Shown: in pieces, positions 1 to 39,963 of the stretch
Layout: each line of letters opens with the position of its first letter
Position numbering within the stretch: the first letter of the stretch is position 1
Source: Pseudomonadota bacterium
Lineage (GTDB): Bacteria > Myxococcota_A > Polyangia > Fen-1088
Reading direction: 5' to 3'
DNA: 39,963 nt
Assembly (NCBI GenBank): GCA_017881245.1
Contig: JADGRC010000215.1
Coordinates: 1-39,963, forward strand
Translations under genes and position numbers: made by a program
The notes under the pieces: model-generated
Databases searched by the model: none
Seen by the model: the letters and a program-made list of their open reading frames with translations, nothing else
What the model was told of the DNA's origin: nothing

Positions 1-2916
1 CAAGAACCCCGCGCCCGCAGCGGCATAGGCCGCGCTCGCTGCGCGCGCTTCCACGTCCTTGCCCGTGATCTGGTGGGCGGCGTCGCCACCTTTCCAGAGC
101 TTGACCACCGTCTGGAAGTGGTCCTGCGCCTTGACGGCCAGTTGCTTGTTGCGTTCGAAAAGAATGATCTTCGACTTCGTGGGCGGACCGCACTGAGTCT
201 TGATCTCCTTGATCCGTTTCTTCTTGCCGAGCTTCTTGTTGAGATCGGCGAGGACCTTTTGGCGGCCCGTGGCGGCCACGCGCTTGACCTCGAGGCAAGC
301 TCCGTCCTCCGCGGCCTTCGAGCAAGATCCCTTCCAAGCCATCTCGCCCAGGCGGAAGTGAGCCTGAATCTGGCGATCCGGACCACCCTCCTTGCCCCAT
401 TTTTTGAGGTAGCTCTCCAGGTGGCGAGCCAGGTCGTCGTACTTCTTGTCCTTTTCGTAGACCTCGGCCATTTGGAAGTACACACCCGCCGCGTCCTGCG
501 GTTTGCGAGAGCCGTAGAACTTTACGAACGAATCCATATCGGCGATCGCCTTGTCCGATTCGCCTAGACCGATCCGGAACGTGGTGGCATTTCCCAAGGC
601 CTCCGTTGCCTTGCCTTCCCCGGGAAACTTGTTCGCAAAGTCCTCGTAGTTCTCGGCGGCCTTCGAATAGTAGGCCAACTGATGGTAGCCTGCCGCCACC
701 CGGAACAAAGCCTTCTGCGCCAGGCCATCCTTGGGATGATCATGAATCAGCTGTTGGCGCGCCTTCAACGCCTGGCCGACCAAGTGAGCGTTCTGGAAGC
801 ATTGGCCCGCGTTCCAAAGTCGCTCAGCGTGCTTCGTGTGATCAGGCAAGGAATCGGCCGCCGCGAGCAGCGACCGTCCGCACTCTTTGAAGTTCCGCTG
901 CTTCTCGTACTCCCGGCCCTCCAGGTCATAGGTATCGCTCTTCAGGGAGATCATCTGCTTGCCAAACTCGGGGTCCTTCATCAGGTTCGGCATCTCGAGA
1001 AACTTGTCCACCCACGCGACGACCTCCTTGGTCTTCCCCATCGCGTTGAGGGAATCGAGGAGCAGGTTCGCCGAATAGACCGCTAGCTCGTGGTTGGGGT
1101 GCTTCTCCACCACCTCCTGAAACAGCTTCGCCGCTTCATCGTAGTGGTTGTACTCGTAGAAGATGCGAGCCTTGCGGTAGCGGATCACGGGAAGCTCGGG
1201 AGCGTCGGGCACGTATTTGATATAGGTGTCGAAGGCCGCGATCATCTTCTGCTGGAACTCAGGAATGGTCCGGGGCTCCTTCTTCTTCTTCTCGTCCATC
1301 TTCTCGTATTGGTCGTGAATCCGCTTCGCGTCGGGACCCATACCCTCGTCGTCCACCTGGAGGGCGTTCTTCCAGCCAAGCACCGCCGCGTAGGCTGAAT
1401 CCTTCGCGTACTTTCCCTTGGGGTTCATCTCGACGACGTGCGTGTACTGCTCGGCCGCGTCCTTCCACCGTTCGAGCGTCCACAGCAACTCGCCGTAGTA
1501 GAAGTTCATGTCATAGGAATCCTTGTCGTCCGGAAAGTGGCGCAGGAATTCCTTGTAGACGTACTGAACCAGCTGGTAGGTGTCCGCGTTCTTGGTCTTC
1601 TGGGCCTCCTTGTGCCAAATGAGCGCGAGCTCTTTCGACGTGTCGTGAAAGGAGTTCTTGCACTCCTCTATCTGGTCCTTCTTTAGGCCCTTCATCTGGC
1701 CGACCTTGTCGTAGACGGCGCCGAGGCGTTCGATCTCCTGAACCTGGTCCTTCTTGGTTCCCGCGGACAGCGTGTTGCGCACGACCTTGCCTTCCCACTC
1801 GCAGATGCGCGGGCTGTCCATGTTCTGGGAGATGATCTTCTTGTAGATGCGGCTCGAATCGCCGAACTTGCCCTGCTCCCAATAGAGCTCGGCGAGTGCT
1901 TCCATCATCTTCGGCGCGTAGTCGCCGCCGGTCCGCTGGAAGAACTCCCAAGCCTTGTCGGGGCCACCGACATGGGCGTAGGCCTTGACGATGTCCTTCT
2001 TGGCTTCCTTGACGAGGGCCTGCTTCTGCGCCGCGCCAACGTTAACCTTGCCTTCCGTCGTCATCCGGACGACGCCCACGAACGTTTCAAGCGCGGTCTT
2101 GAAGTCGCCCATGTTCACGTAACACCACCCCTTTTTGTAAACCGCGTAGGGATAGACGCTGGACTTGGGGAACTGTTCCACCTTCTCGTAGAACTTGAGG
2201 GCGCTCTCCATCTCGCCCTTGTCGAAGTAGTACTCGGCGAACGACAGATAGGCGTCCGGAATATATTTCGAGTTTGGGTAGTCCTTGATCAAACGCAGGA
2301 AGAACTCGCGTGCCTGGTCTTCCTTCTTGACCGACGTAAGGAGGAAGGCGAGCTTGAAGAGCACCTCGTCCATGCGCTCGTACTTCTTGTACTTGGTCGA
2401 TTGGATGTACGCCTTCACGGCATCAAGGAGCCACTTTTCCTCGGATTTCTGAAAACCCTGTTGCTGCTGCTGAAGTGAAGTCTTCTGGGCCGGAGGGGCG
2501 TCGAAGATCTTCTGATCCAGCGCGTGGGCCTGGTTGAAAAAGAACCGCTGCTTCTCGGCGAAAAGCTCGCCGAGGCGGAAGAAGAAATCCGGCTTCTGTG
2601 GGTCGTCGTCCGGCGTGACGCTGATCAGGCGCTTCATCTTGCTGATCTGGGCATCCGTGATGGTTTGAATCTTGCCCTGCCGGCCCTGAACGAACTGGTC
2701 GACCGTCAGGACCGGTCCCGTCTCCTTCTTGGGCGGGGGTGGCGCCTCGGGCTTGGTGAGCTTGGTCTGGGTGGCCTGAACTTGCGTTTCCTGCTTGGTG
2801 AACTTGCCCTTGCCCGAATTCACGGGCGCGGCCGCGCTGGCGGCGAGGGCCACGCCCGGAAGCGAGATTAACAACGCAAACGCTGCACGCGACAATCGAA
2901 TCGAGGAACTGGTCAT
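1..2916 (-). CDS. Exported TPR-repeat protein, C-terminus outside window
   Basis: The minus-strand frame is open from an ATG at 2916 to the window edge, giving at least 972 residues with no stop. It begins with a typical signal peptide (MTSSSIRLSR followed by a hydrophobic stretch ending ALAAS), so the protein should be periplasmic or outer-membrane associated. A Lys/Pro/Thr-rich linker follows, and then repeated TPR-type helix pairs; segments such as YPNSKYIPDAYLSFAEYYFD are characteristic. It lies 79 bases downstream of another TPR gene on the same strand, so the two are probably one operon. TPR arrays are protein-docking scaffolds. The pairing of one very large and one medium exported TPR protein resembles the GltD/AgmU and GltE/AglT proteins of myxobacterial gliding motility, but I infer this from architecture only. 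It could equally be a general envelope scaffold. Confidence 0.85.
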   Translation of the reverse strand, partial: MTSSSIRLSRAAFALLISLPGVALAASAAAPVNSGKGKFTKQETQVQATQTKLTKPEAPPPPKKETGPVLTVDQFVQGRQGKIQTITDAQISKMKRLISVTPDDDPQKPDFFFRLGELFAEKQRFFFNQAHALDQKIFDAPPAQKTSLQQQQQGFQKSEEKWLLDAVKAYIQSTKYKKYERMDEVLFKLAFLLTSVKKEDQAREFFLRLIKDYPNSKYIPDAYLSFAEYYFDKGEMESALKFYEKVEQFPKSSVYPYAVYKKGWCYVNMGDFKTALETFVGVVRMTTEGKVNVGAAQKQALVKEAKKDIVKAYAHVGGPDKAWEFFQRTGGDYAPKMMEALAELYWEQGKFGDSSRIYKKIISQNMDSPRICEWEGKVVRNTLSAGTKKDQVQEIERLGAVYDKVGQMKGLKKDQIEECKNSFHDTSKELALIWHKEAQKTKNADTYQLVQYVYKEFLRHFPDDKDSYDMNFYYGELLWTLERWKDAAEQYTHVVEMNPKGKYAKDSAYAAVLGWKNALQVDDEGMGPDAKRIHDQYEKMDEKKKKEPRTIPEFQQKMIAAFDTYIKYVPDAPELPVIRYRKARIFYEYNHYDEAAKLFQEVVEKHPNHELAVYSANLLLDSLNAMGKTKEVVAWVDKFLEMPNLMKDPEFGKQMISLKSDTYDLEGREYEKQRNFKECGRSLLAAADSLPDHTKHAERLWNAGQCFQNAHLVGQALKARQQLIHDHPKDGLAQKALFRVAAGYHQLAYYSKAAENYEDFANKFPGEGKATEALGNATTFRIGLGESDKAIADMDSFVKFYGSRKPQDAAGVYFQMAEVYEKDKKYDDLARHLESYLKKWGKEGGPDRQIQAHFRLGEMAWKGSCSKAAEDGACLEVKRVAATGRQKVLADLNKKLGKKKRIKEIKTQCGPPTKSKIILFERNKQLAVKAQDHFQTVVKLWKGGDAAHQITGKDVEARAASAAYAAAGAGFL

Positions 2917-2982
2917 GGGTTCACTCCACCTGCTGCTGCTCATTTGCCAGGTTCAAAAACAATACTTGGCCACTTCTTCCCT

Positions 2983-3002
2983 ACTTCACTTCACTTCACT
3001 TC
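2983..3002. repeat. Pentanucleotide repeat (ACTTC)x4 across a stop codon
   Basis: Four perfect tandem copies of ACTTC (GAAGT on the coding minus strand) cover the stop codon of the upstream TPR gene (TGA, 2998-2996). Each minus-strand frame soon meets a stop inside or just after the array, so slippage would change only the last few residues. Confidence 0.9.
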
Positions 3003-4705
3003 GTCGGCGGCTCCGGCGCCGCGGCACCCTCCACCGGGGCGGCAACGCCACCCTCCGTCGAGGGAGCGCCCTCGGGGGCGCTCTTGGCGCACTTGTTAAG
3101 TATCTTGACGCGATAATAACCAAGCTCGTCCCGCCAGTATTCGCCGGTAAACGGCCACATATCGTGTTCATCGTCGGCGCGAATTTCCTCGGGCCGTTTT
3201 TGAGCGCCGGCCTCTTTGATGATCTGTTGCTCTTCCTGGACTTCTTGCTCCAGATCGCCCTTCGCGCCCTGCAAGATTTCGTACTCGATCTTGATGACGC
3301 GCTTGATGAGTTGGGCCAGCTCGTCCGTGAGCCTCTTGATTCGGCGGCGCGAGAGGTCTCCGCCCTCGTTCATGGCCAGCGATTTCTGCAAGGTCAGATC
3401 AGCCAGAATCGTCTGCGCGATGTTCGTGTTCTTCCAGGAAGTGTCGGCTTTGTCGTGCTGGTTGATCTCGCGCGTCAACTCGTCGACGTACTCGAAACGC
3501 TTGACCAAGCTCTTGTCCGACAACACGGCGCGCGCCGCCCGCTCGGTCCCTTCGGGCAGGCCCGAGGTCCCCTGCCGGATCTTGACCGCGAGCTCAAAGA
3601 GCGCGGCGTTGTCGGTATTGGTAGCGACCAGCTTGCTCAGATCTTGGAAAAGCTGGGGATAGATGCTGTTGAATTCGGAGATCGCACCCTCCGCGCGATC
3701 GTAAAGGCAATTGTAAAAATAGATTGTGGCCTTGACGGTCAGCGCCTCGCCGATGGATTCGGGCTTGATGTAGTTTTCAAAAAAAGGAGCCTGCAGCGTG
3801 TGGATATTGCCCAGCGCCTTGGAGTACCCCTTTTGCTTCAGCATGAAGTTCGCCCACGACGCCTCGAAAAGACTGTTCGCCCAATCGTAGGATTCCTGCG
3901 ACACACGATCGAAGTACTTGGTCGCCAGATCGAATTGGCCAGTCGAATAGAAGGTCCTCGCCAGAGATAGGTTGGCGAGATCCTCGAACGGCTTGATCTT
4001 CGGATCGGAGCTCTCGGCCGACGCGCGAAGGACCTCCTTGAACGCGTCCACCGCGGGTTTTGCTTCGTACTCGCGAACGTGCGTGGCGCCCTCGAACAAT
4101 TTCGACTCGACGTACCACTCACTCCCCGGGGGCACGGCGGAGAAAAGCTCGACGGATTCCTTGAACTGACCCTTCTGATAGTTGAACTTCCCGAGCAAGA
4201 AATAGAGCTCGTCACGCACCTTTTCTAGGGCGGGCTGATCCAGGTCCGAGCGGTTGAACTTCCCGATCTTCTCGAGAATGCCCGTCGAATCGGGCAGCTG
4301 TCGTGACAAGGATGCAAGCCACTTGAGGGTCGCGTTGTAGTAGGCGTGGGAGGGTCCTTTTTGAACAATGCGATCGAAGTACGACAACGAGGCCGAATAG
4401 AACTTCAGGCTGTAAAGGGCCTTACCCATCCAGAACTCGGCCTTCTGCTTGTTCGCCTCGCTGTCACCAGATTCGCCCTCGACCACTTTGTTGAGCTCGA
4501 TCGTCGCCGAATAAAAATCCTCACCGTCATATAGCTTCAGCGCTCGTTCCAGCACCTTGGAAGGCTGGTCGCCCGTCGGAGCGGCCTCTGGCTGAAAGTC
4601 GCCTTTGGGAGCGGCCGCCTTCTTCTTCTTCAGGGCGTGGACTTGGGGAGACGCAAGCAGAAGTGAACAGGTGAGGGCAATGCCGAGACCGCGAAATCGG
4701 CTCAT
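2996..4705 (-). CDS. Exported TPR-repeat protein (GltE/AglT-like architecture)
   Basis: The product is 569 residues. The N terminus is a signal peptide (MSRFRGLGIALTCSLLLASP, cleavage near VHA-LKKKK). A Lys/Pro-rich linker leads into TPR helices from about residue 50 to 390 (for example AEFWMGKALYSLKFYSASLS and LANLSLARTFYSTGQFDLAT). Residues about 430-515 form a charged, probably coiled-coil helix. The end carries a compact motif with WPFTGEYWRDELGYYR and one Cys, then an Ala/Pro/Glu-rich tail. The role is likely an envelope scaffold acting with the larger TPR protein just downstream. The C-terminal EYWRDELGYYR-type motif reminds me of myxobacterial AglT/GltE proteins; I could not verify this by alignment. 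The upstream 460 bases hold no gene and should contain its promoter. Confidence 0.85.
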   Translation of the reverse strand: MSRFRGLGIALTCSLLLASPQVHALKKKKAAAPKGDFQPEAAPTGDQPSKVLERALKLYDGEDFYSATIELNKVVEGESGDSEANKQKAEFWMGKALYSLKFYSASLSYFDRIVQKGPSHAYYNATLKWLASLSRQLPDSTGILEKIGKFNRSDLDQPALEKVRDELYFLLGKFNYQKGQFKESVELFSAVPPGSEWYVESKLFEGATHVREYEAKPAVDAFKEVLRASAESSDPKIKPFEDLANLSLARTFYSTGQFDLATKYFDRVSQESYDWANSLFEASWANFMLKQKGYSKALGNIHTLQAPFFENYIKPESIGEALTVKATIYFYNCLYDRAEGAISEFNSIYPQLFQDLSKLVATNTDNAALFELAVKIRQGTSGLPEGTERAARAVLSDKSLVKRFEYVDELTREINQHDKADTSWKNTNIAQTILADLTLQKSLAMNEGGDLSRRRIKRLTDELAQLIKRVIKIEYEILQGAKGDLEQEVQEEQQIIKEAGAQKRPEEIRADDEHDMWPFTGEYWRDELGYYRVKILNKCAKSAPEGAPSTEGGVAAPVEGAAAPEPPTK

Positions 4706-5165
4706 GAATACCTCTTGCTGAGTTGTCCTCGAACGGGGGTACGAAGAACGGGGGGGAGAAGGAGGGGACGGAGATAGACGAGCGGGGAAAAATAGCGCGT
4801 CGACGACGTAGCCGGCATATTGATTTCGCTAACGGCTACAACGACATACAGCGACGTGCGTCGGCGTGTAAGGGCACACCCAAAACCGGGTCATGCTAGA
4901 CGTGGGGATCACGGCTGTCAAGGGGACGACCGCGGCGATTAGCGGCAACTCCCTGGCGATCGCGAGCGCTGCTGTTTCGGGCGATGGGGGCTTGCGGATT
5001 CGATTCTTAGCGCCCTCCCGAGAGCCATGCTAGTGCGTGGTCGGCCGGGAACAGTCTGGTTTTACTGGGGGTTGCGCGTCTTTGGAGTTGACAGGTCAAC
5101 GTCTGCCAGTAACATGGCCGGCCCGGCGGGAGCCCGTTTCCCGCAGCTGGCGCGAAGGAGCCCCA
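4706..5165. other. Intergenic region between divergent genes
   Basis: These 460 bases hold no convincing gene. They must carry the promoter of the minus-strand TPR operon and the plus-strand lipoprotein promoter described separately. A 7-base inverted repeat, GTAGCCG (4808-4814) and CGGCTAC (4833-4839), lies about 105-135 bases upstream of the TPR start and is a candidate regulator site. A purine-rich tract is seen at about 4734-4795. No tRNA or obvious structured RNA was found. Confidence 0.6.
5087..5115 (+). promoter_or_regulatory. Sigma-70-type promoter with palindrome over the -35 box
   Basis: A consensus -35 TTGACA (5088-5093), a 16-base spacer and a -10 TAACAT (5110-5115, 4/6 match) lie upstream of the lipoprotein ATG at 5166, predicting a leader of about 45 bases. 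The -35 is embedded in the inverted repeat GTTGAC-AG-GTCAAC (5087-5100), so a dimeric repressor bound there would block RNA polymerase. The promoter call is sound by sequence; the operator role is inference. Confidence 0.6.
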
Positions 5166-5633
5166 ATGACGTCTTTGCCGTCCTCGTCTCGCTCGATACG
5201 GTCCGTGAGTCTGCTGCCGTTGTTGATGGCTGCGATACCGATGTTGCTGGCGGTCGCCTGTGCCGACAAGCACATCGGGCGTCCGTGTGTGGTGAGTAGC
5301 ACCCTGCCGACTGATCCGACTATCGCCGCTGTCAATACGCAGGCGCTTGAATGCCCCTCGCGGATCTGCCTCCTGCCGGCCCAGGAAATGACACTGGATA
5401 GTACCCCGCCCACGGGGCCGCTTTGCACGGATTTCTGCAGCAGCGACGACGACTGCGCGGACGGTGAGAGGCGGGCGAAAGGTGACCTAACCTCCACCCG
5501 TTGCATCGCTGGATTCGCTTGCCGTACGCCCATCGGACACCTCGAGACCAATCCGCTTTCTTGCAAGCAAGTTTGCGTCTGCAAGGACTTCCTGAAGGCG
5601 GACTCCGTCGCGAAGCCAAAGAGCTGTCCCTGA
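5166..5633 (+). CDS. Small Cys-rich lipoprotein, unknown function
   Basis: I start at the ATG at 5166 because AAGGAG (5155-5160) sits five bases upstream; a longer in-frame extension to 5037 lacks support and would bury the signal peptide. The 155-residue product has a lipoprotein signal peptide ending in the lipobox LAVAC, so it should be lipidated and placed on the inner or outer membrane. The mature part is rich in Cys (at least 12 residues, including FCSSDDDC and CKQVCVCKD), a pattern common in myxobacterial secreted lipoproteins and likely to form disulfides. No enzymatic motif is visible. It is transcribed alone from the promoter at 5087-5115. Confidence 0.75.
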   Translation: MTSLPSSSRSIRSVSLLPLLMAAIPMLLAVACADKHIGRPCVVSSTLPTDPTIAAVNTQALECPSRICLLPAQEMTLDSTPPTGPLCTDFCSSDDDCADGERRAKGDLTSTRCIAGFACRTPIGHLETNPLSCKQVCVCKDFLKADSVAKPKSCP

Positions 5634-5691
5634 CGCTCGGCTGTCGGTTCCGATCGGCCGCTGACCGCATTAAGGTGTGGCGGCGGGCTGC

Positions 5692-6123
5692 TCACACCGA
5701 CGTTTCAAAGGCGGCCTGAATGTGGACCAGCCGCGGTTCACGACCGTCATCGAAGAAGGTCACTGCAATCACGTCAAATCGATATGCCGCGGCCGGCTGC
5801 GATGCCTCGGCCAGATAGCTCCGCGCGACCCGAACAACCTGGGCCTGTTTTCGGGCGTTGACGGTTTCCAAGGGATCACCGGAGGATTCGCCCGTCCGCG
5901 AGCGGACCTCGCAAAAGACGCAGGTGCCGTCGACGTCGACGGCGACCAGGTCCAACTCACCGGCGGCCCGACGCCAGTTGCGCTCGACGATACGCATGCC
6001 GGCGCTCTCCAAGCAAGCGGCGGCCATCGCCTCGGCGCGACGGCCCAAGTGAATGCGAGCCGCACCACGACCATCGGGTGACACCTTCCGAGGACTAGGT
6101 GCCTTACCCGATCGCAGGGGCAT
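5692..6123 (-). CDS. yraN: YraN family (UPF0102) nuclease-like protein
   Basis: The 143-residue protein carries the restriction-endonuclease-like core of the YraN/UPF0102 family. The visible elements are LGRRAEAMAAACLESAG, the core Glu in ERNWRRAAGELDLVAVD (GELDLVA motif) and FCEVRSRT, which supplies the E-x-K/R-type catalytic position. The family is widespread; its exact substrate is unsettled and it is usually described as a predicted endonuclease for nucleic-acid processing. It is the last gene of the rpsP-rplS operon, 30 bases after rplS, and genes for YraN often sit beside rplS. The N-terminal 25 residues are basic and poorly conserved, so the true start could be further in. Confidence 0.88.
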   Translation of the reverse strand: MPLRSGKAPSPRKVSPDGRGAARIHLGRRAEAMAAACLESAGMRIVERNWRRAAGELDLVAVDVDGTCVFCEVRSRTGESSGDPLETVNARKQAQVVRVARSYLAEASQPAAAYRFDVIAVTFFDDGREPRLVHIQAAFETSV

Positions 6124-6138
6124 TCCCAGGCCCCTTGC

Positions 6139-6153
6139 GGCGGCGAAGCCGCC
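6139..6153 (-). other. GC-rich hairpin between rplS and yraN
   Basis: Read on the minus strand this is GGCGGC-TTC-GCCGCC, a 6-bp stem with a 3-base loop that fills half of the 30-base gap after the rplS stop. There is no T-run, so it is not a standard intrinsic terminator. It may reduce read-through into yraN or protect the rplS mRNA end. Confidence 0.5.
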
Positions 6154-6600
6154 CTAGGTCGCCGACGGCAAAGCCGCGTCGGGGACGACCGCCGCGTCTG
6201 GGGTGATCGCCGTGGGCACGCTCGGTACGGCACCCTCAGCGACGTCCTCCCGCTTCTCAACCTTGATTCGGGCGGCCTTTCCCTGAAGCTGTCGCAGGTA
6301 GTTCAGACGGGCGCGACGAACGTGCCCCTTCTGAACGATCTCAATCCTCTCGATGCGCGAGGTGTGGAGAGGAAAGATCCGCTCGACCCCGACCCCGTAC
6401 GAGATTTTACGCACGGTAAACGAAGCCCGCGAACCGCCTCGGTGTTGTCCAATGACCACCCCTTCGAACACCTGGACGCGCTCCTTGTCGCCCTCCTTGA
6501 TCAGCGTATGAACGCGAACGCTGTCACCCGACCGAAAGGCCGGCAGATTCAGTCGCAAATAGGAAGCGTCAATTTCTCTCAGAAGGGGATGTTGGCTCAT
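6154..6600 (-). CDS. rplS: 50S ribosomal protein L19
   Basis: The first 115 residues match L19: [60 protein letters not shown] and [20 protein letters not shown]19 lies at the interface of the 30S and 50S subunits. A C-terminal tail of about 30 residues, rich in Ala, Val and Pro, extends past the usual end of the family and is probably disordered. CGGAG lies about 6 bases before the ATG. The gene follows trmD with a 161-base gap, larger than elsewhere in the operon, which could hold an internal promoter or processing site, although none is obvious. Confidence 0.97.
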
Positions 6601-6761
6601 GGGTACTCCGAAGGGGCGTCATTACTAACGGGGGCGAGGAAACGAGTCAAGCGCCGCGCGATGGCCGTTCGATGACCGTTCGACGGCGGGTCGCATGGCA
6701 AGGTGGAAACTGGGAAGAAAGTCAGGTGATGGGACCACAGGAAGCACGGCACCGCGACCTA

Positions 6762-7568
6762 TCAGGATCGCCGCCCGCCCGGAGTGCCGTCAGCGTCGGC
6801 CGCATCAGCGACATCCGGTGAAGCAAGTTCCGCGTCATCCCGCATCCAAACCCGTTCCTCATCGGTGGGGGGATACCTCGCCATCAGATCCGGTCGGGAG
6901 ACCATCGTACGGTGGAAAGCCTGTCGACGCCGCCAACAGTCGATGGCCGCATGATCCCCCGACAGCAGAATCGACGGGACGACGTGTCCCCGAAAATCCA
7001 CGGGTCGCGTAAACTGCGGGTATTCCAGGCGGCCGTGAGAAAACGATTCGTCGGCGGTCGACAAGCCCGAGCCGAGGACGCCGGGAATCAGCCGAGCCAC
7101 GGTCTCAATCACCACGGCGGCGGCTAGCTCTCCGCCGGCCAAGACATAGTCGCCGATGCTCAGTTCCTCGTCGCACAGTCCAGACACGCGTTCGTCGAAC
7201 CCTTCGTAGCGGCCACAGACGAGGACAATGCGCGGCATCGCCGCCAGGCGACGGACGTGGGTTTGGTCGAGGAGTTTTCCGCGTGGCGAAAGTAAAACCT
7301 TGTGCGCGGGCCCCCGTCGAGTCGCGATATCGTCCAGAGCGGCCGCAAGCGGTGGCACGCTGAGTATCATGCCTGGGCCTCCACCACAGGGTGTGTCGTC
7401 CACCGAGCGATGACGATCCGTGGCGAAATCGCGCTGATTGGTCCTTTCGACCCCGATGATGCCAGCGGCTACGGCCCGGCCGAGCAGACTGGTGCCCAGA
7501 ACGTTGTCGAACAGTTCCGGAAACAACGTTACGAGCTCGAACGTGATGACGGGAGCCTGGTCAGCCAT
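6762..7568 (-). CDS. trmD: tRNA (guanine-N1-)-methyltransferase TrmD
   Basis: TrmD uses S-adenosylmethionine to methylate G37 of tRNAs, which prevents +1 frameshifting. The diagnostic trefoil-knot motifs are clear: FELVTLFPELFDNVLGTSLLG, DDTPCGGGPGM, LVCGRYEGFDERV, LSIGDYVLAGGELAA and EYPQFTRP. I place the start at ATG 7568 (MADQAPVITFELVTLFPE, 268 residues) because it matches the family start; an in-frame ATG at 7586 is also possible and would add MVMVMG. In either case the gene overlaps the end of rimM, so the two are translationally linked. The overlap lies in a short ATGGTG repeat. The C-terminal tail is Asp/Ala-rich. Confidence 0.96.
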   Translation of the reverse strand: MADQAPVITFELVTLFPELFDNVLGTSLLGRAVAAGIIGVERTNQRDFATDRHRSVDDTPCGGGPGMILSVPPLAAALDDIATRRGPAHKVLLSPRGKLLDQTHVRRLAAMPRIVLVCGRYEGFDERVSGLCDEELSIGDYVLAGGELAAAVVIETVARLIPGVLGSGLSTADESFSHGRLEYPQFTRPVDFRGHVVPSILLSGDHAAIDCWRRRQAFHRTMVSRPDLMARYPPTDEERVWMRDDAELASPDVADAADADGTPGGRRS

Positions 7569-8106
7569 CCCCATCACCATCACCATTCGGGCCCCACGCG
7601 ACGACGATCTGCCGTGCCGGCATGTCCACCAGTCGTATGAAAGGCGGCACGAGTGGAATCAAATGTTCGCCACCGTCGGTCCCCGCTCCTAGCACCGACA
7701 TGACGTCGTGGGCTCCATTCCAAAAAATGCTGTCGACCCTTCCCAGGATGTCACCCTCCGGGGTACGCACCTGACATCCGAGGAGGTCCTCGACGAAAAA
7801 TTCTCCGGGCCCAAGAGCGGGCAGCGCGTCTTTTCGAACCCGAACCGCGGCGTGGGTCCACTCCGCCGCGCGGTCGCGCGAATCGATCCCAGAGACCCGC
7901 ACGAGCCAACCGTCGGCGCGACGCCGTGCCGTGCACAGGCGACGCACCTCTCGGAGATCTCCTCGTTCGAGAATGAGTTCCGGCACGGCCGCCAAATCCG
8001 CGCCGCCACTGTTGTACGCGCGCAAAGTCATCTCACCGTCCAAACCGTGAGGGCGCCCAATGATTCCCACCACCAACGAATCGGGATCGTACGTGGGCCG
8101 TGCCAT
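7561..8106 (-). CDS. rimM: Ribosome maturation factor RimM
   Basis: RimM assists late 30S maturation around the 16S 3' domain and S19. The N-terminal RimM domain shows LVVGIIGRPHGLDGEMTLRA, and the PRC-barrel part shows GEFFVEDLLGCQV, GRVDSIFWNGAHDVMSV and LIPLVPPFIRLVD. I prefer ATG 8106 (MARPTYDPD, 181 residues) because AGG is spaced 8 bases upstream; the frame also allows GTG at 8115. The last residues are the odd repeat GDGDGDG, encoded by the same bases that give the start region of trmD. It follows khpA by about 40 bases. Confidence 0.95.
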   Translation of the reverse strand: MARPTYDPDSLVVGIIGRPHGLDGEMTLRAYNSGGADLAAVPELILERGDLREVRRLCTARRRADGWLVRVSGIDSRDRAAEWTHAAVRVRKDALPALGPGEFFVEDLLGCQVRTPEGDILGRVDSIFWNGAHDVMSVLGAGTDGGEHLIPLVPPFIRLVDMPARQIVVAWGPNGDGDGDG

Positions 8107-8146
8107 CACCGACACCTACCGCGCGTGATGCGCGGACACAGGCAAC

Positions 8147-8395
8147 CTACTCCAGAATCTCGAGGACCACGCGCCGCCGCATCTTCGACGATGCAGCGGA
8201 CAGCACCGTGCGCAACGCCTTCGCAGTCCTGCCCTGCTTTCCGATCACCTTGCCGAGGTCGGGCTCGGCGACCTTGAGCTCGAAGACCAGCGCGTCCGGT
8301 TCGTCCACCTCTTCCACAACGACCTCTTCGGGACGGTCGACGAGGCCCCGCGCCAAGTATTCGATCAACAGCCGGAGGGAGGATTCTTGCCCCAA
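8147..8395 (-). CDS. khpA: KH-domain RNA-binding protein KhpA
   Basis: The 82-residue protein is a single type II KH domain. Its RNA-binding GxxG loop is GKQG within LGKVIGKQGRTAKALRTVL, and the flanking helices have the usual KhpA pattern (LRLLIEYLARGLVDRPEEV at the start). KhpA binds a range of mRNAs and small RNAs, usually as a homodimer or with KhpB. The start is TTG 8395, chosen because AGGAG lies six bases upstream and the protein begins at the usual point. Its place between rpsP and rimM is the standard one in many bacteria. No khpB/jag is in this window. Confidence 0.93.
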   Translation of the reverse strand: MGQESSLRLLIEYLARGLVDRPEEVVVEEVDEPDALVFELKVAEPDLGKVIGKQGRTAKALRTVLSAASSKMRRRVVLEILE

Positions 8396-8420
8396 GTCTT
8401 ACTCCTGGAGAACGGAGGAC

Positions 8421-8684
8421 CTACTTCGCTGACACGGGCGGCGCGGCGCGCTTCAACCCACTGATCAACTCGCCCACGGTTTGGCTCGGAACCGCGCCCA
8501 CCGACAGCCAATGCTGCAACCGTTCCGAATCGATTCGGACCTCGGGAGGGGTGCGCAGGGGATCGTAGACGCCCAACTGTTCAATGAACCGGCCATCGCG
8601 GGGACTGCGCCTGTCGGCCGCCACGACACGGTAGAAGGGAACTTTCTTGCCGCCGCCGCGGGTGAGTCGAATGGTCACTGACAT
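8421..8684 (-). CDS. rpsP: 30S ribosomal protein S16
   Basis: The 87 residues show the S16 signature: [40 protein letters not shown], and [19 protein letters not shown]16 is an assembly protein of the 30S body. AAGGA lies six bases upstream of the ATG. It is the first gene of the translation operon and is preceded by the minus-strand promoter at 8741-8769. ffh, which often precedes rpsP elsewhere, is not adjacent here; a divergent cytochrome gene takes that place. Confidence 0.97.
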
Positions 8685-8740
8685 GGAAATCCTTGCGAGA
8701 CCTGGAGAAGTGACGGATGACAGGTGAAACGAAGGGACGC

Positions 8741-8769
8741 ACCCTAGCGACCGGATAGGCCCATGTCAA
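8741..8769 (-). promoter_or_regulatory. Promoter of the rpsP operon
   Basis: On the minus strand a perfect -35 TTGACA (8769-8764) is followed after exactly 17 bases by TAGGGT (8746-8741), which keeps the key T1, A2 and T6 positions. Transcription would start near 8734, leaving a leader of about 50 bases before rpsP. The strong -35 and ideal spacing fit a highly expressed ribosomal operon. Confidence 0.65.
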
Positions 8770-8891
8770 GGTGCTGGCGGCGCGATCGGCCCAAGGTCGG
8801 TCCGAACATCCCGAGGTCGGCCCGAGGGCCAACGGTGGACCCACGAAGCGGAATTGGCGAGGGCCATCTCGGGTTGACATAGTCGGGGGCC

Positions 8892-10625
8892 ATGGTTCAC
8901 GCCAACAGACGCAAGACACGGGGGACTCCGTCGTTCGCCGTTGCCGCGATCTTGATCTGGGTGATGCCGAGCGCCGCCGGATCCGCACGCCCGCCGGGCA
9001 TCGCGTCGGGCGAGCGGCGCGCGACGCTCTTTTACACAGCCGAGGTGCATGGCACGGTGGAACCGTGCGGCTGCACCAGCGATCCTTTGGGTGATGTTTC
9101 ACGCCTGGCGGCCCTGATCGAGGATGCCCGGCGCGGCGGCGCGGCGGTGGCGCTGGTTGACGCCGGCGGATTGCTGTATCCCACGGGAACGATTTCGGCC
9201 AAGGAACGACAATCGGCGGACCTGCGCGCCGATTTCTTGGCGACCGAGTTCGAACGCATCGGGCTACTGGGAGCCGCGATCGACGAGACGGACACCGTCG
9301 CTGGTCCCGCGCACGTCCGTCCCACCCGTCTCGCCTCCAATCTCACGGGCGGGGCCGCGGTGCTGAACCCACCGCGCGTGGAGCGCGTCGGGGGCATCGC
9401 ATTGGGGGTACTGGGAATCGCCGATCCGAGCGTGGCGGCGGGGATCGAAGGCAAGGCCCGCGACTCGAACGAGGCGGCCAAGCGAGCCGTGGACGGCCTA
9501 AGGCGAGCGGGCGCGGAAATCGTCGTGTTGTTGGCGGCGGTCGACAAGGTCTCCGCTCGCAAACTGGCCCGAGAGGCGGGCGCTGACATCCTGATCGTGG
9601 GCAAGAAGGTGGGTACCGGCATGTCCCGCATGGAGCGCGTGGGCCGAACCTTCATCGTCGCGCCCGGGGAAGAACTGCAGCGCGTGGGGCGTCTGGAGAT
9701 CGTGTTGCGCGCACCCGCCCTGCCGGGTGGTGTCCCCCCCGAGCTGCAGGACGCCGGGGGCCCGGCCGCCACCCGACTGAGACAAGACGAGGTCAACCGG
9801 GCGCTGGAGCGTTTACGCATCGGCCTGGCAAAGTGGTCCGCCAAGCCGGCGGACAAGAGGACCGGCGCCGCTGACGACGGCACCGACGGGGCATTCGTCG
9901 CGGCCAAACAACGAGAGCAGGCGGAGTTGGAAGCGGAGAGAGTCCACTTGCAAATACCATGGACGCCGCCCCCCACGGGGAACTACGTCGTCAATGCGCT
10001 GCTGCCGCTCCGCCGCAGTTTGAGGCGTGACCCCAAGGTCGCCGCCGCCATGAAAAAGCTAGATCAGCGTGTGGCCGCCATGAATCTGAAGAACGCGACC
10101 CCGCCGCCGCCGGCCGAGCCGGGGCGTGAATTTTACGTAGGAATGGACAAATGCACCAGCTGCCACGCGGGTGCCGCGGCATTCTGGAAACGAACGGTCC
10201 ACGCCCACGCGTGGAGGACGCTGGTCGAAGGGGGCAAGCAGGCGGACTATAAATGTGTGGGATGCCACGTAACGGGATTTGGTCAGGTGGGGGGGACGAG
10301 CCTCGGCTTCACCAAGCGGCTTGAGTCCGTGCAGTGCGAGACTTGCCACGGTCCGGGATCGCTTCACGTCGCGGGTGAGGGCAACGAGGAACCCATGGCC
10401 ATCAAGCGCGATGTTCCCGAAACAGTTTGCCTGGGATGTCACACCGAACAGCATTCCGACACGTTCCAGTTCGAACCATACTTGCGCGATATCGTTGGAC
10501 CCGGTCACGGTCAGAAACGCCGAAAAGTTCTGGGGCCGGGCACCACGGGGCACGATCTTCGATCGGCGGCGCTCGCCAGAGCCAAGTCCTCGGGCCAGGC
10601 GGATGGCATGCTGAACAGTCCGTAA
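8892..10625 (+). CDS. Exported UshA-like (metal-site-less) domain fused to tetraheme cytochrome c
   Basis: The 577-residue protein has a signal peptide (hydrophobic AVAAILIWVMPSAAG at about 16-30). Residues about 44-280 resemble the metallophosphoesterase domain of 5'-nucleotidase/UshA proteins (LFYTAEVHGTVEPCGC, VALVDAGGLLY, GADILIVGKKVG). However, the usual metal ligands appear replaced: E51 where DxH is expected, G93 for the Asp of DAGD, AAID where GNHE is expected, and K for the last His of GGH. The C-terminal part has four CxxCH heme sites at Cys421, 455, 482 and 513 (CTSCH, CVGCH, CETCH, CLGCH), with extra His for axial ligands. The role is probably periplasmic electron transfer or sensing by an inactive nucleotidase scaffold. 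Related phosphoesterase-cytochrome fusions exist in Deltaproteobacteria. It is monocistronic and divergent from rpsP. Confidence 0.85.
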   Translation: MVHANRRKTRGTPSFAVAAILIWVMPSAAGSARPPGIASGERRATLFYTAEVHGTVEPCGCTSDPLGDVSRLAALIEDARRGGAAVALVDAGGLLYPTGTISAKERQSADLRADFLATEFERIGLLGAAIDETDTVAGPAHVRPTRLASNLTGGAAVLNPPRVERVGGIALGVLGIADPSVAAGIEGKARDSNEAAKRAVDGLRRAGAEIVVLLAAVDKVSARKLAREAGADILIVGKKVGTGMSRMERVGRTFIVAPGEELQRVGRLEIVLRAPALPGGVPPELQDAGGPAATRLRQDEVNRALERLRIGLAKWSAKPADKRTGAADDGTDGAFVAAKQREQAELEAERVHLQIPWTPPPTGNYVVNALLPLRRSLRRDPKVAAAMKKLDQRVAAMNLKNATPPPPAEPGREFYVGMDKCTSCHAGAAAFWKRTVHAHAWRTLVEGGKQADYKCVGCHVTGFGQVGGTSLGFTKRLESVQCETCHGPGSLHVAGEGNEEPMAIKRDVPETVCLGCHTEQHSDTFQFEPYLRDIVGPGHGQKRRKVLGPGTTGHDLRSAALARAKSSGQADGMLNSP

Positions 10626-10692
10626 GGACCCGCGGAGAACCCGCAAGCAGCCAAGTTTTGACACAACCGTCGTCGTCGCTCCGGGCGACCAG

Positions 10693-11694
10693 TCAAGAAG
10701 ATGTGACGGGGCCGGCCAGCAACTGGTCCAAAAGGTCGGGCTCGATATTGCCGCCGGTGATAACGACGACGACACGGCGGCCCCGAATCGAGTCGGGTTG
10801 TTCCAACAGGGCGGCCAGCGCCGGTGCGGCCGAAGCTTCGCACAGAAGACCCAAGGTCCGATACGCATAGACGACGGCCTTGCGTATGGCGATCTCGCTG
10901 ACGAGAACGATGTTGGGGAAATAGTCCTTTGCCATCCGAAAGGTGCGTTCACTCACCGCCCCTTCGAGGCCTTCGGCCAGCGTGAGCCCTCCGTGATACG
11001 TCGTGTAGGCACGCCCCTCGTCCAGCGACCGACGCATGGCGCAGTTCACTTCGGCCGAGACTCCCAGGATCCGAATCCCACGCGGGACGACCTCCACACC
11101 GATTCCGCCGGCCAGTCCGCCCCCCCCGACGGGCACGACAACGAGTTCGACGTCGGGAAGTTGCGCGAGCATCTCGCGGGCCAGTAGGCCACCGTTGCCC
11201 GCCATCACATAGTCATCATCGAACGCCGAGACAAAGACCAGATTCGGCTCGGCATTAGCGCGCCGCCGGGCCTCGGCCTCCGCTTCGTCGTAGGTCGCCC
11301 CAATCACCTCGACGGCGGCGCCCAGCGCCGATATGCCCGCGCGCTTCAACTCGGGTGCCTGCGCCGACACGATGATCGTGGCATCCAGTCCGAAGGTTTG
11401 GGCCGCCAGGGCGACGGCCAGTCCGTGGTTGCCGGCCGACGCGGCGATCACACGCGCGCGCCCCGGTCCGGTGTGATCGCGCTGAATGGCCGCCAGGCGA
11501 GCGGCGGCGCCGCGCAGCTTGAACGAACCGGTGCGTTGCAGGCATTCGAGTTTCAACCAAACGTCGGCCCCGGTCCGCCTTCCCAAGGCCGGAGCCGGCA
11601 CAAGCGGTGTCACGCGCGTCAATCGCCGGACCCGATCGGCGATATCCCCGCCGGTCACCTCGCGCCACACATCCGCGTCGAACAGCCGTTCCAA
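10693..11694 (-). CDS. PLP-dependent threonine/serine dehydratase
   Basis: This is a fold-type II PLP enzyme that deaminates L-threonine or L-serine to 2-oxobutanoate or pyruvate, or may racemise serine. Lys59 in LQRTGSFKLRGAAARL is the Schiff-base residue, ASAGNHGLAVA binds the substrate, and VPVGGGGLAGG is the phosphate-binding Gly loop. It is about 320-333 residues long and lacks the C-terminal regulatory ACT domain of biosynthetic IlvA, so a catabolic TdcB-like or serine-racemase-like enzyme is more likely. The start is uncertain: TTG 11694 is used here, GTG 11658 is also consistent with family alignments, and the frame stays open far upstream through antisense sequence. It is divergent from nadA and convergent with the cytochrome gene. 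Confidence 0.88.
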   Translation of the reverse strand: MERLFDADVWREVTGGDIADRVRRLTRVTPLVPAPALGRRTGADVWLKLECLQRTGSFKLRGAAARLAAIQRDHTGPGRARVIAASAGNHGLAVALAAQTFGLDATIIVSAQAPELKRAGISALGAAVEVIGATYDEAEAEARRRANAEPNLVFVSAFDDDYVMAGNGGLLAREMLAQLPDVELVVVPVGGGGLAGGIGVEVVPRGIRILGVSAEVNCAMRRSLDEGRAYTTYHGGLTLAEGLEGAVSERTFRMAKDYFPNIVLVSEIAIRKAVVYAYRTLGLLCEASAAPALAALLEQPDSIRGRRVVVVITGGNIEPDLLDQLLAGPVTSS

Positions 11695-11784
11695 GCCTAC
11701 AACCGTACCAGAAGTCAGGCGATGCGAGGGTGACGGAATCGCCCGCCGCGTGACGGATGAACGGGGCCGCGCTAGACGTTGATC

Positions 11785-12870
11785 ATGTCGTTCGTGTCTT
11801 TGGACCGATTGGTGCGAACGGGCGCCGTGGCCGAGAAAGATGCCGGGCGCGTCGAATATCTGTGGGCCGAGATTGCCCGACTCAAAAAGGAGAAGCGCGC
11901 ATTCATCCCGGCGCACAACTATCAGGTCCCCGAAGTCCAGCAGATCGCGGACGTGGTGGGAGATTCGTTCGAACTGGCCGTGAAGTCGCGAAACATCGAC
12001 GCGCGATTCGTGGTTTTTTGCGGGGTTCGCTTCATGGCCGAGGGGTGCGTGACACTGGCGCCCGAGCGGCCCGTGTATCTGCCGAACTTGCAGGCGCTGT
12101 GCTCGCTGGCGGAGGTGGACGCGGATGAGCTGGCCGAACGGCAAGAATTTCTTCGGGGACTTGGACGCAAATTCTCGACGATGACGTACGTCAACACGTA
12201 CGCCGACGTGAAAGCGTTGTCCGATGTCTGTTGCACCAGCTCGAATGCGGCACGCATCGCGGACCGCCTGGGGACACCCGACGTCCTTTTCGTGCCCGAC
12301 CAGAATTTGGCCTATCAAGTGGCGGTGAAGACGCGGCGGATGTACCTGCCGCCCCCCGAGGCCAACCTTTTCGATCCCAAGGACTATTTGGAACGCATCC
12401 GGCCCCTGATCCAGGAGGGCGAGCGCCAGGGTCTGGCGGGAAATGTCTTCGCGTGGGAGGGCGCGTGCCACGTCCATCACCAGATGACCGTCGATGACAT
12501 CGCCCGCATCAGGGCTCAAGATCCGCAAGCCGTGGTGATTGTCCACGGGGAGGTACGTCCCGAGCTTCAGCGCGCCGCCGACCAGGTGCTGTCGACGGCG
12601 CAGATGGCGAAGTACGTCGAGACCCACCCCGAAGCGCGGCACTTGGCGATTCTGACCGAGTGTGGCCTGGTGGTTCGTCTGGAGTTGGAGCATCCCGAAA
12701 AGCAGTTCTACAAGGCGTGTCGGTTGTGCCAGTACATGAAGGCGATCGATCTGGAAAACGTCTACGAAACCCTGCGCGATGAGCCCGCGGAACGACGGAT
12801 CACCGTTCCGGAGGGAGTGCGAGGCGGAGCCGCGCGCGCCATGGAGAAGATGATTGCGCTGGCACGCTGA
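11785..12870 (+). CDS. nadA: Quinolinate synthase A
   Basis: NadA condenses iminoaspartate with dihydroxyacetone phosphate to quinolinate in de novo NAD synthesis, using a [4Fe-4S] cluster. The protein is 361 residues from ATG 11785. Family motifs are AFIPAHNYQVPEVQQIADVVGD, VFCGVRFMAEGC, MTYVNTYADVKA, FVPDQNLAYQVA and CHVHHQM (histidines of the active site). Candidate cluster cysteines are C106 (QALCSLAEV), C150 (SDVCCTSSNA) and C312 or C315 (ACRLCQYMK). The motif around C106 differs from the common GCPMADM form but is in the right place. nadB and nadC are not in this window. Confidence 0.95.
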   Translation: MSFVSLDRLVRTGAVAEKDAGRVEYLWAEIARLKKEKRAFIPAHNYQVPEVQQIADVVGDSFELAVKSRNIDARFVVFCGVRFMAEGCVTLAPERPVYLPNLQALCSLAEVDADELAERQEFLRGLGRKFSTMTYVNTYADVKALSDVCCTSSNAARIADRLGTPDVLFVPDQNLAYQVAVKTRRMYLPPPEANLFDPKDYLERIRPLIQEGERQGLAGNVFAWEGACHVHHQMTVDDIARIRAQDPQAVVIVHGEVRPELQRAADQVLSTAQMAKYVETHPEARHLAILTECGLVVRLELEHPEKQFYKACRLCQYMKAIDLENVYETLRDEPAERRITVPEGVRGGAARAMEKMIALAR

Positions 12871-12902
12871 GCGACGAGATCGGTACAGCGGAGACTCACA
12901 GC

Positions 12903-12938
12903 GGCCCGCGAGGGGGGCAAGGCCCGCAAGGGGGGCAA
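12903..12938 (+). repeat. 18-bp tandem duplication just upstream of a methyltransferase start
   Basis: Two consecutive 18-base units, each of the form GGCCCGC(G/A)AGGGGGGCAA, differ at one base (12903-12920 and 12921-12938). The second unit places its purine-rich AAGGGGGG run in the Shine-Dalgarno window of the ATG at 12940, and the first places a copy 18 bases further up. Confidence 0.9.
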
Positions 12939-12939
12939 G

Positions 12940-13686
12940 ATGAGCTTCAAGGACCGGTTTTCGGCGCAAGCCCCGGCTTACGCGCGATTTCGGCCGCGCT
13001 ATCCCGATGCGCTGTTTTCGTGGCTGAAGACGCTGGTGCCGGAACACCATCTGGCGGTGGATGTGGGCGCCGGCAACGGGCAGGCCACCGCCGCGTTGGC
13101 CGCGTGTTTCGATCGGGTCGTCGCGATCGAGCCGAGTGGTTCGCAGCTGGCGCACGCGGAGCCTATCACCAACGTCGACTATCGAAAGGCCGCAGCGGAG
13201 GAGACCGGCCTCGATGGGGGCATCGGGGATCTGCTGGTGGTCGCCCAGGCGCTGCACTGGTTTGATCTCGATGCCTTCTTCTCCGAGGCGCGACGTGTGC
13301 TGCGGCCAGGCGGCGCGTTGGTGGTTTGGTGCTACGGACTCGCGCGAATCACACCCGCGGTGGATGCTCTCGTGCACGAGCTCTACGAACAGCACCTCGG
13401 GGCCTACTGGGATCCCGAGCGACGCTTGGTCGAGACCGGATACCGCACGATCGTCGTCCCGTTCGCGGAGCTGCCGGCGCCTCGATTCGAGATGAGCGCC
13501 AACTGGAGATTCGCGGAGCTGATTGGCTTTCTGGGAACCTGGTCGGCCTTGAAGCGACACATCGCAGAACACGGAAACGACGCAAATCCCCTGGAAAAAA
13601 TTGTCCCACGACTCAAACGGGCCTGGGGCACCGTGCCGGACCGGACCGTTACTTGGCCCATCGACCTTCGCGCTTTTCGAGCGTGA
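12940..13686 (+). CDS. Class I SAM-dependent methyltransferase
   Basis: The 248-residue protein has a Methyltransferase_11-type Rossmann domain. The SAM-binding loop is VDVGAGNGQAT (motif I, about residues 44-54), followed by the acidic VVAIEPS (motif II) and LLVVAQALHWFDL plus ARRVLRPGGALVVWCYG. The N-terminal FSAQAPAYARFRPRYP and the HWFD motif match a common family annotated as methyltransferases acting on small molecules such as trans-aconitate; the real substrate cannot be read from sequence. The gene starts 69 bases after nadA on the same strand and may be cotranscribed, though the duplicated ribosome-binding region suggests independent translational control. Confidence 0.85.
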   Translation: MSFKDRFSAQAPAYARFRPRYPDALFSWLKTLVPEHHLAVDVGAGNGQATAALAACFDRVVAIEPSGSQLAHAEPITNVDYRKAAAEETGLDGGIGDLLVVAQALHWFDLDAFFSEARRVLRPGGALVVWCYGLARITPAVDALVHELYEQHLGAYWDPERRLVETGYRTIVVPFAELPAPRFEMSANWRFAELIGFLGTWSALKRHIAEHGNDANPLEKIVPRLKRAWGTVPDRTVTWPIDLRAFRA

Positions 13687-13747
13687 CTGGCCTCGGTGCA
13701 CCTCCAGATTGACGAGCGAATGACGGCACCACCGCCGCGCGCGTGCT

Positions 13748-15100
13748 TCAAGTCAGAATCGTGGCCGCCAAGTCGTACTCCGCCGAGTGCGTGACGCGGG
13801 CGCGAACGAGCGTCCCGGCCGACGGAGCCGGTGCGTCTCCCGCGGTGTCCGCGAAGCTCAGATAGACTTGGCCGTCGATTTCGGGCGCCTGTCCCTCGTG
13901 ACGCCCCATCAACAGGTACTCCGATTCGTCGGAGGGGCCTTCGACGAGGACTTCCAGCTCGCGCCCCCGCAACGCACGCAACTTCTTCTTCGAGACGGCA
14001 CGCTGGATACGCAGCAGCTCGCGACGACGCGACTCGACCTCCTTGCGCGGCACGCGCCCGGGCAACAGGGCCGCCACGGTTCCTTCCTCCTGCGAGTACG
14101 TGAAGACCCCCACGCGATCCAGCTCCGAGACGCGAACGAAATCACATAAGCGCTGAAAAGCGGCGGCGGTCTCGCCCGGATGGCCGACAATGAACGTAGT
14201 CCGCAACGTCACGCCGGGGATGCGCGCCCGCACCCGGTCGACCAAATCGTGCACCACCCGTTCGCCGTAGCCCCGCCGCATCTTCTTCAAGACGTCGCTG
14301 TCGACATGCTGAACGGGGACGTCCAGATATTTCGCGACCCGGTGGCTATTCGCGATCACGTCCAGCAAATCGTTGTCGCAAACGCTGGGATAAGCGTAGT
14401 GCAGACGCAGCCAGCGGACGCCATCGATCTGCGCGATGTCGGCCAACAACGACGCGAGCGTCGGAACACCATCCGACCCCGAGCCAAGGTCGGTGCCATA
14501 GGTCGTCAAATCTTGTGCGACCAGGCAGATCTCCTTGGTCCCCGCGGCCGCCAGCGATTCGATCTCGCGGCGGACTGACGCCGGTTGCCGACTGCGCTGT
14601 GGCCCGCGCAGCTTCGGGATAATGCAAAACGCGCACGGCCGATCGCACCCCTCGGCTATCTTCACGTAGGCCGTGTGGCGCGCCATCGACGGTTGCCGCG
14701 GAGCCAGATCATCGTAAAGGAACCGCGGCGTTTCCAGAACCCGAACACGCTCGGTCCGTCCGGCGATGGCGTCGGTGATCAACCCGACCTCGTCCGTCCC
14801 CAGGAAGTGATCCACCTCGGGCATGTCCGCCGACAGTTCCTGTGGATAGCGCTGCGACAGGCAGCCCGTGACCACCAGCCGTCGGCAACTCCCGGATTCC
14901 TTGTGGCGTGCCATCTCCAGGATCGCATCGATCGACTCCTGCTTGGCCTCGCCGATGAAACCACATGTATTCACCACTATCACCTCGGCCTCTTCGGGAG
15001 ACGCGACGAGTTGGTGGCCTGCACCCGTCGTGTGACCGAGCATCACCTCGGTATCGACCCGATTCTTCGGACAGCCGAGCGAGACAAAATGAACATTCAT
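13748..15100 (-). CDS. rimO: Ribosomal protein S12 methylthiotransferase RimO
   Basis: RimO adds a methylthio group to the conserved aspartate of ribosomal protein S12. The 450 residues have the three expected domains. The N-terminal UPF0004 domain carries Cys10, Cys46 and Cys80 (SLGCPKNRVDTEVMLG, VVNTCGFI, VTGCLSQRYP) for the auxiliary cluster. The radical-SAM domain has C152-x3-C156-x2-C159 (CDRPCAFC). The C-terminal TRAM domain shows GRELEVLVEGPSDES and VRARVTHSAEYDL. MiaB proteins share the layout, but SLGCPKNRVDTEVM and the S12-type TRAM favour RimO. It is convergent with the methyltransferase gene; its own promoter probably lies in the 104-base gap upstream, where TACACT is a -10 candidate. 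Confidence 0.96.
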   Translation of the reverse strand: MNVHFVSLGCPKNRVDTEVMLGHTTGAGHQLVASPEEAEVIVVNTCGFIGEAKQESIDAILEMARHKESGSCRRLVVTGCLSQRYPQELSADMPEVDHFLGTDEVGLITDAIAGRTERVRVLETPRFLYDDLAPRQPSMARHTAYVKIAEGCDRPCAFCIIPKLRGPQRSRQPASVRREIESLAAAGTKEICLVAQDLTTYGTDLGSGSDGVPTLASLLADIAQIDGVRWLRLHYAYPSVCDNDLLDVIANSHRVAKYLDVPVQHVDSDVLKKMRRGYGERVVHDLVDRVRARIPGVTLRTTFIVGHPGETAAAFQRLCDFVRVSELDRVGVFTYSQEEGTVAALLPGRVPRKEVESRRRELLRIQRAVSKKKLRALRGRELEVLVEGPSDESEYLLMGRHEGQAPEIDGQVYLSFADTAGDAPAPSAGTLVRARVTHSAEYDLAATILT

Positions 15101-15204
15101 GGCGTTTGTTTCAGCGAATTCCGGGATTGCGAAAAAGCGGGCTAGTGTAGCGCAACGTTGGCCGGGAGCGAGCCCGTCTTTAGGGCGGGGGGATCAGCGC
15201 TTGG

Positions 15205-16272
15205 TCAGGGAAAGAACAACACGTTGTTCTCGCCTTGTTGCCTGCTCAGTTCCGCGACGTACCGCTCGATGAACTCGCGCCTGAGCACGACGGCGCGTAT
15301 CTCGGCATCGGTCAGAATCTCGGCGCCGTCGCTTTCATGCAGCCAGCGTCGCAGATTCGGCACGCTGACCTGCCCAAGGGCCTGATGCAGTGTTCGGGAG
15401 AATCTCTGCGTCCGATACAGGTTCACTCGCGTCTTCTCGGGTCCATCGGCGTCCAGAAAGAAGGACATGGTGTTGTCCATGAAGAACAGCTGCGCACCGT
15501 CGGCGGACGTCTTCATGTTCCCGCCTGAATAGCGGTCGGGGTTGGCAATCAGAAAGTCGAACACCACCAGCTTTGCCACTTGCAGCGCGAGGGCGCGGTG
15601 CTCGAACGGAATCGCTTGTCCTTGGGTCAACCAACCGAACAGGACCACGTGTCCTGCGGGAGTATCGAACGGGCAGTCCTTGATGACGGGAATCCAGTAG
15701 GAGGCTTCGCCCGAGACCAGGCCGTTTGGCCCGATGATCGTCTCCGCCCGGATGCGGGGCACCGCGACCAGCGAGTCGGGATGCAGCAACCCAAACAGGT
15801 CTTCCCGCGAAATCGCGCGCTGAATCGCCGGCGGAACGGCGCTCAATCCCAGCAAGCGGTTCAGCCTATAGGCGGCCACCTCTTTTCGGGGGACCGTCTG
15901 GGCGTTGGTCTGCGCCGGCTTCCAGGCCGCCCGCGAGCCGTCTGCGAAGTCCACCCTGAAGGAAAGGGACGAACCCCCGCGGTTCAGTTTCAAGCGGGTC
16001 ACGGGCTGCGTTCGAAGCCGATCGAGCAAGAGCTCGTCGGACATTCCCAGGAAGGTCCCCGAGGACTCGGCGGCCACGTCGGGCGCCGACTCGCCTGACA
16101 GGTCCAGGCGCACGTGAAGGGCACGGCTTGGTGCCGGCGTCACCCGATGCGCGCGGCGCGTCGAGAGCAAGGCCCCCACTTCCCCGACCGCCCGCGCGCC
16201 CCCCAGCACCCCGAGCACGAGCAGCGTGGTGGCGACGGTGACCTCGACCATTAGGCACCCCGCGAGCCGCAT
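15205..16272 (-). CDS. FAM20-like kinase with prepilin-like N-terminal anchor
   Basis: From ATG 16272 the protein is 355 residues. The N terminus MRLAG-CLMVEVTVATTLL, followed by a long hydrophobic stretch, follows the type IV prepilin pattern: short basic leader ending in Gly, Glu at +5. From about residue 92 the protein parallels the FAM20/Four-jointed secretory-pathway kinases: SLSFRVDFADGSRAAWKPA (ATP-site Lys118), RKEVAAYRLNRLLGLSAVPP (Glu131, matching the AEIAAFHLDRILGxxxVPP segment of FAM20C), FDFLIANPDRYSGGN (catalytic Asp246) and LFFMDNTMSFF (metal-binding Asp266). All key kinase positions look present. Substrate and cellular side of action are unknown. Other possible starts are TTG 16317 and ATG 16251. 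A -10-like TACTAT lies 9 bases upstream of ATG 16272. Confidence 0.75.
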   Translation of the reverse strand: MRLAGCLMVEVTVATTLLVLGVLGGARAVGEVGALLSTRRAHRVTPAPSRALHVRLDLSGESAPDVAAESSGTFLGMSDELLLDRLRTQPVTRLKLNRGGSSLSFRVDFADGSRAAWKPAQTNAQTVPRKEVAAYRLNRLLGLSAVPPAIQRAISREDLFGLLHPDSLVAVPRIRAETIIGPNGLVSGEASYWIPVIKDCPFDTPAGHVVLFGWLTQGQAIPFEHRALALQVAKLVVFDFLIANPDRYSGGNMKTSADGAQLFFMDNTMSFFLDADGPEKTRVNLYRTQRFSRTLHQALGQVSVPNLRRWLHESDGAEILTDAEIRAVVLRREFIERYVAELSRQQGENNVLFFP

Positions 16273-16380
16273 GCGGAAACAATAGTAGATCGGCGAAACG
16301 AAAAGACCTGGTGCCAAAATCAGCCAAGTCCGGTTACCGTATCGCCGTTGGACTTTCCTTCTCTATCATCGAGGTTGCCG

Positions 16381-16584
16381 ATGACCAGTTCCCCCGCGTT
16401 CGTTTGCTCGATGTGTCGCAAACCAATCCCCGTCGGCGGCAAGGCCATTCGCTGTTCGGTCAGCACCTGCAACTCGGGCCGCGTGAAGCTGGTCTTCTGC
16501 TCGGCGGGATGCTGGGACAGTCACCTGCCGACGGCCCGTCACCGAAGCGCGTATTTCGTGGAAGAGATAGCGCGAAGAGAGTAG
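16381..16584 (+). CDS. Small Cys-rich, probably zinc-binding protein
   Basis: The 67-residue protein starts at ATG 16381, where CGAGG lies about seven bases upstream; a TTG-initiated extension to 16348 is less likely. It contains two Cys clusters: FVCSMCRKPI (CxxC), then IRCSVSTCNSGR and LVFCSAGCWDSHLPTARHR, giving six Cys plus two or three His suited to bind one or two Zn ions. It resembles MYND/HIT-type or zinc-ribbon small proteins; I recall similar short proteins in Myxococcota but do not know a function. It is divergent from the kinase gene and convergent with the YIP1-TlpA gene, 14 bases away. Confidence 0.65.
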   Translation: MTSSPAFVCSMCRKPIPVGGKAIRCSVSTCNSGRVKLVFCSAGCWDSHLPTARHRSAYFVEEIARRE

Positions 16585-16598
16585 CCGCGTGCCGACGG

Positions 16599-17675
16599 CT
16601 ATCGAGCCCGAGCCACGTCGATCGCCGCCGCGAGGGCGTTTCTTCCGGTGCTACCGATGAAGACACGCTCGACCACTCCGTCTTTCCCCACGATCACCAC
16701 AGTAGGTAGAACCTTGATTCGATAGCGTTCGCCCGCGGTTCCGTCGTCGTAGACGACCGGATACGGGGCCCCGTGCTGGCGCAGGAACTCGGTCACTTCC
16801 GCTGGAGATGTCTGCGAGCCGTCCGAATCGACGCCCACGAACGTGACGCCCTTCGATTCAACCTCGTGCGACAGATCGTGCATCATCGGCAGCGCGGCCA
16901 GGCACGGGGGACACCAGGTCGCCCAAAAATCGAGTACGACCACGCGCCCACGATACGACGACAACGACAGGCTTCCGGGTTGGCCGTCGACGCGTGGCAG
17001 GCTAAAGTCCGCCGCCGTTGTACCCCGCGTGACGGGACCCAGCGTCGCCGCGTTCCGGACGGTCCAGATCGCGCTGCCACCGAGGGCGACCGCCAACACC
17101 ACGAGGGCACCCCAGCCTGTCATCAGGGCCCATGGATGTGGACGCGCCATCGCGTCCGCCCCGCGCACGTAGGGACGTCCATGGGCGATGCGAATTGCCA
17201 GAACCACCGCCAAGACCGTCCACGCAAGGGCGAGGATGTACGACGCCTGAACCAACCGCAGGGAAGGTTCGCGTCCGACGACGATAACCGCCGTACGAAA
17301 AACCGCGCGGACAAACAGAAATGGGATAGTTGCCGCGCAACCCAGCTCCAGGTCCACGGACGGATCCCGCTTTGCCCCCGCCGCCACGACGACGGCCAGC
17401 GCGGCGACGAGAGCCACGGGAATTGCCTGGCTCAACTCACCGACCAGAACCGAAACCACACGGAGTCCGCCCCCCGCCTCGAACCCTACGACCGCGTCAG
17501 CCAGGTTGGCGAACCGCAAACCCAAAGCCGCCAACAAAGACCACGCGATCAGCACCCAAAATCCGCCGCCCTCCTTTCGTTCGATCTCCCGAAGGGCCCG
17601 TTGTGGCGCCACCAACAGGGCCCCCAATGCGCGCGGAAATTCTCGGAAACGGGACCAAAGTTCGCCAGACGCCAC
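16599..17675 (-). CDS. YIP1-like membrane domain fused to TlpA/ResA thioredoxin
   Basis: The 358-residue protein has an N-terminal part (about 1-165) with four or five hydrophobic helices resembling the YIP1 family, and another transmembrane helix at about 182-206 (PWALMTGWGALVVLAVALGG). The rest is a TlpA/ResA-type thioredoxin domain that should lie outside the cytoplasmic membrane: FSLPRVDGQPGSLSLSSYRG, VVVLDFWATWCPPCLAALP with the redox pair Cys255/Cys258, and the cis-Pro in IKVLPTVVIVGKDG. Such proteins reduce disulfides, often to prepare apocytochromes c for heme attachment, which would suit the several c-type cytochromes in this window. It lies 9 bases after the gene at 17685, in the coaX group. 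Confidence 0.85.
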   Translation of the reverse strand: MASGELWSRFREFPRALGALLVAPQRALREIERKEGGGFWVLIAWSLLAALGLRFANLADAVVGFEAGGGLRVVSVLVGELSQAIPVALVAALAVVVAAGAKRDPSVDLELGCAATIPFLFVRAVFRTAVIVVGREPSLRLVQASYILALAWTVLAVVLAIRIAHGRPYVRGADAMARPHPWALMTGWGALVVLAVALGGSAIWTVRNAATLGPVTRGTTAADFSLPRVDGQPGSLSLSSYRGRVVVLDFWATWCPPCLAALPMMHDLSHEVESKGVTFVGVDSDGSQTSPAEVTEFLRQHGAPYPVVYDDGTAGERYRIKVLPTVVIVGKDGVVERVFIGSTGRNALAAAIDVARAR

Positions 17676-17684
17676 GGGGTGGAT

Positions 17685-18599
17685 CTACTGCGGACCCTTG
17701 GTGGCCGCCAGCCTTTTGGCGGCCACCGACAGCGCGCCAGGAACGTTCTTAGAACGTGCGATCTGTTTGATGTCGTCGGCGTGAAGAGACGGCAGCAAGC
17801 GCAACGTCACTGTCAATGGACACTTCGCGTTCCCCACCAGGGCCAGCCTGACCGCATACTGCTTCACCAGTTCCTTGCGGTTGGCGATATACCGAATGAC
17901 GTCTTCACTGAGGGATCGATTGCTCGCGGCCTTGGCGATTTCGCCGTCCGTGATCTGGGGCGAACGAATGGCCGCCATGGCCACCATCCGGTTTGCGTCG
18001 CGCAGGAGGTTCTGGCGACAATAAGCATTCCCCAGCGTCGCCAGTCGAATCTTTTCGTAGAGTTTCAGGCGGGTGAAATCGATGGTGGCCGGGCGGCGAC
18101 CGCCCGCCTTCTTCTTCTCGCCAAGGGGTGTTGGTCCGCCCGCCGCCGCGGGAGGGTCGGTCGTCCCGGCGGCGACACCAAGCGTCCCTTCAGCCGCAGC
18201 ATCGCTGTCGGATTCGCCCGCGCAATCGTCCGGGGCGCCAAGCATCAGCTGCTGAAATGGGGAGTCCACCGCGCCGGGATCGAGTGCCGCCGGATCGGCA
18301 ACAATCGCCAGCACCAGCTCGTCGAACCCAGGAATGCCCTCGGGAACCACGCCCGCGCGATGGCAGCACGCAACCGCGCGATTGGCGACGCTCAGGGAAG
18401 CACGTGGGTTGGCGTAGATAGCCGCGGCGATCGCCGGTGTCGCTTTTAGACGTGCCTGGTCCTCCGCCAAAACCGCCAAAGCTTCGGGATCGACGTCCGC
18501 CCGGGACGCCAGTTGCCGAATCGCCTCACCGGGTGTCCCAGGATCGGAGATGAGCCCGCGCCAATCGTGAAATGGCTCGGGCAGTGGTCGGTCGCCCAT
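17685..18599 (-). CDS. Conserved hypothetical with HEAT-like helical repeats
   Basis: The 304-residue protein has no signal peptide or membrane segment. It has two helical parts (about 10-120 and 170-300) separated by a low-complexity linker rich in Ala, Gly, Pro and Asp. The repeats such as TLGNAYCRQNLLRDANRMVA, DGEIAKAASNRSLSEDVIRY and LVGNAKCPLTVTLRLLPSL look like short HEAT or leucine-rich-variant repeats used for protein binding. I recognise the type as a conserved myxobacterial hypothetical near coaX, but know no function. It is between coaX (12 bases upstream) and the YIP1-TlpA gene (9 bases downstream), so all three should be cotranscribed. Confidence 0.8.
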   Translation of the reverse strand: MGDRPLPEPFHDWRGLISDPGTPGEAIRQLASRADVDPEALAVLAEDQARLKATPAIAAAIYANPRASLSVANRAVACCHRAGVVPEGIPGFDELVLAIVADPAALDPGAVDSPFQQLMLGAPDDCAGESDSDAAAEGTLGVAAGTTDPPAAAGGPTPLGEKKKAGGRRPATIDFTRLKLYEKIRLATLGNAYCRQNLLRDANRMVAMAAIRSPQITDGEIAKAASNRSLSEDVIRYIANRKELVKQYAVRLALVGNAKCPLTVTLRLLPSLHADDIKQIARSKNVPGALSVAAKRLAATKGPQ

Positions 18600-18611
18600 T
18601 CGCTGTCGTCC

Positions 18612-19400
18612 TCAGCGATTGAGTGCGTGGATCAAGCGCAACCCGTCCAGAGTCAACATGTCGTCGCATTCCTGAATCGTGGATGATTCCGCGGCCACGA
18701 GCAGCGCCAAACCTCCCGTCGCGACGATGCGTGGCGCGAAATCGATCTCGGCGAGGATTCGTGCAACCAGGCTATCGACCAGACCCGCATAACCGAAGAC
18801 CAGGCCAGACTGGATACTAGCGACCGTGTTCTTGCCGATAGCCGCGCGCGGGCGCGCGATCTCGACGCGCGGCAACTTGGCGGTGTGGCTGTAGAGGCCA
18901 TCCGCCGACACCATCAGTCCGGGCGCGATGATCCCACCCAAGTACTCCCCTTTCGGGCTGACGACGTCGAACGTGGTGGCGGTGCCAAAATCAACCACGA
19001 TCGTACCCTGGGGCCAGCGGGCATGTGCCGCCACCGCATTCACGATCCGATCGGCGCCGACTTCACGGGGGTTGTCGTACAGAATCGAAATCCCAGTTCT
19101 AATTCCGGGCCCCACCACCATGGGCTCGCGACCGAGGTGGTCCCGACAGAACCGTTCCACCGGGGACAGCGCCGGCGGCACCACCGACGACACGATCACC
19201 CCTGTCACGTCCGTGAGCGCTCGACCCGCCAGCGAAAACAGTTGGCTGAGCACCGCCGCGTACTCGTCTCCCGTGCGCGAAGCGCGGGTATCGAGCCTCC
19301 AGTACGTCCGTAGGCCGGCCGCCCCCCCCACCCCTCCCGCATCGCCATCGTAAAGCCCGATGACGACGTTCGTGTTTCCGATGTCAATCGCGAGCAACAT
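18612..19400 (-). CDS. coaX: Type III pantothenate kinase
   Basis: CoaX phosphorylates pantothenate, the first step of CoA synthesis; unlike CoaA it needs a monovalent cation and is not inhibited by CoA. The ASKHA-fold motifs are clear: LLAIDIGNTNVVIGLYDG (phosphate 1), YDNPREVGADRIVNAVAAHA, IVVDFGTATTFDVV (phosphate 2), GGIIAPGLMVSADGLYSHTA and IVATGGLA. I start at ATG 19400 (MLLAIDIGN, 262 residues) because family members begin there; upstream in-frame codons would run into the divergent promoter. An Asp/Gly-rich insert (DGDAGGVGGAAG) is in the first loop. A -10 candidate GATAAC (19422-19417) overlaps the opposite-strand -10 of the DUF2254 gene. Confidence 0.95.
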   Translation of the reverse strand: MLLAIDIGNTNVVIGLYDGDAGGVGGAAGLRTYWRLDTRASRTGDEYAAVLSQLFSLAGRALTDVTGVIVSSVVPPALSPVERFCRDHLGREPMVVGPGIRTGISILYDNPREVGADRIVNAVAAHARWPQGTIVVDFGTATTFDVVSPKGEYLGGIIAPGLMVSADGLYSHTAKLPRVEIARPRAAIGKNTVASIQSGLVFGYAGLVDSLVARILAEIDFAPRIVATGGLALLVAAESSTIQECDDMLTLDGLRLIHALNR

Positions 19401-19416
19401 GACTTCAGCGTCACAG

Positions 19417-19424
19417 GTTATCAT
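19417..19424. promoter_or_regulatory. Overlapping divergent -10 elements
   Basis: The sequence GTTATCAT reads TATCAT (19419-19424) on the plus strand, seven bases before the ATG at 19432, and GATAAC (19422-19417) on the minus strand, 16 bases before the coaX ATG at 19400. Only 31 bases separate the two start codons, so polymerase cannot occupy both promoters at once. Clear -35 boxes are missing. Confidence 0.4.
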
Positions 19425-19431
19425 CCCATCC

Positions 19432-21090
19432 ATGGTTTCCGCATGGAACCGTTGGCGACGTACGTTGCAGGGTACGCTGGCTTTGCCGGCGGGTGTGGCC
19501 TTTGTACTGTTCGGGACGTTCTGGCTGGTTGATTTTTATGGTCTTCACTCCACCCGAGGGGTCGCGGTCGCTGGCGCCGTCGGGCCCTTGACGCGACTAC
19601 TCGACTTCGACCCCGACACGCTGCAGAACGCGCTCGGCAACCTGGCGCAGATTATCGCAGCCGTCTTGGGCATCGCCATCACGGTGGTTTCAATCGTCGT
19701 TCAGATCGCGGCCACACGCTACACGTCGCGCGTGGCGGATATGTTTTTCCGCGACCGGACAAATCTGGCGGTGATGGGATTCTTCGTGGTCGCCTGTATC
19801 GATGCGGTCTGGGTCAGCTTGGCCGTGGCCCGGGACTACGTGCCACGCGTGACTATCGTTGTGACGGTAGGCATGGTCACAGCCAGCCTCCTCGCGTTGA
19901 TTCCCTACTTCGCGTATGTGTTCGATTTCTTGGATCCGGAAAAGGTCATCGCACGCATAGGCAAACAAACGTTACACAATGCCCTTGGACGCGGGCGCCA
20001 GACGGACGCGAACGTGGAGGTGCGCCAGGGCCAAACCGTGACGAGCATGGAACAGCTCGCCGGCGTGGCCATCAACGCGATTTCACAAAAGGACAAGGTC
20101 ATCGCATCGAACGCGACCTCGGCCCTGCGGCGCGTGATCGTCGAGTATTTACCCGGCAAGTCCGGCCTCGGAGCTGCGTGGTTCGCGATTGGGCCCAGGC
20201 TTCGCGCCGATCCCGACATGGTGGCCCTGGCTCCGGAATCTGTCACGGATCTCGCCGCCGCCAAGACCTGGCTCGAATGGAAAGGCCTTCGTCAGATGTG
20301 CAGTGTATTCGGCGAGGCCCTAAAAGAGATGCCGGAAATGGCTCACGTCGTCGCCATCGAGACTCGCTACGTGGCGGAAGCGGCCTTGGCAGTATCGGAG
20401 CGAGCGGTCCTGTCACTGGCGGTGAGGTTCATGAACACTTATTTACGTGCCGCCCTCAATGCCCGTGACGTGAGAACCGCATACAATGTTCTCAATCAAT
20501 ACCGTCTGCTCGCGGAAACCATGATGCGCGCGCGAGGCGGCGGCGTCGACGCCGCCGCACAACTTTCGGAGGTCGCCGCGCACTTCCGGTACTATGCTCA
20601 ACTGGCGAACGGGATGGGACTTGGCTTCGTGGCCGAAACCGCCGCGTACGACCTCGGGGCTCTGTGCGAGATGGCCAGCATCACGGAATCGCCGGTTCAC
20701 GATGCTCTGCTCGCAACGTTTCTGGACATAGACAAGGAAGCCGAGAACTCCGCCCAGGAAAAAGGTCTCCGTGGCGTCCGTAAGGCACAAGCCAAACTGG
20801 CGGCATATTATCTACTGGCCGGAGCAGGTGCGCGGGCCCGACAAATCTACGACGACATGGCATTGGAGACCACCGAACGCTTGCGATCCATCAGGAATGA
20901 GATGCTCTCGGTTCGAGCCAAGGAATTCTGGGAGATCATCGATCGCGGGACGAACTTCGACTACGTCGATGAGGATCGCAAGGGCAAATTGCGGGAGTTC
21001 TTTGGTTGGTTTCCCGAACTGAACAACGGGGGTAGCGCCCGAGCCGCCGTCGATACCGCTCGGAGCTCCGAGCCGCGGGGAGGTGCCTGA
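19432..21090 (+). CDS. DUF2254 family predicted membrane protein
   Basis: From ATG 19432 the product is 552 residues. The N-terminal part has four hydrophobic helices (at about 13-32, 58-82, 103-125 and 133-155), including the family-typical IVVQIAATRYTSRVADMFFRD and YVPRVTIVVTVGMVTASLLALIPYF. The rest is a long cytoplasmic helical domain, with TPR-like or repeat-like stretches near the end (AYYLLAGAGARARQIYDDMA). DUF2254 proteins are uncharacterised. The stop overlaps the start of the next gene by one base, preceded by GGGGAGG, so the two are translationally coupled and probably act together in the envelope. The start is uncertain because the frame is open upstream to 19360, inside coaX. Confidence 0.85.
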   Translation: MVSAWNRWRRTLQGTLALPAGVAFVLFGTFWLVDFYGLHSTRGVAVAGAVGPLTRLLDFDPDTLQNALGNLAQIIAAVLGIAITVVSIVVQIAATRYTSRVADMFFRDRTNLAVMGFFVVACIDAVWVSLAVARDYVPRVTIVVTVGMVTASLLALIPYFAYVFDFLDPEKVIARIGKQTLHNALGRGRQTDANVEVRQGQTVTSMEQLAGVAINAISQKDKVIASNATSALRRVIVEYLPGKSGLGAAWFAIGPRLRADPDMVALAPESVTDLAAAKTWLEWKGLRQMCSVFGEALKEMPEMAHVVAIETRYVAEAALAVSERAVLSLAVRFMNTYLRAALNARDVRTAYNVLNQYRLLAETMMRARGGGVDAAAQLSEVAAHFRYYAQLANGMGLGFVAETAAYDLGALCEMASITESPVHDALLATFLDIDKEAENSAQEKGLRGVRKAQAKLAAYYLLAGAGARARQIYDDMALETTERLRSIRNEMLSVRAKEFWEIIDRGTNFDYVDEDRKGKLREFFGWFPELNNGGSARAAVDTARSSEPRGGA

Positions 21091-21776
21091 TGATGGAGAC
21101 TCGTGGTCCGTCTCCCTTGCGAGGGTTCGCATGGCTCGTCGCGCTGACCATCGGCCTTGGCTGCGGCGGCGGTTTGAAATACACCATCGAGGATGCCGTC
21201 TTGGATCCGGTTCCAGTGGGTGAACGGCAGGGTGTGTTTGATGCACGCAAGGAAACCGAGGTGGCGGAAGGCGAACGCCGCACCGCGGACAGCCAGCTCG
21301 CCGGGTCGGACCGGGACGTCGAGGTCGCCCAGAAAGAGAAGGAACAGGCCCAGCTGGAGATAGAGAAGACGGTCGCCGAGCAAGAGGGCGCGAAAGCCTC
21401 GCACGACGAAAATCAGGCGAACGCCGCGGCCCATAACAAGGACGTCGCGGATCTGGGGATAAAGGTGGCCGAGGCAAAGCTGGACTGGTTGAAGCAGAAG
21501 AGAGCCTGGCAAAAGCAGCTCAGAACGGCCGCCCAAGCTCACATCGAAGCGGCCAAGGCGCGCGTTGAGTTCGAAAAGGCCAAGGTTGCGCATGACAAGG
21601 GCATAAAGCCGGGGGGTGACTTCCAGCCGTCGCACTACGAAGGACAGTGGAAGAGCAAGAACTCCAGTTGGGAATCCGAGAAACAGGATGCCGCTTCCGA
21701 CGAGAAGGATGCCAAGAAGAAAGAGGAGCAGTGGAAGGATCTGACGGCGCAATTTCGGAATCTGAAAGGTGGGTGA
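21090..21776 (+). CDS. Coiled-coil lipoprotein coupled to the DUF2254 gene
   Basis: The 228-residue protein has a signal peptide with the lipobox GLGC at Cys25, so it is lipid-anchored. Residues about 45-225 are almost wholly a charged, Ala/Glu/Lys/Gln-rich helix without Pro except near the end (EVAQKEKEQAQLEIEKTVAE), predicting a long parallel coiled coil. This could span part of the periplasm or contact peptidoglycan. It starts inside the stop codon of the DUF2254 gene (TGATGATG, alternative ATG at 21093). Function is not recognisable; the coupling suggests it partners the DUF2254 membrane protein. Confidence 0.8.
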   Translation: MMETRGPSPLRGFAWLVALTIGLGCGGGLKYTIEDAVLDPVPVGERQGVFDARKETEVAEGERRTADSQLAGSDRDVEVAQKEKEQAQLEIEKTVAEQEGAKASHDENQANAAAHNKDVADLGIKVAEAKLDWLKQKRAWQKQLRTAAQAHIEAAKARVEFEKAKVAHDKGIKPGGDFQPSHYEGQWKSKNSSWESEKQDAASDEKDAKKKEEQWKDLTAQFRNLKGG

Positions 21777-21843
21777 CGGTCAATGGCTTGCGACCCAAGG
21801 AAGGTTGACCATTGCTACATTGACTCCTTCCCCCGCCGAGGCG

Positions 21844-21871
21844 TCCGGACCTCCGGCCCCCTCCGGACCTC
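21844..21871. repeat. Spaced direct repeat TCCGGACCTC upstream of the HD-GYP gene
   Basis: TCCGGACCTC occurs at 21844-21853 and 21862-21871, a period of 18 bases. Each copy contains the palindrome TCCGGA. It lies about 105-130 bases upstream of the HD-GYP start in a 198-base gap. Another inverted pair, GGTCAA (21778-21783) and TTGACC (21805-21810), is in the same gap. These could be regulator sites; nothing ties them to a known factor. Confidence 0.5.
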
Positions 21872-21974
21872 GTGACTGGTTACCGCGGGGCGGCTCGACT
21901 AGAGTTGCGTGCAACCTGGACGCTTGCTTTGTGAAAACACCTAGTTCGATGAGGCAATTTTCTGGAAAGGCGTA

Positions 21975-23600
21975 GTGAGCGCACCAATCAATCGTGACGC
22001 TGTCCGAGAGGCGGTGGCGGAGAAGCTGGCGGCGGAAGAGCCGCCCACGACCGAATATTACCTTCACCCCGACAATCCCCGAATCTTGGTGGTGGACGAT
22101 GAGCGTGTCATCCGCGACATCCTGTCCGACTTCCTGAAGGAGGAGGGATACGCCGTCACCACCGTCGAGGACGGCATGGCGGCCATCGAGGAACTGCACC
22201 GCGCCAGCTACAATCTCGTCATATCCGACCTGAAGATGCCCCGCATGGGGGGCCTCGAACTGGTCCAACAAATCACCGAGGAGAGCCTTCCCGTTCTGAC
22301 CGTCATCATGACCGGTTTCGGGACCGTCGAGACGGCCATCGAGGCCATGAAGCGGGGCGCGTACGACTATATTCTGAAGCCGTTCAAGGTCGAGGAGGTC
22401 GTTCACATCGTGCAACGGGGCCTCGACCGCCAGCGCCTGCAACACGAAAACATGCGTCTCAAGGACGCCCTGTCGATCTATCGGATCAGCGAGGCGATCG
22501 CGACGTCGCTGTCGGTTGACACGGTTCTCGATCTGGTTCTCGACGCCACCCTCGACGCGGTCGACGCCGACGTCGTCAGCTTGTTGCTGGAGGATCCCCA
22601 GCGCGAGGGTCGTTTCACCGAGCGCATGCGGAAGGTATCGCAGCGACAGGCTGTCGACATGAACGCGCCCATGCTTAAGCTGGACGAGGTTCTGCCTGTG
22701 TTCAGGGACGATCGTCCCCTACTGGTGCACGGCAGCCGGGCCAATCAGTTCCTCGAACAACCACCGGCCCCGCTGTCTAAGCAACTGGTGAGTTTTTGCT
22801 CGATCCCCCTGAAGCTCAAGGGCCGCATCATCGGCATGCTGAACGTCTACAGCTATACACGCGGCGCGAAGTTCTCCGAGGGTCAACGAAAGATGCTCTA
22901 CGTCTTGGGCAGTCGCGCGGCCGTTTCAATCGAAAACGCGCGTCTTTACGAGAACCTCGTTGATGCGAACAAGGATCTGACGACGGCCAACGTGTCGCTG
23001 GAGGAAAACTTTAAACAAACCATCATCGGGTTTGCTCACGCGCTGGAGGAATCCGATCGATACACCCGAGGGCACTCGGAGCGGGTGGCGATGTACGCCC
23101 GCCTCATCGCCATCGGGTTCAGGCTGTCGGAGCCGGACATTGCCACCGTCGTCAAGGTCGGGCTCATGCACGACGTCGGCAAGATCGGTGTGCGCAACGA
23201 CAAGTTGAACAAGCCGGGAAAACTGACCCCGGAAGAGTTGGCGATGTTTCGCTCGCACCCGGCGAAGGGCAAACGCATATTGGAGCCGATCCCCTTCATG
23301 CGCGACATCGTCCCCGGGTGCTACTGCCATCACGAGGCGTGGGATGGATCCGGGTACCCGCAAGGGCTGATGGCCGACCATATCCCCCTCATCGGCCGGA
23401 TCGTCGCCGTCGCCGACGCCTACGACGCCATGACATCGGATCGCGCGTACCGAAAAGCATTGCCACACGAAGTCGCGTGTGGGGAACTGGAACGCTGCTC
23501 GGGTGTGCAATTCGATCCCGAGATCGTTCCCGTCTTTCTGGCCCAGATCGAAGAATTCAGGAAGGCCGAGGCGCTGGCCGGCCGATTCATCCCCCGGTGA
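21975..23600 (+). CDS. Response regulator with GAF and HD-GYP domains (c-di-GMP phosphodiesterase)
   Basis: The 541-residue cytoplasmic protein joins three domains. The receiver domain (about 36-150) has the acid pocket D41/D42, phosphoacceptor D85 (LVISDLKMPRMGG), T113 and K135. A GAF domain (about 165-322) ends in RAAVSIENARLYENL and could bind a small ligand. The HD-GYP domain (about 345-530) has H399-D400 in MHDVGKIGV, HHEAWDGSGYPQGL with the GYP motif at 460-462 and VADAYDAMTSDRAYRKAL, so hydrolysis of c-di-GMP is expected. The start is GTG 21975 with GGAAAGG upstream. No histidine kinase is adjacent, so its partner is encoded elsewhere. c-di-GMP control of motility and adhesion would fit the envelope genes nearby. 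Confidence 0.94.
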   Translation: MSAPINRDAVREAVAEKLAAEEPPTTEYYLHPDNPRILVVDDERVIRDILSDFLKEEGYAVTTVEDGMAAIEELHRASYNLVISDLKMPRMGGLELVQQITEESLPVLTVIMTGFGTVETAIEAMKRGAYDYILKPFKVEEVVHIVQRGLDRQRLQHENMRLKDALSIYRISEAIATSLSVDTVLDLVLDATLDAVDADVVSLLLEDPQREGRFTERMRKVSQRQAVDMNAPMLKLDEVLPVFRDDRPLLVHGSRANQFLEQPPAPLSKQLVSFCSIPLKLKGRIIGMLNVYSYTRGAKFSEGQRKMLYVLGSRAAVSIENARLYENLVDANKDLTTANVSLEENFKQTIIGFAHALEESDRYTRGHSERVAMYARLIAIGFRLSEPDIATVVKVGLMHDVGKIGVRNDKLNKPGKLTPEELAMFRSHPAKGKRILEPIPFMRDIVPGCYCHHEAWDGSGYPQGLMADHIPLIGRIVAVADAYDAMTSDRAYRKALPHEVACGELERCSGVQFDPEIVPVFLAQIEEFRKAEALAGRFIPR

Positions 23601-23620
23601 CCGATGCGCTCTGCGCGCCC

Positions 23621-23640
23621 CGCACCCGGGAGCGGGTGTG
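23621..23640 (+). terminator. GC-rich hairpin after the HD-GYP gene
   Basis: CACCCG-GGAG-CGGGTG (23623-23638) forms a 6-bp stem extendable by a G-T and a C-G pair to 23621-23640, with a 4-base loop. It begins 20 bases after the HD-GYP stop. There is no T-run, so termination is possible but weakly supported. Confidence 0.45.
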
Positions 23641-23698
23641 GTGAGGGGGCGTCGTGATGAGCGGACGTAGTACGTAGGGGAAGGGAGCGGAATGCGTG

Positions 23699-23738
23699 AA
23701 ATTTCACCCAGGAAATTTTGGCCCAGTTGAGCGATAAT
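23699..23738 (+). promoter_or_regulatory. AT-rich inverted repeat and -10 candidate
   Basis: AAATTTC (23699-23705) and GAAATTT (23712-23718) form a perfect 7-base inverted repeat separated by six bases. It ends 14 bases before GATAAT (23733-23738, 5/6 match to a -10), exactly in the -35 region where no -35 consensus is seen. The repeat stands out in GC-rich sequence and may bind an activator or repressor of the TPR gene that follows. Confidence 0.5.
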
Positions 23739-23748
23739 CGGGGGCCTC

Positions 23749-24765
23749 ATGGTGTGCGCGACGACCTCGAATCGAATGGTACGCAGTAAGGCCACTTGGC
23801 TTTTGATGGTCAGGCAGTCCGTGATTTTTGCCGTGGTTTTGGCCGCGCTCGCTGCCTTGGCGGCGGCGCCGGCGCGGGCCGAGGACAAGACCGCCTCCCG
23901 CGACCATTGGGAGCGTGGAACGAAGTTCTACGATCTCGGGAAATACGACGACGCGATCAGGGAATTCGAGGCAGCCTATGAAGCGAAAAGTGATCCTGCT
24001 TTCCTGTACAACCTAGCCCAGTCGCACCGACTGGCGGGCCACAACGGCGACGCCTTGCGATTCTACCGAACCTATCTGCGATACGCGCCCAAGGCGCCAA
24101 ATCGCGCCGACATAGAGGAGCGCATCAAGGAGTTGGAAAAAATCGCCGCCGAGCATCCGGTGCCCGAGCCGGTGCCCACCGCTCCTCCCCCGCCCGTTCC
24201 GGTTGAAACGACTCTCCCACCCGCCGGGGGCGCTCCCGCCGTTAGCGCACCACCCATCGGCGCGCCTCCTGTACAGGGCCTCGCGGCACCCGGAAGCCCA
24301 AATACGCCGCAATGGCCTTCCGCCCCGGGTGCCCCCACCAACGCGTTTCCCGGCGGGATGCCGGGCGCTTCGGAGGCAACCGCTCCCGGGATCAATGCAC
24401 AACCAACGCCACAGCCCGCCCCCCGATCCAGTCGCAAAACGATGGGGACCGTGCTCGCGATTTCGGGCGGGGGCTTGTGCGTCGTCGGCGCTATCTTCGG
24501 CCTTGTCGCCCGCAACCAGTCGAAAAAGGTCGAGGACGCCGCCGCCAACAACGCGCGGTTTGATCCGTCGGTGGAGAGTCTCGGAAAGACGACCCAGACT
24601 CTGCAATGGGTTGGCTACGGGGTGGGGTTCACGGCTCTTGCGGCGGGCCTGATCCTTGTGGCCACCTCGCCCGCAGCCGCCGAACAACCGGAACCAGCGC
24701 GAGTCGCACTGGTGCCTGTGGTTTCAAGGGATCGGGGTGGGGCCTTGCTGCGGGTGACCTTCTGA
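23749..24765 (+). CDS. Envelope TPR protein with proline-rich linker
   Basis: The 338-residue product (319 if started at ATG 23806, which gives a cleaner signal peptide MVRQSVIFAVVLAALAALAA) is exported. TPR helices follow at mature residues about 15-85 (HWERGTKFYDLGKYDDAIRE, DPAFLYNLAQSHRLAGHNGDA). A Pro/Ala/Gly-rich linker of about 110 residues comes next, then a transmembrane helix (TMGTVLAISGGGLCVVGAIFGLV), a short loop and a second hydrophobic helix (WVGYGVGFTALAAGLILVA). This TPR-linker-two-helix layout is common among myxobacterial envelope proteins of unknown role. Its stop codon overlaps the ATG of the next gene, so the pair is coupled. Confidence 0.8.
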   Translation: MVCATTSNRMVRSKATWLLMVRQSVIFAVVLAALAALAAAPARAEDKTASRDHWERGTKFYDLGKYDDAIREFEAAYEAKSDPAFLYNLAQSHRLAGHNGDALRFYRTYLRYAPKAPNRADIEERIKELEKIAAEHPVPEPVPTAPPPPVPVETTLPPAGGAPAVSAPPIGAPPVQGLAAPGSPNTPQWPSAPGAPTNAFPGGMPGASEATAPGINAQPTPQPAPRSSRKTMGTVLAISGGGLCVVGAIFGLVARNQSKKVEDAAANNARFDPSVESLGKTTQTLQWVGYGVGFTALAAGLILVATSPAAAEQPEPARVALVPVVSRDRGGALLRVTF

Positions 24766-25394
24766 TGCGCACACGACCGACCTTCGCGGCTCTTTTCGTC
24801 GGGGTGGCTGCCTGCCTCGGCGTGGCGGGGTGCAGCTACGCCCCCCATTTGAAGGACGGCGAGCTGAGATGCAGCCTCTCCGGGCAGTGTCCGGAAGGCT
24901 ACGCGTGCCAGAACGACGCCTGCTTCGCGGCATCGACAGACGGCGGACTGGGCAGCGACGCCCCGACCCAGACATTGTTGAATCGTTACATCGGAAGCTG
25001 GACGCTGGATCCGACCGCGGCCGTCAGTAACCACTGCGACAACGGAACCGCTGAGATCAGAATGTTGAGCCCCGCCTCGAATCCATCGCCTATGACGATC
25101 ACCGCGGGGATCGCGGGGAGATCCGATCTGATATCCCAGTGGCTTTGTAACTTGGAGCTGCGGGTGGACGCGGCGGGAGCGCACTTGTCCGACCCGCCCC
25201 CGACCTGCCGCCATGATAGTTCCACCGATCCGGCGCAGCCCAGCGAAACCTGGACCGCCACGCAGTTCGACATAGTCCTCAGCGGCCTCCGATCGGCCAC
25301 GCACACGGCCACGTACACCCGTGTCGATCAATACGCCGACGGAACGGTCGTCAACTGCTCACAGGCGGTCACCGCGCCATTGACGAAGAACTGA
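24765..25394 (+). CDS. Lipoprotein with small Cys-rich module
   Basis: The 209-residue protein begins at ATG 24765, which shares its A with the stop of the TPR gene. It has a lipoprotein signal peptide ending in LGVAGC. Right after it comes the module CSLSGQCPEGYACQNDAC, a six-Cys-like motif seen in many myxobacterial lipoproteins. The remaining 150 residues look like a beta-rich extracellular domain (NRYIGSWTLDPTAAVSN, ATYTRVDQYADGTVVNC) of lipocalin-like or unknown fold. Function is unknown. A longer in-frame extension to 24606 overlaps the upstream gene and is not credible. Confidence 0.8.
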   Translation: MRTRPTFAALFVGVAACLGVAGCSYAPHLKDGELRCSLSGQCPEGYACQNDACFAASTDGGLGSDAPTQTLLNRYIGSWTLDPTAAVSNHCDNGTAEIRMLSPASNPSPMTITAGIAGRSDLISQWLCNLELRVDAAGAHLSDPPPTCRHDSSTDPAQPSETWTATQFDIVLSGLRSATHTATYTRVDQYADGTVVNCSQAVTAPLTKN

Positions 25395-25518
25395 ACGGGC
25401 TGCGACTGCATTTCCAGCACGCCTTCGCCCCGTTCGGTCGCCGATCCCACCACCTCTTCGCGTAACGATTCTTCCGCGAACCTGCATTCGGAACGGCCGT
25501 TTCGACTGAACGTTCTGA

Positions 25519-25524
25519 TATAAG
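25519..25524 (+). promoter_or_regulatory. -10 element immediately before gyrA
   Basis: TATAAG (5/6 match to TATAAT) ends eight bases before the gyrA ATG at 25533. Transcription would start at or within two bases of the start codon, so the mRNA would be leaderless. There is no Shine-Dalgarno sequence before the ATG and no clear -35 box. Confidence 0.45.
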
Positions 25525-25532
25525 CACGCTCG

Positions 25533-28202
<2,670 letters not shown>

Positions 28203-28361
28203 CCAGAACTGGCGGAAACTGATTGGGCGAAACTGATTCGACGGACCGAAACGGACCGCGAAATGGACGGCGTGAAACGGAAGTCCGCCCGGACGCAGGC
28301 CCAGCAAGCTGAACGAACGAGACGAGCGCGACTCAGCCAGGTACACTACATCTCGTTCCGC

Positions 28362-29669
28362 ATGGCGAACAACGGCATCACGTCCCACCGCCCCGCATCG
28401 CAAGGTCTTTACGAGCGCGCGTGTCAGCTTTTCCCGGGCGGCGTGAACTCGCCCGTTCGGGCTTTCAAAGCCGTCGGAGGAACGCCCGTGTTCCTTCACA
28501 GCGGACAGGGCGCGCGCGTCCAGGATGTCGACGGCAACACCTACTTGGATTTCCTGGGGTCGTGGGGCCCTTTGATCTTCGGCCACGCGGATCCCGACAT
28601 CATCGCCGCTATCGTGGCCGCGGCTTCGTCCGGGACCAGTTTTGGCGCCCCGACGCCCAGGGAAATCGATCTGGCCGAGCGGATTCGGCTGGCGATGCCA
28701 ACCCTGGAAAAACTGCGATTCGTGTCATCCGGGACCGAGGCCACGATGTCGGCGCTGCGGGTCGCCCGCGGCTTCACGAAAAGATCCAAAATCATCAAGA
28801 TCGACGGTGGCTACCACGGGCACGCGGACACGCTGCTGGCCGCCGCGGGTTCGGGCGCCCTGACACTGGGCATTCCGGGATCGGCGGGCGTCACGGCGGC
28901 CGCCGTGGCCGATACGATCGTCGTACCCTTCAACGATCTGGACGCCATGGAAGCGGCCTTCGAGGCCGAGGCTAACCGAGATCAGATCGCGGCCCTGATC
29001 GTCGAGCCCATTCCCGGCAACATGGGGCTGGTCCTGCCACGCCCCGCGTACTTGCCCAAGCTGCGGGCGCTGTGTGACCACCACAAGACGCTGTTGATCT
29101 TCGACGAGGTTATCTCTGGCTTCCGCGTCGGCCGGGGCGGGGCCCAGCAACTGTTCGGCGTACGCCCGGACCTGACATGCCTGGGTAAGGTCATCGGGGG
29201 CGGCCTTCCGCTCGGCGTATACGGTGGACGCGCCGACGTGATGGGTGTCGTCGCACCTGAAGGGCCGGTCTATCAAGCCGGAACGCTGTCCGGGAATCCG
29301 TTGGCGGTCGCGGCCGGCATCGCTACCCTCAAGAAACTCGACGACGCCGCGTTTCGGACGTTGGATTCGCTCGGTGGGATGCTCGAGGACGGTCTTGGCC
29401 GGGTGATCCGACGCAGCGGCATCAAGGCTCGCGTACAACGGGTCGGGTCGATGTTCACGCTGTTTTTCACCGACACGGAAGTGACCGACCTGGCGAGCGC
29501 AAAGCAGGCGGATACGACCCGGTTCGGTCGTTTCTTCCACGCCATGCTGGACCGGGGTTTCTATCTGCCGCCCGCCCAACTGGAAGCGGCGTTCATTTCC
29601 TTGGCTCACACCCCGGACGACATCGAATCATTCGTGGTGGCGGCAAAGGAAGTGTTCCCGACGCTGTAA
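28362..29669 (+). CDS. hemL: Glutamate-1-semialdehyde 2,1-aminomutase
   Basis: HemL converts glutamate-1-semialdehyde to 5-aminolevulinate in the C5 route to heme, which feeds the c-type cytochromes seen in this window. The 435-residue protein has PFPGGVNSPVRAF-like LFPGGVNSPVRAFKAVGGTP at the start, FVSSGTEATMSALRVAR, DGGYHGHAD, LIFDEVISGFRVGRGG and PLP-binding Lys276 in LTCLGKVIGGGLPLGVYGG, ending YLPPAQLEAAFISLAHT. I start at ATG 28362; the open frame upstream to 28263 is basic and not family-like. No Shine-Dalgarno is evident, and TACACT lies 14 bases upstream. It follows gyrA by about 160 bases holding no other gene. Confidence 0.96.
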   Translation: MANNGITSHRPASQGLYERACQLFPGGVNSPVRAFKAVGGTPVFLHSGQGARVQDVDGNTYLDFLGSWGPLIFGHADPDIIAAIVAAASSGTSFGAPTPREIDLAERIRLAMPTLEKLRFVSSGTEATMSALRVARGFTKRSKIIKIDGGYHGHADTLLAAAGSGALTLGIPGSAGVTAAAVADTIVVPFNDLDAMEAAFEAEANRDQIAALIVEPIPGNMGLVLPRPAYLPKLRALCDHHKTLLIFDEVISGFRVGRGGAQQLFGVRPDLTCLGKVIGGGLPLGVYGGRADVMGVVAPEGPVYQAGTLSGNPLAVAAGIATLKKLDDAAFRTLDSLGGMLEDGLGRVIRRSGIKARVQRVGSMFTLFFTDTEVTDLASAKQADTTRFGRFFHAMLDRGFYLPPAQLEAAFISLAHTPDDIESFVVAAKEVFPTL

Positions 29670-29755
29670 CCGCCCGGGGGACGATTTTTCCCTGGGGCGA
29701 AGTGTGTCTTTGGCGTCCCGACTTTGGCCGGGTTTATATACTTCATCGTGGTCGC

Positions 29756-30703
29756 GTGACGTCCCTTGCGTTGTTTTCGTTGTTTGGCACCGCGGTCAAT
29801 CTGCTGACCGCCACGGACTGTCCATCACAAGCCGACGTGGCCGCCGAGTTGGCTCGGCTCGAGCCGGCCGTGCAGGGCTCATCGCCGCAAGAGCAGGCCC
29901 AGGACCGACCGCGGCTTTCGGCGGAAATTCGGTGGGTGGGTGAAACCCTATCCATCGCGTTAACGACGGCGGAGGGCACTCTGGCGGCCGAGCGCACACT
30001 GGCCCGTTCGGGCTCTTGCTTGGACATGGCCGCCGCGTCCGCGGTGGTGATCACGGCTTGGGAAGGCGAGATGCGAGGGGATCTCGGTCCGGAGCTGCCC
30101 GCGTCCTCGGAAGGCGCGGGTCCGAGGAATGTGTCGCTCCCCGATCCCGCGATCGCCGCGCAGGCCAAGTCCGTTGCATCGACCCCGCAGCATGCCCGTC
30201 CTTGGGAGATTGGCGCCAGCGTTTTGGCGTCACACGAGAGTGATCTCGCGCCAGGGCTCATGATCGATGCGCAGCTGGGGCGACCGCAATCTGGGCTCGC
30301 GGCGAGATTGGGCCTGGTGGCGACTAGTGCGCACGCCCTGGCGCTCGGGCCGAATCCCGGTCAGTCGCGGTGGTCGCGCGCCGCCCTCGGCTTGGGGGCA
30401 AGGAATCGCGTCTGGCTTGGGAACAGCGCGTTCGATGGTCATGTCGATGGGTCCGTCGCGATGATTCGTCTCGCGGGCGCAGGGTTTGGAGCGAACTACA
30501 GTCAGACGGGCTTTGATTTGGGGTTTGGCGCCGGCCTCAGGTGGGCGTGGGTGGCAGCCCGGCTGGCGCCGTTCGTCGCGCTCGACGGTGGGGTCTGGCC
30601 GAACCAGACGTTCGTGACCGCCGTGGGGACCAACACGCAGGCGCGATTGCCGTTGTTCGAGCTGCGCGCGGCCGCGGGGCTTAGCTTCGGGCGTTTTCGA
30701 TGA
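29756..30703 (+). CDS. Exported protein with probable beta-barrel C-terminus, unknown function
   Basis: I start at GTG 29756 (316 or so residues, TSLALFSLFGTAVNLLTA as signal peptide); GTG 29702 is possible but a TATATA -10-like element at 29735-29740 lies inside that extension. The first 120 mature residues (CPSQADVAAELARLEPA to DMAAASAVVITAWE) look like a soluble periplasmic domain. The remainder has alternating polar/hydrophobic strands and aromatic residues (SQTGFDLGFGAGLRWAWVAA, ARLPLFELRAAAGLSFGRFR), as in an outer-membrane barrel. Myxobacteria have many such proteins of unknown role. It is followed after 155 bases by the DUF1552 gene on the same strand. Confidence 0.65.
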   Translation: MTSLALFSLFGTAVNLLTATDCPSQADVAAELARLEPAVQGSSPQEQAQDRPRLSAEIRWVGETLSIALTTAEGTLAAERTLARSGSCLDMAAASAVVITAWEGEMRGDLGPELPASSEGAGPRNVSLPDPAIAAQAKSVASTPQHARPWEIGASVLASHESDLAPGLMIDAQLGRPQSGLAARLGLVATSAHALALGPNPGQSRWSRAALGLGARNRVWLGNSAFDGHVDGSVAMIRLAGAGFGANYSQTGFDLGFGAGLRWAWVAARLAPFVALDGGVWPNQTFVTAVGTNTQARLPLFELRAAAGLSFGRFR

Positions 30704-30858
30704 AAGGTTTGCGGCCGTGGTCGACACCAGCGACCAACGCCCTAGGGGACGACCATGAATCGCGCATGCGCGGATAGCCACGTGGTGCCAAGAGACGGCT
30801 GAGGAATGAAAGGTTGCTCTTGCCGCGTGACACAAGATTCGCGAAAGAGGTGATGCAG

Positions 30859-32241
30859 ATGAACCGTCGACACGTTCCTTCGCGGCGCGCTTTGCTGAAG
30901 GCGCTCGGCGTCGGTCCCGCGCTGTTGCCGCTGTTGCGGTCCGAGAAGGTCTTCGGGGCCTGCTCGGGTGTCTCCGGGCCGAAGAGAGTCTTCATCCTTG
31001 TGTGGGCGAACGGGATGCTCGGGGGGGGTGATTCCTGGGCCACCGCGGGAAACGATCCAGCCAGTTGGCAGCTCGGGTCGATGGGTTTCCAGGACTCCCT
31101 CAAGCCGTACATGGCCGACCTCTTGTTGTTGAACGGGATCGACTACAAGTTCATCAAGGACATGCCGGGCGCCGGCGAGAGGACCGGGGCCGCCTGTTTT
31201 CCGGGCATGCTGACAGGGGCCTTCTACCAGACGCTTTCCACTGGGACATCCAGCGACGTGGCCGGGGGAATCTCCATCGACCAGTTCATTGGAGGCAAGC
31301 TGCAGGCCAGCGGCTACCCAGGCCTTCCCAGCTTGAACCTGGCGGTTCAGGCGCAATCGACCGCTCGGCTTTCCTGGAAGGCCGCCGGTGTTCCGGTCGT
31401 GCCCAATCAGGATCCCTTCTCTGTCTTCTCGATGCTCTTTGGGTCGGCGCAGTCTTCGGTGCCTCCGGTCGACAAGATCTTGGCCATGCGGAAGAGCGTG
31501 CTTGATTATGTCGCCGGAGATCTCGACCGTTTCACAATGAAGGTTGGCGGAACGGAGGATCGACGTCGCGTCGCGATTCACTTGCAAAATGTGCGAGATC
31601 TCGAACAGCGCCTGGGTCAACAGAGCGTCGGCTCGGCCACCCCCGCGTGCACGCCTCCCGATCTTGGCCCCAGCGTCGGCGTGACTGTGACCAGCAGAAA
31701 TTTTGAGGTTATTGCCAAGCTGCAGATCGACGTGGCGGTCGCGGCCCTAGCGGCGGACGCGACCCGCGTGGTGGTTCTCCAACTCGGCGACCAGGGTGAT
31801 GCGAACATCATCCTGTCGTCGCTGGGATTCGTGGCCGGTGGTCCGAACGCGGCCGATCCGAACACCGGCGACATCAACGGCATCCACGCCATCGCGAAGG
31901 CGAACGGCCTCGACAAGGTCAAGATCGACACCTGGTTCATGAGCCAGGTGGCCTACGCGATCGGCGGCGTGAAGGGCGTGATGGACGGCGCGGGGAGCAT
32001 GCTCGACAACACGGCGTTCCTGGCGATGAACAACATGAGGACCGGCCTCGGGGAAACCACGGGGGTCCCCGCGATCATGGCCGGAAGCTGCGGCGGGTAC
32101 TTCAAGACCGGCCGGAGCCTGGCGCTAACCAACACTCCGAACAATGGTGTGCTGGTTGCCCTGGCGAATGCCATGGGCTTTTCCGTCCCCACGTTTGGCG
32201 AAACCATGTACGGCGGGGAATTGGCCGCTCTGAGAGGTTGA
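30859..32241 (+). CDS. DUF1552 family secreted protein
   Basis: The start ATG 30859 is chosen because AGAGG lies eight bases upstream; ATG 30853 and TTG 30814 are in frame. The 460-residue protein has an N-terminal SRRALLKALG, a twin-Arg motif typical of the Tat route in DUF1552 proteins, then a hydrophobic stretch. Family landmarks are KRVFILVWANGML, LLLLNGIDYKFIKDMPGAGE, FPGMLTGAFY, GGISIDQFIGGKL, YPGLPSLNLAV and a C-terminal GVLVALANAMGFSVPTFGE. The family is abundant in Planctomycetes, Verrucomicrobia and Myxococcota and sits beside DUF1592 genes, as here; the activity is unknown. Sulfatase/alkaline-phosphatase-like folds have been suggested for related families, which I cannot test. Confidence 0.85.
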   Translation: MNRRHVPSRRALLKALGVGPALLPLLRSEKVFGACSGVSGPKRVFILVWANGMLGGGDSWATAGNDPASWQLGSMGFQDSLKPYMADLLLLNGIDYKFIKDMPGAGERTGAACFPGMLTGAFYQTLSTGTSSDVAGGISIDQFIGGKLQASGYPGLPSLNLAVQAQSTARLSWKAAGVPVVPNQDPFSVFSMLFGSAQSSVPPVDKILAMRKSVLDYVAGDLDRFTMKVGGTEDRRRVAIHLQNVRDLEQRLGQQSVGSATPACTPPDLGPSVGVTVTSRNFEVIAKLQIDVAVAALAADATRVVVLQLGDQGDANIILSSLGFVAGGPNAADPNTGDINGIHAIAKANGLDKVKIDTWFMSQVAYAIGGVKGVMDGAGSMLDNTAFLAMNNMRTGLGETTGVPAIMAGSCGGYFKTGRSLALTNTPNNGVLVALANAMGFSVPTFGETMYGGELAALRG

Positions 32242-32279
32242 ACATGCTTGCCACGGGTTTCATGCGGGAGCGACGAATC

Positions 32280-34172
32280 ATGAAAAGCCTCGACTCACTG
32301 ACGGGTCTGATGCTCGCGGCTCTGACCGTGGCCGGCTGTCACACGACATACGTGCTCGGCCGCAACGACGTCCCGGACGCGGGAGCCTCCGGAGGCCGGG
32401 GCTCGGATGCCTCCGTCGGGACCGGCACAGGGGGCGGTCTCGGCGGAAATTTGGTCGTGCCCGGTAGCGGCGGGGTGTCGGGAGTCGCTGGCGCGGCCAC
32501 CGGCGGTGGCGCCCCTGTTGGATTGGGAGGCGCGACCGGCGCGGCAGGCAACGCATTGTCCGCGCTGCCACCGGCGCCCAACGCGCCAGCGACGCCCCAA
32601 AGCGCGGGAACCCTGGCCTTGCAGCACCTGACGCTGGAGGAGCTCGAGAACACGATCGCCGACTTGCTGGGCATCTCGCCGACAATCGTCGCCGCCGCCG
32701 CGGAGAACGCGGGACTTTCTCCCTTGGGCGACTACGGTCCCCAGGCAAGCACCGGTTACCTGGCTCCCGGTGAATTCCAACCAGCGCAGACGCAGGGAAT
32801 CCTGTCGCTGGCCGAACAAGTGTCGACCGTTCCGCCTACATCCCTGACGGCGTCTTGCACCGCTCCCGCCGCGGGCACGGCCGCAACCGCCTGCGCCACC
32901 ACATTCATCAGCACCTTCGGTCGTCGCGCGTTTCGTCGCCCGGTCACCGCTACGGAAGCAACCGCGTTGCTCGATCTTTTCAACACCGCGGTCGGGCTCG
33001 GATTCGATTTCCAAGGCGCACTCACGCAGGTCGTGCGCGGGATGCTTCAATCGCCCAATTTCCTTTATCACTGGGAGGTGGGGGACACGGCGCCCGTGCG
33101 GGCGGGAGGCCTCATCACCCTGACCTCGTACCAGATCGCGTCCCGACTCTCCTACTTGCTATGGCAAACGATGCCGGACGACACGCTGCTGGCGGCGGCC
33201 GACAACGATCAACTGTCGACCCCCGACAAGATTCTGCTGCAGGCCAATCGCATGTTGGCGGATCCACGGTCCAAGGTCGGATTGGGGAATTTCCATCGAC
33301 AATGGTTGCTGCAACTGAACGGCCGGGACTCCCTGCACCAGGACCTGACTCTGTTCCCAACCTTCACCCCTTTGGTGCAGTCCTTCGTCAGGGCGGAGAC
33401 GGATGCGTTCGTGTCATCGATCGTGTCGACGATGATGCCGTCCACCGGGGACGGAACATTGAAGACGTTGCTGACGGCCTCGTACTCGTTCCCGTCGGAA
33501 AGCACCGTCGCCGGGCTATATGGCACGGCGTTGTCGGTTCCCGGTGAGCGCCTGGAATTGAATCCGGCTCAGAGGGCGGGCATCTTGACCCAGATCGCGT
33601 TTCTGGCGACGGACTTCACGGAGACAGAAACGAACCCAATCGGTAGGGGGTTCGTTGTGTGGCAAAAGCTTCTTTGCGGGACCTCGAACTTGCACCCCTC
33701 TGGTCTGTTGCCTCCACCTAATATTCAATTTGGTCCCACCGCGACCCTCCGCGAAGTGGTTACCCAAACAGACTCGCAAACTCCGTGCGCCGATTGTCAC
33801 GCACCCTTCGATTCGCTGGGCTTCGCCTTCGGAAACTACGACGCGATCGGCGGCTACCAAACCATGGACAAAGGCCATCCGATCGACGCGTCCGGCAGCG
33901 TCGTGACGCCCGGGGGCACCAAAATTTCCTTCCAGAACGCCATCGATTTGGTCAATGCGCTCGCCGCCAGCGACGAGGTCAAGTGGTGTGCGACGCGGCA
34001 GTGGTTCCGCTTCGTCCTTGGGCGCATGGAATCACCGAGCGACGAAGGATCGATGGAGCTTGCCTACCGGGCTGGCGCGGCTGTCCCAGGGTTCTCCATC
34101 CGGCAGATGCTGACGAGCCTGGTCCAGTCCCAGACATTTCGGTATCGGGCACCGTCCCCCGGCGAGCTGTGA
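32280..34172 (+). CDS. DUF1592-family heme lipoprotein (DUF1587-1595-1592-1588-1585)
   Basis: From ATG 32280 (GGGAG nine bases upstream) the product is 630 residues with a lipobox LTVAGC. A Gly/Ala-rich low-complexity linker covers about residues 35-105. The full set of family segments follows: LQHLTLEELENTIADLLGI (DUF1587), FGRRAFRRPVTATEATALLD (DUF1595), GMLQSPNFLYHWEVGD and YQIASRLSYLLW (DUF1592), PIGRGFVVWQKLLC with TPCADCHAPFDSLGFAFGNYD (DUF1588) and WCATRQWFRFVLGRMES (DUF1585). One c-type heme site, CADCH at Cys503, is present. Such proteins are thought to be surface redox proteins; no substrate is known. It begins 38 bases after the DUF1552 stop, so the two are an operon. Confidence 0.88.
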   Translation: MKSLDSLTGLMLAALTVAGCHTTYVLGRNDVPDAGASGGRGSDASVGTGTGGGLGGNLVVPGSGGVSGVAGAATGGGAPVGLGGATGAAGNALSALPPAPNAPATPQSAGTLALQHLTLEELENTIADLLGISPTIVAAAAENAGLSPLGDYGPQASTGYLAPGEFQPAQTQGILSLAEQVSTVPPTSLTASCTAPAAGTAATACATTFISTFGRRAFRRPVTATEATALLDLFNTAVGLGFDFQGALTQVVRGMLQSPNFLYHWEVGDTAPVRAGGLITLTSYQIASRLSYLLWQTMPDDTLLAAADNDQLSTPDKILLQANRMLADPRSKVGLGNFHRQWLLQLNGRDSLHQDLTLFPTFTPLVQSFVRAETDAFVSSIVSTMMPSTGDGTLKTLLTASYSFPSESTVAGLYGTALSVPGERLELNPAQRAGILTQIAFLATDFTETETNPIGRGFVVWQKLLCGTSNLHPSGLLPPPNIQFGPTATLREVVTQTDSQTPCADCHAPFDSLGFAFGNYDAIGGYQTMDKGHPIDASGSVVTPGGTKISFQNAIDLVNALAASDEVKWCATRQWFRFVLGRMESPSDEGSMELAYRAGAAVPGFSIRQMLTSLVQSQTFRYRAPSPGEL

Positions 34173-34186
34173 GCGTTACTTGTAGA

Positions 34187-34207
34187 CGATGCAGCTCGCT
34201 TGCATCG
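34187..34207. terminator. Hairpin between convergent genes
   Basis: CGATGCA-GCTCGCT-TGCATCG is a 7-bp perfect stem with a 7-base loop, placed between the DUF1592 stop and the end of the PIN-toxin gene. It could act in both directions, but neither side has a T-run. Confidence 0.4.
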
Positions 34208-34248
34208 ATCTGCTGTCCGGATCCACCAGCGCCGTCACGTGGCTCTGC

Positions 34249-34641
34249 CTACGACCGCGATTTGACGTGGGGGTAGTCGAGAATCAGACGGTCCGTGGTG
34301 ATGATGGTCATGTCTTCCAGGCGGCTTGCCGCGATCAAGATTCGATCCACCGGGTCTCGATGAATTGGGTCCGGCAGCGAGTACGCCTCCTCCATGATGT
34401 CGATGGTCAGGGGCAGCAGATTCCATCCGTTACGTTCCACGCAGTCGCGGAACCAAATCTTCCAGTGCCGGGGCAGCAGGATCCGCTTGCGTTCAGCGAG
34501 GCAGGCGAGCTCCCCCCCCGTGACGACCGAAGCGAACAAGATGCTGTCCTTGTCGACGAGAAGGTTGCGTGTGGCCTCCGACAATCGATCTGGCTCTTGC
34601 GCGATGAAGAGTACCGCGCAGGTGTCGAGAAGAATTCTCAC
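34249..34641 (-). CDS. vapC: PIN-domain toxin, VapC family
   Basis: The 130-residue protein is a PIN-domain ribonuclease. The four acidic metal-binding residues are visible: Asp6 in MRILLDTCAVLF, Glu44 in VVTGGELACLAE, Asp96/Asp99 in HRDPVDRILIAASR and Asp117 in TIITTDRLIL. VapC toxins cut tRNA or rRNA in the absence of antitoxin. The gene begins 13 bases after the antitoxin stop in the usual antitoxin-first order. It closely matches the subgroup of short VapC proteins whose partner is a Phd-like antitoxin. The pair lies on the strand opposite to the surrounding genes, consistent with insertion. Confidence 0.9.
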   Translation of the reverse strand: MRILLDTCAVLFIAQEPDRLSEATRNLLVDKDSILFASVVTGGELACLAERKRILLPRHWKIWFRDCVERNGWNLLPLTIDIMEEAYSLPDPIHRDPVDRILIAASRLEDMTIITTDRLILDYPHVKSRS

Positions 34642-34654
34642 GGCTGCGGCGGCT

Positions 34655-34942
34655 TCACTTCAAGGGATCGTGGTCGTCGCGAAGCGCGTTCCAATCACTC
34701 TCGGGCACCGCGGATCCCGTGACGTCACCGCGAAGCTTGATCCTTCCGCGATCGAACCCGAGCTTGGTCTGGTTGCGCCGCAACGGCATTGCCGTGATCC
34801 GCGCGAAAGGAACATTGCGCCGGCAGATCACGACATCTTCCCCGTGCTCGACGGCATCCAGGTGCTCGCTCAGGCGGTTCTTGAGATCGGCCACATTTAT
34901 GGCCTTCGACATAGCCATGAATATAGCCCGATATATGGCCAT
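34655..34942 (-). CDS. Phd/YefM-type antitoxin of the PIN toxin
   Basis: The 95-residue frame from ATG 34942 has GGAG eight bases upstream. Starts at 34918 (MAMSKAI) and 34912 (MSKAINVADLKNRL) would be nearer to the usual antitoxin length. The core INVADLKNRLSEHLDAVEHG and EDVVICRRNVPFARI is the DNA-binding Phd/YefM fold, and the C-terminal tail (SDWNALRDDHDPLK) would wrap the toxin. The palindrome at 34932-34945 overlaps or precedes the start and is the probable autoregulatory operator. A neutral call is type II antitoxin; strict VapB-family AbrB features are not seen. Confidence 0.85.
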   Translation of the reverse strand: MAIYRAIFMAMSKAINVADLKNRLSEHLDAVEHGEDVVICRRNVPFARITAMPLRRNQTKLGFDRGRIKLRGDVTGSAVPESDWNALRDDHDPLK

Positions 34943-34945
34943 ATA
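34932..34945. promoter_or_regulatory. Palindromic operator candidate of the toxin-antitoxin pair
   Basis: TATATGGCCATATA is a 14-bp perfect palindrome, strikingly AT-rich for this genome, with a related ATATAGCCCGATATAT just beside it at 34921-34936. Phd-family antitoxins repress their own operon by binding such palindromes over the promoter. It lies at the antitoxin start or about 15-30 bases upstream, depending on which ATG is used. Confidence 0.6.
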
Positions 34946-35097
34946 AAAGGCTCCAACTGGCGACCCTCTGGCGACCCCTCGTGGGAGGCGGCGTCCGGTC
35001 GATTTCTGACCAATTCAGCGCGGATTCCGACACTGGGGATCTGTTCGTCTATCCTGGAATGTGTTTGCTCCGGTAACCAGTAGTGGGAGGTCTTTTG

Positions 35098-37179
35098 ATG
35101 TCACGCCTACCGTTGAGACTCTTAACGCTTGCTGGCTTCTTCGCGGCGGTCTGCTCCGTGGTCGGTTGCCATGAGGGTACGACCGCATCGGGTTCGGGTC
35201 CCGCCGCCCCCGACGGGAATGACGGCGTGACGCCAGTGGGGCCGGCCGCGGGGCTTCCGGGTGAAACGCCATCGAGCACGCTTGCTTCGGACGGTCCGGG
35301 AGCGACGTGTTCGGGTGCGGCTTTGGACCAGACTAACGGATTTGGGCCGGGGGCAAACTTCGGGCCCATCGGGGTGAGGCCGAGTATCAAGTCTTCACTC
35401 AACATCGGCCCGACCACGCTGCAGCCGACTGCGCCCCCAGCCATCAGCGGCGGAACCCTGGCGGTCTTGTCGGACGGGCAAACGGTCGTGGCGGCCGACC
35501 CCGACCGCGATCAGGTGTACGTGGTCGATCTCGTCGCGCGGCAGGTCACGGCGACCATCGTTTTGAACAGCGGCGACGAGCCCGGACGGGTCATCGCGGA
35601 TCCCGCGGGTCGCGTTCACGTGGCTCTCCGCCATGGCGGCGCCCTCGTGACCATCGATCCGGTGGTGGGTACGGTCACCCAGCGTCGACAGGTCTGCGCG
35701 GCACCGCGAGGACTTGCCCACGATCCGGCGACGGATCTGATTCACGTCGCCTGCGCGGGCGGGGAACTGGTCAGCCTGCCGGCAGCCGGGGGTGATGCGG
35801 TGCGCCGGCTCAAGTTGGACAGCGATCTTCGGGACATCGTCGTGGAAGGGAACCTGTTGCGGGTCAGCCGTTTTCGTTCGACGGAGATCTTGACCGTCGA
35901 TGCCACGGGGTCCGTCACCCGCCGAATCAGCCCCGGCAATTTTCGGGACGGCATGGCTCGCGGAGGACAACTGTTCACGCCATCGGTGGCTTGGCGCATG
36001 GTGGGAATGAAGGACGGCGGTGTCGCGATGGTCCATCAACGGGGGGTCGACGATGAGATCCAGCGGGGCACGCCCGGTCATGTGGCACCCGGAAGCTATG
36101 GCGGTGGCCAGACCGACAACGGTCAGTGCCAAGGAATCATTCACACGGCGGTCACCCGTGTAATGCCCGACGGCACGGTTCTATCGGGACCGGCGCTCGG
36201 CGAGCTTCCGCTGGCCGTTGACATGGCGGTGTCCGCGGACGGGACATCTGTCGCGATCATATCCGCCGCCAATGGAGACGCGGTTCGGGGCTTCCAATCG
36301 TTCAACTCCCCGCAGAGCGTCCACATGAGCGACATGGACTCGATCTCCGACTCGAAGAGGATGGGGTGCCGTTCGGACGCCGGCCGCACCCGCTGTGGGG
36401 GAGACAGCCCCGCCGATTCCTGCTCGTCGGTTCCCAACGTGACGGGCCAGGCGATCGCGGTGGCGTTTGCCGGAGACAGCGTGATCGTCCAATCTCGCGA
36501 GCCGGCCCTGCTGAACGTACCGTGGGGGGATCCGATCCAGCTTTCGACCGACAGCCGAGGCGATACTGGGCACACGCTGTTTCATGCGAACGCAAGTGCC
36601 GGTTTGGCTTGCGCCTCGTGCCACGCCGAGGGGAACGACGACGGCAGGACCTGGAATTTCGCCTGCGCGGGACGCCGCCGCACGCAGTCCCTGCAGACCG
36701 GGATTCGTGGGACCGAGCCCTTCCACTGGGACGGAGACGAAAAGGACTTCCCGCAGCTCGTGACCGACGTTTTCACGGGACGAATGTCGGGGCCTGATTT
36801 GGACCCCGACCAGACCGACGCCATCCTTTCCTGGATCGACGACCAGCCGCGGCTGGGGCACGCCGCGCCGACCGATCGGGCTACGGTGGAACACGGACGG
36901 GCTATTTTCAACGATACCAGTAAGGCCGGCTGCGTGACCTGTCACCAGGGCACAAGGCTGACGAACGCCAAGACGGTGGACGTGGGAACCGGCGGGCCCA
37001 TGCAGGTTCCTTCGCTGGTGGGTCTCGCCAATCACCCACCCTTCATGCACACCGGCTGCGCCCAGACGCTGCGCGACCGGTTTACAACTGCTTGTGGCGG
37101 GGGTGACAAGCACGGCGTGACATCCGGCCTGGCGGCATCCGACATTTCGGATTTGATCAGTTACCTCGAAACGCTCTGA
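35098..37179 (+). CDS. Beta-propeller lipoprotein with diheme cytochrome c domain
   Basis: ATG 35098 has GGGAGG seven bases upstream. The 693-residue protein has a lipobox (SVVGC) and a Gly/Pro/Ser-rich linker. Residues about 110-400 have repeats such as LAVLSDGQTVVAADPDRDQV, VYVVDLVARQVTATIVLNSGD and AVDMAVSADGTSVAIISAANG, consistent with a seven-bladed YVTN/WD-type propeller. The C-terminal third resembles MauG/cytochrome c peroxidase: two heme sites CASCH (Cys505) and CVTCH (Cys612), then MQVPSLVGLANHPPFMHTG. Peroxide reduction or oxidation of another protein at the cell surface is plausible. It is divergent from the toxin-antitoxin pair and followed 45 bases later by another lipoprotein gene. 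Confidence 0.86.
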   Translation: MSRLPLRLLTLAGFFAAVCSVVGCHEGTTASGSGPAAPDGNDGVTPVGPAAGLPGETPSSTLASDGPGATCSGAALDQTNGFGPGANFGPIGVRPSIKSSLNIGPTTLQPTAPPAISGGTLAVLSDGQTVVAADPDRDQVYVVDLVARQVTATIVLNSGDEPGRVIADPAGRVHVALRHGGALVTIDPVVGTVTQRRQVCAAPRGLAHDPATDLIHVACAGGELVSLPAAGGDAVRRLKLDSDLRDIVVEGNLLRVSRFRSTEILTVDATGSVTRRISPGNFRDGMARGGQLFTPSVAWRMVGMKDGGVAMVHQRGVDDEIQRGTPGHVAPGSYGGGQTDNGQCQGIIHTAVTRVMPDGTVLSGPALGELPLAVDMAVSADGTSVAIISAANGDAVRGFQSFNSPQSVHMSDMDSISDSKRMGCRSDAGRTRCGGDSPADSCSSVPNVTGQAIAVAFAGDSVIVQSREPALLNVPWGDPIQLSTDSRGDTGHTLFHANASAGLACASCHAEGNDDGRTWNFACAGRRRTQSLQTGIRGTEPFHWDGDEKDFPQLVTDVFTGRMSGPDLDPDQTDAILSWIDDQPRLGHAAPTDRATVEHGRAIFNDTSKAGCVTCHQGTRLTNAKTVDVGTGGPMQVPSLVGLANHPPFMHTGCAQTLRDRFTTACGGGDKHGVTSGLAASDISDLISYLETL

Positions 37180-37224
37180 TCAGTTCACCAGGTTTCACAA
37201 ATCCCCCGAGATCCCAAACTCATC

Positions 37225-38838
37225 GTGAGCGGATTCCCAGGATCGGACCCTCGACCCGAACGGACATTGGGGTTGCTGCCGCAAAGAGTGGGTTGGTTTC
37301 GGCCCGCCGTCCTCCTTCTGGTCGCGACGGTCGGGGCGGGATGTGGTGGCGGAACCAAATCCTGCGTCGCCCCAGCGACGAAGGGAGCCGTCCTTGATGG
37401 GTTCATCGACCAGCTTGCCCAGGCGATGTGCGGTTGGGAATTTCGCTGTTGCGCCGTGCCCGAAATAGACGCGCTCGGTCTTTCCAGTTACGCGACGGAA
37501 CCTGAATGCCGCATGGTCACCACCCGATTGGTCGGCTCTTGGATGTCCGAGGTACGGATCGCGCTTGCGGCTGGTCGCCTGTCCTTCGACCCGACGGTCG
37601 CAACGGCTTGCCTGCAGCGGTTCACGCAGGGCGCCTGCAATCCAGGTATCAATCAGCTTGGTCTTGGTCTGGTGCAGCCCGTTTCCGTGTGGGACCGATT
37701 CAGCCAGTGCCCGAATCCGTTCGTTGGCACACTGACGGAGGGATCCTCCTGCTCGCTGTTTACCGAATGCCTGCCGGGCAGTAGCTGTGTCTCAGGCGGA
37801 GTCGTGGCCCCTGATAGCAACACGGTGGAGGCCGTCCGTGCCGCGCCGATCCTGAGCGATGGATTGACAAGCGGGGGCATAGGCCATTGTCTTGCCGACT
37901 CGCGAAAAGACGAGGCCTGCCTGTTGTCACAGGACTGCGCACCGGGCCTCTATTGCAGGCGCACGGACTTTGTCTGCGCCCGTCCGGCCGGCGAGGGAGA
38001 ATCCTGCGTCGTTCCCGGCGGTGACAGTGGAAACCCTACCGCTCTCATCGTCGCGTGCAGCGACAGTCCTCAGCAGTTGCTCTGCGTGGAGGATCACTGT
38101 CGCCATTTGCCCCGTAACGGTGAACCGTGCCTCGGGCAAGGTGGGATCCTGCCTGCTTGCGATCCCAACCCAAGTCTGGCGCTCGCCTGTGTGGGCCAGG
38201 GGTTCAACGGCAACGGGGTTTGCAAGACGGCTGGAAAGGAAGGAGCCCCTTGTTCGATAGAAAATGGCCTGCCGCCATGCGACCTTCCGTTCGCCTGCGT
38301 GGCCGACGTAGGTTCGAACCCAAGCTCGGGCGTCGGAGGTTTCAGCGGCAACTTGAACCCAGGCACGGGCGTCGGAGGTTTCGGCGGCAACTTCAACCCA
38401 GGCATGGGCGCCGGAGGTTTTAGCGGCAACCTTGATTCGAGCGCGGCCATCGGAAAATGCGGGGCGGCCCCGTCGGCGGGCGCTCCGTGCTCGCTCGACC
38501 AACGTTGCGCTCCGCCCGCGGTCTGCTACTCGAATAACTTTACTGGCTATTCACTTTGCATTGTTCCGCCCAAGGCTCGGGCCGGCGCTGCCTGTATGTC
38601 GGATTTGGATTGCGTGTCCCTCAACTGTCTGCCGTCCGCTTCGTCGTCCACGACGCTCGGGTCGTGCGCCTACGCAACGAGTCTGGCGTGTAGCGGAGCG
38701 GGGTCGCTTTCGTCGCTGGGAAACAATCCACCCGTAGATAGAGATCCGGACGCAGGCGCGGACAACATGGGATTGGCCCGGGACGCAGGCGCGGAGATGC
38801 CGGTGCGGATCCGGGACGCGGCGCAGGCGACCTTCTAA
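37225..38838 (+). CDS. Cys-rich lipoprotein with 13-residue tandem repeats
   Basis: The 537-residue protein starts at GTG 37225 and has a lipobox (VGAGC) before GGGTKSC. It holds about 40 Cys residues arranged in small modules (CSLFTECLPGSSC, CLLSQDCAPGLYCRRTDFVC, CMSDLDCVSLNC) that resemble EB/dickkopf-like disulfide modules common in myxobacterial surface proteins. Residues about 365-403 are three 13-residue Gly-rich repeats (see the repeat at 38317). The C-terminal tail is Asp/Ala-rich. A surface adhesin or structural role is likely but not shown. It lies 45 bases after the propeller cytochrome, so the two are probably cotranscribed. Confidence 0.8.
   Translation: MSGFPGSDPRPERTLGLLPQRVGWFRPAVLLLVATVGAGCGGGTKSCVAPATKGAVLDGFIDQLAQAMCGWEFRCCAVPEIDALGLSSYATEPECRMVTTRLVGSWMSEVRIALAAGRLSFDPTVATACLQRFTQGACNPGINQLGLGLVQPVSVWDRFSQCPNPFVGTLTEGSSCSLFTECLPGSSCVSGGVVAPDSNTVEAVRAAPILSDGLTSGGIGHCLADSRKDEACLLSQDCAPGLYCRRTDFVCARPAGEGESCVVPGGDSGNPTALIVACSDSPQQLLCVEDHCRHLPRNGEPCLGQGGILPACDPNPSLALACVGQGFNGNGVCKTAGKEGAPCSIENGLPPCDLPFACVADVGSNPSSGVGGFSGNLNPGTGVGGFGGNFNPGMGAGGFSGNLDSSAAIGKCGAAPSAGAPCSLDQRCAPPAVCYSNNFTGYSLCIVPPKARAGAACMSDLDCVSLNCLPSASSSTTLGSCAYATSLACSGAGSLSSLGNNPPVDRDPDAGADNMGLARDAGAEMPVRIRDAAQATF
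38317..38433 (+). repeat. Three 39-bp tandem repeats inside the Cys-rich lipoprotein
   Basis: Units lie at 38317-38355, 38356-38394 and 38395-38433 and encode the pattern NP(S/G)xG(V/A)GGFxGN(L/F), 13 residues each. Units differ at only a few positions, so the array looks recently expanded. Because 39 is a multiple of three, changes in copy number keep the frame. Confidence 0.92.
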
Positions 38839-38879
38839 GGCACCGGGGCCGACAATCGCTCGCCCATCGGTCGCCCAGG

Positions 38880-39227
38880 GTGCCTTGCATTGCGCTGCCA
38901 GGCGTGATAGCGCAACGCCGACTCATCGACCCTGAAGCAAAAAAGATGTGGCGGATCGCCGGATTCACCGGCGCCGTCGGAATCGAAGTAGCGCTGGCAA
39001 TCACCATCGGATACTTCGGTGGCCACTGGCTGGACCGGAAGCTCGGAACGGCCCCGGTCATCACCATCATCGGTTTTGTCGGAGGTGTCGGTGCCGCCGT
39101 AAAAGCCCTGATCCGCGTCACCCGCGACTACCAGAAGAAACTCAACGAAGAAGATCGCCTCGAAGCGACCGAGAACAAGAAATCTCCCGACCCAAATCAA
39201 GATCCCGACGACATCAATGCCAACTGA
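38880..39227 (+). CDS. AtpZ/AtpI-like small membrane protein
   Basis: The frame from GTG 38880 is 115 residues; ATG 38946 gives a 93-residue protein starting at MWRIAGFTGAVGIEVALA. The family core is two transmembrane helices, GIEVALAITIGYFGGHWLD and VITIIGFVGGVGAAVKALI, with the Gly-rich GYFGGHWLDRKLGTAP segment between them, which is the AtpZ (F0F1-ATPase putative accessory) pattern. These proteins aid c-ring assembly or Mg2+/Ca2+ supply to ATP synthase. It is the first gene of the atp cluster and its end overlaps the next gene by 11 bases. Confidence 0.8.
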   Translation: MPCIALPGVIAQRRLIDPEAKKMWRIAGFTGAVGIEVALAITIGYFGGHWLDRKLGTAPVITIIGFVGGVGAAVKALIRVTRDYQKKLNEEDRLEATENKKSPDPNQDPDDINAN

Positions 39228-39624
39228 TCAGCTGCTCACGATTCAAAGATGCAACATCGTCCTCGGTGTCGTGGGCACCGCCGTGGGTGGGATGATCTGG
39301 GGCCCTCGAGGCCTGCTCGCAGCCGGAATCGGGGCTGCCCTTTCGGTCGCCAACTTCTGGGCCATACGGCGCCTCGGCCTGCGGGCGATGGCTAAGGTGG
39401 CGAGCGGCGAATCGGCGGCCCGAGCCATGCCGCTGGTGGCGGCGTTGTTGGGAAAGATGGCGCTGTTGTTCGCCTTGGTCTGGCTGATGGTCCGCCGCGT
39501 GGGACTGCCGGTTTTGCCCTTTACGATGGGGCTGTCGATTTTCGTGCTCTCGATTCTGATTACGGGGTTGTTTCTGGGCGGCGCGGGGTCCAAGCTCCCG
39601 ATTTCTCCAGAAGACCAAGGCTGA
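39217..39624 (+). CDS. atpI: ATP synthase subunit I-like protein
   Basis: The 135-residue protein has four hydrophobic segments (NIVLGVVGTAVGGMIWG, GLLAAGIGAALSVANFW, AALLGKMALLFALVWLMV, GLSIFVLSILITGLFLGG), the pattern of ATP synthase protein I. It is placed directly between the AtpZ-like gene and atpB, as usual. AtpI helps c-ring assembly. The start ATG 39217 lies inside the end of the upstream gene, suggesting coupled translation. Sequence conservation in this family is low, so placement carries most of the weight. Confidence 0.8.
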   Translation: MPTDQLLTIQRCNIVLGVVGTAVGGMIWGPRGLLAAGIGAALSVANFWAIRRLGLRAMAKVASGESAARAMPLVAALLGKMALLFALVWLMVRRVGLPVLPFTMGLSIFVLSILITGLFLGGAGSKLPISPEDQG

Positions 39625-39634
39625 TCATCTCATC

Positions 39635-39963
39635 ATGGGACCGCACAACACCTGGTTCGAATTTCTTCCCGGCTACGGCAACCTGAAGGATTTTCTCCAG
39701 CAGGCGCTCGGGCGCGGATGGACGTGGCAAATGTTCAAGGCCACGCACTTCGGCATCGATCACATCCTGGCCACGCTGCTGGTGTTGGCGTTCCTGGCTT
39801 TCGGCGCCTCGCGCTACGCGGTGGCAGTGGGCGGTTCCGGCGACGCGGGGCTTGTTCCGCCGCCACGTTTTGGACTGCGCAACCTGTTCGAGATGCTCGG
39901 CGACGCGATCTTGAACCTGATGGAGAGCGTGATGGGGGAAAAGGACGCCCGTCGGTTTCTGCC
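39635..39963 (+). CDS. atpB: F0F1 ATP synthase subunit A (N-terminal part, window edge)
   Basis: The frame opens at ATG 39635, ten bases after atpI, and runs off the window after about 109 residues. The visible start MGPHNTWFEFLPGYGNLKDF leads to a transmembrane helix (HILATLLVLAFLAFGASRYAV) and then GLRNLFEMLGDAILNLMESV and MGEKDARRFL, the conserved N-terminal segment of subunit a, which forms the proton channel against the c-ring. The essential Arg helix lies beyond the window. Confidence 0.92.
   Translation, partial: MGPHNTWFEFLPGYGNLKDFLQQALGRGWTWQMFKATHFGIDHILATLLVLAFLAFGASRYAVAVGGSGDAGLVPPPRFGLRNLFEMLGDAILNLMESVMGEKDARRFL

Follow-up and report, generated by a model that had tools for sequence, protein, structure and literature searches.

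The gene at positions 8892 to 10625 of the window, by which we mean the whole 39,963-nucleotide stretch of DNA that was analysed, encodes a UshA-like domain fused to a tetraheme cytochrome. We read its product, with a probability of roughly 0.6, as a thiol/selenol redox protein that is exported and whose CGC/CGU centre would occupy the place of the old metal site, with the hemes carrying its electrons. Computation on the protein and its homologues yielded the UshA/5'-nucleotidase/SoxB fold, the loss of the metal ligands, the invariance of a CxC/CxU motif, the exchange of selenocysteine (Sec) and Cys within that motif, and a tetraheme fold of the cytochrome c554 type.

Gene and genomic context

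The open reading frame (ORF) runs from an ATG at 8892 to a stop codon at 10623-10625 (577 aa). A check of the ORF and its translation upheld the coordinates, frame and strand given in the preliminary description.

8892..10625, plus strand: CDS, UshA-like (PCGC) domain and tetraheme cytochrome, 577 aa (NF041198, 245.5 bits, E 1e-72, aa 39-528 against profile positions 19-519 of 519)
8892..8984, plus strand: probable signal peptide of the Sec type, spanning roughly aa 1-31 with its cleavage site near SAAGSA (read from the sequence by inspection; model pLDDT is low there)
8421-8684, 8147-8395, 7561-8115, 6762-7586 and 6154-6600, minus strand: rpsP-, KH-, rimM-, trmD- and rplS-like genes, in that order (RimM and TrmD by Pfam, the rest by inspection)

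The window protein would be exported. By inspection, no Cys lies upstream of its PCGC motif, and so it has no lipobox; in the family, lipobox-like sites were found upstream of the motif in 33 of 77 rows. The minus-strand genes listed above flank the ORF and diverge from it, and on the opposite flank lies a minus-strand gene for a PLP-dependent enzyme (PF00291, Pfam). The window gene adjoins housekeeping genes, with neither a cytochrome nor any other redox partner observed among them, and a trmD-like ORF was present in the flank of 8 of the 79 loci compared, the window among them. A promoter and terminator scan of 8500-10900 gave no promoter-like and one terminator-like site, with no excess over shuffled sequences.

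The host genome (6.17 Mb in 534 contigs, 92.8% complete) is G000 in our numbering and the window is its contig C516. A genome of the same genus carries a copy of the window protein at 74% identity, and all 17 genomes of the genus and family gave a match, although for one (G009) this was only a 63-residue fragment. Matches at E≤0.001 were obtained in 44 of the 59 genomes searched, its own included, some of them through weaker paralogues only. Among the 80 loci kept, the nearest relative with a name came from a Myxococcota MAG (L087; 55% identity). Scanning genome contigs with a pattern built from the single window protein returned 58 pattern hits and no relative.

Relation to the UshA-like (seleno)protein family

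The best NCBIfam match was NF041198, 'UshA-like (seleno)protein' (UshA_like_PCGU), with a score below the family's cut-off of 275. Members of NF041198 share with the window protein a PCG[C/U] motif, here P58-C59-G60-C61, a UshA-like fold and a C-terminal multiheme part, and the profile was matched over this full-length UshA-like plus multiheme architecture; the window protein differs in its sub-threshold score and in having Cys in place of Sec. Scores above the cut-off were found in 10 of 235 genomes sampled from the phylum, and 9 of these 10 matches contained an in-frame TGA, which indicates that the cut-off of 275 fits mainly the Sec branch. At E≤0.001 the profile matched in 234 of the 235 genomes, yet it also matched in 9 of 14 control genomes, and this count was set aside. 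Judged by its profile match, the window protein is a close relative of NF041198 and not a formal member. A second profile, NF049981 (UshA-like (seleno)protein family 2), gave a weak match of 17.5 bits, short of its cut-off of 140; the text available of PMC13188914 gives the motif of this second family as CxxU, as opposed to CxC in the window protein.

The family and its Sec reading are in print, listed as CxU in the accessible parts of PMC2398784 (there as COG0737 UshA-like), PMC9312934 and PMC13188914. The accessible part of PMC2398784 tables the family as CxU, yet names it as an exception among the major families in which a Cys-based redox motif is conserved. On the heme fusion, the metal loss and the function of the family, a search made mostly outside subscription papers found no text. 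The UshA-like family and its CxU are thus already published, and the window gene is a Cys relative that is ordinary within it.

A nucleotidase/SoxB fold that has lost its metal ligands

An AlphaFold2 model of the window protein, built on a 78-sequence alignment, reached a pLDDT of 88.8 and a pTM of 0.87.

9012..10091, plus strand: UshA/5'-nucleotidase/SoxB-fold domain, about aa 41-400 (AlphaFold2, VIA, hhalign)
9759..9950, plus strand: a pair of long helices (aa 290-316, 333-353) that follow the phosphoesterase core and precede its final strand plus linker helix (DSSP on the model)

Foldseek matched the model to 84 PDB chains at E≤0.001, and the 50 of them listed were 5'-nucleotidases, SoxB and their kin; the 50 matches listed by VIA had Z scores of 29.7 to 24.3. 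The metallophosphoesterase core is common to E. coli UshA (1ush, Z 27.4 over 265 residues), the T. thermophilus protein 2z1a (Z 29.6 over 266 residues) and CD73. By sequence, the family profile matched YfkN, 5'-nucleotidases and SoxB in the PDB at 2e-28 to 8e-14, and hhalign aligned it with E. coli UshA at a probability of 98.4% (E 4e-15). Coiled-coil PDB matches of the full-length profile were taken as chance, and Pfam at E≤1 gave no match in the UshA-like part of the window protein. The nucleotidase-fold assignment made earlier from the sequence was borne out by structure prediction and by alignment with UshA.

SoxB thiosulfohydrolase, an enzyme of sulfur oxidation, has the same fold (Z 26.2-27.1; 2wdc, 27.1) and showed the highest identity, 24-25%, among the 50 PDB matches listed. 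The window protein nevertheless scored only 19 bits against the SoxB model TIGR04486, whose cut-off is 550. To our knowledge SoxB has no hemes. According to the accessible part of PMC5336275, it carries a metal pair, unlike the window protein. The structural matches to nucleotidases extend to about residue 400, with a few stray residues beyond. In 5'-nucleotidases the substrate-binding domain is C-terminal. The window protein lacks this domain and has a c554-like tetraheme domain, which in the model appears to stand in its place.

The metal site of UshA, which we take to consist of D41, H43, D84, N116, H117, H217, H252 and Q254 (letters confirmed in the E. coli sequence), was mapped onto the window protein with MAFFT and hhalign. 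The two methods agreed on seven substitutions, D41 to E51, D84 to G93, N116 to E132, H117 to T133, H217 to A216, H252 to K238 and Q254 to V240; the one residue of the eight that was kept is H53, the equivalent of H43.

9042..9050, plus strand: E51-V52-H53, remnant of the metal motif D-x-H
9168..9170, plus strand: G93, replaces metal ligand D84
9282..9293, plus strand: D131-E132-T133-D134, replaces G-N116-H117-E
9537..9539, plus strand: A216, replaces metal ligand H217
9603..9611, plus strand: K238-K239-V240, replaces H252-S253-Q254

The preliminary description had considered every recognisable metal position lost. This holds for seven of the eight, including the substitutions at E51, G93 and the Lys (K238) that it named, but not for H53 of the D-x-H motif. 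Its pairing of GNHE with AAID (128-131) has to be moved three residues further on, to D131-E132-T133-D134, and the loss of H217 at A216 is an addition to its list. The alignments gave no sign of an intact dinuclear site formed by other residues.

The losses were then counted over 144 members with CG[CU], that is, 149 such rows minus duplicates, with the window protein included; six rows without CG[CU] (four tetraheme, two with CAC or CAU) were tallied separately. Among the 38 Sec and 106 Cys members, respectively, the canonical residue was kept in 13 and 42 at D41, 4 and 11 at H43, 12 and 21 at D84, none and none at N116, 2 and 1 at H117, 10 and 20 at H217, 10 and 13 at H252, and none and 2 at Q254. 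No member kept more than four of the eight residues, a number reached in five of the 144, and 105 of the other 143 members kept none or one. As judged from these alignments, ligand loss is old, patchy and family-wide, so that a loss peculiar to the window gene is ruled out; H53 is not itself a conserved remnant, an H43 equivalent being present in 15 of the 144 members, the window protein included. With its dinuclear metal site lost and an intact tetraheme cytochrome fused to it, the protein is unlikely to be a phosphatase of the ordinary kind. A phosphoesterase still active through an unusual metal site, for which the fold match to 5'-nucleotidases and SoxB (Z 24-30) could be cited, is hardly credible with seven of eight ligands changed and N116 in 0/144 and H117 in 3/144 members.

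An invariant CGC/CGU motif behind the former D-x-H

The strongest conservation signal of the domain is a motif that the preliminary description did not mention. It follows E51-V52-H53 directly, joined to it by G54-T-V-E57.

9063..9074, plus strand: P58-C59-G60-C61, invariant CxC that is CxU in the selenoprotein homologues and is proposed as the redox centre (alignment of 78; codons read)

Across 78 homologues, C59, G60, C61 and G67 were the only invariant residues among the 361 positions of aa 40-400, followed by G92 (77/78) and P58 (73/78). The old metal positions D41, H43, D84, N116, H117, H217, H252 and Q254 ranked 42, 154, 203, 150, 255, 282, 269 and 327 of 361, and the D134 position was Asp in 61 of 78. 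According to their record titles, the homologues span Myxococcota, Thermodesulfobacteriota, Pseudomonadota, Nitrospirota, Planctomycetota, Verrucomicrobiota, Gemmatimonadota, Armatimonadota and Acidobacteriota.

Besides the window protein, the alignment contains 77 of the 83 stretches, from 80 loci, that the profile matched. These loci had been collected with a pattern of the heme part and not with the CGC motif. Rows then had to show CG[CU], sufficient coverage and all four heme sites; every stretch that spanned at least 440 profile positions had CG[CU]. Left out were the first gene of L138 (CAU, no hemes), L152 (front missing), and two stretches each of L149 and L166, which lie in different frames and contain CGU and CGC, respectively. 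In twelve rows the sequence was truncated at a TGA further along.

Selenocysteine and cysteine forms

The codon for residue 61 was TGA in 16 of the 78 rows. In the window gene it is TGC, and the window genome gave no SelA match and no SelB match above the cut-off, which fits the Cys form; that the window ORF itself encodes a selenoprotein was rejected on the TGC codon and the missing SelA match in this 92.8% complete genome. In a quick tree the window protein fell in a Myxococcota Cys branch, and the tree required at least three Sec/Cys changes, two of them forced by starred branches.

The Sec loci also differed downstream of the motif. Counting from the first base of the last motif codon, GGTCT lay within bases 13-32 at 15 of 17 Sec loci against 3 of 62 Cys loci; it resembles the loop of a bacterial SECIS. 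The mean fold z downstream of the motif was -1.32 for Sec loci versus -0.10 for Cys loci, with a p of 4e-5 that is generous, as GGTCT is in part coding sequence for a Gly-Gly-Leu that many members share, and as the loci have common ancestry. According to the accessible part of PMC9312934, redox proteins are believed to make up most selenoprotein families.

Two placements in the tree may be recorded separately. The Cys form of the cable bacterium Candidatus Electronema aureum (L129) was nested among Desulfobulbaceae Sec forms, a Sec/Cys change within a narrow group. L108 (BNCN01000001.1, 'Comamonas sp. KCTC 72670') sat on short branches inside Myxococcus, and this record may be mislabelled or contaminated.

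A c554-like tetraheme domain

The C-terminal part matched PF13435 (Cytochrome_C554) over aa 420-487 with 54.8 bits, above the gathering score of 20.8. A separate model of this last part had a pLDDT of 91.9, and VIA matched it to cytochrome c554 (1ft6) with Z 11.6 over 136 aligned residues at 32% identity, the next entries among the 15 chains compared reaching 6.3.

10122..10622, plus strand: tetraheme cytochrome c554-like domain, about aa 411-577 (PF13435; separate model; 1ft6 match)
10152..10166, plus strand: heme site 1, C421-TSC-H425
10254..10268, plus strand: heme site 2, C455-VGC-H459
10335..10349, plus strand: heme site 3, C482-ETC-H486
10428..10442, plus strand: heme site 4, C513-LGC-H517
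10200..10202, plus strand: H437, probable distal heme ligand (invariant 78/78; role inferred from c554 homology)
10365..10367, plus strand: H492, probable distal heme ligand (invariant 78/78; role inferred from c554 homology)

All four CxxCH sites are intact, as had been claimed from the sequence (aa 421-425, 455-459, 482-486 and 513-517), and each was invariant in 78/78 rows, the four sites having also served as a row filter. The H539 position was His in 45 of 78 rows, and some His lay 8-60 residues past the fourth heme site in 68 of 78. In c554, one heme is five-coordinate. By analogy, one heme of the tetraheme domain may be open as well, which is a hint only. The window domain has four CxxCH sites and its fold in common with c554 of Nitrosomonas europaea, but c554 is a free electron carrier, whereas the window version is the C-terminal domain of a fusion. 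A multiheme c-type cytochrome selenoprotein, MccSep (PDB 9wt8, 9wt9), matched the heme profile at E 1.2e-5 as a whole with no single stretch passing alone, and did not match the full-length family profile at E≤0.01; a literature search found no paper on MccSep.

Heme-less relatives, paralogues and neighbouring cytochromes

The motif is not tied to the hemes. All 26 heme-less relatives examined kept CxC or CxU (23 CG[CU], 2 CAC, 1 CDC): 20 loci whose NF041198 match ended at position 375-393 had CGU (18) or CGC (2), and six further loci had CGU (2), CGC (1), CAC (2) or CDC (1). None of these 26 had a CxxCH in the ORF, or an ORF with at least two CxxCH in the stretch examined. Retention of C-x-C/U in 26/26 heme-less loci, where the middle Gly is not always kept, implies that the motif has a role of its own; the existence of such relatives further means that the CxC/CxU centre needs no hemes in cis and that wiring to hemes is not general in the family. 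Conversely, four tetraheme paralogues without CGC, on contig C161 of the window genome and in genomes G001, G005 and G007, indicate that the hemes also occur without the motif. Residues equivalent to D84, H217 and H252 are retained in these four, those equivalent to N116/H117 are not, and the pattern is the reverse of that in the window protein.

Several individual loci are of note. The CGC-less tetraheme UshA-like paralogues of the same genome or family are L064 (G000:C161, 2534-4006, minus strand), L066, L068 and L069. A third UshA-like gene of the window's genome (L065, G000:C172, 2213-3454, minus strand) is heme-less and has EHCGC. Three loci of the window's family (L080, L171, L176) are heme-less with CAC or CDC for CGC, showing that, outside the tetraheme group, the motif can do without its middle glycine. 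In L138, a heme-less UshA-like stretch with CAU for CGU (4601-5356) is followed by a CGU tetraheme gene (5648-6994).

An adjoining ORF with 16 CxxCH was present at 5 of 16 Sec loci (L122, L138, L143, L150, L163) versus 0 of 61 Cys loci. Of the Sec loci, 12 of 16 exceeded 9 kb in length, and of the Cys loci, 39 of 61, so that missing flank would explain only part of this difference; at 11 of the 16 Sec loci no multiheme neighbour was seen. The 16-CxxCH ORFs of L122 and L150 had an NrfH-like start in NCBIfam, below cut-off (1e-11 and 1.2e-12), and one 16-CxxCH ORF scanned with Pfam had a NapC/NirT-like start (1e-9). L122, L138 and L150 also had a 9-CxxCH ORF, two of which were scanned and gave a weak cytochrome b561 match below the Pfam gathering score. 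It is possible that the 16-CxxCH ORFs, with or without the 9-CxxCH ORFs, form a respiratory module with the Sec-type UshA-like cytochromes beside them. In seven loci (L126, L127, L134, L136, L140, L144, L149) a gene recognised by inspection as RarA/MgsA-like ATPase lay just upstream, an adjacency that is probably only shared housekeeping order.

Proposed mechanism and alternatives

In the reading that we prefer, a 5'-nucleotidase/SoxB-type domain would have given up its dinuclear metal site, and the Cys-Gly-Cys (Cys-Gly-Sec in relatives) behind the former D-x-H would react with a thiol, a disulfide, sulfane sulfur or something similar. The c554-type tetraheme domain would serve as the electron path linking the CxC/CxU centre with a partner in respiration, probably through a quinol link via an NrfH/NapC-type cytochrome where one is encoded nearby. 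Conservation and the Sec/Cys exchange are what point to CxC as the catalytic centre and to the hemes as its electron partner. Because SoxB is a relative, sulfur compounds are a reasonable opening guess for the substrate, and no more.

The preliminary description had proposed a nucleotidase fold recruited as a ligand-binding or docking domain. In such a protein the metal-less fold would merely bind a ligand or dock the cytochrome, and C59-C61 would be a structural disulfide or a staple of the fold. Loss of seven of eight ligands next to intact hemes would suit this, tight disulfides can have a structural role, and the four CGC-less tetraheme paralogues speak for it as well. A pure docking domain, however, needs no invariant CxC/CxU, and here the motif is invariant (78/78), conserved above all else in the domain and placed directly behind the former D-x-H. 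Sec replaces Cys in 16/78, which is not expected for a staple, and the heme-less relatives keep the motif with no fused cytochrome to dock. We consider docking unlikely, and not the best reading of the domain.

CxC is also a metal-binding arrangement, and C59 and C61 (or Sec) might, with E51/H53, D134 or other residues, form a new centre for Cu, Zn, Fe or a similar metal. E51 and H53 are close by in sequence, and the D134 position is Asp in most rows. Yet E51 and H53 are not conserved, which leaves the two Cys/Sec as the sole fully conserved candidate ligands of the domain, and a new metal centre seems improbable to us.

It would be very surprising if C61/Sec or C59 served as the distal ligand of one heme of the tetraheme domain. 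Beyond the His of the CxxCH sites only H437 and H492 are invariant, so that two hemes are without an invariant His partner, but the His found past the fourth site in most rows may ligate a heme, and c554 itself has its five-coordinate one. As a general role for CGC, heme ligation is ruled out by the 26 heme-less relatives that keep CxC/CxU.

Returning to the thiol/selenol redox reading, a wider evolutionary scenario can be sketched tentatively. The 5'-nucleotidase/SoxB fold may have changed once, in the distant past, from hydrolysis with metals to selenol/thiol redox catalysis without them, giving an enzyme family that now occurs in many phyla, with a tetraheme wire in one branch; its members might be, for example, SoxB-like handlers that oxidise or reduce protein- or small-molecule-bound sulfur and do not hydrolyse it. 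We rate this scenario as possible, though on the doubtful side.

The accessible texts of PMC2398784, PMC9312934 and PMC13188914 name the family and list it as a CxU selenoprotein, giving no function. The lost metal site, the CxC/CxU motif, the occurrence of heme-fused and heme-less forms and the multiheme neighbours together provide a testable redox hypothesis for these 'UshA-like' proteins. 'UshA-like' would then be a misleading hydrolase name, and to annotate the group as 5'-nucleotidases or phosphatases is probably a mistake.
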